Source: Carboxylicivirga sp. M1479 (lineage in GTDB: Bacteria > Bacteroidota > Bacteroidia > Bacteroidales > Marinilabiliaceae). Taken from it: a stretch of DNA of 64,000 nt. The notes under the pieces were generated by a model. The model was given only the letters and a program-made list of their open reading frames with translations. It searched no databases and was not told the origin of the DNA. Shown in pieces: positions 1-64,000 of the stretch (positions are counted from its first letter, which is position 1; each line of letters starts with the position of its first letter). Location: the NCBI RefSeq assembly GCF_007097485.1, contig NZ_VKDE01000006.1, positions 1 to 64,000 on the forward strand. Direction: 5' to 3'. A program made the translations under genes and the position numbers.

Positions 1-131
1 ATGAAACTGACTTCAAACGCTAAGCACACAGGACTATTGCCTCGAGCATGAACATGAAAATTTAACTTCTTGGCGTTTACAACTTATTTTGAAACAAACT
101 CTATGTCAGAGAATAACAAAATTATAAACAC

Positions 132-896
132 ATGAAAATAATTTCGTGGAATGTAAATGGCGTCCGAGCAGTGATGAAGAAGGATTTTATGGAATCGTTC
201 AAATCTATGGGGGCTGATATACTTTGTTTGCAAGAAACAAAAGCGCAAGACGATCAGGTTGCAGAGGCTTTGGCTGAATTCAACGATTATCATATCTTTT
301 CCAACTCGGCGGTAAAAAAAGGCTATTCAGGCACAGCCATCATCAGCAAAGAGAAACCTTTAAACATTAGTAAAGACATGGGCATTGAGGAGCACGATCA
401 AGAAGGGCGTGTTCTATGTGCCGAATATGAGCAGTTCTTTCTTGTCACTGTTTATGTACCCAATTCGGGTAGTGCACTTAAACGCCTCGACTATCGACAG
501 CAATGGGATAAAGATTTTTATAACTACCTCAAAAAATTAGAAGAGACGAAACCTGTTTTGGTTTGTGGCGATTTTAATGTAGCCCACACTGATATTGATC
601 TGGCTCGTCCTAAACCTAACTACAATAAGTCGGCTGGTTATATGCAAGACGAAATTGATGGCATGGACCGCTTCACTAAAGGTGGATTAAAAGATACTTT
701 CCGCCATTTTTATCCCGAGTTAACAGACAAGTACTCGTGGTGGAGCTATAGAGCTGGAGCACGTGGCAAAAACGTAGGCTGGAGAATCGATTATTTCTTA
801 GCCAGCGATAGTTTTATTCCTCAACTGAAGGATGCTTTTATACATCATGAAATTATGGGATCAGACCATTGTCCTGTGGGAATTGAGCTCAAATAA
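132..896 (+). CDS. xth: Exodeoxyribonuclease III (AP endonuclease)
   Basis: Cuts DNA 5' to abasic sites and has 3'-5' exonuclease activity in base excision repair, in the cytoplasm. The 254-residue product has the usual length of the ExoIII branch of the endonuclease/exonuclease/phosphatase fold. It begins ISWNVNGVRA, has LCLQETK (metal-binding Glu near residue 36), VCGDFNVAHTDID (Asp/Asn active-site pair near 146-148), WRIDYF near 218 and ends with the GSDHCPV motif carrying the catalytic His. It is a single-gene unit closed by a hairpin terminator just after the stop codon. Family assignment is secure; the exact in vivo role is inherited from the family. Confidence 0.95.
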   Translation: MKIISWNVNGVRAVMKKDFMESFKSMGADILCLQETKAQDDQVAEALAEFNDYHIFSNSAVKKGYSGTAIISKEKPLNISKDMGIEEHDQEGRVLCAEYEQFFLVTVYVPNSGSALKRLDYRQQWDKDFYNYLKKLEETKPVLVCGDFNVAHTDIDLARPKPNYNKSAGYMQDEIDGMDRFTKGGLKDTFRHFYPELTDKYSWWSYRAGARGKNVGWRIDYFLASDSFIPQLKDAFIHHEIMGSDHCPVGIELK

Positions 897-903
897 AATA
901 GTA

Positions 904-935
904 AATGCCAATGTTAATTCATTGGCATTTTTTTT
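904..935 (+). terminator. Intrinsic terminator after xth
   Basis: AAATGCCAATG and CATTGGCATTT pair around a 6-nt loop and are followed by a run of T on the plus strand. It lies between two converging genes and reaches the stop codon of the thioesterase gene, so it may also serve that gene, although the minus-strand U tract is weak. Confidence 0.85.
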
Positions 936-1341
936 ATGACTTCCCTTTTGTGATCGCCTCAACTAACTCATTACAAACGGCTAGTTTACCATTTATCAAA
1001 GTGGTCGTCGTCACTATTCCTTTCAAACACAGATGTTCATCGGGTAAACGATAAATATCCTGATAGAACATGTATTTAATTCCTTTGTGTTCAACACGCG
1101 TGCGAACTACAAATTGATCGTTGCTTTTGAGCGGAGACTTATAAGACAGATCAATCCGGGCAACTACAGCAACTATATCTCTTTCGAATAACTCTTTAAA
1201 GTTTATGCCTATTGAATCAAGAAACTCATGGCGAGTATGTTCTAAATAATTCTGATACACTGAATTATTGACTATTCCCTGCAGATCACATTCGTAATCG
1301 CGCACCTTGAATTTTAACTCGTAATCGTATGTTGCAGTCAT
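934..1341 (-). CDS. Acyl-CoA thioesterase, hotdog fold (4-hydroxybenzoyl-CoA thioesterase-like)
   Basis: Probably hydrolyses an acyl-CoA or acyl-ACP thioester in the cytoplasm. The 135-residue protein has the single hotdog domain length of the YbgC/FadM group: an RDYECDLQGIVNNSVYQNYLE segment (residues 14-34) matches the family motif V-x-x-x-D-x-D-x-x-G-H-V-N-N-x-x-Y, followed by the LxHxR-like helix (EHTRHEFL). The usual Asp-x-x-Gly-x-Val-x-Asn active-site pattern is present as DLQGIVNN. Substrate cannot be told from sequence. Converges with xth. Confidence 0.85.
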   Translation of the reverse strand: MTATYDYELKFKVRDYECDLQGIVNNSVYQNYLEHTRHEFLDSIGINFKELFERDIVAVVARIDLSYKSPLKSNDQFVVRTRVEHKGIKYMFYQDIYRLPDEHLCLKGIVTTTTLINGKLAVCNELVEAITKGKS

Positions 1342-1371
1342 TATTTGTAAGTTTACTGCGAAAGTAAAAAT

Positions 1372-1561
1372 AAAAAAGGTGGCTTAAAAGCCACCTTTAC
1401 ATTAATCATCTCGGAAAATTCTAACCTTTAGCCTTTGAGATTAATGAATGATAACATCGATACACGTTTGTAAAACACATTATCATAGGACAGATGATTT
1501 GGGGTATGTTTTGATGTGTAATGTGAGTGAGAATTTGAAAAGAACCTGCCGTTGCAGGCTC
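1372..1561 (-). ncRNA. Candidate small RNA 1 (about 190 nt, own promoter box and terminator)
   Basis: No open reading frame fits here. Read on the minus strand, a perfect Bacteroidota -7 box TATATTTG (1567-1574) is followed at the expected start by a stable hairpin, GAGCCTGC-AACG-GCAGGTTC (1541-1562). The body continues for about 140 nt, then a second stem CATTAATC..GATTAATG encloses the element AGGTTAGAATTTT, directly followed by a terminator hairpin (AAAGGTGGCTT/AAGCCACCTTT, 1375-1398) with U6. The -33 box is not clear. The same 13-nt element sits in the same place above the terminator of the candidate RNA at 36.9 kb, which supports both being real RNA genes of one family. Function unknown; not matched to a family I can name. 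Confidence 0.55.
1375..1398 (-). terminator. Terminator of candidate small RNA 1
   Basis: AAAGGTGGCTT pairs with AAGCCACCTTT and is followed by U6 on the minus strand. It points away from the divergent thioesterase gene start, so it ends a transcript coming from 1.4-1.6 kb, not the protease gene, whose stop is 570 bp upstream. Confidence 0.8.
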
Positions 1562-1639
1562 TATTTCAAATATAAATCCAAATCACACACTAATTTTTTT
1601 ATCGTTTTTTTTAATATTACTCCGTAGCGCTAAACGCTG

Positions 1640-1965
1640 TCTACATATTATTGATGCATAGCTGTACACAAACCCTGTACGAAGAAGTGATTTTTTTTCA
1701 ATATTTTTTAAAACAACCCATAACACACTACACTGCAATCACTTAGGCACAACACAGTAATTATCATCATTGAATCACTTCTGATTAAGACACGCGCATT
1801 CTTACAAACAAGTGGCAGTAAGAAAAAAGATAAAGATGACATTCTTCCAGAACGGATTATACACCATTATAACTCTGTACATAGATTTATGCGAAACAAG
1901 TTTTGTATCCATTCTACGTATAACGAAAAGTATTAGAAGTATACCACATACAGCAGATCAGAATT
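1640..1965. other. Non-coding stretch between small RNA 1 and the M43 protease
   Basis: About 325 bp of AT-rich DNA without an open reading frame, convincing hairpin terminator or recognisable repeat. I see nothing assignable in it. Confidence 0.5.
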
Positions 1966-3132
1966 CTAACTTCTTTTAATAAAAATTTTTCTTGTTATAT
2001 GATGCCCTTTGTGAGTAATTCTAAGGAAATATATACCTGGAATAGAATATTGCATGGTTGAACATGTACAATCCTTTACCTTATTTCCAAGCACATCAAA
2101 AAGTTCGGCTCTAAAACCTTCAATACCACTTATATTAATAATGCCATTTGATGGGTTTGGATAAACATTTAAAGCCGTCTCAAGTTCGTCCTGTAATCCA
2201 ACATAAGCATCTTCATATACTCCGGCAAACTTTAGGTTTGACTCGGACCAAAGGTTTGATCGATAATCATGTTCCAGCCAATAATGCATGTAATCAACCT
2301 GCCCTTTTGTAAACATAGATGTACAGCCTGAGTAATCCATAAAGTTTTCAGTATTTACCAAACCATCATTACATAAGTCACCTTTTTTACATTCCCACGT
2401 AAAACACTGCGTTTCAGGAGTATCATCAATACCGTCATCTCCGCAATAATCGTAACTACTACCAAATACATGAGACAATCCTAAATAATGCCCCACTTCA
2501 TGTGTAAAAACGTTATCACTAGAACTTCCGTATAAGTATTTATAATTATAAACTATACCAGCCATTTTACCTCCCTCGTCTGTATTGGGGAGATATGCCC
2601 AACCAGTTCCATTCCCTGAACCATTGACATTGTTGGTAACCCATACCTGAAGATACCTTTGTATTCCAGAATAGTCGGATCCCATGTTCCAGTTAACTTC
2701 CTTTTTTAACGTTAAATTACTACCAGGGTTATCGCCAGGCAAGGCTTGCCTATGGTAAGTTATACCATTGGTACTATTACCAGAGGGATCTTTTTTAGCT
2801 AAATGAAAAATGATTTTACTATCCTGTAGCAAGTGTTTAAATTCTTCTTGTACCTGAGCAATTAAAACATTCTTTGCAGCAAAATTCCTATTGAGTAACT
2901 CGATAACTTTCTTCGCTGTTTCGTAATTCAATCGTTGTTCTGGATTGTGAGCATCAAAAACATGAAAAACAATAGGTATGTGATATTCCTTCCCTCCTGT
3001 TTTTAATGTCTTTAATGATTCAAATGGCACAACATGAACCTCTGAACAACTACATACGACTTCAGGTCGAGCGTCCTGAGAAAAAACACTTATTGAAATA
3101 AAAGCAAATACTATTATTAATACTATTCTCAT
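1966..3132 (-). CDS. Secreted M43-family zinc metalloprotease with type IX secretion C-terminal domain
   Basis: Extracellular or surface protease of the pappalysin/cytophagalysin group. The zinc-binding motif HEVGHYLGLSH is at residues 211-221 counted from the start chosen here (His211, Glu212, His215, His221), with the met-turn region NFMDYSGC further on. The N-terminus is a signal peptide ending SVFSQ. The last 75 residues (VYPNPSNGIINISG to the end) are a type A T9SS sorting domain. An upstream in-frame ATG at 3171 would place a perfect hairpin (3148-3169) inside the coding region and precede the signal peptide, so the start at 3132 is preferred. It lies downstream of a SusC/SusD pair on the same strand, so it may supply peptides to that uptake system. 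Confidence 0.9.
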   Translation of the reverse strand: MRIVLIIVFAFISISVFSQDARPEVVCSCSEVHVVPFESLKTLKTGGKEYHIPIVFHVFDAHNPEQRLNYETAKKVIELLNRNFAAKNVLIAQVQEEFKHLLQDSKIIFHLAKKDPSGNSTNGITYHRQALPGDNPGSNLTLKKEVNWNMGSDYSGIQRYLQVWVTNNVNGSGNGTGWAYLPNTDEGGKMAGIVYNYKYLYGSSSDNVFTHEVGHYLGLSHVFGSSYDYCGDDGIDDTPETQCFTWECKKGDLCNDGLVNTENFMDYSGCTSMFTKGQVDYMHYWLEHDYRSNLWSESNLKFAGVYEDAYVGLQDELETALNVYPNPSNGIINISGIEGFRAELFDVLGNKVKDCTCSTMQYSIPGIYFLRITHKGHHITRKIFIKRS

Positions 3133-3147
3133 AGCAGCGAAATTTAT

Positions 3148-3169
3148 GGGCAGTAATAAATTACTGCCC
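3148..3169 (-). terminator. Hairpin between susD and the M43 protease
   Basis: GGGCAGTAA pairs perfectly with TTACTGCCC around TAAA. The following minus-strand sequence has only a short U-rich stretch, so it may be a partial terminator that lowers protease expression relative to the SusCD genes, or a processing site. Confidence 0.55.
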
Positions 3170-3223
3170 ATTATTGATATTGTTGCTCATTCAATGATAA
3201 TGAACTAAATACTATTGTAATTT

Positions 3224-4636
3224 TTAATAGCCACCCGTTTGACCCATATTTTCATTATTCCTCATCTCGTATTCACTTATTGGGTAAGCAAATGATTTAT
3301 CGGGATAAGTAACTAATGGCTTTTGTGGTATTTCGGGGCGATCGATATCCTTAGCATAACGAGCCAAATCAAATAATCTTAAACCCTCGAAAGCAAACTC
3401 AAGCTGTCGTTCATTCAAAATAATATCTGTATTAATCGACGTTAATAAAGAAGCAGCTCTATTTTGTCTAATAACATTGATATCATTAAGCGGAGTATCT
3501 CCGATGCTTGTTGAAGCTTGTAAATTAGCTTCAGCTCTGATTAAGTACATTTCAGAGAAACGGATTACTTTTGTATTATTAACATTCACATTTCCTCCCT
3601 CTCCGGGATATTTGTAAATACTATAACCATCAGCTCCATTGTCTTTGATTACACTTCGACGAACATCTCCAGCTTCATATAAACCTAACAAACCAATAGG
3701 TACTCCTAAATCCTGATATTCAAGATAAATACCACCAATCGACTCACTTCTGCCAGGGAAGTTACTATCGCTGAGTTCCATATTAATCTCAAATATACTT
3801 TCAGAACCATTTTCTTTTTTTAACGACCAATAATTTGTGTAGTTATCAACATTCAGAATTTTATATCTGTTTGATTTAATTACTTCATCAGCCATTTTTG
3901 CAGCCAAAGCCCAATCTTCTTTATAAAGAGCCACGCGTGCTAATATTGCAGTAGCCGTAGTTTTTGAAATGTATACGCACCCTTTTGTGTTCTCCAAAAG
4001 ACCAATAGCATCCTGAAGATCTTTGATGATAAAGTCATATACCTCTTTAACAGTATTTCGTGATGGCTCTTCAATGGCGCTATCGAACTTATAGGGAACA
4101 CCTTGATGACCTCCTGCTGCATTGGCATCTGGTTCAAGGCTCGCATCGTTGAATGTGTAGTGCTGACTAAAGAAATTAACCAAGTTAAAGTGCATTAAAG
4201 CTCTAATAGTAAGCGCTTCACCTTTTAAATTATCAATGGATGATTGCGGTGCATTTTCTTTATCAAAACTATCTCCATCGATGGCGTTAATGACATTATT
4301 GGCTGATGTAATAGCTTTGTAAGATTCGCTCCACAAACCAGATGCAGTAGCCGTTGGAAAGAAAGTCATGTTCAATTCATCCGAATAACGATCAGTTTCA
4401 GCAGCCGTGTTTCTAATTAAATCATCACCTTTACATGATCCTGATATTGGAATAAAGCCTCCGTATAAATCCGTTCTCATTAAGTATACATATAGGCCGG
4501 TTGTACTACTTTCTAGTTTTGAATAAGAAGATAACGCCTGATCTTTATCCAAGTCACCAAACGGATTTCTATCGATAAAATCCTCTGAGCATCCAAATAG
4601 GAATACAATTAATGTTATATATAATATATTTTTCAT
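3224..4636 (-). CDS. SusD/RagB-family surface lipoprotein
   Basis: Substrate-binding lipoprotein that caps a SusC TonB-dependent channel in the outer membrane. 470 residues, normal for the family. Signal peptide with lipobox LFGC (Cys16) followed by SEDFIDRNPFGDL, typical of SusD. TPR-like helical half (LKGEALTIRALMHFNLVNFFSQHY near 135) and the C-terminal RQLEFAFEGLRLFDLARYAKD motif common to RagB/SusD proteins. Directly follows its SusC gene with a 17-bp gap, so the two are co-transcribed. The substrate cannot be read from sequence; no glycoside hydrolase is nearby, and the adjacent secreted protease hints at peptides or glycopeptides. Confidence 0.93.
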   Translation of the reverse strand: MKNILYITLIVFLFGCSEDFIDRNPFGDLDKDQALSSYSKLESSTTGLYVYLMRTDLYGGFIPISGSCKGDDLIRNTAAETDRYSDELNMTFFPTATASGLWSESYKAITSANNVINAIDGDSFDKENAPQSSIDNLKGEALTIRALMHFNLVNFFSQHYTFNDASLEPDANAAGGHQGVPYKFDSAIEEPSRNTVKEVYDFIIKDLQDAIGLLENTKGCVYISKTTATAILARVALYKEDWALAAKMADEVIKSNRYKILNVDNYTNYWSLKKENGSESIFEINMELSDSNFPGRSESIGGIYLEYQDLGVPIGLLGLYEAGDVRRSVIKDNGADGYSIYKYPGEGGNVNVNNTKVIRFSEMYLIRAEANLQASTSIGDTPLNDINVIRQNRAASLLTSINTDIILNERQLEFAFEGLRLFDLARYAKDIDRPEIPQKPLVTYPDKSFAYPISEYEMRNNENMGQTGGY

Positions 4637-4653
4637 CTTTTTTTAATATTGAA

Positions 4654-7600
4654 TTAAAAGTCTAAGTTAACTCCGAAAATAAATGTACGAGAGTTTGGTA
4701 CGGCATTATAAGAATAACCATTGACACCAACCTCAGGATCTAATCCAGTTACGTTTGACCATGTAATTAAGTTGGTTGCTTGGCAATAAATATGCGCATT
4801 TTGAATAAAGGCTTTTTCAACCCAAGTCTTAGGAAGTGAATATCCTAATTTTATGGTTTTAAGTCTTAAATACGAACCATCTTCAAGCCAACGTGTACTG
4901 ATCCATTCGTTACTTTGCGTATTGTTATACGCTATTGGTTTTGGAACATCAGTTATTTGACCAGGCGTTGTCCAGAAATTATTAGCAACATAAGCTGTTA
5001 CAGGACCCGAGCCATTAGGTTTAACATCACTTCCATCGTGCTCGCGGTAAACGCGCTCAGAAAACATAACTTCATTACCTGAAACACCGTAAAACATAAA
5101 GCTAAATTCAATACCTTTAAAACTAAGAGTATTAGTCATACTACCATAAATATCAGGCTCAGGACTTCCAACATAGTCTCTAGCTGCTTGGTCATAGTCT
5201 TCTGTTTTACCACCGTCTTCGTCATACCATAGTGCCATACCATTATCTGGGTTAACACCGGCGTATTTATACAGATTCCATTCGGTGAATTTACCACCTA
5301 CACGTCTTTTTTGGAATGATCCATTACTCATTTCTTCCATACCGTCACCTAAGGAGATAATTTCACTTGATGGTAAAGTAAAGTTGATATCAGTTGTCCA
5401 CTGGAAGTTTCTACCTTTAACATTCTGACTACTTAAAGCTACTTCTAATCCTTTGTTTAAGATTTCTCCACTATTAACTAGGATAGAAGATTGACCAGAT
5501 GTTTGTGATATTTCTTGATTAATTAACAGCTGATTATTGTTGCGAATATAATATTCAACTGTACCAGTAAATCGACTAAAAAGACCGAAATCAACACCAA
5601 CATTGGTCGTTTGTGCACTTTCCCAAGTTAAATCAGCATTTTCAATTTGCGATGGGTACAACGCTAAATTAGAGTTATACTTGTCAGCCTGGTATAACCC
5701 TTTACTAGCATAACTGTCAATACCACTGTTACCTGTTTCACCATATGAAGCTCTTATCTTTAAGTTATTAACCCACGAAACATCAAAGAAATCTTCATTT
5801 GACAAAGTATAACCTAATGAGAATGACGAGAAAGTTGCCCATTTGTTATTCGCTCCAAACTTACTACTCGCATCACGACGTATACTTGCACCAAAGTAGT
5901 ATTTACTATTATAACTATAAGAAGCATTAGTAAAATAAGAGATACCTGCATTTTCAATTCTAGATCCACCAACTTCTTGATCTGAAGATGTACCGTCTAA
6001 GTATGGTATATCAGGATCAATATTGGCCCCTCCTGCATAAATCCACCAGTTATTGTACTCTCTGGCTTCTTGACCAAGTAATACATTTAAACTGTGGGAA
6101 CCATTGAATATTTTATTATATGTAAGGGTATTACTAATATTCCATTTGTAATACTTATTGTTTATAGCATAATAACCACCTCCCCAACTCTGTGCATTAG
6201 CGGCTGCTGGGTCAAAGTATTGATCATCATCTACGTCTTTCCAATCCAAACCAAAGGTACTTTTAGCCTTTAAGTTTTTTGTAATTGCAAGCTCAACAAA
6301 AGTTGAATTAACAATACTTACTGTACGGTTCTGCATTGAATTTAGGTCAATAATTTGTAAGGCATTATAATTACCATTAGACCCACCTAAATCTTGATTA
6401 TACTCTCCATCTTCAGTATGAGATTCATAAAACGGCAATGTCCAGAAAGAAGCAGCAACAGGGTTTGCCCAAGCCCAACCATCACTAACATAATCCTGCT
6501 TACTTCTACTTACCTGCAGATTATTACCAATTTTAATGTACTTATTAATTTCATGGTTTAAATTAACACGTCCACTAAAACGATCAAATGCTGTACCAAC
6601 CACAGTTCCTTCTTGACTTAAGTAGCCGGCACTAACAAAGAAGTTAGTTTTCTCATCTCCACCACTAATGTTGACATTATAATTATCATACGCACCTGTT
6701 TGAGTATAAGCATCCCACCAGTCAAAATCAGTATCTGCCAATGAGTTTGGAAAATATAATCCTGAATCTACCAATGGATCATACCAGTCAGCGTAGTTTC
6801 CTTCGGGATCAAATAATTCGCCAGCATTACGTGAAGCAGCTTGGAAATAGTTTACTAAGTCAGCACTATTAGCATTTTCGTTTTCTACATTGGTAAGTGT
6901 TGAAACACCTTTTTCAACGTTGACGCTAACTTTCGTTTTACCTTTTTTACCACTTTTTGTAGTAATAATTATAACACCATTACTTGCTCGAGATCCATAA
7001 ATAGCTGTTGCTGCAGCATCTTTCATTATAGTAACATTTTCAATATCATTACTATTCATGCTACTTAAAAAGTTAGACCGACTACCATCAGCCCAATCAC
7101 CTACTCTACCTGTTAAAACTGGCACGCCATCAACAATATACAAAGGTGAATTTGATGCATTTATACTGCCACTACCGCGAATTACAACTTCAGCGTAACT
7201 TCCAGGGTTACCCACTGCACTACTTACAACAACACCTGCTGTGTTACCCTGCAATGCTTTATCAAAACTCGTCGCTGATACTTTTTGCAAATCACTGCCT
7301 TTCACCGTAGAAACAGAGCTAGTCAATGCTTCTCGTCTTTGAACCCCATAACCAACAACTACAACATCATCTAACTGCTCTGAGTCAGAAACCAATGTGA
7401 TATTAATATCACTGCGTCCGGCAGCATTAATTTCCTGTGTTTTAAAACCAATGTATGAATAAACAATTATCGCCTCAGCATCCGAAATAGCAAGAGAGTA
7501 TTTACCATCTATACCAGTAATAACACCGTTAGTTGGTGCTGATTTTTCAAAAACGTTAACCCCAGGTAATGGTTCTCCTAAATCATCAGTAATAACACCA

Positions 7601-8007
7601 CTTACACGAATTGATTCCTGACCAATACTTGTTGCTGTGTTTTTCTTATGTACAAAAATAAGATTGTCGTCTAATACTTTATATAGATATGGAAGTCCTT
7701 TAAGCGCCTCATCTAAAACATCATATACATCTGCATTAGAAACTTTTACTGATGTAGTTGTTGATGCATCAACTTCATCATTATTAAAGAAAAACTTATA
7801 ATCACTGTTTTTCTCGACTTCTTCAAAAACTTCCGATAATACAATCTTATTTGACGAAATTGTTATGTTCTTTTTTTGAGAAAATCCAACTGCAGACACT
7901 TGCAAGAGGCCAATTAGTGACAGAACAAACGTAAGTCTCATAATTAGAAAAATTTTTTGTATGCTTTTCTTATCAAAAAAGGCATACCGATCCGAATTTA
8001 ATTTCAT
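4654..8007 (-). CDS. SusC/RagA-family TonB-dependent outer-membrane transporter with STN domain
   Basis: Outer-membrane channel driven by TonB. 1117 residues: signal peptide to about residue 44, an STN domain (about 50-120, VFEEVEKNSDYKFFFNNDEV) of the type that signals to a FecR anti-sigma factor, a carboxypeptidase-D-like domain (SGVITDDLGEPLPGVNVFEK, about 135-210), the SusC TonB box region DDVVVVGYG, a plug (LYIVDGVPV, SRASNGVIIITTKSGKKG) and a C-terminal barrel ending in an aromatic residue (GVNLDF). The STN domain fits the ECF sigma and FecR genes just upstream: substrate binding would relieve FecR and switch on the locus. Partner SusD is immediately downstream. Confidence 0.95.
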   Translation of the reverse strand: MKLNSDRYAFFDKKSIQKIFLIMRLTFVLSLIGLLQVSAVGFSQKKNITISSNKIVLSEVFEEVEKNSDYKFFFNNDEVDASTTTSVKVSNADVYDVLDEALKGLPYLYKVLDDNLIFVHKKNTATSIGQESIRVSGVITDDLGEPLPGVNVFEKSAPTNGVITGIDGKYSLAISDAEAIIVYSYIGFKTQEINAAGRSDINITLVSDSEQLDDVVVVGYGVQRREALTSSVSTVKGSDLQKVSATSFDKALQGNTAGVVVSSAVGNPGSYAEVVIRGSGSINASNSPLYIVDGVPVLTGRVGDWADGSRSNFLSSMNSNDIENVTIMKDAAATAIYGSRASNGVIIITTKSGKKGKTKVSVNVEKGVSTLTNVENENANSADLVNYFQAASRNAGELFDPEGNYADWYDPLVDSGLYFPNSLADTDFDWWDAYTQTGAYDNYNVNISGGDEKTNFFVSAGYLSQEGTVVGTAFDRFSGRVNLNHEINKYIKIGNNLQVSRSKQDYVSDGWAWANPVAASFWTLPFYESHTEDGEYNQDLGGSNGNYNALQIIDLNSMQNRTVSIVNSTFVELAITKNLKAKSTFGLDWKDVDDDQYFDPAAANAQSWGGGYYAINNKYYKWNISNTLTYNKIFNGSHSLNVLLGQEAREYNNWWIYAGGANIDPDIPYLDGTSSDQEVGGSRIENAGISYFTNASYSYNSKYYFGASIRRDASSKFGANNKWATFSSFSLGYTLSNEDFFDVSWVNNLKIRASYGETGNSGIDSYASKGLYQADKYNSNLALYPSQIENADLTWESAQTTNVGVDFGLFSRFTGTVEYYIRNNNQLLINQEISQTSGQSSILVNSGEILNKGLEVALSSQNVKGRNFQWTTDINFTLPSSEIISLGDGMEEMSNGSFQKRRVGGKFTEWNLYKYAGVNPDNGMALWYDEDGGKTEDYDQAARDYVGSPEPDIYGSMTNTLSFKGIEFSFMFYGVSGNEVMFSERVYREHDGSDVKPNGSGPVTAYVANNFWTTPGQITDVPKPIAYNNTQSNEWISTRWLEDGSYLRLKTIKLGYSLPKTWVEKAFIQNAHIYCQATNLITWSNVTGLDPEVGVNGYSYNAVPNSRTFIFGVNLDF

Positions 8008-8056
8008 AAATTTGTAATGTTTAGGTTTTACTTAAACTGTATTTAACTATAATAAT

Positions 8057-8091
8057 AACCGGAAAATGTGGCAGCATTATCCGGTTTTTTT
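8057..8091 (-). promoter_or_regulatory. Hairpin between fecR and susC (possible attenuator)
   Basis: AACCGG(A)AAATG and CATT(A)TCCGG pair with one internal mismatch around a 6-nt loop. The T run is on the plus-strand side, so this is not a strong minus-strand terminator; it sits where the transcript from fecR would enter susC. The second sigma/FecR/SusC locus in this window also has hairpins at the same place. Confidence 0.5.
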
Positions 8092-8116
8092 ATTCCATAT
8101 TTCCTATCATACTATA

Positions 8117-9097
8117 TTAATTAGCTGTGATGACAATGACATTTTGCTCACTTTTATATCGAATACCGTTTGACATGACCATAATATCTAAGACATCTTC
8201 TACACTTTCATTTTCTATCACACCAGTAAATCTTAAATCTGATACTTCATCAGAAACCTCAATTGACAAACCATACCAAGTTTCCAAACGCTTTTTTAAT
8301 GTTAATAATGATTCATTTTTAAACACCAGTTGCCCTTTTGTTACTGCAGTGTAAACAGACATATCAACCTCTTCTTGCACTTTTAACACTTGTTTTTCTT
8401 TGTCATAAACAGATTTCTGCCCTGGCTTTAATAAACATTGAGAATTCACATCATTAATATCAACCTGCACTTTTCCCTCTTCTAGTATTGTTTCAATCAC
8501 TGGATAACTGGAGCGTGCCAGCAAATTAAACCGGGTGCCCAATACTCGCACATTATGTTGCCCCGTTTTTACAACAAAAGGCATTTGTTTATTGTGTGAA
8601 ACATCAAAAAAAGCTTCTCCATTGAGCGATATTTCTCGATTGCCTTTATTATAATCAGAATTGAATGTTAATTTAGTTTCTGCAGCAAGCCATACTTGGG
8701 TGCTATCGAGTAAATATATCATTTGGCGCTCGCCTTTGCCTGTTTGATAGCTATAGTATTTAAGATCTGGCTCATTAATGGTTGTAATTAATTTGCCAAT
8801 ATAAAGCATAACGACAAGGGAAGCTGCAACGCCAACCCATTTTACCCAAGACGATATTTCAAAGAGTTTCTTATGACCATCCTCAGCTATTTGTTGTTTA
8901 AACTTATCGAATGCCAGAGAAGAGTCAAAGTCTTGTGGATGACTCACATTCCATATATCCCTTATTTCAACAAACCGCTTTTTAAGAGTAGCATCAGACT
9001 CCATGCTAGCTTTTAAATCCTGCAGTTCAGTAACACTTGCCTCTCCGGATAAGTATTTAAAAATTAAAAGATCTATATCTGAATTATTAGTCATCAA
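8117..9097 (-). CDS. FecR-family anti-sigma factor
   Basis: Inner-membrane regulator that holds the neighbouring ECF sigma factor and receives a signal from the STN domain of the SusC protein. 326 residues: cytoplasmic N-terminal part (about 1-83), one membrane helix (WVKWVGVAASLVVMLYIGKL, about 84-104), periplasmic FecR domain (about 115-220, with GEAFFDVSH and VLGTRFNL), and a C-terminal DUF4974/STN-like region (KNESLLTLKKRLETWYGLSI). Gene order sigma-fecR-susC-susD is the standard one in Bacteroidota. Confidence 0.93.
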   Translation of the reverse strand: MMTNNSDIDLLIFKYLSGEASVTELQDLKASMESDATLKKRFVEIRDIWNVSHPQDFDSSLAFDKFKQQIAEDGHKKLFEISSWVKWVGVAASLVVMLYIGKLITTINEPDLKYYSYQTGKGERQMIYLLDSTQVWLAAETKLTFNSDYNKGNREISLNGEAFFDVSHNKQMPFVVKTGQHNVRVLGTRFNLLARSSYPVIETILEEGKVQVDINDVNSQCLLKPGQKSVYDKEKQVLKVQEEVDMSVYTAVTKGQLVFKNESLLTLKKRLETWYGLSIEVSDEVSDLRFTGVIENESVEDVLDIMVMSNGIRYKSEQNVIVITAN

Positions 9098-9176
9098 TGG
9101 TATTGTTTAGTTATAAGATGCACAAAAGCGGAAATACCCTGTATGGTTTTCATCTTTTTTTTATTTTTTTTAAAAT

Positions 9177-9776
9177 TTATAGGAATGTACTTAATATGAT
9201 ACTGACTAAAACAGGGCAATACTCATCCAATTCTGAGCGTAAAAATGATAAAGAACGCGTCATGTGCATTTCCACTGTCTTCACTGACACATCAAGAAGT
9301 TCAGCAACCTCTTTATTCTTTAAGCCCTGATAACGTTTGAGTGTAAATATTCTTTTAGCTTGTTCTGGAAGTTTATCTACAGCAGCTTTTATAGCTTCAT
9401 CTAGCTCTTGTACGATTAAACTATCTCTTTCATAAAAGTCATCGAGAATACGGATGTTATTTTCATCTTCAAATTGATCCTGAATAATGGTATCTCTCTT
9501 GAGTTCACTTGATTGCTGCCTAAGAAAGTACATGCAATTATTATACACGGCCTGAAACAGATATCCTTGAAGAGAAGAAGTAATTTGAATATCACCCCTT
9601 TGCCACATCTTATAAAATGTATCGGATACAATATCTTCCACTATATCCTTACGTTCAACATAACGCAAAGCATAGGCACACAAGCGAGAATAATAAGTAC
9701 TAAATAAATACTCATATACCTCCTCACGCTTCTCAATATTGCCGCTATTGACCTGAAGCTCAGTTATTTGATCCAC
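9177..9776 (-). CDS. ECF RNA polymerase sigma factor (SusC/FecR-associated)
   Basis: 199 residues with region 2 (YLFSTYYSRLCAYALRYV, DIVSDTFYKMWQR) and region 4 (LPEQAKRIFTLKRYQGLKNKEVAELLDVSVKTVEMHMTRS), the helix-turn-helix that recognises the -35 element. It belongs to the Bacteroidota expansion of sigma-70 factors paired with FecR. It is the first gene of the minus-strand locus, 79 bp ahead of fecR, and likely directs transcription of susC/susD downstream. Confidence 0.94.
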   Translation of the reverse strand: MDQITELQVNSGNIEKREEVYEYLFSTYYSRLCAYALRYVERKDIVEDIVSDTFYKMWQRGDIQITSSLQGYLFQAVYNNCMYFLRQQSSELKRDTIIQDQFEDENNIRILDDFYERDSLIVQELDEAIKAAVDKLPEQAKRIFTLKRYQGLKNKEVAELLDVSVKTVEMHMTRSLSFLRSELDEYCPVLVSIILSTFL

Positions 9777-9862
9777 TTTTACTTGTTCTTTCGAAAGTAA
9801 AAGTAAAAATTATTTCTAAAGGTGAAACAAATTTTAACAGTTTAACATGAATATAAACAACG

Positions 9863-9894
9863 AAAAAAGGGTAACCCAAACGGTTACCCTTTTT
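9863..9894 (-). terminator. Terminator after alkaline phosphatase
   Basis: AAGGGTAACC pairs with GGTTACCCTT around CAAAC, with U-rich flanks on both strands. It separates the alkaline phosphatase transcript from the sigma factor gene on the same strand. Confidence 0.88.
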
Positions 9895-9915
9895 AAAATA
9901 TAATCGAAAAATATC

Positions 9916-11091
9916 TTACTTATTCAAACGATTCTCTTGCTTAAATTTAAACAGTTTATACATCTTTTCAAAAATATCAGTATTATCATACACACCAATA
10001 AACTCCTCAGCTCCAGGTCCAAATGCAAATACAGGCACCATAACAGCACTATGATCTCCCGTTGTAAATCCGGCTTTTACAAACCCTTCGGCAGGATTTC
10101 CATCATTAACAGACATACCTCCAGTTTCATGATCAGCTGTAACGATTACCAGCGTACGCTTATCCTGAGCTGCAAATTTCAATGCTTCACCCAATGCTCT
10201 ATCCATATCCAATACCTCACCAGTAACATATGAAGCATCGTTTTGATGACCGCCCCAATCTATTTGACTACCCTCAACCATTAAGAAGAAGCCCTTACTA
10301 TCGGCGTTATTTAATACTTCAATAGCTTTACTAGTCGATTTTGTTAACATCTCGCCCCTATCGCGGTAACCAGCATTATGACCTACAGCTGTTAGCACTG
10401 CTAACTTACCATCTGTAACATTCTGAACATCATTCACGTTGTAAGCCACATGATATCCCTTTTCATTCAGTTCTAAGACCAAGTTACGACCATCAACACG
10501 TTTAGTGAAAAAATCAGCTCCACCACCAATAAATACATCAATATCGGTGTTCATAAAATCTCCAGCAATAGCCTCATACATACTTCTTTGTGGCTGATGT
10601 GCAATAAAAGATGCTGGGGTAGCATGTGTAATGGCCGACGTTGAAACTAAACCTGTTGCCTTACCATTCATTTCTGAATACTCCAGTATCGTTGTTAATT
10701 TTTGACCATTCACATCCAGCCCTATGGCCCCGTTATAGGTGCGTACGCCAGTTGAAATAGCAGTACCTCCAGCGGCAGAGTCCGTAACGTAATTATCGGC
10801 GCTTTGGGTTTTATTAAAGCCAATATATGGCATTTGTTCAATATTTAGACCTTCGTTAACTGTAATGCCAGCAAACACTTGTGCTACGCCCATTCCATCA
10901 CCAATAAAAAGAATAATATTTTTAGGTCGTTTCTTAAATTTTATTTTATCGTAGTCAAACGCCAGAACCTCTTGTTTCTTTTCAATAGTATACTCATACT
11001 TCTTATGCAGGTCCTTATAATCTTCCTGTGCCTGCACCTCAATCCCTATTAATAGGATCGATGCTAATATTAAACTTGCAATTTGTTTCAT
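9916..11091 (-). CDS. Alkaline phosphatase, exported
   Basis: Periplasmic phosphomonoesterase releasing phosphate. 391 residues with signal peptide (MKQIASLILASILLIG..VQAQ). Metal and nucleophile motifs of the alkaline phosphatase superfamily are present: IGDGMG (Asp65), VTDSAAGGTA with the catalytic Ser105 after Asp104, a DWGGHQND-type metal site (about 290) and TADHETGG (about 335). It is shorter than E. coli PhoA, as usual in Bacteroidota. It forms its own transcription unit, with a terminator downstream; no PhoB box was looked for successfully. Confidence 0.94.
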   Translation of the reverse strand: MKQIASLILASILLIGIEVQAQEDYKDLHKKYEYTIEKKQEVLAFDYDKIKFKKRPKNIILFIGDGMGVAQVFAGITVNEGLNIEQMPYIGFNKTQSADNYVTDSAAGGTAISTGVRTYNGAIGLDVNGQKLTTILEYSEMNGKATGLVSTSAITHATPASFIAHQPQRSMYEAIAGDFMNTDIDVFIGGGADFFTKRVDGRNLVLELNEKGYHVAYNVNDVQNVTDGKLAVLTAVGHNAGYRDRGEMLTKSTSKAIEVLNNADSKGFFLMVEGSQIDWGGHQNDASYVTGEVLDMDRALGEALKFAAQDKRTLVIVTADHETGGMSVNDGNPAEGFVKAGFTTGDHSAVMVPVFAFGPGAEEFIGVYDNTDIFEKMYKLFKFKQENRLNK

Positions 11092-11271
11092 CGTCTTTTA
11101 GTTTTGCTTGCCCAATTCATCTTAATTAAAACGCCAGGTATACTTCAACAAAAGAATTGGTTCACCTGGCAAATAATCCGTTGAAAGAACCAATTTTATT
11201 CAAGAAAAACAACCACCTTACTGGTTTGTTTATTTATTTTTAAACAAATTCAAGCAAAATTGTATACTAAG

Positions 11272-11751
11272 ATGGATAAAACAAAAATTCTTTTCGTTTG
11301 CCTTGGCAATATTTGTCGAAGTCCGAGTGCCGAAGCAGTGATGAAATCCTTACTTAAAGAAAGAGACCTTGAGCAATATTATGAGGTAGAATCAGCGGGC
11401 ATTACTGGTTATCACGCTGGCGAACCGGCTGATGAACGCATGCAACGCCATGCTATCCAAAGAAATATTCGATTAACCAGCATTAGCCAGCAAATTAAAA
11501 GCCCTGATGACTTTAATTATTACGATTATGTTATTGGTATGGATGATCAGAATATGAACGATTTATTTGAATTAAGTCCAAATGAAGCGACATCTCATAA
11601 GATTAGTAAAATGACGGATTATTGCTCTCATCATCAACACACTTCGGTACCTGATCCATATTATGGTGGCGCAGAAGGTTTTGAACTGGTTTTAGACATA
11701 CTGGAGGATGCCTGCGAAGGCCTACTTAATTCTATCGATAAGAATGACTAA
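11272..11751 (+). CDS. Low-molecular-weight protein-tyrosine-phosphatase-type phosphatase
   Basis: 159 residues from ATG 11272; an in-frame TTG at 11260 is possible but less likely. The P-loop CLGNICRS (nucleophile Cys10, Arg16) begins near the N-terminus and the general-acid Asp is in VPDPYYGG. The gene overlaps the following kinase gene by 8 bp (ATGACTAA), so the two are translated together. Known members of this family next to fructosamine-kinase homologues can remove phosphate from ribulosamine or erythrulosamine 5-phosphates, so a role in protein deglycation is at least as likely as tyrosine dephosphorylation. Confidence 0.92.
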   Translation: MDKTKILFVCLGNICRSPSAEAVMKSLLKERDLEQYYEVESAGITGYHAGEPADERMQRHAIQRNIRLTSISQQIKSPDDFNYYDYVIGMDDQNMNDLFELSPNEATSHKISKMTDYCSHHQHTSVPDPYYGGAEGFELVLDILEDACEGLLNSIDKND

Positions 11752-12589
11752 TCGCAATGTACATATAGAAAATCATCTGAATTGCAAGATTATTTATGAG
11801 AAAGAGATTGGCGGTGGATGCATTGCTCAAACATCGGTAATTAGCATGAGTAATGGTAAAAACTATTTTCTAAAAACGGGCTTTAAAGGTTCGATGTTTA
11901 GCTGCGAAGCCAATGGTCTAAAAGAGCTTCAGAAAGCCAAAGCAATAAGAATACCTGAGCTTATTCTACATGCAGATGATTTTTTGTTATTAGAACATAT
12001 TGAATCCGGTAAAAAGAAGCCATCATTCTACAAACAATTCGGAGAGCAATTAGCAAAAGTGCATCAAGTTAAAAATGATGCATTTGGCTTTTTTGAAAAC
12101 AATTACATTGGTTCAAACCCACAAATTAACTCTTATCGCAGCAATTGGATCGACTTTTACTTTGAAAACCGCTTAATGCCTCAGTATCGTTTAGCTGAGA
12201 ATAATGGCTATTGTGATCATGATTTTAGCACAGCATTTAAATCAATAGAATCGCAACTAACAAAAATCTTAAACGATAGTGAAGAAGCGCCATGTTTGTT
12301 ACATGGGGATTTGTGGGGTGGTAATTATTTGGTAGACATTCATGGTAATCCGGTTTTAATTGATCCAGCTGTATATTACGGCCATAGAGAAGCCGATTTG
12401 GCTATGACTAAATTATTCGGTGGCTTTGACAATGTTTTTTACCAATCATATCACCAAACTTATCCCTTAAAAGAAGGATATCTCTATCGCGAGAATATTT
12501 ACCTTTTGTATCATGTACTTAACCATCTTAATTTATTTGGCACATCATACAAACAACAGGCTCTGGCATTAATGAGAAGCTATCAATAG
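11744..12589 (+). CDS. Fructosamine/ketosamine 3-kinase family protein
   Basis: Phosphorylates sugar adducts on protein amines (ribulosamines or erythrulosamines in most bacterial homologues), which makes the adduct fall off. 281 residues with an aminoglycoside-phosphotransferase-like fold: glycine loop GGGCIAQTSV (about 21-30), the catalytic loop LLHGDLWGGNYLVD (about 189-202) and the metal-binding LIDPAVYYGHREADLAM, both diagnostic for the FN3K family. Start ATG 11744 overlaps the phosphatase stop codon and is preferred to an earlier in-frame start at 11708 inside that gene. Functional pairing with the phosphatase is an inference from this overlap and from known gene pairs. Confidence 0.92.
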   Translation: MTNRNVHIENHLNCKIIYEKEIGGGCIAQTSVISMSNGKNYFLKTGFKGSMFSCEANGLKELQKAKAIRIPELILHADDFLLLEHIESGKKKPSFYKQFGEQLAKVHQVKNDAFGFFENNYIGSNPQINSYRSNWIDFYFENRLMPQYRLAENNGYCDHDFSTAFKSIESQLTKILNDSEEAPCLLHGDLWGGNYLVDIHGNPVLIDPAVYYGHREADLAMTKLFGGFDNVFYQSYHQTYPLKEGYLYRENIYLLYHVLNHLNLFGTSYKQQALALMRSYQ

Positions 12590-12595
12590 TATGAA

Positions 12596-13051
12596 TTAAC
12601 TACAAGGCTCTTGATGCAAATGAATATGCTCGCGACATAAACGATTTCTGTAAATACGATTAAGCTGTGTACTGAAAAAATGTTGCCAAGCCATCTGAGT
12701 GGACGAATCTAACTTATTCAACTCCTTATGAAATTCTTCATAAGGCTTAGATGTCCTTAAGGCGTGCACTAGGCAAAGTCCCTCTGCTCGTTCCAATTCA
12801 TCTGTAAAATCCATCATTAAATTATACAGTTCCCTTGAATTTAAACGTTCAGCCTTATAATAGTCCAATGGATGACTATCAATTTCCAAGAATTGCATTT
12901 CATACCTGTCATCACCAGCTTCAACAAAACTTAAGAAATCTTCCGAGGCAGGTATAGCAGTAATCTTTGCTGTTTTACGATGTACGTAAACATCAAAATT
13001 ACTATTTAATAAATGTACGATTCGCTCAATTAATTCCGTCGTATTTTTCAT
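12596..13051 (-). CDS. UPF0158-like protein of unknown function
   Basis: 151 residues, cytoplasmic, no membrane segment. The layout resembles UPF0158: an N-terminal strand region with a Tyr-rich stretch, then SRELYNLMMDFTDELERAEG and ALRTSKPYEEFHKELN..MAWQHFF, which match the conserved MEDF and W-x-x-F parts of that family. A His/Cys-rich tail (CREHIHLHQEPC) ends the protein and might bind metal. It converges on the kinase gene with 6 bp between stop codons and no clear terminator. No function can be assigned. Confidence 0.7.
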   Translation of the reverse strand: MKNTTELIERIVHLLNSNFDVYVHRKTAKITAIPASEDFLSFVEAGDDRYEMQFLEIDSHPLDYYKAERLNSRELYNLMMDFTDELERAEGLCLVHALRTSKPYEEFHKELNKLDSSTQMAWQHFFSTQLNRIYRNRLCREHIHLHQEPCS

Positions 13052-13239
13052 TTACAATTTCTTTTAAGGCTTGAATTCCATTAAACAAAATTACACCCAC
13101 TCAAGCATGGTACTAATTTTATCAGCTCCCCCACTAATTGGTTTCTAAAATTATGATATTTATAACGAATAATCACCTTTCTAGTGTCTAGAAAATGTAA
13201 ATTATTTATTAAAAAATATTAAGATCAATAATTTTATAA

Positions 13240-13270
13240 TTTGCTTTTTAGATTTGCCTCGTTATTTTTA
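13240..13270 (+). promoter_or_regulatory. Promoter of the second ECF sigma operon
   Basis: TTTG (13240-13243), 19-bp spacer, TATTTTTA (13263-13270): seven of eight -7 positions fit the Bacteroidota consensus TAnnTTTG. It lies about 48 bp ahead of the sigma factor ATG. Confidence 0.6.
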
Positions 13271-13317
13271 CATCTTTCAATATATTACCAAAATAGACAA
13301 AAGGAAAGTATACGAAA

Positions 13318-13905
13318 ATGCTTAACCTGCAAGCAATAAATATCGAATTACTTAAGCAAGGGCATGAACCTACTTTTGAAGAACTGTACAAATCGGCTTA
13401 TAATGCTTTGTTCTTCTTCTCATTTCAGTATATTGATGAAAAGCCCGATGCAGAGAATCTGGTGCAGGAAACCTTTTTATCCCTATGGACGAATAAAGAA
13501 AGTATTAATTGCAGTAGTTCAAATTCTTTGCGTGCCTGGTTATATTCCACATTAAAAAACAAATGTCTTAATTACCTCAGCAAAGAAAACAGTAAACAGC
13601 AATTTAATTCCTATCAAAAAAACCGACATCAGGCAGATATGCTACTTCTAGGTCAAATGGATATCTCTCAGGTAACATTCGATGAAATTGAACGCCTGTT
13701 ACAAGGTGCCATTAGCGTGATGCCGGAACAATGCCGTAGGGTTTTTCAAATGAGTCGCTTCGATTACTTGTCGAACAAAGAAATTGCTGATAAACTAAAC
13801 ATAAGTGCAAAAGCAGTAGAAGCCAACATGACCAGAGCCCTCAAGCTGGTGCGCATCCATCTAAAAGATTACCTACCTATTGCAGCATTAATTGGGCTCA
13901 TTTGA
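13318..13905 (+). CDS. ECF RNA polymerase sigma factor (SusC/FecR-associated)
   Basis: 195 residues. Region 2 is seen in FEELYKSAYNALFFFSFQYI and DAENLVQETFLSLW, region 4 in MPEQCRRVFQMSRFDYLSNKEIADKLNISAKAVEANMTRA. First gene of a plus-strand sigma-fecR-susC-susD operon that mirrors the minus-strand one at 3-10 kb. It is only weakly similar to that first sigma factor, so the two loci probably answer different substrates. Confidence 0.94.
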   Translation: MLNLQAINIELLKQGHEPTFEELYKSAYNALFFFSFQYIDEKPDAENLVQETFLSLWTNKESINCSSSNSLRAWLYSTLKNKCLNYLSKENSKQQFNSYQKNRHQADMLLLGQMDISQVTFDEIERLLQGAISVMPEQCRRVFQMSRFDYLSNKEIADKLNISAKAVEANMTRALKLVRIHLKDYLPIAALIGLI

Positions 13906-13984
13906 TTTTATTTTAAAAAAATCACTTTCCAATATAGGGGTCGATAAGATCTACCTGTCTTAATACCAGAAGAAGAGAAATACC

Positions 13985-14956
13985 ATGGACAAAACTACTA
14001 TTTGGCAATTGGTTACCAATCAGTTTCCAACTAAGAAGCATCATAAGCTGATGAAAGATGTATTACAATCGCCCCAATTACTAGCTCAATATCAAGAGTT
14101 AAAAAAGTTGTGGTCATTGTCGGCAGCAGAAAATACATTATCCGAACCTGAGGTAAATATAAAGTACCAGCAATTTAAAAAGAACTATCAAAGCATTAAT
14201 GTAAAAAACAATTGGCTAGGAAGCTTTAGCAAATATGCAGCCATGGTAGTCATCATGCTGAGTGTGGCATACGGTTTATGGGTCAATCATACGGAAAAAC
14301 CAACAAGCATGACCGTCACTTATTTTGAATCGGGCACTGGGAGCAACAACTCAATAAAGCTAGCCGATGGCTCTCAAATATGGCTAAATTCTAATTCATC
14401 AATAAATATTCAAGAACAAAGCAACAAACACATTGAAATTCAATTAGTCGGAGAAGCTTTATTTGACATCATCCATAACGAAAAGCGTCAGTTTACAGTA
14501 AATACAGAAGACCTTAAAATAAGAGATCTGGGCACGCGCTTTACCGTTAAAAGTTATCCGAATGATGCACAAATAACGGCTACTTTAGTAGAAGGAGAAA
14601 TTGAAGTTAGCAATCATAAAATACACGAAACCCTATCGCCAGGAGAAAAAATAACATACACCAAAACCAATGGAAAGTATGTTATTGCCGCAGTTGACAC
14701 AACGTATGTAGGAAGCTGGAAAAAAGACAAATTTGAATTCATTGATAAAACACTGAAAGACATCGCGAAGGATCTGGAAAATTACTACGGAGTAAATATA
14801 CAGTTCGAAAATACACAATTGGGCAATGAGCGTTTCACAGGTGTTATTCAAAAAAGAACAAGTATTGAAAAGGTAATGGACATCATCTCCTACTCGGCCG
14901 GGATACAGTACAGCATGAAAGAAACCAAAAATAGCATTGAAATAATGATAAAATAA
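13985..14956 (+). CDS. FecR-family anti-sigma factor
   Basis: 323 residues. One membrane helix (FSKYAAMVVIMLSVAYGLWV, about 80-99) separates a cytoplasmic sigma-binding part from a periplasmic FecR domain (GEALFDIIHNEKRQFTV, LGTRFTVKSY) and a C-terminal DUF4974-like region (DKTLKDIAKDLENYYGVNIQF, RFTGVIQKR). Expected to control the sigma factor 80 bp upstream and to be controlled by the STN domain of the SusC protein downstream. Confidence 0.93.
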   Translation: MDKTTIWQLVTNQFPTKKHHKLMKDVLQSPQLLAQYQELKKLWSLSAAENTLSEPEVNIKYQQFKKNYQSINVKNNWLGSFSKYAAMVVIMLSVAYGLWVNHTEKPTSMTVTYFESGTGSNNSIKLADGSQIWLNSNSSINIQEQSNKHIEIQLVGEALFDIIHNEKRQFTVNTEDLKIRDLGTRFTVKSYPNDAQITATLVEGEIEVSNHKIHETLSPGEKITYTKTNGKYVIAAVDTTYVGSWKKDKFEFIDKTLKDIAKDLENYYGVNIQFENTQLGNERFTGVIQKRTSIEKVMDIISYSAGIQYSMKETKNSIEIMIK

Positions 14957-14959
14957 AAA

Positions 14960-15022
14960 AAGCAGCAACCAGGTCGAAGCGGCTGCTGCTAAATTTTCAT
15001 GAAACTGTTGACGCAGTTTCAT
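14960..15022 (+). promoter_or_regulatory. Two hairpins between fecR and susC
   Basis: AGCAGC..GCTGCT (14961-14989) and ATGAAACTG-TTGAC-(G)CAGTTTCAT (14999-15022) lie one after the other in the 93-bp gap. Neither has a U tract, so they look like mRNA stabilising, processing or attenuation structures rather than a plain terminator. Confidence 0.5.
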
Positions 15023-15049
15023 AATGTTTAATAATAACAGAACAAATTT

Positions 15050-18000
15050 ATGAAAAAAAAGCAAACTAGGCCCTGGTGGAAACACCTAGGCATTGGGAAA
15101 ATTCTACGAATTATGAAAATGGTGCTTGTATTAATGGTAGTGTGCGGATTATCAGTGTCTGCAGCCGGCCTGAGTCAGAATAAAAAACTGACTCTAACGG
15201 TAAAAAATGCCACACTACTCGAAATTTTTAAAGAGATAGAGGCCAACACCGATTTGGGTTTTTTATATAAAAACGACCAAATAGATCAAGGCCAAACCTA
15301 CTCTATTAATGCACAAAACGAAGAAGTGCATGAGGTTTTAAGCACTTTATTAGACGAGGCAGACTACACGTTTACCATTATTGAAAACAATGTGGTGATA
15401 ACCAAAGTACAAAGGCCACTAGAAAATACGGTAGCGCAAGAGCAGCACTCCGTTAATGGTATTGTCACTGATGCCAATGGCGAACCTTTGCCAGGTGTTA
15501 ATGTATACGATAAAGCTAATCCTCAAAATGGAGTAATAACAGGCATTGATGGCAATTACACCATCACAATAGATAATGCCGATGTATCCATTATATTCTC
15601 GTTTATAGGATTCGATGATCAAGAGGTTCAGGTAGCAGGCCGCTCGCAAATAAACATTACTTTGCTCGAAGAAGCCATCGGTATTGAAGAAGTGGTAGTA
15701 ACAGGCTATGGGACCGTCAGTAAAGAAGCCTATACCGGTTCTGCATCTGTGGTAAGCTCTAAAAAGATAGAAGAACGCCCGGTAGCTTCCTTTCAGGATG
15801 TACTAAGAGGTAATTCACCAGGTACGATTGTTACAGGTACAGGACAACCAGGTGCCATGAATAGTGTGCGTCTAAGAGGTATCAGCTCAATGAATGCATC
15901 CAATGCTCCTCTTTATGTGATAGACGGTGTCATTATGGACATCTCCAACATGACTAGTAGTTCGCAATATGCCACCAACCCACTCAACTCTATTAATCCA
16001 TCGGATATTAAGTCATTAACGGTACTTAAAGATGCAGCCTCAGCTTCATTATACGGTTCACGTGGAGCCAATGGTGTAATTGTGATTACCACAAAGCAGG
16101 GACGCGAGACAGACAAGCCCCAATACAGTGTTGACTTCCAAATGGGAATGTCAGAAATTTTTGATGCCAGCAAGCCTGACTTAACCAATAAAGATGAGTT
16201 CATGGAATTATGGTTGGAAGGTGAAATGCACTATCAGGTACGACGTAAAACAGGTTATGATGACTTTTTTAGTGAGATAAAAGAATTGTATGCCGATAAA
16301 GAAGATTACCTGGTGAGTGGCAGAAACTACTACGACTGGCAAACCTATGCCAAGCAGCAGTTCAACAGCCACTTTAAGATTTACAGCCCTAATAATGATG
16401 ACTTTTACGACAACTTTTTTGACGCCGATGGTAACCCTGGTGAAGACTTTGATAAACTAGCGGACACTAATTGGTACGATGAAATTACCCGTATTGCACC
16501 CTTTCAGAAGTTTAACGTATCAACGAACGGAGGAAATAGTCACTTTAATTACTATACGTCTTTGGAATACTTTAACCAGGAAGGTATTATCATTGGTAGT
16601 GGTTTAGAACGTTACTCCTTGCGTACCAACATCTCATCTAAAGCCAAAGGTGCACTCATCCATTGGGGGATTAATAACATGATGTCGTATAGCGACCAGC
16701 AGGGGCCACGATCAAATGCATATGGATATGCCATGCCTCAATACACTGCTTTGGCTATTGCACCTGTTGCTCCGGTTTACCTGGAGGATGGTTCCTACAA
16801 CCTGAATTTACCTAAAGGTGTTAACAATAATCAAAATCCAGTGGCTGTATCCAAGGAAAACTACTACCTAAGACCACAAACGAAAATCATAACATCTGGT
16901 TGGTTGCAAGTAAATTTCACCGACTACCTGAATCTTAACAGCAGAACCAACCTTGATTACACCCATGCGCGTCAACGCAATTGGTATAACAAAGACTTTG
17001 GTGATGGCTTATCGGATAATGGTTCACTATATGAACGTGATGCACGCCGACGTAAAATTAGCAATACCACACTGCTAAATTTCAACAAGAAGTTTAATGA
17101 TCTACATAGTATTAATGGGTATGTTGGCACAGAAGTTGAAGATGTTAACTACCAATACATTGGTGCTTCAGGCGTTAACTTCCCCACCAACAAAACACCT
17201 TATTTAAGTGCCGCTGCAACACCCGAAAGTGTAAGTGGTTCAGGTACCGAATATGGTATGTTTTCAATCCTTTCGGCAGCCAACTATGTTTACAACGATC
17301 GCTATTACGCATCAGCCACCTATCGTGTCGATGAGTCTTCGCGCTTTTCACCGGATAACAGGCGCGGTAGTTTCTGGTCATTATCTGGAGCATGGCGTGT
17401 ATCAGAAGAAGCATTTTTGAGTAATCTTACTGTGCTTGATAACCTGAAGCTTAAAGCAAGTATTGGTACCAACGGAACATTGCCGTCTGAATTATATGCA
17501 TGGCAGTCGCGTTACTCATTTGGTGCCGATTACATGGAAACACCAGGTGCTGTACCTCCGAGCATTGCCAATGAAGATTTAACATGGGAAGAAAACGAAG
17601 TGTATAACATTGGTTTTGAATCACGTTGGTTCAACCGCTTCAATTTGAACATTGAATATTATAACCGAGTGACTAAAAACCTACTTCAAGATCTTCCGAT
17701 ATCAGGTACTACAGGTTTTACTTCTATGCTGGTTAATTCAAATGCCAGTTTAAGCAACCAAGGTGTTGAAATCGATTTCAACGCAGACATCATTCGCACT
17801 TCAAGTTTCAATTGGAACCTGAATGTTAATGCTGCAACCCTTAAGAATGAATTTTCGGATTTAGATAACGACATCATCAGCAGCACACAAATTAAGCGTA
17901 ACGGCGAAAGCTATTACACATGGTACATGCCTGAGTGGGCCGGCATTGATTCTGAAACAGGAGAACAGCAATGGTATGGCAGAGACGAAGAAACAGACGA

Positions 18001-18550
18001 GGAAATTATTGTGAAAGAATTTGACGATGCCGAACGTCGCGTACTGGGTAAAGCATTACCGAAAGTAACAGGTGGTATCTCAAGTAACTTCACTTGGAAA
18101 GGCTTAGATTTGAGTTTCTTATTTACTTACGGAATGGGACATCATGTAATGGATTACACAGGTAGAACAGCAACTAAAAATGATGGTTACCGTGATTACC
18201 GAGGCATTGAACGCAGTCAGTTAGACCGCTGGACACCTGATAACATGAGTGGCACCAACCCTATACGTGTAAACTCATCGGGCACATGGAACCGCTATCG
18301 TTCATCGCGCTACTTGTATAAAGGCGATTACATTAAGTTGAAGAACATCAAGCTACAATACACCATCCCGTCATCGATTACCAATAAATTAAAGTTACGT
18401 AGCGCCAGTATTTTTGCTCAGGCCGAAAACTTATGGGTTGTAACCGAGTTAGACGGTTTTGATCCTGAAATATCGTTGAGTGGTTATCGAAACCCTGATC
18501 AGTATCCTACAGCAACGACATATACTTTTGGTTTAAAGCTTAACTTTTAA
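15050..18550 (+). CDS. SusC/RagA-family TonB-dependent outer-membrane transporter with STN domain
   Basis: 1166 residues: a basic N-terminus then a signal helix ending SVSAAGLSQ, STN domain (about 45-120, LEIFKEIEANTDLGFLYKNDQ), carboxypeptidase-D-like domain (NGIVTDANGEPLPGVNVYDK, about 135-210), VEEVVVTGYG box, plug with APLYVIDGVI and SRGANGVIVITTK, and a long barrel ending TFGLKLNF. Works with the SusD gene 11 bp downstream. The unusual length of the segment before the hydrophobic core (about 20 residues, MKKKQTRPWWKH..) is common in SusC proteins of this order. Confidence 0.95.
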   Translation: MKKKQTRPWWKHLGIGKILRIMKMVLVLMVVCGLSVSAAGLSQNKKLTLTVKNATLLEIFKEIEANTDLGFLYKNDQIDQGQTYSINAQNEEVHEVLSTLLDEADYTFTIIENNVVITKVQRPLENTVAQEQHSVNGIVTDANGEPLPGVNVYDKANPQNGVITGIDGNYTITIDNADVSIIFSFIGFDDQEVQVAGRSQINITLLEEAIGIEEVVVTGYGTVSKEAYTGSASVVSSKKIEERPVASFQDVLRGNSPGTIVTGTGQPGAMNSVRLRGISSMNASNAPLYVIDGVIMDISNMTSSSQYATNPLNSINPSDIKSLTVLKDAASASLYGSRGANGVIVITTKQGRETDKPQYSVDFQMGMSEIFDASKPDLTNKDEFMELWLEGEMHYQVRRKTGYDDFFSEIKELYADKEDYLVSGRNYYDWQTYAKQQFNSHFKIYSPNNDDFYDNFFDADGNPGEDFDKLADTNWYDEITRIAPFQKFNVSTNGGNSHFNYYTSLEYFNQEGIIIGSGLERYSLRTNISSKAKGALIHWGINNMMSYSDQQGPRSNAYGYAMPQYTALAIAPVAPVYLEDGSYNLNLPKGVNNNQNPVAVSKENYYLRPQTKIITSGWLQVNFTDYLNLNSRTNLDYTHARQRNWYNKDFGDGLSDNGSLYERDARRRKISNTTLLNFNKKFNDLHSINGYVGTEVEDVNYQYIGASGVNFPTNKTPYLSAAATPESVSGSGTEYGMFSILSAANYVYNDRYYASATYRVDESSRFSPDNRRGSFWSLSGAWRVSEEAFLSNLTVLDNLKLKASIGTNGTLPSELYAWQSRYSFGADYMETPGAVPPSIANEDLTWEENEVYNIGFESRWFNRFNLNIEYYNRVTKNLLQDLPISGTTGFTSMLVNSNASLSNQGVEIDFNADIIRTSSFNWNLNVNAATLKNEFSDLDNDIISSTQIKRNGESYYTWYMPEWAGIDSETGEQQWYGRDEETDEEIIVKEFDDAERRVLGKALPKVTGGISSNFTWKGLDLSFLFTYGMGHHVMDYTGRTATKNDGYRDYRGIERSQLDRWTPDNMSGTNPIRVNSSGTWNRYRSSRYLYKGDYIKLKNIKLQYTIPSSITNKLKLRSASIFAQAENLWVVTELDGFDPEISLSGYRNPDQYPTATTYTFGLKLNF

Positions 18551-18561
18551 CAAACAGAGAA

Positions 18562-20073
18562 ATGAAAAATAAATTATTAATAATAACACTCTTAGTAGCA
18601 CTCTTAGTAGGCTGCGACGATGTACTGGAGAAGAAACCCTTCACATCCATCCCTGATTATGAGATGTTCACCGATACAGAGGGAGCACAACAGGCCTTAA
18701 ATGGCATCTACAACAGCTTAACCAGTGCCGACTACTACGGTCGTTTGGTATTTGCTTTTGAAGGCTCTAAAGGACCCGATTTCTATGTTGAAGACACAGG
18801 CAATCGCTTTCAGGAAGAAAATGGCTACCGCGAATCATCGACCTTAGATGCTTATGCCAACAATGCCTGGGAGCAAATTTACAGTGTGGTATTCCTATGT
18901 AACAACATGTTAGCTAACATTGAAATAATAAAAGGGGAAGCTGATGATATTAAACGTTTAAAAGGGGAAGCTTTGGCCATACGTACCCTGGCCTACTTCG
19001 ACCTGATGCGTTTGTTTGCCTACCCTCCTACCTTTTCAGTGCCAGGAGGTGCTAATTATAACGATCAGTACAAATGGGGTGTGCCGCTTTTATTATCACA
19101 AGAGGATCATAACAACGCCTCTTTAGAAGGCCCAAAAAGAAGTGAAGCAACACTTTGCTACGATCAGATAGTAGCCGACTTTGAAGAAGCAGCTTCGCTT
19201 TTAAACGGCATGCCGGCTAGCAACGGTACAATTTCTTATCAAGCGGTTAATGCTTTACTTGCTCGTGCACACTTGTATTTAGGACAGTGGGATCAAGTAA
19301 TAGTTGCCGGAGAGAAAGCACTAGGTACGAGCTCAATGATTAGCTACGACGCCTACACAAGTAATTACTTCAAGGCCTACAGCAGTGAGAACATTTGGGA
19401 GCTACAATATTCACTGGCTGATAACCTTGGCTCCAACTCATTAAACCACCTGACACGCAACCCAACGGTTGATATACCTGGCGATCCTAACGATGGTAGT
19501 ATTGCCGATGATGCCATTGGTTATGCCGGTTATGGTGGTAATGTATACTTGCGAGCAGTATTAAACGAAGTGGTAGGCGATGTTCGCCAGTACCTTATTT
19601 GTGATAATGAATTAGGCGATGATACTGGTATTCGAAAGTACATTGGCGATGGTAACCACTCGGTGCATAACATTTACATGGTGCGTTTGCCAGAAGTATA
19701 CCTTACACTTGCTGAAGCCTATGCTGAGCAAGGCACAAACCTGACAAAAGCTGCAGAATACATGAACCATGTTTATGAAGCGCGCACCAACATGGCCTAC
19801 GCTGCACCTGCCACAGGCGACTTAATTGTTACTGATGTTCTTTTAGAACGTCGAAAAGAATTGGTACTTGAAGGCCATACTTTTTGGGATCATTTCCGTC
19901 GTGCCATACCATTTGACCGCGAACCAGAAGGCAACGTAAGTAACGATGTTGCGCACATTGATTACACGCAAGCGCAGGTTGTATATCCAATTCCGATGAA
20001 TGAAATGGAAGCGAACCCTAACATGCGTGATCAGCAAAACCCAGGTTATGCCGATTATGTTGAAGGAGAATAA
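18562..20073 (+). CDS. SusD/RagB-family surface lipoprotein
   Basis: 503 residues with lipobox LVGC (Cys18) and the SusD start DDVLEKKPFTSIPD. Helical TPR half with GEALAIRTLAYFDLMRLFAYP (near 137-157) and the C-terminal LLERRKELVLEGHTFWDHFRR motif. Partner of the SusC protein upstream; together they bind and import a polymer or oligomer across the outer membrane. It ends the operon, with a strong terminator 43 bp later. Confidence 0.94.
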   Translation: MKNKLLIITLLVALLVGCDDVLEKKPFTSIPDYEMFTDTEGAQQALNGIYNSLTSADYYGRLVFAFEGSKGPDFYVEDTGNRFQEENGYRESSTLDAYANNAWEQIYSVVFLCNNMLANIEIIKGEADDIKRLKGEALAIRTLAYFDLMRLFAYPPTFSVPGGANYNDQYKWGVPLLLSQEDHNNASLEGPKRSEATLCYDQIVADFEEAASLLNGMPASNGTISYQAVNALLARAHLYLGQWDQVIVAGEKALGTSSMISYDAYTSNYFKAYSSENIWELQYSLADNLGSNSLNHLTRNPTVDIPGDPNDGSIADDAIGYAGYGGNVYLRAVLNEVVGDVRQYLICDNELGDDTGIRKYIGDGNHSVHNIYMVRLPEVYLTLAEAYAEQGTNLTKAAEYMNHVYEARTNMAYAAPATGDLIVTDVLLERRKELVLEGHTFWDHFRRAIPFDREPEGNVSNDVAHIDYTQAQVVYPIPMNEMEANPNMRDQQNPGYADYVEGE

Positions 20074-20115
20074 TTAAACTAGGTTTAAGTGTGTAATTTT
20101 AGTGATTACCATGAG

Positions 20116-20165
20116 TATGCCGATGAAGCAGGTGTGTGACCCTCTTCGTCGGCATATTCTATTTT
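20116..20165 (+). terminator. Terminator after the second SusCD operon
   Basis: TATGCCGATGAAG pairs with CTTCGTCGGCATA (one G-U pair) and is followed by TTCTATTTT. It lies before the start chosen for the metallophosphatase (20196), which supports that start and a separate or read-through expression of that gene. Confidence 0.8.
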
Positions 20166-20195
20166 AATCCTACATTTGTCAAAAAAACAATAACC

Positions 20196-21317
20196 ATGAG
20201 CAAAACATTCAAAAGATCCTTACTGATATTATTCGCCGCACTGGCGATTATAGCAGTCATTAAATATGGCCCAAACCTTATAACACCCACTACAACTATT
20301 GAACTTGCCGAAACAGATGGCATCAGTGATGGGCCTTATGTGTTTTTTAACGATGAATCAGTTGATATCAAATGGATCAGTAATGATTCACTGCATCAAC
20401 AAACGGTGGATCAGAATCAGTACATACACATCAACGAGCCAGATTACAAATTCAAGGTAGCTCAATTAAAACAGCACCTACAAAACATCCCCACCAGTTT
20501 CGAGGGCGTTAACAACTTGGTAGTTTTAAGCGACATTCACGGCCAGTACGATCTTTTTATTGAGCTATTAAAGGCCAACAAGGTAATTGATGAAGCAGGT
20601 AACTGGAGCTATAACAACGGTCATCTGGTAATTATTGGTGATGCCTTTGACCGTGGTGCAAAAGTAAGTGAAACCCTTTGGCACATACTAAAACTAACTG
20701 AACAGGCTGCTACTCAAGAAGGGCGTGTGCATTATTTATTAGGTAATCACGATGTTATGGTATTAAATGCCGATTTGCGCTACATACATGAGAAATACAA
20801 AACCAGTGAAGAACTTACAGGTTTAAATTATGCGCAATTATTTGGCAAACAAACGCTCATGGGCCAGTGGCTAAGAGCCTGCCCTGTAGTCATTCGCATA
20901 AACAACATCCTGTTTAACCACGCTGGACTATCCATGGCCATGGTGCAGAACAACATTAGCATGGATGATATAAACCACACCTTTGCCCAAAGCATACTTG
21001 ATAACAACAGAGACAGCATTCGTGCCAGCAAAGAGCTATCGCTTTATGCCCGCTCGCAAGGACCTATTTGGTATCGTGGCTATTTTAAGGACAGCTTACT
21101 TAGCAATGCCAGCATCGATTCAATTTTACACCATTTTGATGCCAAGCAAATTATAGTAGGCCATACCTCTATGGAACGTGTTGAAGCCTTATTTAATCAA
21201 CGCATACTAGCTGCTGACACCTCCATTAAAAGAGGCGAAAAGGGTGAATTACTATTTATTGAAGATGGAAAATATTACCGCGCCGGACTAGATGGCGAAA
21301 AGAAATTATTGTGGTAA
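20196..21317 (+). CDS. Shewanella-like PPP-family metallophosphatase, membrane anchored
   Basis: 373 residues from ATG 20196. The earlier in-frame ATG (20136) lies inside the terminator hairpin. An N-terminal hydrophobic helix (about 8-24) anchors or exports the protein. Metal-binding motifs of the calcineurin-like superfamily: SDIHGQ (Asp113, His115), GDAFDRG (148-154, normally GDxVDRG), GNHD (183-186), a later NHAG and GHT. The GDxFDRG form and spacing fit the Shewanella-like phosphatase group. The catalytic domain would act in the periplasm; substrate unknown. Confidence 0.87.
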   Translation: MSKTFKRSLLILFAALAIIAVIKYGPNLITPTTTIELAETDGISDGPYVFFNDESVDIKWISNDSLHQQTVDQNQYIHINEPDYKFKVAQLKQHLQNIPTSFEGVNNLVVLSDIHGQYDLFIELLKANKVIDEAGNWSYNNGHLVIIGDAFDRGAKVSETLWHILKLTEQAATQEGRVHYLLGNHDVMVLNADLRYIHEKYKTSEELTGLNYAQLFGKQTLMGQWLRACPVVIRINNILFNHAGLSMAMVQNNISMDDINHTFAQSILDNNRDSIRASKELSLYARSQGPIWYRGYFKDSLLSNASIDSILHHFDAKQIIVGHTSMERVEALFNQRILAADTSIKRGEKGELLFIEDGKYYRAGLDGEKKLLW

Positions 21318-21330
21318 AACACAAGTGCAC

Positions 21331-21363
21331 TTCCTTAGCATCACAAAGATGCTAAGGAAATTT
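21331..21363. terminator. Hairpin between converging metallophosphatase and sensor kinase 1
   Basis: TTCCTTAGCATC pairs perfectly with GATGCTAAGGAA around ACAAA, with a short T-rich tail. Lies between two converging genes and can serve both. The half-motif CTTCCTTAGCAT recurs at 23534 and, as an imperfect hairpin, at 23574-23604. Confidence 0.7.
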
Positions 21364-21402
21364 CGTTATCTTAATCCTTTTGAAACCACTCCACATCTAA
21401 GC

Positions 21403-23466
21403 TCACTGCTCCTGAAGCTCTTTCTTTAACTGTTTTTTATCAACACTAACTACTGGTTGTGTGGGCATTGAAAAACAAATTTCTGCTCCTTGCTCCTTAT
21501 CCGGGCTAACCCAAATGGCTCCTCCGTGGCGCTCTACAAATTCCTTGCACAAGATAAGGCCCAGACCACTTCCTTTCGCCGACATATCAGAACCAATATA
21601 GTAAGCCTCCTTTTTATCAAAAATATGATTGACCTCATCGCTTACAATACCCTGCCCCTGATCTTGAACAGTAAACACAGTACTCAACTCATTAGAACGG
21701 GCACTAACGGTAATTTGTCCGCCGTCGGGAGAGTGCTTAATGGCATTTGAAACCAAATTACGAATGACAGCACGAAACATCTGAATATCTATACGTAAGG
21801 ACAAGGAAGAATCTATGGCAACAACAAACTTAATGTGACGGTTATTAATGGACTGATCCAGAATGTTAATTACCTTTTGCACAATGGGTACAATAGGCAT
21901 CAGTATGGGGTTAAACCTAATTCCCTCTCGCTGAGAATTAGCCCATGTTAATAAATTCTCCAGCAAGTAATAAGCACTGGTCGACGAAGCCCTAGCATTC
22001 TTCAATAAGTTGGTAATATCATCAGGCTCCAATTCCGGAAGCTCCATATACAATTCTACCAACTCCTTTAAACCACCCAATGGTCCTCGCAAATCGTGCC
22101 CTATTACCGATAAAATACGATCTTTTGATTGATTGGATGCCTCAAGCCGTTTATTAACAGTAAGTACCTCATCTTGTTTTAACTGCAACAACTCATCTGC
22201 TTTTATCAATTGTTGCCACTGACGTTTCATATAAAAGCCATTGATTAAAAGAACAACAATAAAAATGATAACCAGAATAATGCTTATCTGTAGGTTCCTC
22301 ACTTTTGCCTTTTGTAAGGCATCCTCCTTTTGAAGCACAACTATTTCCTGATCGCGCTTTTCTATTTCGAAGGTCTCTTCCAAGGCAATTAACTTATCAG
22401 AGAAAACAGCATTATACAATGAATCTTTTACTGAACTAAAATGGTAAAAATCACGAATTGCTTGTTCTGGTTTATCATTCAAAATACGGTACTCTACCTT
22501 ATTAAAGTTGAAAGCATTACGATGCTCGGCAGGTAAATCTATTTTAGAATCCAGATCACTTAGCTGCTCAAAGTAGTAAGTAGCATCCGTTTTGTGTTTG
22601 GTTTTTAAGCTTATGCGAAACAGGTTTTGATAACTTCCAAACAGACCCAATGAATCCTTTTGGTCCCGTTTTATCGCAATAGATTTAGTGAGGTATTCTT
22701 TGGCTTTTTCCCACTCTCGCTTGTGATAATAGAGTGTACCTAAATTATTATACAAAGGCTTCAATCGCTTTTTATTGCCCGATGCAGCAATACTCTCCTC
22801 TAGCAAGTTATAGTACTTTATGGCATCATCTAATTGCACCTGCTCCATATAAAAATTAGCAACATTCAAATAAACCATTTCTTGCAAATTGGTATCATCT
22901 GTATCCTCAATTAAAGCCAACACTTGATTATTAAATCGTTCTGCTAATTCAAAATTATCTGACCTGGCATAAAAGTTAGCCAAGCGACTATAAGCAAATA
23001 GTTCTCCCAGTAGATAGTTGGCCTGACGAAAAGAGCTGGCAGCCTCCTGAAAAGCATCATGCATCACATCTACCTTTTCGGCTTGCATAGCACGCACACC
23101 AACGTAAAACAATGCTTCACCCAATCCTCTATCACATTTACTATTTCTTAACTTAGCCTCCGATTCATTTAATAATGAATCAATAACAGCTCCTCTTTTG
23201 AGGTATTTTTTAGCCATTTGAATATAGAGAGCAGCCTGCTTAACATCGTCAAAACGTTCACTTACTAATAAAAAATGAGCTACCTGCTGTTCAAAAACAA
23301 CACTATCCGCCTGTTCTTTAATAATACTGAGCGCTTCGTCTTTAGCCTTTAGATAATCCAAACTCAAGGAATCAACCTCTAGTGCATCAGAAATTTGGTA
23401 CGAGAAACAAAACAATAGAAGTGTAAATAGCCATGAGCGCATACTCGTTGTTTTAAATGACTGCAA
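21403..23466 (-). CDS. TPR-repeat sensor histidine kinase 1
   Basis: Membrane sensor kinase of 687 residues. A signal segment (RSWLFTLLLFCFSYQIS) is followed by a periplasmic array of tetratricopeptide-like repeats (about 40-370), a membrane helix (ILVIIFIVVLLINGFYM, about 390-411), a coiled coil, the HisKA dimerisation helix with the phospho-accepting His457 in IGHDLRGPLGG, and an ATPase domain (NLVSNAIKHSP, QDQGQGIVSDEV, GSGLGLILCKEF). No receiver domain and no response regulator next to it. Shares the same plan and much kinase-core sequence with the gene upstream, evidently its paralogue. Confidence 0.92.
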   Translation of the reverse strand: MQSFKTTSMRSWLFTLLLFCFSYQISDALEVDSLSLDYLKAKDEALSIIKEQADSVVFEQQVAHFLLVSERFDDVKQAALYIQMAKKYLKRGAVIDSLLNESEAKLRNSKCDRGLGEALFYVGVRAMQAEKVDVMHDAFQEAASSFRQANYLLGELFAYSRLANFYARSDNFELAERFNNQVLALIEDTDDTNLQEMVYLNVANFYMEQVQLDDAIKYYNLLEESIAASGNKKRLKPLYNNLGTLYYHKREWEKAKEYLTKSIAIKRDQKDSLGLFGSYQNLFRISLKTKHKTDATYYFEQLSDLDSKIDLPAEHRNAFNFNKVEYRILNDKPEQAIRDFYHFSSVKDSLYNAVFSDKLIALEETFEIEKRDQEIVVLQKEDALQKAKVRNLQISIILVIIFIVVLLINGFYMKRQWQQLIKADELLQLKQDEVLTVNKRLEASNQSKDRILSVIGHDLRGPLGGLKELVELYMELPELEPDDITNLLKNARASSTSAYYLLENLLTWANSQREGIRFNPILMPIVPIVQKVINILDQSINNRHIKFVVAIDSSLSLRIDIQMFRAVIRNLVSNAIKHSPDGGQITVSARSNELSTVFTVQDQGQGIVSDEVNHIFDKKEAYYIGSDMSAKGSGLGLILCKEFVERHGGAIWVSPDKEQGAEICFSMPTQPVVSVDKKQLKKELQEQ

Positions 23467-23573
23467 ATGCGCTTCAAAATAGCAATAATATTTTGCATTT
23501 CAGAAGTGTTATTGAACACAAAAATGCATCAAACTTCCTTAGCATCAAACTTCCACACTTCTTTAGGATTGCT

Positions 23574-23604
23574 CTTCCTTAGTATCTCAAATATGCTTAG
23601 GAAG
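23574..23604 (-). terminator. Imperfect hairpin between the two sensor kinase genes
   Basis: CTTCCTTAGTAT and ATGCTTAGGAAG pair with one mismatch and one G-U pair. It repeats the stem seen at 21331-21359, and a half copy lies at 23534. Likely the same type of transcript end duplicated along with the kinase gene. Confidence 0.5.
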
Positions 23605-23615
23605 TTTAAACGGTA

Positions 23616-25682
23616 CTACTGCACAACTGAAGCTGGCACCGAAACCGTGGGAGCATTCACTACACTTTTTTGAGGAATTGTAAAGCACACATTGGTTCCC
23701 TGGCCTTGCTCCGAGTCAATCCAGATACGACCATGGTGGCGCTCAACAAACTCTTTACAAAGAATAAGCCCCAAACCAGTTCCTTTGGCACTCATATCGG
23801 AGCCAATAAAATACTGTTCCTTTTTACTGAAAATGCGCTGTGTTTCTTCAGCTGTCATACCACGTCCCTGGTCGCAGATGCTCATTTGCACGCCTCCATT
23901 AACTTCGCTCACAACAATATTAATGCTGCCATTTTCCGGTGAGTATTTAAGGGCATTCGACACCAGGTTGCGAATAACGGTGCGCAGCATGTTCATATCG
24001 GCCTGCACCACCAAGGCCTTGGGCATATCGTATGTGAACTTTACATTTCGGGTATTAATCGATTTATCAAGCAAATTCACACTTTGCTTAATTAAAGGTG
24101 CCAAAGGAGTGGCCACCGGGCTAAATACAATATCGCCCCGTTGCGAATTGGCCCAACTCAATAAATTCTCTAACAAGTGATAGGTACTAGTAGACGATTC
24201 ACGGGCTGCTTTTAATAAGTTTTCAATATCCTCGGGTTCATATTCGGGTAGCTCCATGTAGAGCTCAATTAGTTCTTTTAAGCCGCCAACGGGCCCACGT
24301 AAATCGTGACCAATAACCGATAAAATGCGATCCTTGGATAAGTTAGATACCCGCAACTGATCATTCATACCAGTTATATCTTCCTTTTGACGTAATAAAC
24401 GCTGGCGCGAGGCTCTCAGCTCGCGGCGCTGACGAATAACAAAATACACAATAATGGCCAACACAAGCGCAAAACCTGTTATTACACCTAGCAGTATGTT
24501 TCTATTTCTGATGCGCGACTGGTTTAGGGCATCTTCTTTTTGGAGGATGGCGATTTCGTTATCCTTTTCCTTAAGCTCAAAGCCCTTTTGCATTTCAATG
24601 AGTTTGTCAGAAAATATGGCCTCAGATAGCGATTTCTTCTGAGCAACATAATCCCTAAGTGATTTAATCAATTTAGGTTTACCAATAACTTTTAATTCAT
24701 AAATCAAACAGTTATATGCATAAGAAGTAATTAAGCTTGAATCATCACTGTAAGGTAATATCTTCTCTAATTCCTGTTTGTGTAATAATGATCGATCTAT
24801 TCGATCAAGCTCATTGGATAAATAAAAGAGATTATTTAAACAATTAAACAATTGAGTCTTATCGTTTAGATCCTTTTTTATCTTGTAAGAATCAGAGAGG
24901 TATTGATAGGCTAACTGATTTCTGTTTTGTTTCAATAATATAACGCCAATGTTATTTTTTACCATGCCAAGCCTAGAACGACTTTGGTTAACAGAATCAT
25001 TTTCAAGTCTTTTATAATGAATCAACGCACGATCACACTTACCTTCTTTAAAAAGGTGATTTGCATAATTTAACTTAAAAAGCTGATCTATTTTCTTATC
25101 AACACCACCCAAAGTAGCATGCAATGCTAAATCATAATATTTATCAGCATATCGGATATTATTTCTTTTGGAAAAATAGTTAGCAATTTCTAAATACGAT
25201 AATGATAAACTATTAAGATCATTTCGCAGTTTGTAACATTTTGCTGCAGATTCGAAATGATCAATAACTTGCGCTCCATCGGATTTGCTTGCAGCTATTT
25301 TTCCACGATAAAAATGATAATCTGCTAGTATATAATCATGCTCCATAATTGTTGTATCAACATATAGAACAGTCTTATCTAGATAAAATTCACAATTAGC
25401 TACCTTTTTTTTAATCCATAAATATTTAGCGCATTGAAGGAAGTAATGCGGCTTTGTTTGAGGCTCGATCTGTTCGATCAACTTAACCATTTCATTCTGA
25501 TCGAAATCATCAAAAACTCTGGCTACATGTGCAAAAATCTCTTTTTTATTAGCACTATAGGAAGATTGAACATTATAATAAACGATATCAAATGACTGAG
25601 CATATACTCCAACACAACAGAATATTAAAACAAAAGGGAGTGTTCTAATCAACCTTATACATTTTTCATTAAAACACCCCAT
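23616..25682 (-). CDS. TPR-repeat sensor histidine kinase 2 (paralogue of kinase 1)
   Basis: 688 residues with the same architecture as the downstream kinase: signal peptide (LIRTLPFVLIFCCVGVYAQ), periplasmic tetratricopeptide-like helices (about 50-370), membrane helix (about 394-414), HisKA with His459 in IGHDLRGPVGGLKELIELY, and ATPase motifs NLVSNALKYSP, CDQGRGMTAEE, GTGLGLILCKEF. The kinase halves are close to each other while the sensor halves have diverged, pointing to duplication with new input. It follows the small unknown gene at 25689 with a 6-bp gap, so those two are probably one transcript. Confidence 0.92.
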   Translation of the reverse strand: MGCFNEKCIRLIRTLPFVLIFCCVGVYAQSFDIVYYNVQSSYSANKKEIFAHVARVFDDFDQNEMVKLIEQIEPQTKPHYFLQCAKYLWIKKKVANCEFYLDKTVLYVDTTIMEHDYILADYHFYRGKIAASKSDGAQVIDHFESAAKCYKLRNDLNSLSLSYLEIANYFSKRNNIRYADKYYDLALHATLGGVDKKIDQLFKLNYANHLFKEGKCDRALIHYKRLENDSVNQSRSRLGMVKNNIGVILLKQNRNQLAYQYLSDSYKIKKDLNDKTQLFNCLNNLFYLSNELDRIDRSLLHKQELEKILPYSDDSSLITSYAYNCLIYELKVIGKPKLIKSLRDYVAQKKSLSEAIFSDKLIEMQKGFELKEKDNEIAILQKEDALNQSRIRNRNILLGVITGFALVLAIIVYFVIRQRRELRASRQRLLRQKEDITGMNDQLRVSNLSKDRILSVIGHDLRGPVGGLKELIELYMELPEYEPEDIENLLKAARESSTSTYHLLENLLSWANSQRGDIVFSPVATPLAPLIKQSVNLLDKSINTRNVKFTYDMPKALVVQADMNMLRTVIRNLVSNALKYSPENGSINIVVSEVNGGVQMSICDQGRGMTAEETQRIFSKKEQYFIGSDMSAKGTGLGLILCKEFVERHHGRIWIDSEQGQGTNVCFTIPQKSVVNAPTVSVPASVVQ

Positions 25683-25688
25683 AATAAA

Positions 25689-26069
25689 TTATACTAATCC
25701 ACCCTCATAATCAACATTAGTCCCCTCTTCTTCATCTCCATCTTTCAATGTCGCATCACCCTCAGCTCCACGGGCCATTGGGCTAGCCACAGCACTTTTT
25801 ACTTTCACATTAACACCACGCTCCAACAAGCCAACGTCTTTACGGTTGATGGTAAAATCGGCTCCGAAATAGTCAAAATCTTCAGAGGTACCGGTATAAG
25901 AAATGGTTAATGGGCGATACAACACATTGTCGGCAATAGCACCTTCGCCGCTCGTTGTAATCTTACTGTCTTTTGGCAAATAAGTAACAGTTCTTATTTC
26001 AAACTTCTCAATCTTACCGTTTTTATCTTTCACGGTTTCCATATTCACATATGGCACAAACTTCTTCAT
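25689..26069 (-). CDS. Unknown 126-residue protein upstream of the sensor kinases
   Basis: Not recognised. No signal peptide, membrane helix or catalytic motif. The first 95 residues look like a beta-rich domain (KIEKFEIRTVTYLPKD, VLYRPLTISYTG, FDYFGADFTINRKDVGLLERGVNVKV); the tail is acidic and Gly-rich (DATLKDGDEEEGTNVDYEGG), possibly disordered. Its 6-bp spacing to kinase 2 suggests co-expression and perhaps a cytoplasmic partner of the signalling pathway. That link is inference only. Confidence 0.7.
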   Translation of the reverse strand: MKKFVPYVNMETVKDKNGKIEKFEIRTVTYLPKDSKITTSGEGAIADNVLYRPLTISYTGTSEDFDYFGADFTINRKDVGLLERGVNVKVKSAVASPMARGAEGDATLKDGDEEEGTNVDYEGGLV

Positions 26070-26308
26070 ATTCGATATAGGTTAAAATTTAAAAAATGCA
26101 ATGTATAAAAAATAATTATGTAGTGCTTTAGGTTTCGACTTTTTTAAAGCCATATTCTAAGTTGTTTATCAGTCTTTTTGTACGGTTTATAAAAACCATG
26201 TAAGCAAAGCTTATTCGAAGCTTCGCATACTCCTGTTTTTCCAATATACAATTGTCAATTCGTTATGTGTTGTATCTACTACTCGAAACGGTGTTTCGGT
26301 CACAAATG

Positions 26309-26340
26309 TTTCTTACTGTTCAAGCCACAGGGGCTCATCC
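26309..26340 (+). repeat. Dispersed repeat B, copy 1
   Basis: TTTCTTACTGTTCAAGCCAC followed by AGGGGCTCATCC; matches 26729-26760 with few differences. Contains the short stem AGCC/GGCT. Confidence 0.75.
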
Positions 26341-26543
26341 TCTTTCTCCTTAATGAAAAAAGGATGCAAAAGAATCAAGACTGCAGCACTCATTGACCCA
26401 CTAGTGATTAGCTACGCAAGAGATTTAATGAATTAACAGCTTCGGCACCAAATCTCTTAAAATGCTTCGCTACACCAAGTGGGTACCCCAATTGCATTGC
26501 TGAGGTCAAGAAGCGTAGAACCAATGACAACGTTTTTTTCATG

Positions 26544-26587
26544 CACCACTCGAAACAGCGTTTCGATCTATTGAAAGTAAGTGATAA
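26544..26587 (+). repeat. 44-bp dispersed repeat A, copy 1
   Basis: Begins CACCACTCGAAACAGCG and ends GTAAGTGATAA. Matches copy 2 at 26993-27036 with a single difference. It includes the inverted repeat CGAAAC-AGC-GTTTCG. A third, diverged match (CTCGAAACGGTGTTTCG) is near 26282. Confidence 0.85.
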
Positions 26588-26728
26588 GAGTGGATATTGC
26601 ATAATGGCAAGGCGATAGCCTTAAGCCTGTCGCAATAAATCCATCTCTGGTGCGCAGCAATCACCTCTTTCAATAAAGTTTTTGTTTCTCGTTTTTTGAA
26701 AAATGAGAATGCCGCCCGGCACGAGGTA

Positions 26729-26760
26729 CTTCTTACTGTACAAGCCACAGGGGCTCATTC
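26729..26760 (+). repeat. Dispersed repeat B, copy 2
   Basis: TTCTTACTGTACAAGCCACA followed by GGGGCTCATTC; second copy of the element at 26309-26340, here followed by a run of the generic Bacteroidota repeat text. Confidence 0.75.
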
Positions 26761-26992
26761 TTACTCCCTTTCTTTTGCATATTTCAAAAGAAACAAAAAA
26801 CTAGTCGGAAAGAATGGCCTACCCGCTCGTCCTAATTATAAATAATTCTAGAAAAGTAAGGTGTTTTTCAAACACAAAGGCAAGCCCCTTCTCTGAATCA
26901 TTAAACAATTAGAACTTCACCCCTACCAATACCTCCGCTTTCCGACGGGCCAACGCACTTCGTTTTAACTCATAAATTCCTTTATATCCAAT

Positions 26993-27036
26993 CACCACTC
27001 AAAACAGCGTTTCGATCTATTGAAAGTAAGTGATAA
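26993..27036 (+). repeat. 44-bp dispersed repeat A, copy 2
   Basis: Same as copy 1 at 26544-26587 except CTCAAAACAG in place of CTCGAAACAG. The change removes one pair of the internal stem. Confidence 0.85.
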
Positions 27037-27204
27037 AAAGTTTTTAAGCCGCCAATCATTGCTCTACTTGGGGAACTGGCCAAAGCCTGATGAAGCCTTA
27101 ACCAAAAAGCTATTGCAAGTTTCTTTCAAGCATTCGTAAAATACTATTAACTTCGTGGCGTAATTGAATGCTGCCACATAACGCACAGCACTAGACCCCG
27201 TAAC

Positions 27205-28017
27205 ATGGAATTTGAATCAGTTTTATTTGCCTTTGGCCTTACCTTATTTGCTGGATTAAGCACCGGAATTGGCAGTGCCATGGCCTTTTTTGCCAAACGA
27301 ACCAACACCCGCTTTCTGGCCTTATCTCTTGGTTTTTCGGCCGGTGTTATGATATACGTGTCCTTTGTTGAAATTTTTATGAAAGCCAAAGAAACCATGG
27401 TCGAAGCCTATGGTGAAGCACCTGGCACCTGGTACACGGTATTGGCATTTTTTGGTGGCGTTTTGTTTATTGCATTAATCGATAAGTTTATTCCATCGGC
27501 CGAAAACCCGCACGAATTACACTCGGTAGAAGAGATGGGCAAAGCACCCACCAAAGCAAAGGACAAAAAACTAATGCGCATGGGCATGTTTACCGCTCTC
27601 GCCATTGGCATCCATAACTTTCCCGAAGGCTTAGCTACTTTTACAGCGGCCCTGCAAGATCCTAATTTGGGTATTGCCATTGCCGTGGCCATCGCCATCC
27701 ACAACATACCAGAGGGCATTGCGGTTTCGGTACCTATTTATTATGCCACAGGTAGTAAACGCAAAGCTTTTCGCCTGAGCTTTTTATCGGGCTTATCCGA
27801 ACCCGTGGGAGCGCTTATTGGCTATCTGATTCTTATACCGTTTATGACACCTTTAACCTTTGGCATCATCTTCGCCGGCGTAGCAGGTATCATGGTATTT
27901 ATCAGTCTCGATGAGTTATTACCATCAGCCCGCGAATATGGTGAGCACCACTTATCCATTTACGGCTTATTTGCTGGCATGGCCGTTATGGCCGTTAGCT
28001 TATTGCTGTTTTTATAA
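27205..28017 (+). CDS. zupT: ZIP-family metal transporter (ZupT-like)
   Basis: Inner-membrane importer of zinc and related divalent metals. 270 residues and eight predicted membrane helices, as in ZupT. The conserved metal-site helices are [10 protein letters not shown] (about 137-146) and [12 protein letters not shown] (about 172-183), with a charged His/Glu-rich cytoplasmic loop ([14 protein letters not shown]) between helices 3 and 4. Stands alone on the plus strand, followed after 570 bp by a TonB-dependent receptor on the same strand. Confidence 0.94.
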
Positions 28018-28585
28018 GAGCTTTGGTTCTGGTTTAAAAAAAAATCAAGTCCTTTTCTAGGCATACTAAGTTATCAAGTCTACTTGGTATCTGTTATTGT
28101 ATTCCATTGTACCTGCCAATGAACAACAAGGAGTCAACAAGGGATCAACCTCGCTAACAGCGAGGTTGACACGATCCTGTATCAATGAAAGTACGACGGA
28201 ACTCCAAAGCAGACACCTTAAGAAAGCATTTAAATCACTTAACAAACCCTAAAGCGCCACAAGTTGTTGCAACGCTACTTTTAAATTAGAATCATAATGC
28301 AATCTCTTTGTAACAATTCACGTTATCGCTACTCAGAAATTATTTTATTTTCTCTTCGGCAAGGCAAATAAAATGAGGTATAGCTACAGTAGTGCTTTTA
28401 AAAAAAGAGGCATTAGTGGAAATTAAAGCTCATTTGAATTTGGCATTAATCCATCACCAATGAACTTAACTCACAGAAGTTCGAGCTTTAAACAAAACTG
28501 ACAATCATCACTCACTAAACTTTTCAATCATCGAGATGTTGTTAATGGAACAACTAAATTTCGAATATCACAGAAAAGAAGCATA
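28018..28585. other. Non-coding stretch between zupT and the TonB-dependent receptor
   Basis: About 570 bp with no credible gene. The one clear element is a perfect 11-bp hairpin, TCAACCTCGCT-AAC-AGCGAGGTTGA (28145-28169), without a T run, so it is not a standard terminator. Confidence 0.6.
28145..28169 (+). repeat. Perfect 11-bp inverted repeat
   Basis: TCAACCTCGCT and AGCGAGGTTGA around AAC. It is GC-richer than its surroundings and lacks a U tract. It could be an operator, an RNA stem in the leader of the receptor gene, or part of a degenerate mobile element. Confidence 0.6.
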
Positions 28586-30919
28586 ATGAAGTACATTTTA
28601 AACCTAGTTATCTTAACCATTATCGGCACAAGCTCTATTTACGCACAAAAATCTGATGCCAATATTTTTGGCGATGTGCAGGCCCAAGGTGAGCATTTAC
28701 CCTTTGTTAGCGTGTATTTAAAAGGCACACAACACGGCACCATGACTGATTTATCGGGCCATTACATGCTTACCAACCTACCTGAAGGAGAACACGTACT
28801 TGTGGCTAGTTTAATGGGTTATAAACCAGTTGAAAAAACAGTTATCATCGTTAGCGGTGAATCGCAGGAAATCAATTTTGTAATGGTTGAACAAGTGATG
28901 TCGCTCGATGACATTGTGATTACAGGAACGAAAACCTTTAAGCGCAAAACAGAATCGGCTGTGGTGGTGAATGTAATGGAAGGTAAAAAGCTGGAGATGT
29001 TACAAGCTGGCACCCTATCAGAAGGCTTAGCATATCAGCCTGGGCTACGTATGGAAACCGATTGTCAAACCTGCAACTATACCCAGCTGCGCATGAATGG
29101 CTTAGGAGGCGCCTACTCACAAATATTAATTAATAGTCGTCCGGTTTTTAGCCCCTTAACAGGCTTGTATGGTCTGGAGCAAATACCCACTAACATGATT
29201 GAGCGCATTGAAGTAGTGCGCGGTGGTGGTTCAGCCCTTTATGGTGCCGGTGCTGTAGGAGGAACCGTTAATGTTATTACCAAGGTGCCCGAGTCTAGCA
29301 CATTTTCCGCATCTACCACTCAATCGGTGATTAATGGAAAAGCCAACGACAGCCAGGTATTTGCCAATGCCGGCATTCTCTCCGATCGTAAAAACGCCGG
29401 ATTAACACTTTTCGCCACCAACCGCAAACGTGAGTCGTACGACCACAATGCTGATGGCTTTAGTGAGTTGCCAAAGCTGAAGAACAATTCATTTGGTTTT
29501 ACTTCATTTTTATTGCCTGCGCCCAACCATAAAATTGAAGCCAGCTTCTCAAGCATGTACGAATACCGTCGTGGCGGCGACCGCGAAGATCTGCCGGCTT
29601 TTCAGGCCGAACAAACCGAAGACCGCACCCACAATGTAATAATGGGTGGCCTGGATTACGGTTTTTCTTTCAACGATAACTTATCCTCATTGGATGTGTA
29701 TGTGGCTGGTCAGCGAACTGATCGAGATCACTACACGGGCATACTCCCCGATAAAGATACTCCAGAGTATCAAGATCATCTGGAGAACCCACCATATGGA
29801 TTAACAGAAAACGAAACCTATATGGGTGGTGTGCAAATGAATCACATGCTATCCGATTTTTTTGGCGGCAAAAACAACATGACCTTTGGCGCTGAACACA
29901 ATTACGACGATGTTACAGATGAGATAAAAGCCTATGACTATTTATTGGATCAAACAACTCACAATACAGGGGCTTACATTCAAAGTGACTGGGAAATTAC
30001 CAGGCAATGGAACTTGTTAACGGGTGTTCGGGGCGATAAACATAACATGGTGGATAACTTAATATTCAGCCCACGCGTTTCATTGTTGTACAAGCAAAAC
30101 GGCATGCAGCTACGCGGTAGTTGGTCAACAGGTTTTAGAGCACCGCAAGCTTTTGACTCTGATATGCACATTGCTTTTGCCGGAGGAGGCATTCAGCGCA
30201 TCGTTTTGGCTGATGATTTAGAAGAAGAGCGCTCACAAAGCTGGAGTGCATCCATCAATTACGACAAACCAACGGAAAAATACATTTGGGGCATCACACT
30301 TGAAGGTTTTCACACCACCTTATACGATGCTTTTATTTTAGAAGAAAATGGAGAAGATGATCAAGGCAATGTGATATTAGAAAAGCGTAATGGAAGTAAT
30401 TCCACCGTAATGGGCATTACCATGGAAGCCAGGGCCAATTACAATAAACTATGGCAGTTGGAAGCGGGTTACACCATTCAGTCGAGTCAGTTTGACGAAG
30501 TGGTCAACTGGTCGGAAAGCATTGAAGGCACCAGAGACTATCTACGCACGCCTGAACAATACGGATATTACACATTAACCTACAATCCAGTTTGGGGTTT
30601 TAACGCAGCACTTTCGGGTGTTTACACAGGATCCATGTTAGTACCACACTTTGGTGCAGGCCCCGGCGATACAACAGGTAACCCTATTAATGATGAATTG
30701 ATTACCTCGCAGGCATTTATGGAAACCAACATCAAACTTAGCTATGCCCTTGATTGGCGTTATGTAGGTGTTGGCCTGGAGTTTTTTGGTGGCGTTCAAA
30801 ATATCTTTAACGCCTATCAGGATGATTTTGACAAGGGAAAAAATCGTGACAGCAACTATGTCTATGGTCCTGCCCGACCACGAACTATCTTTTTTGGTTT
30901 GAAGCTGATGAATTTGTAA
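28586..30919 (+). CDS. TonB-dependent outer-membrane receptor
   Basis: 777 residues: signal peptide (ILNLVILTIIGTSSIYAQ), carboxypeptidase-regulatory-like domain (about 25-105, GTMTDLSGHYMLTNLPEGEH), TonB box region (MSLDDIVITGTKTFKRK), plug with ETDCQTCNYTQLRMNGL (Cys-x-x-Cys near 156-159) and IERIEVVRGGGSALYG, then a 22-strand-type barrel ending FFGLKLMNL. Not a SusC protein: no SusD partner and no STN domain. The Cys pair in the plug is typical of one receptor subgroup and, with zupT nearby, suggests metal or metal-chelate uptake; the substrate is not proven. Confidence 0.92.
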   Translation: MKYILNLVILTIIGTSSIYAQKSDANIFGDVQAQGEHLPFVSVYLKGTQHGTMTDLSGHYMLTNLPEGEHVLVASLMGYKPVEKTVIIVSGESQEINFVMVEQVMSLDDIVITGTKTFKRKTESAVVVNVMEGKKLEMLQAGTLSEGLAYQPGLRMETDCQTCNYTQLRMNGLGGAYSQILINSRPVFSPLTGLYGLEQIPTNMIERIEVVRGGGSALYGAGAVGGTVNVITKVPESSTFSASTTQSVINGKANDSQVFANAGILSDRKNAGLTLFATNRKRESYDHNADGFSELPKLKNNSFGFTSFLLPAPNHKIEASFSSMYEYRRGGDREDLPAFQAEQTEDRTHNVIMGGLDYGFSFNDNLSSLDVYVAGQRTDRDHYTGILPDKDTPEYQDHLENPPYGLTENETYMGGVQMNHMLSDFFGGKNNMTFGAEHNYDDVTDEIKAYDYLLDQTTHNTGAYIQSDWEITRQWNLLTGVRGDKHNMVDNLIFSPRVSLLYKQNGMQLRGSWSTGFRAPQAFDSDMHIAFAGGGIQRIVLADDLEEERSQSWSASINYDKPTEKYIWGITLEGFHTTLYDAFILEENGEDDQGNVILEKRNGSNSTVMGITMEARANYNKLWQLEAGYTIQSSQFDEVVNWSESIEGTRDYLRTPEQYGYYTLTYNPVWGFNAALSGVYTGSMLVPHFGAGPGDTTGNPINDELITSQAFMETNIKLSYALDWRYVGVGLEFFGGVQNIFNAYQDDFDKGKNRDSNYVYGPARPRTIFFGLKLMNL

Positions 30920-30939
30920 ACAAATCATAAAGGCATTAG

Positions 30940-30981
30940 AACCGCTTTAGGCAAATACTATGTACCTAGAGCGGTTTTTTT
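30940..30981 (+). terminator. Terminator after the TonB-dependent receptor
   Basis: AACCGCTTTAGG pairs with CCTAGAGCGGTT with one mismatch, followed by T7. Confidence 0.88.
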
Positions 30982-31015
30982 CTTTTATTTTTACAGTCTC
31001 ATAAACACAATTTCT

Positions 31016-31666
31016 ATGCTTAAAAAAGAACGCTATAATAAAGTCATCGACTATTTTCAGGAGCACATGCCAGTAGCTGAAACAGAATTACATTATGGTA
31101 ATCCTTACGAATTGTTAGTCGCCGTTATTCTATCGGCTCAATGTACCGATAAGCGGGTTAACACACTTACTCCGGCCATTTTTGAGCATTATCCACAGCC
31201 CGAGGACATGGCTCAGGCAAGTCCTGAAGATATCTTTGAATTGATACGTTCATGCAGCTATCCTAACAATAAAAGCAAACATTTGGTGGGTATGGCCAAA
31301 ATGTTGACTCAAGATTTTAAAGGCATTGTGCCTGATGATATTAAGGAACTACAAAAACTACCAGGCGTCGGACGTAAAACAGCCAATGTAATTGCTTCTG
31401 TAGTATATGAAAAACCGGCAATGGCAGTTGACACACACGTTTTTAGAGTAGCTGCTCGCATAGGGCTCACCACCAACTCCAAAACACCCCTTGACACCGA
31501 AAAACAATTGGTCAAGTATTTCCCCGAAGAACTACTTCCCATAGCCCATCACTGGCTTATTCTGCACGGTCGTTATGTTTGTTTGGCTCGTAAACCCAAA
31601 TGCTCACGCTGTGGACTAAAAGAATTCTGCCGATTTTACGAAAAAGAAGAATACCGCGTTAAGTAA
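31016..31666 (+). CDS. nth: Endonuclease III (DNA glycosylase/AP lyase)
   Basis: Removes oxidised pyrimidines and nicks the abasic site. 216 residues, standard length. Helix-hairpin-helix LPGVGRKTANVIA with the catalytic Lys121, the essential Asp139 in VDTHVFRVAARIG, and a C-terminal 4Fe-4S cluster with Cys189, Cys196, Cys199 and Cys205 in the canonical C-x6-C-x2-C-x5-C spacing. Starts shortly after the terminator of the receptor gene, so it has its own promoter. Confidence 0.97.
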   Translation: MLKKERYNKVIDYFQEHMPVAETELHYGNPYELLVAVILSAQCTDKRVNTLTPAIFEHYPQPEDMAQASPEDIFELIRSCSYPNNKSKHLVGMAKMLTQDFKGIVPDDIKELQKLPGVGRKTANVIASVVYEKPAMAVDTHVFRVAARIGLTTNSKTPLDTEKQLVKYFPEELLPIAHHWLILHGRYVCLARKPKCSRCGLKEFCRFYEKEEYRVK

Positions 31667-31745
31667 ACTATTTGTGACCAATGGAGCTTTCATTTTAACA
31701 TGGTTTAACGATGAAACACACTTCTTCACTAAAAAAATGTGGACA

Positions 31746-31834
31746 TTTGTAAGGTAGATTTTTTTTCATAGATTTTGGATTTAGTTAACGAACTGAATAA
31801 AAAAAGGACAGGTTTTTCATCTGTCCTTTTTTTT
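31746..31834 (+). ncRNA. Tandem small-RNA unit 1 (promoter to terminator)
   Basis: -33 TTTG (31746-31749), 19-bp spacer, -7 TAGATTTTG (31769-31777), then about 50-60 nt holding TTAGTTAACGAACTGA and ending in the terminator AAGGACAG-GTTTTTCAT-CTGTCCTT plus T8. This copy has AATAAAAAAAGG where the others have TAAGGGTAAGG. The promoter is close to but not exactly the consensus. Transcription is predicted, not shown. Confidence 0.55.
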
Positions 31835-31910
31835 ATGCTTATAATTTGAAAGGCATCTTTTAACAAGCATTAACGCCACTTTAGCTTTCTTCACTAAAAA
31901 AATCCAGACA

Positions 31911-31999
31911 TTTGTACTGTAGATTTTTTTTCATAGATTTTGGATTTAGTTAACGAACTGAATAAGGGTAAGGACAGGTAATCAATCTGTCCTTTTTTT
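31911..31999 (+). ncRNA. Tandem small-RNA unit 2 (promoter to terminator)
   Basis: TTTG at 31911-31914, 19-bp spacer, TAGATTTTG at 31934, the conserved body with GTTAACGAACTGAATAAGGG, and terminator stem AAGGACAG/CTGTCCTT (31970-31994) around GTAATCAAT with T7. Confidence 0.55.
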
Positions 32000-32075
32000 A
32001 TGCTTACAATTTGAAAGGCATCTTTTAACAAGCATTAACGCCACTTCAGTTTTCTTCACTAAAAAAATCCGGACA

Positions 32076-32165
32076 TTTGTAGTGTAGATTTTTTTTCATA
32101 GATTTTGGATTTAGTTAACGAACTGATTAAGGGTAAGGACAGGTTATACAATCTGTCCTTTTTTT
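32076..32165 (+). ncRNA. Tandem small-RNA unit 3 (promoter to terminator)
   Basis: TTTG at 32076-32079, 19-bp spacer, TAGATTTTG, GTTAACGAACTGATTAAGGG, and terminator stem AAGGACAG (32135-32142) with CTGTCCTT around GTTATACAAT, then T-run to 32165. Confidence 0.55.
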
Positions 32166-32241
32166 ATACCTATAATTTTAAAGCGTCCTTTTAACAAGCA
32201 TTAACGCCACTTTAGCTTTCTTCACTAAAAAAATCCGGACA

Positions 32242-32331
32242 TTTGTAGTGTAGATTTTTTTTCATAAATTTTGGATTTAGTTAACGAACTGATTAAGGGT
32301 AAGGACAGGTTATACAATCTGTCCTTTTTTT
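32242..32331 (+). ncRNA. Tandem small-RNA unit 4 (promoter to terminator)
   Basis: TTTG at 32242-32245, spacer of 19, TAAATTTTG in place of TAGATTTTG, body identical to unit 3, and terminator stem AAGGACAG (32301-32308) with CTGTCCTT and T-run to 32331. The cytidylate-kinase-like gene starts 82 bp later. Confidence 0.55.
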
Positions 32332-32412
32332 ATTTTCATTACTGAGCTTATTTTTTTTAATTCAAGTGAAAACATTGTACCTTAAAAACTGTTTTCTAAG
32401 CAAAACTTAACA

Positions 32413-33114
32413 ATGGATAATCTATTTTTAAAATACATGGGTGCTCGTGAGGGCAAACAAGAGAAGCCACTTAAACCAAGTGGTACTCCAGGACCTGTCA
32501 TTACCATTTCAAGAGAATATGGATGCCACGGTAAACGCATAGCACAAAAACTTGCAGAGATATTAAGCGCTAAAAGCACTGCCAGCGGTGAAAATAAAAA
32601 GTGGCGTTGGATTAGTAAAGAAATTCTGGAAGAATCGGCCAAAGAGTTGAAGTTATCATCTACACTGGTTAAAGAATTAAGCGATTATAAACACAGCAGT
32701 TTTTTTAAGGATTTAGCTTTATTCTTCAGTGAAGACTTCTATCCTGGTGATGCCACCATTAAAAACACCATAGCCAAATATATTTACGAAGAGGCCCAGC
32801 AAGGTTACGTAATAGTAGTGGGTAGAGCTGGTGAAGCAGTTACAAAAGATATCGACAGAGCTTTTCACATCAAATTAGAGGCTCCGCTTGATTGGAGATC
32901 AGAGGTAGTTGCCGAAGAAGAGGCAATAAGCTTGGGTGATGCTAAAAAAGAATGCATCGAACAAGATAAACGGAGAGCTCAGTTTCGTGATTACTTTGAA
33001 AAGGGGAAAAAAGACATCGACTTTTTTGATGCCATATTGAACTGCAAAGCATTAAGCGATGATGAAATATTGGAACTGCTGGTAATCATCAGTGAAACAA
33101 GAGGGTTTATTTAA
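32413..33114 (+). CDS. Cytidylate kinase-like family protein
   Basis: 233 residues of the cytidylate-kinase-like P-loop family. N-terminal GPVITISREYGCHGKRIAQKLAE (about 26-48) is the nucleotide-binding segment, in the variant SREYGCHGK rather than the GxxGxGKS of true CMP kinases. Further family segments: WRWISKEILEESAKEL, GYVIVVGRAGEAVTKD and a FHIKLEAPLDWR stretch. Probably transfers phosphate to a nucleotide-like substrate, but family members are not well characterised and Cmk function should not be assumed. It sits just after the tandem RNA units, which may end transcripts ahead of it. Confidence 0.87.
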   Translation: MDNLFLKYMGAREGKQEKPLKPSGTPGPVITISREYGCHGKRIAQKLAEILSAKSTASGENKKWRWISKEILEESAKELKLSSTLVKELSDYKHSSFFKDLALFFSEDFYPGDATIKNTIAKYIYEEAQQGYVIVVGRAGEAVTKDIDRAFHIKLEAPLDWRSEVVAEEEAISLGDAKKECIEQDKRRAQFRDYFEKGKKDIDFFDAILNCKALSDDEILELLVIISETRGFI

Positions 33115-33129
33115 ATAAAGATAAAACAA

Positions 33130-33169
33130 CAACAAAAGCAGCAAGCGACTATGTTTGCTGCTTTTGTTG
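33130..33169 (+). terminator. Long hairpin after the cytidylate-kinase-like gene
   Basis: CAACAAAAGCAGCAA pairs perfectly over 15 bp with TTGCTGCTTTTGTTG. There is no long T run after it, so termination may rest on the stem itself. Confidence 0.75.
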
Positions 33170-33173
33170 CATT

Positions 33174-33202
33174 AAAAAAGGCCATCTGCTCGATGACCTT
33201 TT
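33174..33202 (-). terminator. Terminator of the DUF6249 gene
   Basis: On the minus strand AAAAGG(T)CATC pairs with GATG(G)CCTTTT with one mismatch, followed by U6. Confidence 0.7.
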
Positions 33203-33223
33203 AAACCTCTTATTGAATAAAGC

Positions 33224-33565
33224 CTACTCATCATTAAGCATCTTTTTACGAATCGTGTAAAAAATGATCAGACTCAATCCGCCAAATAATAAAATCATTG
33301 ATAAAAATGCCATTGCCTCGGGCATTTCTGTTCGTACATTAACAACATTGCCCATTAATATACCAACTGCCAAGCCCACTAGCAACATACCATATTTTAA
33401 AGACAAATAGTGTTTGGGCTGGCCTTCGTCAAATATTGATGCATCTTTACCAGCAGCAATTAAAGCGGTGCGCTCAATTCTACGCTGACGAAAATACGAT
33501 AGTGAAATAATAATGGCGCTAATACTGCCAAAAAAAACCGTGGGTACTACAACTGCTACATCCAT
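33224..33565 (-). CDS. DUF6249-type membrane protein
   Basis: 113 residues, three predicted membrane helices (about 5-24, 60-74 and 84-105). A charged segment RQRRIERTALIAAGKDASIF follows helix 1. This pattern (FxxRxRxERxALIAxGxD) is typical of a small inner-membrane family common in Bacteroidota beside ECF sigma genes. Divergent to the ECF sigma gene at 33762, consistent with a shared regulatory region. Function unknown. Confidence 0.75.
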   Translation of the reverse strand: MDVAVVVPTVFFGSISAIIISLSYFRQRRIERTALIAAGKDASIFDEGQPKHYLSLKYGMLLVGLAVGILMGNVVNVRTEMPEAMAFLSMILLFGGLSLIIFYTIRKKMLNDE

Positions 33566-33761
33566 ATCTCTGTATTTTAAATTTTATAAGTTCTTTAATA
33601 AGCTCATTTCCGGAGTGCTCACTCGTTGGACGTCATCATTAATCAGTCGGTTACAAAAAACATTAGCTTTATTTTTAGAACACTTGCACTCTCAGCTAAA
33701 TCACATTAAATTATCAAGTATTGTGTAACCTATTTCAGAAACAAGGCGTCATACTCAATGA

Positions 33762-34337
33762 ATGGACAATTCAAGTGACATAAAACAAATAAAGCTGGTA
33801 AAGGCAGGCGATGTTGGAGCATATTCCCAACTAATTGACAAATACCAACACATGAGTTTCACACTGGCCAATAGCATTGTTAAAAACAAGCAAGAAGCAG
33901 AAGAAGTATGCCAGGATGCCATTTTCAAAGCTTATAAAGCACTTGACTCGTTTAAGGGTAATGCTGACTTTTCAACATGGTTGTATCGTATTGTTTATAA
34001 TACAGCCATATCAAAACTAAGAAGCAGAAAAACCGAAACAGTGAGTCTGGATGAACAAAAGGAATCGCTTGGTACGCCATTTGATTTCAATGAGAACCTT
34101 AACCGATTAGAACAACAAGAACGAAAAATAATACTTAAAAGAGCGCTGAAACTGCTAAAAGAAGAGGATGCCTTTATTATGATTTTGTATTATTACCAAG
34201 AACGAAGTATTGAAGAGATTGTGACATCCACCGGTCTATCAAAATCAAATATTAAAATTAAGTTACACCGTGGACGCAAACAATTAAAGCAAGCATTAGA
34301 GCAACTTTTGAGTAAAGAAATTGAGTCTTTTATTTAG
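33762..34337 (+). CDS. ECF RNA polymerase sigma factor (RpoE-like)
   Basis: 191 residues. Region 2: YSQLIDKYQHMSFTLANSIV and EAEEVCQDAIFKAYKALDSF, then FSTWLYRIVYNTAISKLR; region 4: EEDAFIMILYYYQERSIEEIVTSTGLSKSNIKIKLHRGRKQL. Unlike the two FecR-linked sigma factors in this window it has no SusC/SusD neighbours; it is followed by a small membrane protein that could be its anti-sigma factor. A stress or envelope response is likely. Confidence 0.93.
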   Translation: MDNSSDIKQIKLVKAGDVGAYSQLIDKYQHMSFTLANSIVKNKQEAEEVCQDAIFKAYKALDSFKGNADFSTWLYRIVYNTAISKLRSRKTETVSLDEQKESLGTPFDFNENLNRLEQQERKIILKRALKLLKEEDAFIMILYYYQERSIEEIVTSTGLSKSNIKIKLHRGRKQLKQALEQLLSKEIESFI

Positions 34338-34449
34338 ATGTAGTGAGATGAAACGACCTTGTAAACTTAGTTATCCAAATTAACACACAGGCGGATAATG
34401 AAATTTACTTGAGAGTTTCATGTGGCAATAGAAAGCAAAATATAATCTC

Positions 34450-34875
34450 ATGAAGAAAGAAGCGAACAGTCAAAAAGATACCGACCAGATCATACGGGAT
34501 ATATTCAATGATTTTGAATATGAACAAGCACCGCCAAGCATTAAATCATCTGCAATGAATAAGGTGTTTAATGAATGGACCAACAACGCTATAAACTATA
34601 AACCCATCATCAACAAAAGCAATCGCTGGTGGATACTGGGCAGTTTTTCGGCCATGTTAGCGCTTAGCTTTTTAGTGGACGCTTCAGTGATCATCAATTA
34701 TTGGCAAAACTTAATGGCCGACAGTGATTTAGTTGATTTCAAATTATTGAACCAACAAATGGGAAGCATCTCTCTTGCATTTAAAAGCATGCCATCGGTG
34801 GTTTATTTTACCTGCATTGGCATTGCAGCACTCTTATTAATCGATCGTTTTTTTAGTCGACTGGCTAATATATAA
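34450..34875 (+). CDS. Small two-helix membrane protein, possible anti-sigma factor
   Basis: 141 residues. N-terminal cytoplasmic part of about 60 residues (DTDQIIRDIFNDFEYEQAPPS), helix 1 at about 61-80 (WWILGSFSAMLALSFLVDAS) and helix 2 at about 116-133 (VVYFTCIGIAALLLIDRFF). No zinc-finger anti-sigma motif is visible. Its position 112 bp behind an ECF sigma gene on the same strand and the soluble-then-membrane layout suggest it restrains that sigma factor; this is inference. Confidence 0.7.
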   Translation: MKKEANSQKDTDQIIRDIFNDFEYEQAPPSIKSSAMNKVFNEWTNNAINYKPIINKSNRWWILGSFSAMLALSFLVDASVIINYWQNLMADSDLVDFKLLNQQMGSISLAFKSMPSVVYFTCIGIAALLLIDRFFSRLANI

Positions 34876-34893
34876 ACCCTATATTTCAAGCAT

Positions 34894-34930
34894 AAAAAAA
34901 GAGCGAACACTATACGATTCGCTCTTTTTT
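34894..34930 (+). terminator. Bidirectional terminator
   Basis: AAAAAGAGCGAA pairs with TTCGCTCTTTTT around a 10-nt loop, with A and T runs on the two sides. Serves the plus-strand membrane protein gene and the converging nucleoside-gate gene. Confidence 0.9.
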
Positions 34931-34949
34931 GTTGATTATTTCGAAACTA

Positions 34950-36113
34950 TTAAACTATTCCAAAAGAACTGAGCAGCACAAAAATATAATGCGCCGATAT
35001 ACCAGCCAATAAACCACCAATTGTATGAGCCATTAAAGCTTTGGATGTTAACTCACGAAAGTTAAGTGTATCAAGCATCGCAGTGTGTGTACTTAAATAA
35101 CCACTCCAGCACATACCCATTGCTGTAAATACCGCAATCTCGTTTCCACCAACAATACCTTGTGCAATAAAGGCTTTTACCATTGATAAGGCTGCACCAA
35201 CAGCACCTAAAGAGGTAACAGGGAAAGCTATTAACTCAGGATGCTCAAAGCCAAATAAGAACTTAAACAACCAGTCAACCGAACCTGCTAACTTTGGTAA
35301 GATCGGTACTCCCTCGTAAGCCAAGCCCTGGTAACCAATAGCTGCATCAGCTGGCTCAAAAGTTATAACCATAACAACGGTACTAATTACCAATACACCA
35401 GGTATAATGGCAAGACCTAGATTTACACCTGACTTACCACCGTCTAACATGGCATTTAAAAAACGTTGAAAAGTACTTCCCTTTGTCTCAAAAGAAATCT
35501 TTTCTTCATCACCATTACCTTTAAATTCTTTATCTGCAGGTATATGACCTTTAATAAAACGCTGCATCAATCGGGTAGAAATAACAGCACCTATAACAGC
35601 ACCTGCTAAACCTATCATGGCTCCAGAGAAATACCCCAAACCAGTCATAAAAGCCAACACAATTAGTCCCATACCAAAGGCAGTACCAAAGTTTGTCAAG
35701 GAAATTAATTCATGTGTTTTAAAGTATCTGCTAAAGTTTTTATCATTCGATAAACTGATAATAGCTGGGTTATCAGAAAAGAAAGTCATTAAACCAGCCA
35801 AGGCACTAACGCCAGGCAAGTTAAATAATGGACGCATCAATGGTGCCAACAACACCTCTAACAAACGTACCACCCCAAATTCAATCATCAAACGCCCCAA
35901 CGCTCCTGTAATAACGGTAATTCCCATAATAAAGAATACTGTATTCATTAACAGGTCGTGTGCCGTGTTCATCAAAGTGTTTAACATGTTGGTTACCCCC
36001 ATTACATGACCAAGGTAACCGAAAAATGCTCCAAAGAACACTAAAAAGAATAACGCTTCATATCGGCGCTTCTCTAAATAACCTCTTTCTTTAAGTTTTT
36101 TTAATGCACTCAT
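34950..36113 (-). CDS. Nucleoside recognition (Gate) domain membrane protein
   Basis: 387 residues from ATG 36113, where MSALKKLKERGYLEKRRYEAL gives a normal cytoplasmic N-terminus; an earlier in-frame start at 36164 adds a Cys- and Trp-rich lead with no family match. About ten membrane helices with two Gate-type repeats (TVFFIMGITVITGALGRLM and NLGLAIIPGVLVISTVVMVI) and the conserved FFSDNPAIISL and LTNFGTAFGMGL. Resembles YjiH-type proteins, inner-membrane transporters or exporters of uncertain substrate. Confidence 0.85.
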   Translation of the reverse strand: MSALKKLKERGYLEKRRYEALFFLVFFGAFFGYLGHVMGVTNMLNTLMNTAHDLLMNTVFFIMGITVITGALGRLMIEFGVVRLLEVLLAPLMRPLFNLPGVSALAGLMTFFSDNPAIISLSNDKNFSRYFKTHELISLTNFGTAFGMGLIVLAFMTGLGYFSGAMIGLAGAVIGAVISTRLMQRFIKGHIPADKEFKGNGDEEKISFETKGSTFQRFLNAMLDGGKSGVNLGLAIIPGVLVISTVVMVITFEPADAAIGYQGLAYEGVPILPKLAGSVDWLFKFLFGFEHPELIAFPVTSLGAVGAALSMVKAFIAQGIVGGNEIAVFTAMGMCWSGYLSTHTAMLDTLNFRELTSKALMAHTIGGLLAGISAHYIFVLLSSFGIV

Positions 36114-36273
36114 TTTGTCAGATTTTATGTTCCAAAAGTAGACAGGACAGCAATGCCAAAACAAGACTATTGTCAGTATTTAGATTTTTTTTTCATGAAA
36201 TAAATCAGCTATGTACCACATATTGAATATACTTTTGCAGAAAACAGGCGATAATCGATAAGAATACATAGGC

Positions 36274-36843
36274 ATGCAAAACATTGAACCTTACAGCAGA
36301 TGGGAAAACATCTATCAATCCAATACCGATAGTAAATCGCTGTTTTTTGGAGAAGTATATGACCCTTATCGTTGTAGAAATACCATTTATGACCATTACA
36401 TCCATCCCAAATGGGATAACTTTGGTTCAAAAACCCTTTATCTCAAAATTTTATCGGTACAGTACGAACAAGGCTTTGCCATCATCGAGTTAATGGGAGA
36501 ATGGAACGATTGTTTATACAATGATATAATGCACCTAAAACGCAGCATTGTTGAGAATTTACTCGAAAATGGGATTCAGAAATTTATTCTTATTGGCGAG
36601 AACGTACTTAATTTTCATTATTCCGATGATGCCTATTACGAAGACTGGTTTAACGACATTGACGAAGGTTGGATTATGGGCATCAATTTCAGACCTCACA
36701 TACTTGAAGAGTTTGATAAAGTAAACCTCAACTATTATATGCTTTATGGTGGTAAGCTTAACGAGGTAAAATGGCGAACCCTATCACCTCTCAAGCTTTT
36801 CAATGCTCTGGATCAGTACGCTAACACGGCACTTAACCCTTAA
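36274..36843 (+). CDS. Conserved-looking protein of unknown function, 189 residues
   Basis: Not recognised. Soluble, no signal peptide. Rich in aromatic and acidic residues; notable segments are KILSVQYEQGFAIIELMGEWND (about 77-98), IQKFILIGENVLNFHYSDDAYYEDWFNDI (a strand then acidic loop) and DEGWIMGINFRPHILEEF. Alternating strands and helices suggest an alpha/beta fold. It starts divergently from the Gate protein gene and precedes MutS2 with a small-RNA candidate in between on the other strand. Confidence 0.8.
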   Translation: MQNIEPYSRWENIYQSNTDSKSLFFGEVYDPYRCRNTIYDHYIHPKWDNFGSKTLYLKILSVQYEQGFAIIELMGEWNDCLYNDIMHLKRSIVENLLENGIQKFILIGENVLNFHYSDDAYYEDWFNDIDEGWIMGINFRPHILEEFDKVNLNYYMLYGGKLNEVKWRTLSPLKLFNALDQYANTALNP

Positions 36844-36877
36844 AAACCCAATAGAAAGGCTTAGTAAATAATAAGGC

Positions 36878-36905
36878 AAAAAAAAGCCTGTCTGGGGAGA
36901 CAGGC
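36878..36905 (-). terminator. Terminator of candidate small RNA 2
   Basis: GCCTGTCT and AGACAGGC form a perfect 8-bp stem around a 4-nt loop, followed by U8 on the minus strand. Confidence 0.88.
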
Positions 36906-37004
36906 GAAGAAACATTCTAAGAAAAAATTCTAACCTAAACCTCACACACATCCGAATGTTTCTATATTTGGGGACCAGGAGAGCCTCAGTTTGTTTTAGA
37001 TTCG
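36878..37004 (-). ncRNA. Candidate small RNA 2 (about 125 nt, promoter and terminator)
   Basis: Read on the minus strand: TTGACA (37034-37039), 17-bp spacer, TAATTTAG (from 37016) form a promoter; the transcript would start near 37004, contain a stem AGAAACATTC/GAATGTTTCT that encloses AGGTTAGAATTTT, and end in a terminator GCCTGTCT-GGGG-AGACAGGC with U8 (36878-36905). The enclosed 13-nt element is shared with candidate RNA 1 at 1.4 kb, again inside a stem directly above the terminator. No open reading frame fits. It could be a trans-acting RNA or a 6S-like RNA of this lineage; neither is shown. Confidence 0.62.
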
Positions 37005-37010
37005 AAAGCT

Positions 37011-37039
37011 AAATTACGCCCTTATTGTGTGGGTGTCAA
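37011..37039 (-). promoter_or_regulatory. Promoter of candidate small RNA 2
   Basis: Minus strand TTGACA, 17 bp, TAATTTAG. The -7 element fits TAnnTTtG apart from one base. Confidence 0.6.
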
Positions 37040-37108
37040 GTGCAAAAGCTTAAAATAAAAGATTTTTAACACTTTTTTTATAATAAAGTAGTCAACAGGC
37101 TTCAGTTC

Positions 37109-37140
37109 TTTCCAAAAGAAAGACTGAATTGTTATTTTTG
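37109..37140 (+). promoter_or_regulatory. Promoter of mutS2
   Basis: TTTC (37109-37112), 20-bp spacer, TATTTTTG (37133-37140), the latter a full match to the Bacteroidota -7 box TAnnTTTG. It overlaps the first codons of the longest open frame (from TTG 37129), which argues that translation starts later, at GTG 37156. Confidence 0.65.
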
Positions 37141-37155
37141 CACAAAACAGCAGAA

Positions 37156-39654
37156 GTGATATATCCTGATAGTTTTGAAGATAAGATAAAGTTTACCCGC
37201 ATACGTGAGCTGGTAAAAGAAAGCTGCATGAGCGGCTTGGGAAGAGAAGTGGTTGATGAAATGGGCTTTAGCACCAACTTTGAGGAGGTGGAACTTCAAC
37301 AGCTACAGACCAACGAGTTTAAAAAGGTATGCCTGGAAGAGGATAATTTTCCTTTGGGTTACTTTATTGATGTACGCAGTCCGCTTGGTCGCATCCGTAC
37401 CGAAGGTCGTTTTATGGACGAGACTGAATTATTCGACCTAAAGCGTTCATTAACCACCATCAACGACATCTGTCGTTTCTTCACCAAAAAAGAAGACGAA
37501 GACTACCCTAACCTGAAAGAATTAGTGAGTCAGGTATCAGTATTCCCTTTTATTTTAGATAACATAGATGGTATCCTTAATAAATTTGGGAAAATAAAAG
37601 ACAATGCCTCACCAGAATTAGCTCGCATACGTAAGGATATTTTCAACAAACAAAACAGTATCTCACGGCGCTTAAGTGCCATACTTAAACGAGCTAAGAG
37701 CGATGGCTTAGTCGATTCAGACGTGAGTGTATCCATCAGGGATGGTCGCGCTGTGATACCAGTACCAGCAGCCAACAAGCGTAAGCTAGGTGGTATTGTG
37801 CAAGATGAATCAGCCACGGGTAAAACATCGTTTATAGAACCTGCCGAAGTGGTGGAGATCAATAACGAACTAAGGGAATTGGAGTATGCCGAGCGAAGAG
37901 AGATCACACGCATACTTATTGAAACGGCCGATATGATTCGTCCTTACATTGAGGACATCATGGAGTCGTACCGTTTTATGGGAACCATCGATTTCATCAG
38001 AGCTAAAGCACGTTTTGCCATTAGCATCAACGCTATTTTACCCAATTACAAAAAGCAACAAAACTTCATTTGGAAAGAAGCAATTCATCCCTTATTGTAT
38101 CTACAACATAAAGCTGCTAACAAAGATGTAATTCCATTGGACATGGAGTTATCAACTCCCAAGCAGCGACTGCTATTGATATCAGGACCTAATGCCGGTG
38201 GTAAATCGGTGTGTTTACAAACGGTTGGCTTGGTACAGTACATGTTTCAATGTGGACTGCTGGTTGCCATGGATGAAGGTTCACAAATGGGCTTTTTCAA
38301 ACATATTTTTATGGATATGGGCGATGAGCAATCCATCGAAAATGACCTGAGTACCTATAGTTCTCACCTTTTCAACATGAAGCATTTTTTGCGTCATAGC
38401 CAAAAGCAAACACTGATACTGATTGATGAGTTTGGTACGGGAACGGAACCCATGCTGGGTGGTGCCATTGCCGAAAGTGTGTTGGAGCAGTTGAATAAGC
38501 AAGAAGTGTTTGGTGTAATTACTACTCACTACACCAACCTAAAGCACATGGCCTCTATGACCGAAGGTATTGAAAATGGTGCCATGCTGTTCGACACAGG
38601 TCGGATTATGCCCTTGTACAAACTACAAATTGCACAACCTGGCTCATCATTTGCCTTTGAAATAGCCCGTAAAATTGGTTTACCTGAGAATATTCTCTCC
38701 AGTGCCAAGGAAAAGATTGGTCAGGAGCATGTTGATTATGACAAAAACCTACGTGAAATAGTACGTGACAAACGCTATTGGGAGCAAAAGCGAAATACCA
38801 TACGTATTAACGAGAAGAAGCTGGCCGATGTATTGGAGCGCTATCAACTCGACTTGCAGAATGTTAAAAAAGAACGCAAAGAGATACTTGAAAAGGCCAA
38901 GGTTGAAGCAGAGTATCTACTATCTAATGCCAATAAAGAGATAGAAAATACGATCCGCACCATAAAAGAGACTCAGGCCAACAAAGAAAAAACAAGGATA
39001 GCACGCCAAAAGCTCGAAGGCTTTAAAGAGGTAGCTGTTGATAAAAAGGCCAGTGATGCAAGTATCGATAAAAAAATTCGTCAGATAGAGGATCGCGAGA
39101 AAAGAAAAGCGAATAGAAAGAATAAGCAGGAGAAAGAGAAGTCAGTAGCTGAAAAGTTAAGACCTAAAAAGGAAGAAGCAACACCGTTACAAAAAGGCGA
39201 CAATGTTAGGTTAAAAGGACAAAGTACACCTGGCGAAATAATGAAAATACATGGTAAGGAAGCCACTGTTGCTTTTGGTAGCATTAGCACTATTGTAAAA
39301 CTTAACCGATTAGAAAGGGTAAATAAACAGGCTGTAAAACGTTCGAACATCACCAACCCAATGGCATCGATTTCCAATGTGGGCGATAAAGTGCGTGAGC
39401 GAAAGCTTACCTTTAAAGCAGACATTGATGTACGTGGCAAACGCACCGAAGAAGCCATTCAACTAGTGATGAACCACCTGGATGAAGCGGTTATCTGCGA
39501 GGCATCTGAAGTGAAAATACTACATGGGAAAGGCAATGGCATATTGCGGGTGATGATTCGCGAACAGTTAAACACCTTACCGTTTGTGAGTTCGTTTAGG
39601 GATGAACAATTACAATTTGGTGGCAGCGGCATTACCATTGTTGAGCTTGGTTAA
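37156..39654 (+). CDS. mutS2: MutS2-family ATPase/endonuclease with Smr domain
   Basis: 832 residues from GTG 37156, giving MIYPDSFEDKIKF, the usual MutS2 N-terminus; a longer frame from TTG 37129 starts inside the promoter. Lever and clamp domains are followed by the MutS ATPase (Walker A SGPNAGGKS near residues 343-351, Walker B LILIDEFGTGTEP, then TTHYTNLK), a basic coiled coil (about 500-680) and a C-terminal Smr nuclease domain (about 754-832, DIDVRGKRTEEA, ILHGKGNG). MutS2 acts on branched DNA to curb recombination and, in Bacillus, rescues collided ribosomes. Confidence 0.94.
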   Translation: MIYPDSFEDKIKFTRIRELVKESCMSGLGREVVDEMGFSTNFEEVELQQLQTNEFKKVCLEEDNFPLGYFIDVRSPLGRIRTEGRFMDETELFDLKRSLTTINDICRFFTKKEDEDYPNLKELVSQVSVFPFILDNIDGILNKFGKIKDNASPELARIRKDIFNKQNSISRRLSAILKRAKSDGLVDSDVSVSIRDGRAVIPVPAANKRKLGGIVQDESATGKTSFIEPAEVVEINNELRELEYAERREITRILIETADMIRPYIEDIMESYRFMGTIDFIRAKARFAISINAILPNYKKQQNFIWKEAIHPLLYLQHKAANKDVIPLDMELSTPKQRLLLISGPNAGGKSVCLQTVGLVQYMFQCGLLVAMDEGSQMGFFKHIFMDMGDEQSIENDLSTYSSHLFNMKHFLRHSQKQTLILIDEFGTGTEPMLGGAIAESVLEQLNKQEVFGVITTHYTNLKHMASMTEGIENGAMLFDTGRIMPLYKLQIAQPGSSFAFEIARKIGLPENILSSAKEKIGQEHVDYDKNLREIVRDKRYWEQKRNTIRINEKKLADVLERYQLDLQNVKKERKEILEKAKVEAEYLLSNANKEIENTIRTIKETQANKEKTRIARQKLEGFKEVAVDKKASDASIDKKIRQIEDREKRKANRKNKQEKEKSVAEKLRPKKEEATPLQKGDNVRLKGQSTPGEIMKIHGKEATVAFGSISTIVKLNRLERVNKQAVKRSNITNPMASISNVGDKVRERKLTFKADIDVRGKRTEEAIQLVMNHLDEAVICEASEVKILHGKGNGILRVMIREQLNTLPFVSSFRDEQLQFGGSGITIVELG

Positions 39655-39807
39655 ACACCATGTAATACCATTTGCATTTCAACGTGAGTCTTAAGGAAAA
39701 CTTTGAAATTGCAATTGTTAATGCCGATAATAAACCAAAGAGCCTTTGGAAGTAAGCGAAGCAATGGCTCATTTCGATATTAAATCGGTATAAATCAAAA
39801 TATTATT

Positions 39808-39844
39808 CGGCATTTATCTTTAATGATAAGTGCCGTTTTTTTTA
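39808..39844 (+). terminator. Terminator ahead of the S9 peptidase gene
   Basis: CGGCATTTATC pairs with GATAAGTGCCG (one G-U pair) around TTTAAT, then T8. It ends the mutS2 transcript about 150 bp after its stop codon. Confidence 0.85.
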
Positions 39845-39878
39845 TTACTTAGTGTGTGAATAATAAATCCTATTTGAC

Positions 39879-40604
39879 ATGCGTAAACTGATAAGTGGCA
39901 TCGCCCTATTGATAGTAGCGATTACCTGCACCTTTGCACAACACTCCCCTATTGAAGACCTTTTAAACACTCAAGATGAAAACCTGCGACACCGATTAGA
40001 CCGTTTAGAGAAAATGGTGGATGATTTGATGTGGCACGAACGTTTGGGGGACATAGCCCATGTGGATAAAGTGTATATGTATGGTCCTCCCAAATGGAAA
40101 GAGGAGAACCCAACGGGACTGGGCGCTGGCAATCCAGTTAAATTTTGGTCCTATCTCTTCTTCCCAAAAAACATAGATACGAATAAAAAAAACCCGCTTA
40201 TGGTATTACCACACGGCGGTGTTCATGCCGACTTCACCACCTATTACACGCATATTGTAAGAGAATTAGTGAGTCAGGGATACATTGTTGTAGCTGCCGA
40301 ATACCGTGGCAGCACAGGTTATGGAAAAGGTCATTATAAAAAAATAGATTATGGTGGCCTTGAAGTGGAAGATGTGTATGCAAGTAAAAACTACATGTTG
40401 GAGAATTACCACTTTATCGATAAAAACAGAGTGGGTATAATGGGATGGAGCCATGGCGGATTAATTACCCTTTTTAATATTTTCGAACATGCTAAAGATT
40501 ATGCTGTAGCCTACGCTGGCGTACCTGTAAGCGATTTGGTAGCACGCATGGGATACTACGAAGATGATTATCGCGCACTTTACGAAGTTGATTATCACAT
40601 GTGA
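39879..40604 (+). pseudogene. S9-family (prolyl oligopeptidase-like) peptidase, cut off at the prophage junction
   Basis: Exported serine peptidase or esterase: signal peptide (MRKLISGIALLIVAITCTFA), oxyanion region PHGGVHADF, EYRGSTGYGKG and the nucleophile motif GWSHGG (Ser near 198). In this family the catalytic Asp and His follow 80-130 residues after the serine, but the frame stops at residue 241 in VDYHM. Everything needed after that is missing and phage-type sequence starts at once. The gene is thus truncated by prophage insertion; the missing 3' part should lie beyond the right end of the prophage, outside this window. It could be restored on excision. Confidence 0.85.
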
Positions 40605-40607
40605 TAA
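40592..40607. other. Candidate left attachment site (attL), 16-bp palindrome
   Basis: TTATCACATGTGATAA is a perfect palindrome spanning the premature stop codon of the S9 peptidase gene, exactly where host-like sequence ends. It is the best candidate for the recombination core; the actual crossover may be shorter or shifted by some bases. The right-hand site is not in the window. Confidence 0.5.
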
Positions 40608-40637
40608 AAAAATAACCTAACAATAATAGAAAGACAA

Positions 40638-40672
40638 TAAAAAAGGTGATAATCATTTGACTACCACCCTTT
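40638..40672 (-). terminator. Terminator at the left edge of the prophage
   Basis: On the minus strand AAGGGTGGTAGTC pairs with GATTATCACCTT (one bulge, G-U pairs) and is followed by U6. It would stop leftward phage transcription before the host gene. Confidence 0.75.
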
Positions 40673-40690
40673 AACCCGATTACAAAAATT

Positions 40691-40870
40691 CTAATATTTA
40701 ATTATTTCTTTTTTATAAAAAACATAACCCTCCCATTTAAAAGGAAATCTTTTATTAGCTAATTCATGATATGGTAATTTCAAATCTTCACAAGCTTTAA
40801 CTATACCACTATAAGCTTCTAATAACATCTTTTCATCATTTCTAACTATTACTACTGTATCCAATGCCAT
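40691..40870 (-). CDS. Small phage-edge protein, 59 residues
   Basis: A short frame from ATG 40870 to TAG 40691. The product starts MALDTVVIVRNDEKMLLEAY and ends WEGYVFYKKEIIKY; basic, soluble, with a helix-rich middle (SGIVKACEDLKLPYHELANK). It starts 22 bp after the stop of the HsdR-N-like gene on the same strand and ends just before the edge terminator, so both form one unit. Codon use is that of the phage. No family recognised; possible partner of the nuclease-like protein or a small regulator. Confidence 0.65.
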   Translation of the reverse strand: MALDTVVIVRNDEKMLLEAYSGIVKACEDLKLPYHELANKRFPFKWEGYVFYKKEIIKY

Positions 40871-40892
40871 ATTACCCCATTTTTTTTAAAGA

Positions 40893-41942
40893 TTAATTCA
40901 TGTATCTTAAAGCTGCTTCAATAAGCTTTTCTTCGTAATTGTAGATATCATCTAACTTTTCAATTAGTATTTTTTCTTCTTTCTTATTATCATCAAATAA
41001 CCCTAAATATTTTTTACTACCATTCAAATGTAATCTACAAATAGGTTTACGGTTATTGTCATCAATCAGTATACCAAAATAAGACTGTGTATCACGGTGA
41101 ACAATTCTTTCAGGTTCAATTTTTGTTCTAACAATTGACCTTACAATATGATAACCTTCAATTTCTTCTTCTGTTGTTTCAATTCTGTTATCATCAACTT
41201 CTTCAACTACTTCTTCAACAACAGCTTCTTCTTCTTTCTTTAAAGCTGAATGTAATCTATCATTAACTATTTCTTTAATTGATTGATTAGTTGCTTTCTT
41301 AACAATACCTGTAAGTTGTTCTAATACTTTAGCTGTAATTTTACCGTTGTAAATCTGTCTACCAAAATACTTTACAAATTCTTCTGATGGTTCATTCAAC
41401 TCCTTCTCCAATATTTCTTTTATAGCAGAGGAATATTTCAACTCACTTGCTGTATCAATGATTTTATCAACATCAAAATTTGATTTATGGAACTTCTTAA
41501 CCTCATTAACATCATGTTCTTTGAAATTCTCAAAATCAACAGTTAAAAATGGTTCAGCATCCATTTTATTAGCTTCTTCCAAATCTGTGTAAAAACGGTA
41601 TTCAGCACCATTTGTTAATACACCAAAACGTGCTTTACTGGCGTGAAAATAACGATGTAGTTGTGAATTATGAACATCTAAATTTTCTTTCCAATGCTTA
41701 CATTCAATAATCATTATTGGTTCATTATCCTGAAGAATGGCATAATCAACTTTTTCACCTTTTTTTGTACCAATATCAGCAACATATTCTGGTATAACTT
41801 CCATTGGGTTAAACACATCATAACCTAATAGTTGAATGAATGGCATGATTAAACCATTTTTTGTTGCTTCTTCTGTCTCAAGGTTAGGCTTTAGTGTTGC
41901 TACCCTTTCAGCAAAGTTTTTAAGGCTGTTGATAAATTCCAT
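40893..41942 (-). CDS. HsdR N-terminal-like nuclease domain protein (accessory phage gene)
   Basis: 349 residues. The first about 170 resemble the N-terminal nuclease domain of type I restriction enzymes: LIMPFIQLLGYDVFNP, then the PD-(D/E)xK core with Asp66 in EKVDYAI and Glu80-x-Lys82 in IIECKHW, and VLTNGAEYRFYTDLE. A helical and acidic linker (EEEAVVEEVVEEVDDN) leads to a C-terminal domain with SYFGILIDDNNRKPICRLHLN. No helicase or methylase accompanies it, so it is not a type I system. Its place between the lysis genes and the attachment site, in its own transcription unit, is typical for genes expressed in lysogens, for example against other phages. Function is inference. Confidence 0.85.
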   Translation of the reverse strand: MEFINSLKNFAERVATLKPNLETEEATKNGLIMPFIQLLGYDVFNPMEVIPEYVADIGTKKGEKVDYAILQDNEPIMIIECKHWKENLDVHNSQLHRYFHASKARFGVLTNGAEYRFYTDLEEANKMDAEPFLTVDFENFKEHDVNEVKKFHKSNFDVDKIIDTASELKYSSAIKEILEKELNEPSEEFVKYFGRQIYNGKITAKVLEQLTGIVKKATNQSIKEIVNDRLHSALKKEEEAVVEEVVEEVDDNRIETTEEEIEGYHIVRSIVRTKIEPERIVHRDTQSYFGILIDDNNRKPICRLHLNGSKKYLGLFDDNKKEEKILIEKLDDIYNYEEKLIEAALRYMN

Positions 41943-42021
41943 TTTTGTATATTTTTAATGATTAGTCATTTAATTGAGTTTCTAATTTACTTATTTTTTG
42001 TAAACGTCCTATTGTTATCAT

Positions 42022-42062
42022 AAAAAAAAGCAGAATAAACCGTTGTCTATTCTGCTTTTTTT
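42022..42062 (-). terminator. Terminator at the end of the phage late operon
   Basis: AAAAAGCAGAATA pairs with TATTCTGCTTTTT around a 10-nt loop, with U7-8 on the minus strand (and an A run on the other side). It separates the lysis genes from the edge nuclease gene. Confidence 0.9.
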
Positions 42063-42121
42063 AATTTCGGAAAACGTTGTAAATATTATTTGTGGTAACG
42101 AAATTACTTCAATAAAATAAT

Positions 42122-42382
42122 TTACCAAAACCATTTTTTCTTTTTTGGTTTTTCATCTTCTTCATCAGTATCTTCTTGTGTTGATTCAGTTTCTATGATG
42201 ATATTACCATTCTTATTTTTTTCTATTACAATTTCTGTTGTGTTCTTATTACCTGAATTCATTTCATTTTCAATCTTTTCTTTGGTGTATTTCACACCAA
42301 CAGCAAACCCACCTGTAAATGATATGGTCATAATGAATAACCACATGAATACACGACCTAATAATGTCATACGTTTTAACAT
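42122..42382 (-). CDS. Small membrane protein in the lysis region (spanin-like candidate)
   Basis: 86 residues: N-terminal membrane helix (VFMWLFIMTISFTGGFAVGV, about 11-30), a polar helix and a strongly charged tail (EDTDEEDEKPKKKKWFW). Size, one membrane helix and its place just after the endolysin fit an inner-membrane spanin or holin accessory, but no outer-membrane partner is evident. Last gene of the late operon. Confidence 0.7.
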   Translation of the reverse strand: MLKRMTLLGRVFMWLFIMTISFTGGFAVGVKYTKEKIENEMNSGNKNTTEIVIEKNKNGNIIIETESTQEDTDEEDEKPKKKKWFW

Positions 42383-42398
42383 TCATCATTATCTTTTT

Positions 42399-42803
42399 TT
42401 AATCCACCTGAAAATGTGGATAATCTTTAAATCTTCGCCAATTACCACCCCATGTTATTGATTTTAATACATCTACTTTATTTAAAATCATCCAAAAATC
42501 TTTAAATAAATCAGTAGACCAATCACATTTTTTATCTTTAATAAAAGCAATATCAATTGCTTTACCATCAAGATGTTTAGACTTCATTGTATAAGTAACT
42601 ACTTTCTTTTTATCGGTTATGTAGTATTTACCATCATCACCTTTCTTTCTACCTTTTTTATAAAGTGCTAATTGTTGTTCTTTTGTCCTGACACCTTGAC
42701 TAATAATTACCTTATAATCAGGGTGCTTTTCTTCAAATATTGGTTTACTTAAATTGAAATAGGTTATTAATCTATCATCTACACCTGTTAATATTGCGCT
42801 CAA
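42399..42803 (-). CDS. Endolysin, M15-family L-Ala-D-Glu peptidase
   Basis: Cuts peptidoglycan cross-bridge peptides to release phage. 134 residues, one catalytic domain without a cell-wall binding domain. Zinc ligands of the VanY/M15C fold: SKHLDGKAIDIA (His77, Asp84) and YPHFQVD (His130), with SQGVRTKEQQLALY upstream. No signal peptide, so it needs the holin candidate, whose gene overlaps by 4 bp. Confidence 0.92.
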   Translation of the reverse strand: MSAILTGVDDRLITYFNLSKPIFEEKHPDYKVIISQGVRTKEQQLALYKKGRKKGDDGKYYITDKKKVVTYTMKSKHLDGKAIDIAFIKDKKCDWSTDLFKDFWMILNKVDVLKSITWGGNWRRFKDYPHFQVD

Positions 42804-43060
42804 TCTTCATCTTCATCATTTTTTGAATCAGATTTTTTAAAAAATCCAATTGTTTTTTCTAAACCTTTATAACCTAAACTAATGATTATCAAATAAAATA
42901 AATAAGAAATAGAAGTTTTAAATATTTCTACATCAACATCATAAATAAATAATGATAGTGTTATTAACACTACCATTATTAAAAAGGATAAAATACCAAT
43001 AAGTCTATTACTACTCGCTTTATCACTACCTGATAATAGGTTGATAATTAACTGTTTCAT
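42800..43060 (-). CDS. Holin candidate
   Basis: 86 residues with two membrane helices (about 20-39 and 48-64) and a charged C-terminus (KKSDSKNDEDED). Overlaps the endolysin start by 4 bp (ATGA). Size, topology and position are those of class II-like holins; no sequence family was recognised. Confidence 0.75.
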   Translation of the reverse strand: MKQLIINLLSGSDKASSNRLIGILSFLIMVVLITLSLFIYDVDVEIFKTSISYLFYLIIISLGYKGLEKTIGFFKKSDSKNDEDED

Positions 43061-43314
43061 CCATTATTATTATTTTTTATTGATTTAATATCATCTTTGA
43101 TTTCCCGAATATCTTCTAATATCATTTCAAATATTTTTTCATCTACCTTTTTTTCAATCTGTAATTCTAATCTTTCAATCTTAACATTCTGATTATCAAT
43201 CTTATTTTTGATATTAGCTTTTTCAACCACCGCATAGTAAAAAATGGTCAAACAGGTTAATATTATACCTGCGTATTGAATTATTAACCGCTGTGTATTA
43301 GTGTTTTCACTCAA
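43057..43314 (-). CDS. Membrane protein with coiled coil, lysis region
   Basis: 85 residues: one membrane helix near the N-terminus (LIIQYAGIILTCLTIFYYAV, about 10-29) followed by a long coiled coil (KIERLELQIEKKVDEKIFEM..IREIKDDIKSI). Overlaps the holin candidate by 4 bp. Could be a second holin component or a spanin-like spacer protein. Confidence 0.7.
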   Translation of the reverse strand: MSENTNTQRLIIQYAGIILTCLTIFYYAVVEKANIKNKIDNQNVKIERLELQIEKKVDEKIFEMILEDIREIKDDIKSIKNNNNG

Positions 43315-43340
43315 TTTATATTAGGATTATTTTTTAAAAA

Positions 43341-44399
43341 TTATGTAGTAGGCCAGCCAGATAATTCAGTCCAATCATTAGCATCTGTATACCAATAGTA
43401 ATTATAACCATTATCAAATGCACCTACTTTATACCATTCACTATTAAAGGTCTGTTTATAAGTTGTTCCAACCGTTAAAAACTTACCCTTTAAATTACAT
43501 TTCCAATACTTCTGTAAATTTGCTGATTGAAAAACTGTATATTGGTATGAATGTACCCCTTCTTGGCCTGATGGTAAATCATTTACCATTATGCCCTTTT
43601 TAGGTGAATTCATATTAGCATCATGTGATGTTCTAACATTCCCTGTTTCAGTGATATAAAACCAACTATGACTGATTGAATTATAGTGATAATGACGAAC
43701 ACCGTAAAATGATGTAGGGTTATCAGTTAATTTATTGGGTGCGTCAATATAGCGTGGTACAATGTTAGTTGTGAATGATGATACACCATTATCATCTTCA
43801 ATATCTGCTATGTAATTACCACTTGTATCAACGTATGTAATTGATGGTGTAATTGTTACGCTATATTCATCATTTTCGGGTACAATTATTGATGTTGTTA
43901 TATTATCATATACTAATGTGGCTGTACCTGTTGTTGAAAACACACCTGAAAAACCACCTGATACTGTTAATTCAACTTTTATTCTATCCCAACTTCTACT
44001 ACCTACAGGTGGTTTTTCACCACGTTTAACAAGGTAAGCGTATGTTATCTTTTTTTCACCGTATGCTGTACCATCACTATAAAATATTGGTGATGTACCA
44101 CCACCTGAAGGTGATGAATATACATATGATGTAGGGTTAGCTTCGTGATTATAACCAGCCCAATCACCCATATTATAAGGTGAAAAACCTGATGGTTTAA
44201 AAAGTGCGTGTTTATTGATAAATGGTGATTTACATAAATCACTTAAATCATATGTATCTTCACCAAGTACATTTTTAATATCACTAATATCAATATTACT
44301 AACTTCAAAAGTTGTCCCATTATCATTACTTACATCACCAATATCATTATTACCTGAATAGTAAGGTGATTCACTTGGTATTGTTTTAACTATTCCCAT
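43341..44399 (-). CDS. Tail-associated protein, probable tail tip or fibre component
   Basis: 352 residues, no known domain recognised. Gly/Ser/Thr/Tyr-rich beta-type sequence with a central Ig-like stretch (VSGGFSGVFSTTGTATLVYD) and an aromatic C-terminus (YNYYWYTDANDWTELSGWP). Its ATG overlaps the stop codon of the large fibre gene by one base, so it is made with it. Likely a surface-exposed receptor-binding or decoration protein. Confidence 0.7.
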   Translation of the reverse strand: MGIVKTIPSESPYYSGNNDIGDVSNDNGTTFEVSNIDISDIKNVLGEDTYDLSDLCKSPFINKHALFKPSGFSPYNMGDWAGYNHEANPTSYVYSSPSGGGTSPIFYSDGTAYGEKKITYAYLVKRGEKPPVGSRSWDRIKVELTVSGGFSGVFSTTGTATLVYDNITTSIIVPENDEYSVTITPSITYVDTSGNYIADIEDDNGVSSFTTNIVPRYIDAPNKLTDNPTSFYGVRHYHYNSISHSWFYITETGNVRTSHDANMNSPKKGIMVNDLPSGQEGVHSYQYTVFQSANLQKYWKCNLKGKFLTVGTTYKQTFNSEWYKVGAFDNGYNYYWYTDANDWTELSGWPTT

Positions 44400-47300
44400 T
44401 ATTTAAGATTGTTTTTTAATTCATTAACTTCATTTGAAAGTTCTTGAACTGCTTTTATTAGGTGTGTTATAAGCTTCTCGTATTTAACACCCTTATAATC
44501 AGTATAGATATCGCCAACTATATTTGGTATTATTTCTTCAACTTCTTGAGCAATAAGACCTAAATCAGATTTTTTATCTTCATTAATACCTTTTAATTCT
44601 CTACCTTTTTCATTCCAATTAAATGATACTGGTTTTAATCTATTAATTATTGAAAGTGAATTAGTTAATGGTTCAATATCTTCTTTTAGTCTTCTATCAG
44701 AAGAAGTAAAAGCACTTATTTCACCACCTGCCATTATATTTCTATCAGCGTGAATATCGCCCCATTGACCATCCAAAAATACACGTGCATCACCGTCAGA
44801 TGCAACATATAAACCCCATCCACCACCATATTTTGATGATAGAAATGATGAACTACCACCGTGTGTATATCCAACCCCATACATATTATTTAAATCACTT
44901 TCATTAGGGTTATATGATGAACCAATGGTGTAAATTGGATTAGTTTTTGAACCATTATTACCAATGTTATTATAACTACCCTCCTGATGTCCTACATTAT
45001 GTGCTGAACGTCTTAAATTAGAACTAAATGTATATGTTCCTGAGATAGTCTCACTGGCATTAGTCATAGCGAACTTATACCAAGTTTTACCATTCATAGA
45101 TCGGAAATACATATCAGCACCATTGTTGTTTGGTGAAGCAAATTGAATACCTCTATCAGTATAATCACCCCCTGCTGTTACCCATACGTGACCTGCAAAA
45201 TTACTATAAGGTGTATTAGTTGCTGATGATTGAAAAAATCTACTTTCACCTACTGTTAAAACAGTATTCAAATCTAAATTCGCTTCATAACCACTACCAC
45301 CGTATGCGTATGCTCCTATGTTGGTAATAGTCCTACCTGCTCTTTTATATGAACCTTTTTTTACATCAACACCATTATTATCAATTCTGAACCAATCAAC
45401 AAAACTACCCGTACCATCTTGACCGCTTGTGTAGTGTCTAAATATAAATGGTTCAGTATCATCATCAGTTGTGAAAAACTCTAAATAACCTGTGTTATGA
45501 GCACCATTCTGTCTAATACCTGCTGCATCATTATCAATAGTTGTTGAATTGAATAGCAAACCACTACCTACTCCCGTACCTGTAAATCTAATGTCCTTAG
45601 ACATGGTTAAACGTTGCGACATAGTATCTGCTACATCACTCCTTAAAAATTGGGTACTATCAATATTATCTAACTTGCCCGCATTTGTTGCATAATCTGC
45701 TGATGGGTGATAATCATCACTATAAATCTCAAATTCACCAAAAATATTGACCACAGTAGGTTGAATGTAATCAGGTGAAAAACCAATAGCTCTTGGTAAA
45801 TCTCTACTACCATAATAATCACCTATGTAAATATTATAACCATCATCAGAATAAATAGGTGTTAACATTCCATCTACACCTGACCACATTTCATTAGGTA
45901 AAGTGATAGCATTACCAAATTCCCAATAACCATTAATGTATTCATTTGAACTTTTTTTAGCAAATGTAGTATGATGATACCCATCTAATTTATCACTATC
46001 TGCTGCTTTACTACCTACACCTAAATATTTACTACCTAATGATGTACCTCCTTCATATAAAGTACCAACATTAACACGTGCATTTGCTGTTGCTTTCCAC
46101 GCTGAACCATCAGCAACAAAATTAAATGCATTAGCAGCATCATCATACCAAATTTCATCAACATTAGTACCACCACCCCAATTAATTATAATACTATCAT
46201 CATAGAATGATTTATCTGCTTTTAATTGATTTCTAACAAATGATGAAGCGTGATAACCATCTAATTTATCACTATTACTAACACTTAATGAACTTTCAAA
46301 TTTAGTTTTGAATTGCTTTGTAATATTATCAAAATAAGCAATACCATTTGAAATTGGTGTATCTTCTCTTGTGGCTAATATCTGCAAATCACCTACATCA
46401 CCAACACGTCCAAATCCATCCGCACCGAACACGAGACAACCAGAATTTACACCATCATAATTTGTTGCTTGAATACCTGTATAAGTACCGTTAATTAATG
46501 CAGTTGTAGCACCATCACGAGTTGTTATAATATCATTTTCAGATTTTACAATTTGTGTATGTACTTCTGTAATCGTACCTGATACATTTAAATCAACAAC
46601 AGATAATATTTTAGCTGAAAAATCTTGTGTACCACTACCACCTATTAAAGCATATGTACCTGTGTGGTTATGGTCTGAACGGCTAACTGTTGAAGCTGAA
46701 CCATTACCACCAAATGATTTATTAAATGCTGTATTTTTTGAAAATACAGGTTCATAAACTCCTGTGTGGTTATGTGATGTTAATGAATACCCTAATAATG
46801 ATGTATCAACATAGCTTTCAGTTGCATAACCTGTTAAATCTGTTGAAATACTTGATAAATCAATAGATGAACCATTAACCCCTAATATATTACCGTTTAA
46901 ATTTAATGTTGGGTCAATTGCTCCATTATCAAGTGATAACACACCGTTAGTAATTGTTAATGGTGATGATTGATTGATAGATAAAATACCTTTTGATGTG
47001 TATGTTGCTGGCGGTATGTTGTCAAAAATACTACCTATATCTTGTCCTGTATCAGCATAGGCAATTAATGAACCATTTGAAGCTATTGTTTTGTTAGCAA
47101 TTAAAATATCATTATCACTATCATATGAAAAATACCCATCAAGAAATGAACCACCACCTGATGATGAACCACCACCTGAACTTTTAGATGTTGTTTCTTT
47201 TGTATTTACACTATACGATAAATCAACACCCTTTTCACTACCTACATTTTCAGTGATAACATAGTTAGCACTACCATTAGTTAAATTAAAAGAAGATTTA

Positions 47301-49318
47301 ACAATAAAAGTATCACCTAATGTTTCTGATTTAATGATAGATAAAGGATTAATAACATTTGTATAACATCTCCCATCAATACATTTTCTTTTTCCTTGTG
47401 TGTTTGATAATATACTATCACCAACAAAATAATTTAACTTCTTACCATCAAATAATGGTACATCATTACCTATCTTAATAGCACACTTATAACCTAAATG
47501 ATCTGAATTAGTATTCAGTAAAGTTTTCTTATCACCTTTAATAGATGTTTCAGTATTTTTATTTTCAATTAATAAAGTTTCATCGCCTTTTCTACCGCTA
47601 ATGCATTCAATTTTAGTATCTGATAATTCTAAAAAGAAATTAGCATTATCACGGTTATATGTATGAGCTTCAAATGTTAATTTAATATCATCATATAATT
47701 TACCATTACTATCTTGATGTAATACACAAATATTAGGTATTTCACCAAATGTTAATTCATCACTATCATATTCAGGAATAGGGAAAAACATATTAGGTAC
47801 ATTTTCACTACCTATTTGAATTGGGTTAGATATAGTATCATCATTATCTCTAAATATTACAATTGGTAGATTGTACTGTACGAACATATTTAAATAAGTA
47901 TAACGATAACACACATCATTAAATACATCATTTCTTACCCATGCCCAACCATCATTATTAATAATAGAATTATCACCACTAACTTCACCCTCACAATATC
48001 GGGTAAATACATATTCATAACCATCATCAAATGTTGTTGTATATCTAAATGATAGTATGTTGTAATTACTAACATCACTCCCTAAATATGGTGATATACC
48101 ACCTGAAAATTTAATATGTGCTTTATCTGATTGATTTATAGATGTATTTTCACCTTTTAATATGTGCTTAACAGCATAACCACCCATATCATCATTAATC
48201 ATGTATTTGGTTTCAAACAAAGTACCAATACCACCTAATTTTGGTAAGTTAATTGAAAACTTATCTGTAGCTGTAATACCTTTAACACCAAAAGTTTTAG
48301 TGTTTTTTTGATTGATACCAACATCTATTTTAGTATCATCATATTCATAGATATAATCAATATTTTCAATTTTGTTGTAGAAGTAATTATTTAAATCACC
48401 ATCACTGGGTCTAAATGTATCTGTTAAGATATTTTTCTTTGTTGAATATGGTTCAATAACATCATCACCACCTAATATTGATTTAATTTCAATACTTGAT
48501 GTATTAGGTGCTGTTATAATATTTACATCACCTGAATATTCACTAATAACTAATTCACGGTTAATAAATTCAGTTGTTAAAAAACTACCACTTAAATAAA
48601 CATCATAACCTAATGAATTAAGCTTTAATTTATCAATACTTACAATCCATACTTTATTATTAAAAGTATAAGCAACAGCACTATTCATTGCTAATAAACT
48701 ATCTAATATTTCATCAAGATTTTTATTATTGAATGCTCTTGTTGCTAACTCTAAATTACTTAATGTTTCTTTGTTATTTACTTCATCATCAGCAACTAAA
48801 TTAGATGCTATATAGATAGCTTTATCTTCACCAAAAAAGATTTCATTCATTACATTACTTAAAATAGTATTGAATGATAAAAACTTTGAAGAATAGATAA
48901 AATTACCTGTATCAGTTGGTCTTTTTGCTAATGAAAAATGGTCACGAAATTTTAATGATATAGTACCTTTTCTTTGTCCTAATACTTTGGTCATTAAATC
49001 AGGTATAAGAAGACCTTCCCATACAATAGAAAAATCTTCTTTTTTAATAATTATCTTAATCTCTGTATCAGTGGTATCAAATAAATCATCATATGGTGGT
49101 GTATCTTCATCAAAATAGATAACCATATCAGCTTTAGCACTAATAGCACCTAATGAAATTTTCTTTGAACTGCCACCAAAATCAATTTCTAACCTATCAA
49201 TGAAAATATCTTTATCTTCTGCTGTTGCTAAATTCTCTTTATGTAGTTCAACAATGTATTTATCACCTTCACCATTAGTAAAAGCACCACTGTATAATTT
49301 ATTATATTGTTTTGACAT
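44399..49318 (-). CDS. Tail hub/fibre protein with C-terminal S74 intramolecular chaperone
   Basis: 1639 residues. About 1-715 look like a baseplate or hub part (ends before a Gly/Ser linker, SSGGGSSSGGGS); about 730-1535 are beta-rich fibre repeats, including two SDKLDGYHASSF-type motifs and NHTGxY turns; from about 1540 comes the S74 chaperone (SSDRRLKEDIEPLTNSL, LGLIAQEVEEIIPNIV), which trimerises the fibre and then cuts itself off at the Ser. A final coiled coil ends it. Host-receptor binding is the expected job. A single gene covering hub, shaft and chaperone is notable. Confidence 0.9.
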   Translation of the reverse strand: MSKQYNKLYSGAFTNGEGDKYIVELHKENLATAEDKDIFIDRLEIDFGGSSKKISLGAISAKADMVIYFDEDTPPYDDLFDTTDTEIKIIIKKEDFSIVWEGLLIPDLMTKVLGQRKGTISLKFRDHFSLAKRPTDTGNFIYSSKFLSFNTILSNVMNEIFFGEDKAIYIASNLVADDEVNNKETLSNLELATRAFNNKNLDEILDSLLAMNSAVAYTFNNKVWIVSIDKLKLNSLGYDVYLSGSFLTTEFINRELVISEYSGDVNIITAPNTSSIEIKSILGGDDVIEPYSTKKNILTDTFRPSDGDLNNYFYNKIENIDYIYEYDDTKIDVGINQKNTKTFGVKGITATDKFSINLPKLGGIGTLFETKYMINDDMGGYAVKHILKGENTSINQSDKAHIKFSGGISPYLGSDVSNYNILSFRYTTTFDDGYEYVFTRYCEGEVSGDNSIINNDGWAWVRNDVFNDVCYRYTYLNMFVQYNLPIVIFRDNDDTISNPIQIGSENVPNMFFPIPEYDSDELTFGEIPNICVLHQDSNGKLYDDIKLTFEAHTYNRDNANFFLELSDTKIECISGRKGDETLLIENKNTETSIKGDKKTLLNTNSDHLGYKCAIKIGNDVPLFDGKKLNYFVGDSILSNTQGKRKCIDGRCYTNVINPLSIIKSETLGDTFIVKSSFNLTNGSANYVITENVGSEKGVDLSYSVNTKETTSKSSGGGSSSGGGSFLDGYFSYDSDNDILIANKTIASNGSLIAYADTGQDIGSIFDNIPPATYTSKGILSINQSSPLTITNGVLSLDNGAIDPTLNLNGNILGVNGSSIDLSSISTDLTGYATESYVDTSLLGYSLTSHNHTGVYEPVFSKNTAFNKSFGGNGSASTVSRSDHNHTGTYALIGGSGTQDFSAKILSVVDLNVSGTITEVHTQIVKSENDIITTRDGATTALINGTYTGIQATNYDGVNSGCLVFGADGFGRVGDVGDLQILATREDTPISNGIAYFDNITKQFKTKFESSLSVSNSDKLDGYHASSFVRNQLKADKSFYDDSIIINWGGGTNVDEIWYDDAANAFNFVADGSAWKATANARVNVGTLYEGGTSLGSKYLGVGSKAADSDKLDGYHHTTFAKKSSNEYINGYWEFGNAITLPNEMWSGVDGMLTPIYSDDGYNIYIGDYYGSRDLPRAIGFSPDYIQPTVVNIFGEFEIYSDDYHPSADYATNAGKLDNIDSTQFLRSDVADTMSQRLTMSKDIRFTGTGVGSGLLFNSTTIDNDAAGIRQNGAHNTGYLEFFTTDDDTEPFIFRHYTSGQDGTGSFVDWFRIDNNGVDVKKGSYKRAGRTITNIGAYAYGGSGYEANLDLNTVLTVGESRFFQSSATNTPYSNFAGHVWVTAGGDYTDRGIQFASPNNNGADMYFRSMNGKTWYKFAMTNASETISGTYTFSSNLRRSAHNVGHQEGSYNNIGNNGSKTNPIYTIGSSYNPNESDLNNMYGVGYTHGGSSSFLSSKYGGGWGLYVASDGDARVFLDGQWGDIHADRNIMAGGEISAFTSSDRRLKEDIEPLTNSLSIINRLKPVSFNWNEKGRELKGINEDKKSDLGLIAQEVEEIIPNIVGDIYTDYKGVKYEKLITHLIKAVQELSNEVNELKNNLK

Positions 49319-49325
49319 TTATACA

Positions 49326-51161
49326 TTATCTATTTTTTATGTAGTTCTGATATTCAACAGCTTCAGCAACTACTTTACTATCCATCATAACCTGAATAAT
49401 TCTACTACCCCTATCACCTATTAGTGATTTAAGTTTATCTAATGGTGCTATTACTTCAGGGTTAGATTTTGCGTTAGCATATTCACCAACATTAACAATA
49501 CTATCACCGTACACTATACCACCTTTTGCTAATTTTGGTATTGGTTGACTTAATACCACTGCTGCCTGTGCTGCTCCCATTGCTATTATTGGTATGGATG
49601 CTGCTATTCCAAAAATACCTGTTTGTCCATATGCTTTTGATACACCAATAGCTGTATTAATAGCAATTTCAATTAATGCGTTTCTTTTCTTTGCTATTGC
49701 TGCTTTACGCTCTATTTTTCTTTTCTCTAATTCTGCTTTTGTTTGAATATTTTGAATTGATGCTGCTTTTTGTTCTTCATTCATTGATGAGTTTTGAACA
49801 GCTTCAATTTCTTTTGCTGCTTCATCATCAATTTTTTGCTTTTTAGAATCGTAGTAATTCTGTTCAATTTCAGCAAATTGACCATACATATTTTTAGCAA
49901 ACTCAAAACCATCATAACGTAGTTTCTTCTTCTTATCTTCTGATGCTTTTAATGCGTCTGCTTCAGAATTATATCTATCAATTATTTCTTTTGTATTAGC
50001 ATCTAATTTTGATGTATCAATATCAAAATCAACACCTACTTTTACATTTTTAGTTTTTGTTGTTAAACCTTTTGATAATATTTCATTTGCTTCTTCTAAT
50101 TCTTCATTAGCTTTATCTAATTCTGCTGTGTATTTGGTAGCTGTTTTTTTGATACCATCTAACCATACTTTTGTTTCTCTTAATTTATTATTATGTGCTT
50201 TTGATTGTAGGTTAATTTGGTTTGCTAATTCAGCACGTTCACGGTCATCTTCTTTAGTATTAGCACCTAAATTTTGTTTAGCATCAAGAATTGAAAGCTG
50301 TTCTTTTTGTAAATATGAATTACCTTTATTTAATTCGTGTATATCGTCAAATAATGCCTTTTCTATTTTGGCATATTCAACCATAGTTAGACCATCTTTT
50401 CTTAATTCTCTTTTATTATCTGCTATTCTTGCTTCTAATTCACCACGTTTAGTTATCCACTTACTTTCAGCTACATATAAATCATGTTCACGTTGTTTAA
50501 GTGAAATAGATGTTTTGATGTTTTTATTTACTTTATTAATAGCATTATTAACACCTTTAACTGATTGTTCTACAGCTACAAAAGCAGGATTAGAATATAA
50601 TATTGCTTTACCGAAATCTTTTGCACCTTTTTTAGCATCAGCCCACGCACCATTAACATCACCTTTGAATAATTTTTTAATAGCTGAACCTAAATAACCA
50701 ACACCATCTAATAGTGAATTAACAGGTCTCATTACTAAATCTTTCAGGTATTTACCAAAGTCTTTTAATACCTTTTTTGGATTGTTCCAAATGTTAACTA
50801 ACAAATCACCTAAACCTTCAACTACATTAGAAAGTGATACCATTACACCCTCTAATACACCACTAACGGCTGTTAGTATGCGTTGACCTGCTGCTGATTT
50901 ACCTAATGCTTCTGTTACTGCTTTTATACTACCTGCTAATACTGCAAAAGCTGCTGCATATGGGTTAGCCATCATTGCCTTAAATGAATTAGCTACATTA
51001 CCAACACCTTTTGAAAGTGATATTGAACCACTTGCTACTTTTGAAAAATTACTTACTAAACTATCCGCAAAATTTTTAGATAATTTTAAACCATCATTAA
51101 AGCCTTTTTTCATGCCTGTTATGTTCAGACCTGCTAAAATGTTGAATGAATATTTACTCAT
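49326..51161 (-). CDS. Tail tape measure protein
   Basis: 611 residues, mostly helical, setting tail length. N-terminal part with KKGFNDGLKLSKNFADSLVS, hydrophobic segments near 60-80 and 505-550 (GIAASIPIIAMGAAQAAVVL), long charged coiled coils between about 215 and 500, and the typical end KLAKGGIVYG..VGEYANAKSNPEVIAPLDKL. It is short for a tape measure, predicting a short flexible tail. It follows the chaperone gene with a 4-bp overlap. Confidence 0.9.
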   Translation of the reverse strand: MSKYSFNILAGLNITGMKKGFNDGLKLSKNFADSLVSNFSKVASGSISLSKGVGNVANSFKAMMANPYAAAFAVLAGSIKAVTEALGKSAAGQRILTAVSGVLEGVMVSLSNVVEGLGDLLVNIWNNPKKVLKDFGKYLKDLVMRPVNSLLDGVGYLGSAIKKLFKGDVNGAWADAKKGAKDFGKAILYSNPAFVAVEQSVKGVNNAINKVNKNIKTSISLKQREHDLYVAESKWITKRGELEARIADNKRELRKDGLTMVEYAKIEKALFDDIHELNKGNSYLQKEQLSILDAKQNLGANTKEDDRERAELANQINLQSKAHNNKLRETKVWLDGIKKTATKYTAELDKANEELEEANEILSKGLTTKTKNVKVGVDFDIDTSKLDANTKEIIDRYNSEADALKASEDKKKKLRYDGFEFAKNMYGQFAEIEQNYYDSKKQKIDDEAAKEIEAVQNSSMNEEQKAASIQNIQTKAELEKRKIERKAAIAKKRNALIEIAINTAIGVSKAYGQTGIFGIAASIPIIAMGAAQAAVVLSQPIPKLAKGGIVYGDSIVNVGEYANAKSNPEVIAPLDKLKSLIGDRGSRIIQVMMDSKVVAEAVEYQNYIKNR

Positions 51162-51814
51162 CTATTATTCATCATTTTTTCAAAATCTTTAATGTGTTGT
51201 ATCCTATCTTCTATCGTTTCATCTTTTCTTTTATTGAAAGTTTCATCATCAACTAAATATGGATTTTTAAAGATTTTATCATATTCAATGCGTGAATTAT
51301 ACCCCTTAACAACTGCGAATGCTGTAGTTGTATGAAAATTATAATTTAATGCTAATTCATTAAGTTGATTTTCGTTACATAATTCAATAGCAGTAAAAAA
51401 TTCTTTTGGTGTTAATTCATACAATGATTTCTTATCTAATTTTAGTTGTGTAATTGCTAATGCTATTACATCTTTTAGATAAAATTTATCTGTATCTGTT
51501 TCTTCTTCATCGGTTTTTCTCTTTGGTTTGAAGTCAACTGATTTTTCAATTTCTTCAATGATTTCTTTGATTAGATTATCATTAAAAAGATAATTCAACC
51601 GATGTATAATATTATTCTTGCCTGTTAATACACATAACAATTCTAACCTTTTTTTAATATAGGTAGCATCTATTTCATTAGGTGTAAATGTGCTAACAAT
51701 TAATTCAAAAATATCATTATAACTATCTAATTTATAGTGATTTGCTACATTATAGATAGTTTTGAAATTAAAAAAAAAGGGGTAATTACTACCCCCTTTT
51801 ATAATCATTATCAT
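51158..51814 (-). CDS. Probable tail assembly chaperone
   Basis: 218 residues between tail tube and tape measure genes, the standard place of the assembly chaperone. First part MIKGGSNYPFFFNFKTIYNV fits the start of such proteins; the second half has DVIALAITQLKLDKKSLYELTPKEFFTAIEL, resembling the C-terminal piece that in many phages is added by frameshift. Here both parts are in one open frame, so no frameshift is needed. Family assignment rests mainly on position. Confidence 0.65.
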   Translation of the reverse strand: MIMIIKGGSNYPFFFNFKTIYNVANHYKLDSYNDIFELIVSTFTPNEIDATYIKKRLELLCVLTGKNNIIHRLNYLFNDNLIKEIIEEIEKSVDFKPKRKTDEEETDTDKFYLKDVIALAITQLKLDKKSLYELTPKEFFTAIELCNENQLNELALNYNFHTTTAFAVVKGYNSRIEYDKIFKNPYLVDDETFNKRKDETIEDRIQHIKDFEKMMNNR

Positions 51815-51818
51815 GTTA

Positions 51819-52253
51819 TTAAACTGATGGTGCTAATGTTAATGCACCGCTACCTTCTAAATTAAATGATACTGTACCATAACCATCTAAACCTGCTGAT
51901 GGTGATAGTGACTGTAAGAAAGCAGAACCACTTAAAATTTCACCACCAATAGCTACTTTAACAGCTATTTCAACACCTGCTGTAAAAGCATCATATAAGC
52001 TTTTAAAATCATGTGCTGTACCTGCTCCTGGTGTAGTATCATCTAAACAAATCATAGTATCACCTCCTGCACCCCAAGACATTCCTTTCACACGCTTCTT
52101 TGCCCAGTCTCCTGATGGGTCAACATCTTTACTATCAAGTGTAATAGTTTCAACTTCTCTTTCTATTGAAATAGTAGCATTTGTTTCATGAAAGATTGTT
52201 TTATCATCTAATTCAATTCTCAAATCTTTACCTTCATATACTGTATATGCCAT
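51819..52253 (-). CDS. Major tail (tube) protein
   Basis: 144 residues, the size of a single-domain tail tube protein. Beta-rich: VYEGKDLRIELDDKTIFHETNATISIEREVETI, GDWAKKRVKGMSWGAGGDTM, and an end with GYGTVSFNLEGSGAL. Located between the tail completion genes and the chaperone/tape measure genes. Forms the non-contractile tube. Confidence 0.87.
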   Translation of the reverse strand: MAYTVYEGKDLRIELDDKTIFHETNATISIEREVETITLDSKDVDPSGDWAKKRVKGMSWGAGGDTMICLDDTTPGAGTAHDFKSLYDAFTAGVEIAVKVAIGGEILSGSAFLQSLSPSAGLDGYGTVSFNLEGSGALTLAPSV

Positions 52254-52271
52254 TCATATTTTTATTCTTTT

Positions 52272-52679
52272 TTAAAAGTTCATTTTGGTGAACTTTGCTG
52301 ATAAATCGTAATCGGTTGTAAAAATCTTATTATCAATCTGATATTCAGGTATAACATTTTCAACACTATAACTAATTTTCCATGTAATACCATCATCATC
52401 AACCCATGTATCAGAACCAAATTCAAATTCATTTTCAAGTTCTTTTACAATAGATTTTAATTCATTGAAATTATTGGTTAAAACCCTTATTGAAGCTTCT
52501 AATTTTTTAGTAAAAATACCATCTTTTGTTGCTCCAAAATCAGATAAACCATAAGCATAAACTATTTCAGGTATTTCTTTTTCAATTGACCTTTTGAAAG
52601 GGTTAATGCAATCATTTACTATATCTGTAATGTTTTGATTTTCATTTATCTTTTTATAAATCCAATTACCACTATCCAT
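52272..52679 (-). CDS. Tail terminator/completion protein
   Basis: 135 residues. MDSGNWIYKKINENQNITDIVND at the start, then PEIVYAYGLSDFGATKDG and repeated strand-helix parts, compatible with the gpU-like tail terminator fold. Overlaps the gp10-like gene by 8 bp and precedes the tube gene, the usual position. Assignment by position and size more than by motif. Confidence 0.65.
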   Translation of the reverse strand: MDSGNWIYKKINENQNITDIVNDCINPFKRSIEKEIPEIVYAYGLSDFGATKDGIFTKKLEASIRVLTNNFNELKSIVKELENEFEFGSDTWVDDDGITWKISYSVENVIPEYQIDNKIFTTDYDLSAKFTKMNF

Positions 52680-53181
52680 TTAATTTTTTCATTTTTTTAT
52701 CAACATATTCATCTAATATTTTCTTGAATGTGTTGAAAGCAGATGAACCCATCTGTCTATAGGTATCACTCATAAATTTATTTGCTTTGACACCTGTTGA
52801 TGTTCCACCTTCCCACCAATGTATATTTCTGGCACCAATAGACATATCATCACCAATATCAAAAGCTTTTTTTCTAAAAATCTTCACTTTACCCCAGTAT
52901 TGTTCAGGGTTTTGTTTTGTTTTTTTAACTGATGATTTTAATAATTTACCTATGTAATTACCAATAGGTGTTACACCTCTTTTTGTAGTAATATTTGATG
53001 CTTTTTGAACGGCTATTTTTTTAGCTTCACGCATATATTTACCCATTGCTAACTTAATAGTCTTTTCAGCATCTTCACTTTCAAAAATACTGAACACTTC
53101 AGTCATTTGCTTTTTAATATCATCTGCTGAAACTGTTGAACCATCTGAATTAGTGAAAAAGATATTCTTTTTCTTCGCCAT
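52672..53181 (-). CDS. HK97 gp10-like tail completion protein
   Basis: 169 residues. An N-terminal polar stretch, a helix around AEKTIKLAMGKYMREAKKIAVQKA, then TKRGVTPIGNYIGKLLKSSVK..KVKIFRKKAFDIGDDMSIGARNIHWWEGGT, the part in which gp10-family proteins have R-x-x-x-IAHLVEFGT. Basic overall. Joins head connector and tail. Confidence 0.75.
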   Translation of the reverse strand: MAKKKNIFFTNSDGSTVSADDIKKQMTEVFSIFESEDAEKTIKLAMGKYMREAKKIAVQKASNITTKRGVTPIGNYIGKLLKSSVKKTKQNPEQYWGKVKIFRKKAFDIGDDMSIGARNIHWWEGGTSTGVKANKFMSDTYRQMGSSAFNTFKKILDEYVDKKMKKLNG

Positions 53182-53522
53182 TAATCAATGATATTTAATT
53201 TTTCGGTTGTTTTTGAACAACTTACATTAACAAACAACCCTAAATCACCCTCAATACCTATATGTTCTATTTTATAAAATTCACCATTAAATTTTACAAT
53301 ATCTTTCACATCTGCATTTTGTAATTTGTAGGTGATAAATTTGAAATTTTTATTATCTATTTCTTTGTAATTATCAGTTGATTCATTACCACTATCACCA
53401 ATTATATCTACTCTTATGGTTGATGATTTTGAATATTGTTGTAAAATCACACCACTTTTTTCATCTCTCTGTGTATCATCATATTTATAAATGTCAATTA
53501 CCCACCTCATATTATACATCAT
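53181..53522 (-). CDS. Head closure protein (SPP1 gp16-like candidate)
   Basis: 113 residues, beta-barrel-type sequence: MRWVIDIYKYDDTQRDEKSG, IRVDIIGDSGNE, FKFITYKLQNADVKDIVKFNGEFYKIEHI. The latter (D-x-V-x-F-x-G-x-x-Y-x-I) is common in head closure proteins. Shares one base with the gp10-like gene on one side and overlaps the connector gene by 4 bp on the other. Confidence 0.75.
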   Translation of the reverse strand: MMYNMRWVIDIYKYDDTQRDEKSGVILQQYSKSSTIRVDIIGDSGNESTDNYKEIDNKNFKFITYKLQNADVKDIVKFNGEFYKIEHIGIEGDLGLFVNVSCSKTTEKLNIID

Positions 53523-53908
53523 ACTTGATAACCATATTTTTTTTGATATGTTATTAAATAATCAACTGAATCAGGTAACTTTTTTACTGTTGTACCTCTT
53601 TTTGTGTATAAATCATAAATTATTAATAACATAGCTTGTGTAAGGTCGGGTGGAATATCATTTACATCATCATATCCTGCAACTATATTACCATCACCAT
53701 CATCTGATATAACAGGGTAAATTAATTCATCTTTAACACCTGTATAATTAGATAATACAATTACTTGATTTGTTTTATCTTCAATAACCTTTCTTGCAAC
53801 AGGTATTAAACTATTAATATAAACATCATCTAAATCATGATACACAGCAAGGTGAAGCTTAACATGTTCTAATGTTAATGCTTCACTACCTACTGTTATT
53901 CTATTCAT
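53519..53908 (-). CDS. Head-tail connector protein (gp6-like)
   Basis: 129 residues. LTLEHVKLHLAVYHDLDDVYINSLIPVARKVIEDKT is the family start (LxxxKxHLRVDxxxDDxxIxxLxxxA), followed by DIPPDLTQAMLLIIYDLYTKRGTTV. Sits under the portal in the neck. Follows the capsid gene with a 5-bp gap. Confidence 0.9.
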   Translation of the reverse strand: MNRITVGSEALTLEHVKLHLAVYHDLDDVYINSLIPVARKVIEDKTNQVIVLSNYTGVKDELIYPVISDDGDGNIVAGYDDVNDIPPDLTQAMLLIIYDLYTKRGTTVKKLPDSVDYLITYQKKYGYQV

Positions 53909-53913
53909 TTATA

Positions 53914-55095
53914 TTACCATGTAATTTTTGAAAATAATTCAGGTCTAGTTACTGTAACGTCTGCGAATGCGTTTACAGTTATCTTGATCTGTCCTGAAGA
54001 TGCTAACGTATATGGATCACTGATAATATCAATATTATCCCAAACACCAATTGCTACATTTGAAAAATCACCAACTACTGCAACATTAGTACTACCATCT
54101 GAAATTGAACCATCAACCATTGCTGGTAATGCACTAATTTTACCATTATCTAAAATAAAACGTGGTGAATTAGTATTAACTAATTTAGTTTCTAAATCAA
54201 AACCTGCTTCAGGTGATAGGATATAGGTCATATTACTATTACCATCTAACTTAAAGCTATCATATTTACCCTTAACAAGACCACTGTATAATTCAGTTTC
54301 ATTAGGTGTTGTTAATTCAATATAATTCACTAAATCAGTACCACCACTTGTTGATGTTGCGTAATTAAATAAACCTTTTGGTTGGTTAGTACCTGTACCT
54401 GTAAATGCTGTACTTTGAACTTTACTTGCAACAGCTTGTGCAAATGATTCCATTACTAATGAAGCAACTTTTTGTGGGTGTTGCATGTAAAATTGTTTAG
54501 ATACTTTACAATAACCACTAATTCTATGAGGTTTCATAGATATGCCATTAAATGCGCCTGATTCAGTACCTTCACCTGTTTCAGTTACCCATTTTACAGT
54601 GTTTGCATCCATTCTTGGTACAACTACATCACCAATAAGCCCTGTATATACCTTTGCACCTGCATCAATTACAGTATTATTTGCATGATATTCACGGATA
54701 AAATCAACTGTTTCTGTTCCTATACCTTTATCAACTGCTGTTGCACCTACTGTAATAGAGCGTAATTCATCAAGTGATAATGATTGTGTTTTTGCTGTTT
54801 CTGCTAAACTTCTAAATTCATCTAATTTAGTATTCTTTTCGTTCATACTTCTTTTTTCATTTTTTGTATTTTTTAAGGTTTTGTTTTCAATTTCCTCAAT
54901 TTTTAATAATTCTTTTTCTCTGATTTCAATACTCCTAATTTCTTCATCTAAATTATCAAGTGTTGAACGCTCATCATCGGTCATGCTTCTAACTTCTTCA
55001 TTAACTTTAAGTGAAGCAACAATTTCTTTTTGTTTTTCAATTTTTTCATTTAAAAGTGATCTTACTTCTAATAGGGATAGATTGTTTAATTCCAT
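53914..55095 (-). CDS. Major capsid protein, HK97 fold
   Basis: 393 residues. N-terminal coiled coil (about 1-100, LRSLLNEKIEKQKEIVASLK, IRSIEIREKELLKIEEI) acts as built-in scaffold (delta domain) and is removed by the protease encoded just upstream. The mature part has GTNQPKGLFNYA, PRMDANTVKWVTETGEG and VNAFADVTVTRPELFSKITW, normal for HK97-type capsids. Confidence 0.93.
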   Translation of the reverse strand: MELNNLSLLEVRSLLNEKIEKQKEIVASLKVNEEVRSMTDDERSTLDNLDEEIRSIEIREKELLKIEEIENKTLKNTKNEKRSMNEKNTKLDEFRSLAETAKTQSLSLDELRSITVGATAVDKGIGTETVDFIREYHANNTVIDAGAKVYTGLIGDVVVPRMDANTVKWVTETGEGTESGAFNGISMKPHRISGYCKVSKQFYMQHPQKVASLVMESFAQAVASKVQSTAFTGTGTNQPKGLFNYATSTSGGTDLVNYIELTTPNETELYSGLVKGKYDSFKLDGNSNMTYILSPEAGFDLETKLVNTNSPRFILDNGKISALPAMVDGSISDGSTNVAVVGDFSNVAIGVWDNIDIISDPYTLASSGQIKITVNAFADVTVTRPELFSKITW

Positions 55096-55710
55096 TTATC
55101 TCATATATTTATTTTTTAAAATGTAGTATTCTGATAATGCTACATTATTATCATTCTTTGTATTTCTATCTTCGTCTTTTTCTTGTATTTGCCTTTTTTC
55201 ATCAAGTAAGAAAGTTTCTAAACTTCTTTTATCTTCTTGTGCAACTGTCATTGAATATGCAGGTCTTGATACTAAACTAACATCTCTAATGTGTTTAAAT
55301 TCCTGTATTTCTCTAATCAGTCTATCATTAGCATCTCTATACCATCTATCTTTTGCTACTCTAAAACGTGATGACATTTGTGTTAAATCACCACGATTCA
55401 ACATCTTTAATACATCTGTACCTAATTGTGTATCTGGCACATCAGCATCAATAAATAAACCTGTACTATCAATTTCTAATCTTAATGTTGGTTCTAATCC
55501 TTTACCGTTGATATTCCTTGCTAATATCATTGAATCATTGTGTTCAATATTTAATATAATATCCTCTGTACCAAGATTTATATTAGCAAAGGATGTTGGT
55601 AATGTGATTTCATTAAATTCTACCCAACCATCAATATATGTTTCTAATGTGTTGGATAAAGAATTAAATACAATTGGATAGCCTTTTACGTTCCTGTCAT
55701 TAATTTCCAT
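55096..55710 (-). CDS. Prohead protease, HK97 family (S78)
   Basis: 204 residues. Catalytic His57 in LNIEHND and Ser113/114 in QMSSRFRV, with RDVSLVSRPAYS after it. Cuts the capsid delta domain during head maturation. Sits between portal and capsid genes and abuts the capsid gene without a gap. The charged C-terminal tail may bind scaffold. Confidence 0.92.
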   Translation of the reverse strand: MEINDRNVKGYPIVFNSLSNTLETYIDGWVEFNEITLPTSFANINLGTEDIILNIEHNDSMILARNINGKGLEPTLRLEIDSTGLFIDADVPDTQLGTDVLKMLNRGDLTQMSSRFRVAKDRWYRDANDRLIREIQEFKHIRDVSLVSRPAYSMTVAQEDKRSLETFLLDEKRQIQEKDEDRNTKNDNNVALSEYYILKNKYMR

Positions 55711-55717
55711 TCATAAC

Positions 55718-57061
55718 TTATTCTTTTTTATCAATTGTTTGATTATCCTTTGTTTCATCGGGATTATCAAATTGTTTTTCTTTATTTTCTTGCTTCATCT
55801 TTGAATTTTCCAACATTTGATAACTGTAATCTTTGAATATATCTAATACTATACTATTCAGTTGTTTAGTTCTAATATCACCTAATTCACCAATTGAATC
55901 CCAACCGAGTAATTCACGTGCTTCATTTATTGAAAAAATACCCTTTTCAGTTAATGATGTTACAAAGTCTTTTAAGTCAGTGTATGATGCTCTGTATAAA
56001 GTAAATCGCTTAAATTGAATTATGAATTTTTTACGAATTAACCGTGTATAAAACTTAAATCTCAATTCCTTTTCAATTTGATCTAATAATGGGTAAATAG
56101 CATCATGTATAAATTCACTATTTTTTTCTTCTAATTGTGAAGTTGTTACACTATCGGTTTGGTATACATATGATAATGGTACACCAAAGAATGAACAGAT
56201 TTGTTCAATTACATTTCTTAATGTTTCCATTACTTGAGCTTCATGTGGTGTTGCTTGTTTTGCTTGGTAATTAACACCATAAGGTAGGAAAGTTAAATCC
56301 TTATCTGATGTATTTTCCATTTCAATCAACTGATCTTTCAATTGTTGAAGCTGTGGTTTACTCATATCATATGAGTTTGTGTAAAAACCTTCTGATTTTA
56401 AACCATTATTGAAATACTTCTTAATTAGTTCAATTGAAGCTGTTGATAATCCAATTTCAGTTGCTAATACATCCAATGCACCAACACCTTCATATAGGTT
56501 TTTTTGATGGTATTTAAGTACAATCATATCTGATGACCTAATATATTCATCTTCACCTTTTACGATGTATTGCTTTGGTCTACCACGTTCATCTTTCAAC
56601 ACTTCAACAAACTCTGATTCAACAAACTCTAACCTTTCAGGTAATTGATTAGCTGACCTTTTTATTATGATATAACCATTTCCGTGTAATAGCATCTGTG
56701 AAACGGCTAAATATTTCATATCATATGATTTGGTAATTTCATCACCTGTAACATTTAACAACATATCAACATCACCTTTAACTGGTGTTTTTTTATTTGT
56801 TGTTAATTTATATTCAACCAATTCAGTATTAGCAACTTTAGATGCTATTAAATTAACACATCTACATACTACTGCACTTAAATAGGCTTGTTCAGATGAT
56901 ATTGATACACCTTTGTTTAAGTTTGTTCTGTTCCAATAATTATTGATAGAATCAACTATTGTTTTATATCCAAAACCATAATTACCTGATGTATCAGTTG
57001 TGTTATTTGGTAATTGTTGTGACTTACTTTTTTTGAATAAATCTTTAAAATTAAATTCCAT
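55718..57061 (-). CDS. Portal protein, HK97 family
   Basis: 447 residues, usual size. Family segments: SAVVCRCVNLIASKVANTEL, VSQMLLHGNGYIIIKR, LKYHQKNLYEGVGALDVLATEI, and QICSFFGVPLSYVY. Forms the dodecamer through which DNA enters the head. Followed by the protease gene after 7 bp. Confidence 0.93.
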   Translation of the reverse strand: MEFNFKDLFKKSKSQQLPNNTTDTSGNYGFGYKTIVDSINNYWNRTNLNKGVSISSEQAYLSAVVCRCVNLIASKVANTELVEYKLTTNKKTPVKGDVDMLLNVTGDEITKSYDMKYLAVSQMLLHGNGYIIIKRSANQLPERLEFVESEFVEVLKDERGRPKQYIVKGEDEYIRSSDMIVLKYHQKNLYEGVGALDVLATEIGLSTASIELIKKYFNNGLKSEGFYTNSYDMSKPQLQQLKDQLIEMENTSDKDLTFLPYGVNYQAKQATPHEAQVMETLRNVIEQICSFFGVPLSYVYQTDSVTTSQLEEKNSEFIHDAIYPLLDQIEKELRFKFYTRLIRKKFIIQFKRFTLYRASYTDLKDFVTSLTEKGIFSINEARELLGWDSIGELGDIRTKQLNSIVLDIFKDYSYQMLENSKMKQENKEKQFDNPDETKDNQTIDKKE

Positions 57062-57066
57062 TCATT

Positions 57067-58734
57067 TTAATAATATTTTTTATAATTGAGGTAAGCACCA
57101 ATAGCCATTATTAAAGCTACTGCTGTATCAATCTTGTTTAATGCTTTGTGTTTCTCTGCTTTAATGTTGCCAGCACCATCTATATCAGGCACTAAATTTG
57201 AAATACACCATGATAACACTTTATCGTTATTTGTGTGTATCTTATTTTTTAGTGTTAATATTTCTAACTCTTGCATTGGTGGGGTAAATGATTTATAACC
57301 CTGTCCAAATGGTTCACCATCTGCACCAATTTCATGAAAAAATATTTCATAATCTTCTGCTTTCCATCTGTCATAGGCAATATATTGAACATTGTAATCA
57401 ATTAATGATTGCCTAATTACAGTCATTACATAATCTTTATCAATTACATTGCCAGGGGTTAATATTACACCTAATGATTCATAATCAACTGAACCTGCTA
57501 ACTCTTTATCCCTTGCTGTATCTTCAGGAACAAATGACCATGTTTTTGTTTTAATTGAACCATCTTCTTGTGGAAATATTAAAGCAAAACTTGTTAAATC
57601 TCGTGATGATGATAAATCTAATCCACCAAAGCACATTTGACCTTTTAACTCTTCATCATCATATGGTACTTGACCTTCTAACCATTCATCTTGTGTTATA
57701 AATTCACCTGCACCATTCAACCATTGATTTAATAATTTAGTTCTAAATTCTAATTGATATGTGCGTTGATAAATAGCGGTCTTTTTATCTTCCATAAGTC
57801 CCTCTAAACTAATCAGGTATGGGATTGATGGATTGCTTTTAATGTAATTGCTTTCATCTTGCCAATCATCACCTTCATCAAGTTCAAATATGAAGGCTAA
57901 ACTCCTATCATCATCAACTTCACCTGTTAATACACGTGAATAGTATTCATATTGATTATACCCATACCCAACACAGGATAAACCAGCAGTGGTAATTTTT
58001 AAAATGTGCCCCTGTTTTCTATGTCGCATGGAGTTTTTAACCACGTTAACTAATTTATCATCAGGGTGTTCATGTATTTCGTCTGCAATTACAAAAGAAC
58101 CACGAAGGCCATCCATAGACTTGGCATTTTTTCCAAGTGCTAATGCTTTACTATTATTTAGTTTACAGGTGATTTTACTTGCTTCATCCCTTATGAAAAA
58201 GATTTTAAATAATTCAGCTAAATTTCTATCATTCTGAATATATTTAGCCAAATCACCGAGAACTATTTTTGCTTGATCTTGCTTGGTTGCTATTGTATAT
58301 AACTCTTTGCTAACTTCTTCATCTAATAGTAAATGGATAAGTGCAATAACACCCGCAAGTCCTGACTTACCATTTTTTCTGGCTACCTGACAAAAACTTT
58401 CTTTAAATCTCCTATATCCGTTATCATCTACCCAACCAAATAAAGATGCTACAAATGCTATTTGCCATTCCATTAATTTAATGGGTGAACCTTCAACTAT
58501 ATTAAATAATGAGCATAGTTCAATAACTTCATCAGCTAATTCATAATCAAAATGATAAACAAATCTTTCATCTTTCTCTATTCTTTCTAAATCTTGAAAA
58601 TGTCGTGAAGCTGCTAATTTCATTTTCTTACAGCTTTCAACATCACCTGTTAATATTTGTACAAAGTATTTTTCTAATTTATGTGCGCCTTCTGCTTGGT
58701 ATTGAGTAAGATGTTTAATCTTTCTTAATTCCAT
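57067..58734 (-). CDS. Terminase large subunit
   Basis: 555 residues. ATPase: Walker A-like QVARKNGKSGLAGV (about 118-131), Walker B with catalytic Glu in FVIADEIHEHP; C-terminal nuclease: GGLDLSSSRDLTSFALIF (first metal Asp), IAYDRWKAEDYE and the final AVALIMA with an Asp in KIDTAVAL. Packages phage DNA into heads. Starts inside the HNH gene (20-bp overlap). Confidence 0.94.
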   Translation of the reverse strand: MELRKIKHLTQYQAEGAHKLEKYFVQILTGDVESCKKMKLAASRHFQDLERIEKDERFVYHFDYELADEVIELCSLFNIVEGSPIKLMEWQIAFVASLFGWVDDNGYRRFKESFCQVARKNGKSGLAGVIALIHLLLDEEVSKELYTIATKQDQAKIVLGDLAKYIQNDRNLAELFKIFFIRDEASKITCKLNNSKALALGKNAKSMDGLRGSFVIADEIHEHPDDKLVNVVKNSMRHRKQGHILKITTAGLSCVGYGYNQYEYYSRVLTGEVDDDRSLAFIFELDEGDDWQDESNYIKSNPSIPYLISLEGLMEDKKTAIYQRTYQLEFRTKLLNQWLNGAGEFITQDEWLEGQVPYDDEELKGQMCFGGLDLSSSRDLTSFALIFPQEDGSIKTKTWSFVPEDTARDKELAGSVDYESLGVILTPGNVIDKDYVMTVIRQSLIDYNVQYIAYDRWKAEDYEIFFHEIGADGEPFGQGYKSFTPPMQELEILTLKNKIHTNNDKVLSWCISNLVPDIDGAGNIKAEKHKALNKIDTAVALIMAIGAYLNYKKYY

Positions 58735-59128
58735 TCATTTCAACCATTTTTAATAGTTTTTCTTTCAGTTTTTTTGATTTATATTCTGATAATTTTAACT
58801 GTTCACAATGGAAAGGGAAAACTATATTAAACCATGTTTCAATTGTGAATGATATGTTATCTAATTCTGTTTTTGTAGAATGCGATGATATTGATAAACC
58901 TTGTAAATTATCAGGAATAAATTTTAAATATGGGGCTAACCTCATTGGGATAATATGGTCAATATGGTCAATTGCATAACCTGAATATGTACATACTTTA
59001 TCCCGTTGTTTTATTACTTTTTTTAAGTCACCCCAATCTGTTGAGTTATAAACCTGTTTAGCTTTTTTTGATGCTAAATCTTTTGTTCTTGTATTTTTCT
59101 TTTTGGGTTTAACGTTAGTCCTTGGCAT
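58715..59128 (-). CDS. Phage HNH endonuclease of the packaging module
   Basis: 137 residues. HNH core: IDHIDHIIPMR (first His), PDNLQGL (Asn) and SSHSTKTELD (last His). The zinc-binding Cys pairs that usually frame this core are not kept (SISSH where C-x-x-CH is expected). HNH proteins next to the terminase work with it in cutting cos-type DNA ends. It overlaps the small terminase gene by 14 bp and the large one by 20 bp. Confidence 0.85.
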   Translation of the reverse strand: MPRTNVKPKKKNTRTKDLASKKAKQVYNSTDWGDLKKVIKQRDKVCTYSGYAIDHIDHIIPMRLAPYLKFIPDNLQGLSISSHSTKTELDNISFTIETWFNIVFPFHCEQLKLSEYKSKKLKEKLLKMVEMNGIKKD

Positions 59129-59540
59129 TTAATCTACTTGCTCTATTTTTTAAGAAGGATTTAATTGAATTATCATCATCATCTTCTTCTTTTTTTGGTA
59201 AATACTTTGATGCAGTTATCATTTTTTGGGGTGTTAATGATAGTGTTGTAAATACATCTGTTTGTAGTCTAATAGTTGCGTTTAATTGGCTAACCATTTT
59301 TAAGTCACCACCATCTACAGCTGTCTGTAATTTCTTAATATTAGATTCAAGTTTTACGTATTTTTCTATTAACTGCTGATGGGATTTTATCAGGATTGAA
59401 TTTTCTTTCAAATCCTTAACTACTTGTTTGAATAATTTTTTTTCTTCTTCTGTAAAAATCCTTGGTGCAACCATTCTTTCAACTTGGTTGATATTATCTA
59501 TAATTTCTCTACCATGTTTTACTTGTGCTGCATTATCCAT
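59115..59540 (-). CDS. Terminase small subunit (P27-like)
   Basis: 141 residues, helical. EEKKLFKQVVKDLKENSILIKSHQQLIEKYVKLESNI is the typical P27-family helix pair, followed by SLTPQKMITASKYLP near the C-terminus and a basic tail (FLKNRASRLNAKD). Recognises the phage packaging site. First of the packaging genes; the non-coding gap upstream probably holds the cos site. Confidence 0.85.
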   Translation of the reverse strand: MDNAAQVKHGREIIDNINQVERMVAPRIFTEEEKKLFKQVVKDLKENSILIKSHQQLIEKYVKLESNIKKLQTAVDGGDLKMVSQLNATIRLQTDVFTTLSLTPQKMITASKYLPKKEEDDDDNSIKSFLKNRASRLNAKD

Positions 59541-59623
59541 TTTATAATTCTCATTTCCTTTTTTTACCGTTGTGTAAAAAGCGGTGCTCTATGGCGTTCT
59601 GTATCAATGTTTTACAGAAGCAT
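59541..59623. other. Gap before the small terminase gene, candidate cos region
   Basis: Short non-coding gap with a small inverted repeat TTCTGTA/TACAGAA (59600-59622), distinctly more GC-rich than the phage genes around it. Together with the HNH-terminase module it is the best place for the packaging site. No cut site can be named. Confidence 0.4.
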
Positions 59624-59842
59624 TTACACCCCACCCTTATTAGTATTCTCTTTAGTATTTTTGTACAGCATATACACACCATAAATAATTGCTGTAATCA
59701 TCCCAAATATTTGAATGAAAGTAGGTATGATTAAAGGTAATAGTACAACGAACCATGTTACATTAACTAACTCCATTACTTTCAATACACCTAACGCTAT
59801 TGATAGAATAGTAGGTGTAAATAGTTTTAGTTTATTCTTCAT
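59624..59842 (-). CDS. Small hydrophobic membrane protein, 72 residues
   Basis: Two to three closely spaced hydrophobic helices (about 10-22, 27-42 and 44-62) and a polar tail KNTKENTNKGG. Holin-like in size, but it is far from the lysis genes and ahead of the terminase genes. It overlaps the preceding short gene by 11 bp. Function unknown. Confidence 0.65.
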   Translation of the reverse strand: MKNKLKLFTPTILSIALGVLKVMELVNVTWFVVLLPLIIPTFIQIFGMITAIIYGVYMLYKNTKENTNKGGV

Positions 59843-59999
59843 CTTTCTTTGGTAGTTCGTTTTGAATCAATTCAGATTTATTAATTAGATCTGTTAGTTC
59901 ATTAAATCTAAATGGTGTAATAACATTAGATGTTCCAATGATTTTTATTAGTTCATTGATTAAGTCAACATCTATTTTTAAATACTTTTTTTCTTGCAT
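59832..59999 (-). CDS. Small phage protein, 55 residues
   Basis: Short frame from ATG 59999 to TAA 59832. Starts MQEKKYLKIDVDLINELIK and ends IQNELPKKDEE; one probable amphipathic helix pair, soluble. Overlaps the next gene by 11 bp, which supports translation. No family recognised. Confidence 0.6.
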   Translation of the reverse strand: MQEKKYLKIDVDLINELIKIIGTSNVITPFRFNELTDLINKSELIQNELPKKDEE

Positions 60000-60059
60000 G
60001 TTCTATATTATTTTTTTAACATCTCCCTCTATTTATATAACGTTTAAGTCTATAGTAAT

Positions 60060-60632
60060 TCAGGTATTTACATCATATTTTTTCATAATATTTTGTATTG
60101 ACTTACAATCAATCAAATCTTCAAATGAATTCGCAATAAACATTGACTTTTTACTATTATTCAATTGATACTTCTTTTGATTATAACCTTTTCTTTTACT
60201 GTCAATTATTGCATTTCTAACGGATGCACCACATTCTTTTTTTGATTGAATAACATTAGTACTCATCATCTTGAGTAGCTGATTCATAAAGTAATCTCCT
60301 TTAGTATAACTCTGGCTATCAATTACTTCAGGTCTAACATTGTACTTTTCAATGTTATCTAAATAAAATTGGGTAATTTCTTCTATGTATTCAGGTGATA
60401 GTTCAACAGATGGTGGTGGTTCAATGGGTTCAATATCTTCATCTTTTTCAGGGTTCAAATAAGCTTTACTAACACCTGATGAATACAGTTGCTTAACAGG
60501 CTTATCAAATAGTATTTGATTATATTGAATATCTGTTATATTGAAGAATTCTAATAATTCATCATGTGGCATTGTGCCAATGTGTAGGTCTAATAATTCT
60601 CTATTTGGCTTAATTTTAATTCTTCTTTTCAA
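60060..60632 (-). CDS. Phage protein of unknown function, 190 residues
   Basis: Not recognised. N-terminal part LHIGTMPHDELLEFFNITDIQYNQILF looks like a small helical DNA-binding-type segment, followed by a Pro/Glu linker (DIEPIEPPPSVELSP) and a helical, basic C-terminal half (KKECGASVRNAIIDSKRKGYNQKKY). A replication or transcription role is possible but not shown. Confidence 0.7.
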   Translation of the reverse strand: MKRRIKIKPNRELLDLHIGTMPHDELLEFFNITDIQYNQILFDKPVKQLYSSGVSKAYLNPEKDEDIEPIEPPPSVELSPEYIEEITQFYLDNIEKYNVRPEVIDSQSYTKGDYFMNQLLKMMSTNVIQSKKECGASVRNAIIDSKRKGYNQKKYQLNNSKKSMFIANSFEDLIDCKSIQNIMKKYDVNT

Positions 60633-60640
60633 TTCATTGG

Positions 60641-60778
60641 TTATTGTTTTTTAATGGGGTTATAAAGTGGTACAGTAGCTATTATCATGCGTTCTTTTTC
60701 TGTGATATCAAAAAGTACTTTCAGATTTTTAGTGTGATAAAAAAGATATTCACCATCTTCTTTTTTATCCCATTGCAA
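60641..60778 (-). CDS. Possible small phage gene, 45 residues, TTG start
   Basis: Frame open from a stop near 60806 to TAA 60641; the first plausible start is TTG 60778, giving MQWDKKEDGEYLFYHTKN and an end in VPLYNPIKKQ. It overlaps the preceding gene by 14 bp and ends 8 bp before the next, as neighbouring phage genes do. The lack of an ATG makes it uncertain. Confidence 0.4.
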   Translation of the reverse strand: MQWDKKEDGEYLFYHTKNLKVLFDITEKERMIIATVPLYNPIKKQ

Positions 60779-61010
60779 TACTACCTGTTGGTTTAACTTT
60801 TAATAATTCTATTTTTTTCATTAACATTTTGGTTAATGTTTCTTTTTTCACTCTTTCCATTGGCGTAAATGTCACTGTTACATTATCATATCTATTATTA
60901 GCCCAAATAATTTTGGAATTCAAATCTTTTATTTCAGTATTATTAATACCTATTATACATTCATAAATGCATTCATTACTGTTGTGTATTTTACATATTT
61001 TTTTATTCAT
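60765..61010 (-). CDS. Small phage protein of unknown function, 81 residues
   Basis: Start set at ATG 61010 (MNKKICKIHNSNECIYECIIG); a longer frame to 61079 would add a Lys-rich lead that overlaps the gene upstream. Three Cys and two His in the first 20 residues might bind a metal. No family recognised. Confidence 0.6.
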   Translation of the reverse strand: MNKKICKIHNSNECIYECIIGINNTEIKDLNSKIIWANNRYDNVTVTFTPMERVKKETLTKMLMKKIELLKVKPTGSIAMG

Positions 61011-61035
61011 TTTTATCTTCTTCTTTTTTGTCCTA

Positions 61036-61329
61036 TTAAATAGGTGTAGCAATTTTAATTTCTTCAATACCATCACCAAAAGCTATATCAAACTGTACTC
61101 TATCCAATTCTATAAACCATCTATAATTTTCAAAATTCATATATTCAAAATCTAACCGATTATGAATAATTACATACTTTATAATATTACCTGATTGATA
61201 CCATACAAGGGGTAAATTTCTACCATCTACATTGATATAGTATGAATGTATATCATATTCGTTTGATTGCTTATAATCGCTTGAAATAGCCTTAATAACT
61301 TTATTCTGTTGTTCTTTTGTTTTTATCAT
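61036..61329 (-). CDS. Small phage protein of unknown function, 97 residues
   Basis: First gene of the minus-strand phage operon. Soluble, with an aromatic-rich middle (YDIHSYYINVDGRNLPLVWYQ, FENYRWFIELDRVQFDIAFG). No family recognised. The AT-rich gap upstream must hold the operon promoter. Confidence 0.65.
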   Translation of the reverse strand: MIKTKEQQNKVIKAISSDYKQSNEYDIHSYYINVDGRNLPLVWYQSGNIIKYVIIHNRLDFEYMNFENYRWFIELDRVQFDIAFGDGIEEIKIATPI

Positions 61330-61527
61330 TGTTCATTATTTCATTTTATAATAATCTATAGTATTATATATAAATATTAAATTATGAAAAAGCTGATTAT
61401 TGATATTATTATGGATTTATTTTAAACTTTTTTCATATTTATATAGTACCATATAATGACTAAAGATTATTGTTTTAATATTATTTGATATTTTATTATC
61501 TATAATTTTCAATTTATAGTATGAAAT

Positions 61528-61590
61528 GTGACAGCCACCCCCCAATTTTCTCTATAGTAGATTTTCATGGGGTGGTTGTCACTTTTTTTT
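61528..61590 (+). terminator. Strong plus-strand terminator upstream of the primase-helicase
   Basis: GTGACAGCCACCCC pairs over 14 bp with GGGGTGGTTGTCAC (one G-U pair) around a 27-nt loop, followed by T8. Only very short frames lie upstream on this strand, so it must end a short or non-coding transcript made from 61.33-61.52 kb. Confidence 0.8.
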
Positions 61591-61717
61591 AATTATTTTA
61601 CTTTTTATTATAACCTTACACACAACACATTACATCATTTCATACACTAATTACAACCGATTTCACCTATTTTTAAACTTTTTTGACTTTTTGATATAGA
61701 TATATAAAGAGGTGTAA

Positions 61718-61783
61718 ATGTTACACGAATTTATTTTATGGTTTTTAGGTGGTAGGAGTTGCAAGCCTACCACCATTTATTAG
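61718..61783 (+). CDS. Possible leader peptide, 21 residues, with internal hairpin
   Basis: ATG 61718 after AAAGAGGTGTAA, product MLHEFILWFLGGRSCKPTTI plus Tyr. The coding part contains a perfect 9-bp stem GGTGGTAGG/CCTACCACC (61748-61774). It ends 47 bp before the primase-helicase start. Could be a regulatory leader or a chance frame. Confidence 0.35.
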   Translation: MLHEFILWFLGGRSCKPTTIY

Positions 61784-61830
61784 AAATCATTTAATAGTGT
61801 ATCATTTCAAAAAAAGACCATTAAAATAAA

Positions 61831-64000
61831 ATGAACATCTATGATGAAGCGTTATTACGAATTAGAAATAATGATAAAGAAGCAATAACAGAATTAAGAA
61901 ATTCTAACCCTATTTACATATTTCGTGACCATGAATACAATACGGCATACCGTGTATTAAAAGGTGAAAATTCATACCACCAATTGAAAGAAGCAATTAT
62001 TGAAGAAAATACACCGAAAGATGAAAGAAAGTGTTTTTTATTCAATCGGGTATATGATAAAAAAAGACTATTAACACATTGCCGTTATCCACATACAGTT
62101 ATAGTTGATATTGATGGAAAAAATCAAACTATGATGGATGCTTTAACCAATGATATGAATGTATCAACACACTCCGAAGCATTGGAAAAACTAAATAACA
62201 TATTTAAAAATGATGAACATTGTTTACTTACCTCTTATTCAGCATCAGGTAAAGGTTTAAAGGCCGTTTTTCAGGTGATAAATGAATTATGGTTACGCAC
62301 CATCAACCATCACCCACAAATCAAAAATTGGCTTGAAAAAGACATTAAAACACCAACTGAATTTAAAGCCTATCATGAAGATTTAGTATCAACATGGCAA
62401 GAACACAATTATAATAGAGTATTAGAACATTTATCACAATACAATGTACAATACCATAAAGAATTGGGTGTTGAAAATAACTATTTAGATAAAGTTGCTT
62501 CAATACCTGTACAAGTAATGTATAGTGTTAATTCAAAAGGTTTTCACATTAATAAAGATGCTTATTTACTTACATCAGATTTAAAAGATTTTGAAGAAGT
62601 TAAAGAATTAGCAAAAAAGCGAAATAAGGCTATTTTAAAGGGTGAAAAATCATCCCATGACAAAAGCATCAATAATGAACAGATAGTTAAAATTAACCAA
62701 TTCTATGTGGATAATTTAACCCACTATTTAAAAGGTTTATCAAAAAAAGAAGCAGGTAAGTTAATTAACAATGAAACACTTAAAACATATTGTGAACATG
62801 GTCAATCATCGTACCCTATTCGTTTAGCTGCTAAACATCTAAATAATAAAGGTAGAAGGTTTATCTATGCTATATTCAAAAAGCATTATAAAGGTGATAG
62901 ATTTGCTAATTTAACAATAGATTTTGAAACATTTAACCACCATCTAAATACATCAATAACAGGTAAGTATATTGAGTTATTATATAACAAGATTAACATC
63001 AACATACCCCTTTTAAATACCTCAAATAATAGTGATTTATTTGGTAATAATTACAACACACAATTATCTTTCAATATTTATGTAAGTGAAAGAAAATCAG
63101 AACTATTTAAAATATTTGATGATAATAAAAATGTAATACTAAAAGCAAAAGCAGGTGGCGGTAAAACTACACTGATTCAAAAGTATATTGATAACTGTTT
63201 TTCAAATGGATATAAAAGAATAGCTTTTGTTATTCCGAAAAACAGTTTAAACCACCAACAAAAAGAAATAATTACCGAACAAATCATTAATGAAGACTTT
63301 ACCAATGATTTCAAATTAGTTGAAAACTTTGGTAATGGTAATTACTTCAAAAATGAAGATTATGGTGAAGATGAAAATGTATTAATCTTATCATCTACAC
63401 CTAAATTACAAAACATCACTAAATACTGTGATTTAATAATAGTTGATGAATTACAGAATTTAGTAGCATATGCGAATGAAATCAAATCAAATCTAAAAGG
63501 TTATGATGGTAAGTTATTATTAATGACTGCTACCCCCGAACCTTATTTAATAGGTTTAAAAATGGATGAATACCACTATGTAAATCTTATTAAATCAAAT
63601 GATGAAAAAAAGAATATAATGGTACATCTATCATTAAACCATAACAAGTTATTAGATAGGTTAATAGATAAGGATAAGAAGCAAATGATTTTTTATAATG
63701 ATTTTGACGAACACACCAAAATTCAAACAAGAAATAAAGGTATTGAGTTCTTCAGCTTATCATCTCAAGAAAAAGAAAAATATCATTGCTATAATGTCAT
63801 TGAAAGTCAGTTATTAGATAACAATCGTAAATATATTTCAACATCATATATTAGTGATGGTATCAACTTCCAAAATGAAGAATGGGATGATTTAATAATA
63901 ATGGATAATGGTACTGTCTCAATATTTGAAATTTACCAACTATCAGAAAGATTTAGAAAAGTTGAAAATCTAAATATTTACTACATAGCTACACCACGAA
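61831..64000 (+). CDS. Phage primase-helicase fusion (VirE-N/BT4734-type primase-like domain plus SF2 helicase), 3' end outside window
   Basis: Open for 723 codons from ATG 61831 to the window edge. The N-terminal third has VIVDIDGK (Asp93, Asp95) and LLTSYSASGKGLKAVFQV, the two hallmark motifs of the BT4734/VirE-N primase-polymerase-like domain. The C-terminal part is a superfamily 2 helicase: Walker A AGGGKTT (Lys445), DELQ box (539-542), TATP (566-569) and a motif VI-like QLSERFRK (Gln703, Arg707, Arg709). It should start and unwind phage DNA replication in the host cytoplasm. The layout recalls origin-binding helicases of the UL9 type. The end and any further domain are not visible. Confidence 0.85.
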   Translation, partial: MNIYDEALLRIRNNDKEAITELRNSNPIYIFRDHEYNTAYRVLKGENSYHQLKEAIIEENTPKDERKCFLFNRVYDKKRLLTHCRYPHTVIVDIDGKNQTMMDALTNDMNVSTHSEALEKLNNIFKNDEHCLLTSYSASGKGLKAVFQVINELWLRTINHHPQIKNWLEKDIKTPTEFKAYHEDLVSTWQEHNYNRVLEHLSQYNVQYHKELGVENNYLDKVASIPVQVMYSVNSKGFHINKDAYLLTSDLKDFEEVKELAKKRNKAILKGEKSSHDKSINNEQIVKINQFYVDNLTHYLKGLSKKEAGKLINNETLKTYCEHGQSSYPIRLAAKHLNNKGRRFIYAIFKKHYKGDRFANLTIDFETFNHHLNTSITGKYIELLYNKININIPLLNTSNNSDLFGNNYNTQLSFNIYVSERKSELFKIFDDNKNVILKAKAGGGKTTLIQKYIDNCFSNGYKRIAFVIPKNSLNHQQKEIITEQIINEDFTNDFKLVENFGNGNYFKNEDYGEDENVLILSSTPKLQNITKYCDLIIVDELQNLVAYANEIKSNLKGYDGKLLLMTATPEPYLIGLKMDEYHYVNLIKSNDEKKNIMVHLSLNHNKLLDRLIDKDKKQMIFYNDFDEHTKIQTRNKGIEFFSLSSQEKEKYHCYNVIESQLLDNNRKYISTSYISDGINFQNEEWDDLIIMDNGTVSIFEIYQLSERFRKVENLNIYYIATPR

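Follow-up and report, generated by a model that had tools for sequence, protein, structure and literature searches.

A tandem array of probable FopS-like small RNA genes whose seeds are predicted to pair with SusC starts in Carboxylicivirga sp. M1479

The window, that is, the whole 64,000-nucleotide stretch of Carboxylicivirga sp. M1479 DNA analysed here, contains an array of tandem genes that probably encode FopS-like antisense RNAs silencing SusC starts. The anatomy of the array, its conservation, synteny and copy number, and the preference of its RNAs for pairing with SusC start sites were established by computation. From the sequence we infer that the genes are transcribed and repress their targets, and an RbpB-like partner, inducing signals and common descent with FopS may be supposed as well. 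In the proposed mechanism, each gene would be transcribed from its own -7 box for the Bacteroidota main sigma factor, upstream of which a regulator may bind a TTAAC-N5-TTAAC repeat. The product would be an RNA of about 80 nt that opens at its 5' end with a U-run and anti-start seed (UUUUUUUUCAUAGAUUUUGGAUUUAGUUAAC), continues with a small hairpin that carries CUGA(A/U)UAA, and closes with an intrinsic terminator. The CAU of the seed would sit on the AUG of SusC mRNAs, with the seed flanks pairing with lysine codons and with the AU-rich stretch before the start; because the seed would cover the AUG and its flanks, the leading gene of polysaccharide-utilisation operons could be blocked at initiation. 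The action would be FopS-like, with a seed re-fitted to the local SusC starts, probably from a distant FopS relative, and the tandem copies may provide a higher dosage. Other copies in the genome have sigma-54-type promoters, so that this silencing could receive signals of two kinds.

The array is intergenic and consists of four units with spacings of 165, 165 and 166 nt, between the following neighbours:

31016..31666, + strand: upstream neighbour nth, endonuclease III type (HhH-GPD)
32413..33114, + strand: downstream neighbour, cytidylate-kinase-like gene of the Cytidylate_kin2 family, which marks the syntenic place

TRF called the array at 31722-32333 (period 165, 3.7 copies, 92% matches), which together with the spacings confirms the four head-to-tail, near-identical copies described in an earlier, sequence-only reading of the window. 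Other points of that reading also stood. It had given each unit its own terminator, and AAGGACAG/CTGTCCTT with a varying loop and a T run was found in all four; a mechanical terminator scan reported three of the four, against 0.4 expected in shuffles. It had seen no coding frame, and the longest open reading frames in the array (frames of at least 20 aa being counted) reach 45 aa, with a TTG start on the minus strand. Its dismissal of CRISPR agrees with 165-nt units that are alike along their whole length, without short repeats and unique spacers. A general dispersed repeat, which it had named as a reason to abandon its view, was not encountered: a 121-base unit query at E <= 0.001 returned from the organism's own genome (5.4 Mb, 130 contigs) only the four units of the array and, on contig C109, two diverged copies. 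In the window, no tRNA genes were found, no Rfam family matched at its own cut-off, and two sigma-70 consensus promoters were found against 3.3 expected. Plasmid matches (seven records, 36-47 nt, E 0.2-0.6) were taken as chance.

Each unit looks like a gene for one intergenic small RNA with a predicted length of about 80 nt and a putative 5' end near TAGATTTTTTTTCAT:

31755..31834, + strand: predicted small RNA 1, seed 31757-31789, terminator 31804-31834
31920..31999, + strand: predicted small RNA 2, seed 31922-31954, terminator 31970-31999
32085..32165/32166, + strand: predicted small RNA 3, seed 32087-32119, terminator 32135-32165
32251..32331, + strand: predicted small RNA 4, seed 32253-32285, terminator 32301-32331

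The seed of unit 4 reads CATAAATTTT in place of CATAGATTTT. In single folds the 5' part of the RNAs is weakly paired, and the fold z-scores of the four RNAs range from -2.5 to -4.1. In an alignment of 39 units, three of the nine pairs of the terminator helix have changed on both sides, and the small hairpin upstream of that helix is paired in every sequence with letters there, with one-sided changes only. The model used below, R1, was built from 39 Marinilabiliaceae units; a further alignment, A1, spanned all classes but aligned poorly over the 3' half, and no model was built from it.

The promoter and the RNA start required a different placement from the one first proposed, which had taken TAGATTTTG as the -7 box, a TTTG as the "-33" element and 50-60 nt as the RNA length. 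The comparison covered 47 distinct related units, many of them closely so, for which 85 nt of upstream sequence was available. At the TAGATTTTG place, where three bases separate TA and TTTG in the window, TAnnTTTG occurs in 13/47 units, TAnnnTTTG in 17/47 and neither in 17/47; TAGATTTTG is thus not kept as a -7 box, and it lies inside the predicted RNA. The TTTG assigned to "-33" belongs to GACATTTG, which is likely to be the -7 box itself, as all 47 units keep NAnnTTTG there, its last base lying 16-24 nt ahead of the end of CAT (first base: 24 C, 15 G, 6 T and 2 A). In the window, GACATTTG ends 9 nt upstream of the U-run. The original promoter is probably wrong on this comparison, and the length of 50-60 nt is not borne out, since a start at the relocated box gives about 80 nt; the most conserved part of the unit is the part that a start at TAGATTTTG would remove. 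Two observations count against reading the relocated box as a promoter, namely that T is the first -7 base in only 6/47 units and that TTG near -33 is present in only 16/47. The putative -7 boxes (each NAnnTTTG in 47/47 related units) and the upstream repeats, which are possible regulator sites, lie as follows:

31695..31709, + strand: direct repeat TTAAC-N5-TTAAC, unit 1
31742..31749, + strand: -7 box GACATTTG, unit 1
31860..31874, + strand: direct repeat TTAAC-N5-TTAAC, unit 2
31907..31914, + strand: -7 box GACATTTG, unit 2
32025..32039, + strand: direct repeat TTAAC-N5-TTAAC, unit 3
32072..32079, + strand: -7 box GACATTTG, unit 3
32191..32205, + strand: direct repeat TTAAC-N5-TTAAC, unit 4
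32238..32245, + strand: -7 box GACATTTG, unit 4

The form TTAAC-N5-TTAA[CG] was found at -75..-72 from the end of CAT in 42/47 related units and a relaxed form in 46/47; its background is 7 per 670,696 strand-bases of the organism's own genome, four of these being the array's.

A single scan of named genomes gave 28 loci with a downstream kinase, at which conservation was followed. At 26 of them the same kinase gene is preceded by units on its own strand (the exceptions are L077 and L083), with a distance of 65 to 320 nt from the nearest unit to the kinase gene. Two or more units occur at 17 of the 28, these unit counts being lower bounds where a contig begins or ends next to the array. Arrays at or near contig ends were observed in G002:C106, G004:C63, G007:C38, G008:C39 and C43, and G009:C143 and C262. 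The 28 loci belong to Carboxylicivirga, to other genera of the Marinilabiliaceae, and to genomes labelled as Bacteroidales or Marinilabiliaceae. All 14 genus genomes contain DNA matching the unit at E <= 0.01. The R1-type class is narrow, because model R1 with strict filters reached E <= 0.001 in only 5 of 149 Bacteroidales genomes, and three of the five belong to the organism's own family. The 26/28 synteny, the compensatory changes in the terminator helix and the -7-like box in 47/47 units support the earlier proposal of separately terminated, trans-acting small RNAs.

The seed of the array RNAs points to SusC mRNAs as targets, its reverse complement containing ATGAAAAAAAA. Pairing was computed as the duplex energy of the unit-3 seed against -40..+30 around each start, for the duplex alone. 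Of 47 matches to TIGR04056, the 43 that pass its cut-off formed the SusC set (two of them lie in the window); the control set was 218 other genes from 15 stretches, 12 of 230 having been dropped as longer than 850 aa. Mean energies were -18.9 kcal/mol for SusC and -12.8 kcal/mol for controls (43 vs 218, p 3e-13), the 43 SusC genes being mutual relatives with starts picked by rule. With ATGAA starts only, the means were -19.5 (35) and -13.9 (66), respectively (p 6e-8), and the effect was kept with 40 non-redundant starts, with STN-type (14) and short (29) SusC genes taken apart, and with AT-rich controls (161). The z-score of SusC start pairing was -8.1 against 40 shuffled seeds and -14 against shuffled starts with the ATG kept. 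The same SusC preference as with the unit 3 seed was obtained with the unit 4 seed, the C109 seed and those of two sigma-54-type copies; the FopS consensus seed has none in the same genome (p 0.19; ATGAA p 0.95; z -2.9). Nine other offsets in the same genes gave means of -12.4 to -13.9, so that the energy peaks only at the start, and the AUG is paired with the seed CAU in 33/43 SusC genes and 92/218 other genes. Genes following SusC (42 pairs) had a mean of -14.5, SusC being better (p 3e-6); with the unit-3 seed these following genes were still better than other genes (p 0.001), and with three other seeds tried they had no such preference. The 5% mark of the controls was passed by 19/43 SusC genes and 4/42 following genes. 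No mRNA site with a 22-nt complement was found when up to three mismatches were allowed. Given this start-specific preference, pairing with the starts of SusC mRNAs is more likely than the protein titration suggested earlier. One candidate target lies in the window itself:

15044..15060, + strand: candidate target, SusC start region AAATTTATGAAAAAAAA, 17 nt fully complementary to the unit 4 seed

The SusC gene concerned occupies 15050-18550, and the seed-model match to it spans 15043-15060 on the other strand. This start is the second-best seed match in the window outside the array, the best lying inside a gene at 57326-57346. Consecutive genes at 13318-18550 encode an ECF sigma factor, a FecR-type protein and an STN-type SusC. 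The best duplex of all, -33.3 kcal/mol, was formed by the unit-3 seed with the SusC start on C42.

The closest described relative of the units appears to be FopS (RF04319). According to PMC11697453, FopS is a paralogous sRNA family of Bacteroides thetaiotaomicron with 14 copies there and 12-15 across Bacteroides; its RNAs are induced by bile salts and pair with the susC mRNA start region to block translation, and RbpB binds FopS and opposes its SusC repression. Section 8 of the same paper reports conservation within Bacteroidaceae. The earlier reading, which knew of no described family that matches, overlooked FopS: all four units align to RF04319 end to end (1-71) on the right strand, though the match stays below the Rfam cut-off, with scores of 21.4-25.0 bits (E 0.19-0.99) against a gathering score of 56. 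These sub-threshold matches come from permissive settings, at which 36 matches had E <= 5. RF04319 matches all 14 genus genomes at E <= 1, none over the cut-off and the best at 37.2 bits; at the same loose limit it also matches Bacillus subtilis and Methanocaldococcus jannaschii, and the weak genus matches may therefore be chance. An intermediate score of 38.6 bits was found inside the organism's own family. Among 119 Bacteroidales genomes, E <= 0.001 was reached in 26 and the cut-off passed in 19; these 19 genomes carry 19 different family labels, and FopS proper thus seems to extend past Bacteroidaceae. In the reverse direction, R1 gave 26 matches at E <= 1 on 29 FopS-type loci of other genomes, 20 of them at the RF04319 gene place in 19 of the 29 loci, with six matches elsewhere and ten loci missed. 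The likeness, as judged by these models, is two-way but faint; the units are not RF04319 members as defined, but are FopS-like and probably homologous to FopS.

The likeness takes in many copies per genome (FopS 14; here 11 and one candidate), a 5' seed beginning with a U-run and CAU, a 3' terminator, a -7 box of probable main-sigma type (TAnnTTTG in FopS; NAnnTTTG in the array, with T as first base in 6/47), and SusC start pairing, shown for several FopS targets (PMC11697453) and computed here. The FopS seed, R1', and the array seeds have invariant letters in common, and the similarity continues past the anti-start part (G.UUUA..GUUAA). In contrast to FopS, the array seed departs at several positions after CAU and fits other SusC starts; the RNA is about 80 nt long rather than 65-70 nt, and it has an extra small hairpin where FopS has an unpaired 5' seed and then the terminator hairpin. 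The tandem arrangement of four with an upstream TTAAC repeat, and the sigma-54-type promoters of part of the copies, are further differences. Upstream of the -7 box, 15 of 24 FopS units (L091-L120, Bacteroidales RF04319 loci) have a palindrome like ATGTT-N4-AACA(T), 13 at -45..-49 and two at -79 from the end of CAT, which is a possible operator of FopS genes. Among other families, BTnc231 (RF04180) had a best E of 0.14, against 0.19 for FopS, with 20.0 bits on unit 1 and matches to three units on the right strand. Its 5' end UUUUUUUCAUAGAGAUUUAGAUUUAAGGUUA resembles the array seed, but its cut-off is 80.4 bits and it is twice as long; it is kept as a neighbour. GibS (RF04182) scored 19.9 bits on unit 3 and 19.2 on the other strand, below its cut-off of 115; it has an R1-type 5' seed in common with FopS (PMC7366714), as well as an R2 seed and a PM2 promoter. 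OmrA/B, Qrr and LhrC, named in PMC11697453, have redundant paralogous copies too but belong to other phyla and were compared by copy redundancy only. Arrc11 (E 0.05, one unit only) and AgrB (E 0.076, one unit, other strand) had lower E values than FopS and were set aside as chance.

Copies outside the array fall into more than one promoter class. In the organism's own genome, R1 at E < 0.01 matched 12 places: the four array units, a pair on C109, one on C42 and five elsewhere, with a promoter and a terminator present at 11 of the 12. The C42 match (C42:62663-62749; L131, L154) is antisense to a SusC start, with a hairpin and T-run following on that strand, and is a candidate further copy. The two C109 copies are of the same class as the array, and upstream of the five elsewhere stands TGGYAY-N5-TTG, spaced so as to give the same RNA start. 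The sigma-54 consensus is TGGCAC-N5-TTGC, and one protein in the genome has a sigma-54 DNA-binding domain. Among exact TTTTTTCATAGATTTGGGTT seeds of the 14 genus genomes, TGGYAY-N5-TTG stands 10-20 nt before the T-run in 50 of 58, in 13 of the 14 genomes, and a backward-read control of the element gave 0. Such seeds lie in the own genome at C54:95725-95953, C65:156476-156526, C65:181106-181156 and C73:17259-17309, and further loci are L035, L036, L040, L041, L048, L053, L054 and L089; inspection by eye of genes beside the sigma-54-type copies gave no consistent activator. Another class, with CATAGATTTGGATTTTGAGTTAAGGTTAG or CATAAGTTAGGGTTAAGGTTAGG seeds and often two units about 125 nt apart (L026, L028, L030, L032, L037, L047, L052), had neither NAnnTTTG nor a sigma-54-type element by pattern search. 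PMC11697453 names different sigma factors for FopS as a possibility only, and RpoN is unmentioned in the passages searched of PMC11697453, PMC7366714 and PMC10994844. The one literature collection searched held no report on Carboxylicivirga small RNAs and none on RpoN with Bacteroidetes, sigma-54 and sRNA.

A FopS-like function could also have arisen without common descent, if RNAs covering AU-rich ATGAAAAAA starts converge on UUUUUUCAU and the remaining FopS likeness is chance plus terminator. Convergence would account for the sub-threshold Rfam score, for a seed that differs after CAU while the FopS seed lacks a SusC-start preference here, and for the loose matches of the FopS model to B. 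subtilis and M. jannaschii. It fits less well with a similarity reaching into G.UUUA..GUUAA beyond the anti-start part, with intermediate FopS scores in the family (38.6 bits) and genus (37.2), or with a gene plan, copy number and target class that are the same as those of FopS, and we regard it as unlikely while giving it some weight. The RNAs may instead serve mainly as sponges of an RNA-binding protein, for example the single RRM_1 protein of the genome (a 110 aa open frame), in which case their SusC-like sequence would be mimicry of the natural sites of the protein. The many RNA copies and the binding of FopS by Bacteroides RbpB (PMC11697453) are in line with a sponge, but the CAU on the AUG in 33/43 SusC genes and the energy peak at the start indicate complementarity rather than mimicry, which leaves the sponge improbable.

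The model first put forward, with 50-60 nt RNAs starting from TAGATTTTG and titrating a protein, draws on the multi-copy, terminated units and on TAnnTTTG at the TAGATTTTG box in 13/47 relatives. That motif is not kept in the other 34, whereas the upstream box is kept in 47/47, the sigma-54-type copies yield the same upstream RNA start, and the most conserved part would be cut off; the model is thus very improbable. The kinase synteny in 26/28 loci would suit a cis-acting leader or attenuator of the kinase gene, yet the distance to that gene varies over 65-320 nt, every unit ends in a terminator, and other contigs carry copies as well, including two of the same class on C109, so that such a role is scarcely credible.

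The reading as start-covering, FopS-like antisense RNAs is less exotic than the sequence-only reading had hoped. The FopS control layer, recently described, is its known part, which a re-fitted seed and new promoters extend. If the arrays act like FopS, post-transcriptional silencing of glycan importers would reach well past Bacteroidaceae, the sigma-54-type promoters would add another type of input, and the fit of seeds to SusC starts could be read from sequence in many genomes. On a broader reading, for and against which we see equal chances, start-covering anti-SusC sRNAs would be general in Bacteroidales, with seeds co-evolving per lineage, and in Carboxylicivirga and its kin their transcription would be divided between two machineries, the main sigma factor for a tandem array with its own upstream regulator site and sigma-54 for a further set of copies. 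Two unrelated signals would then shut down polysaccharide import.
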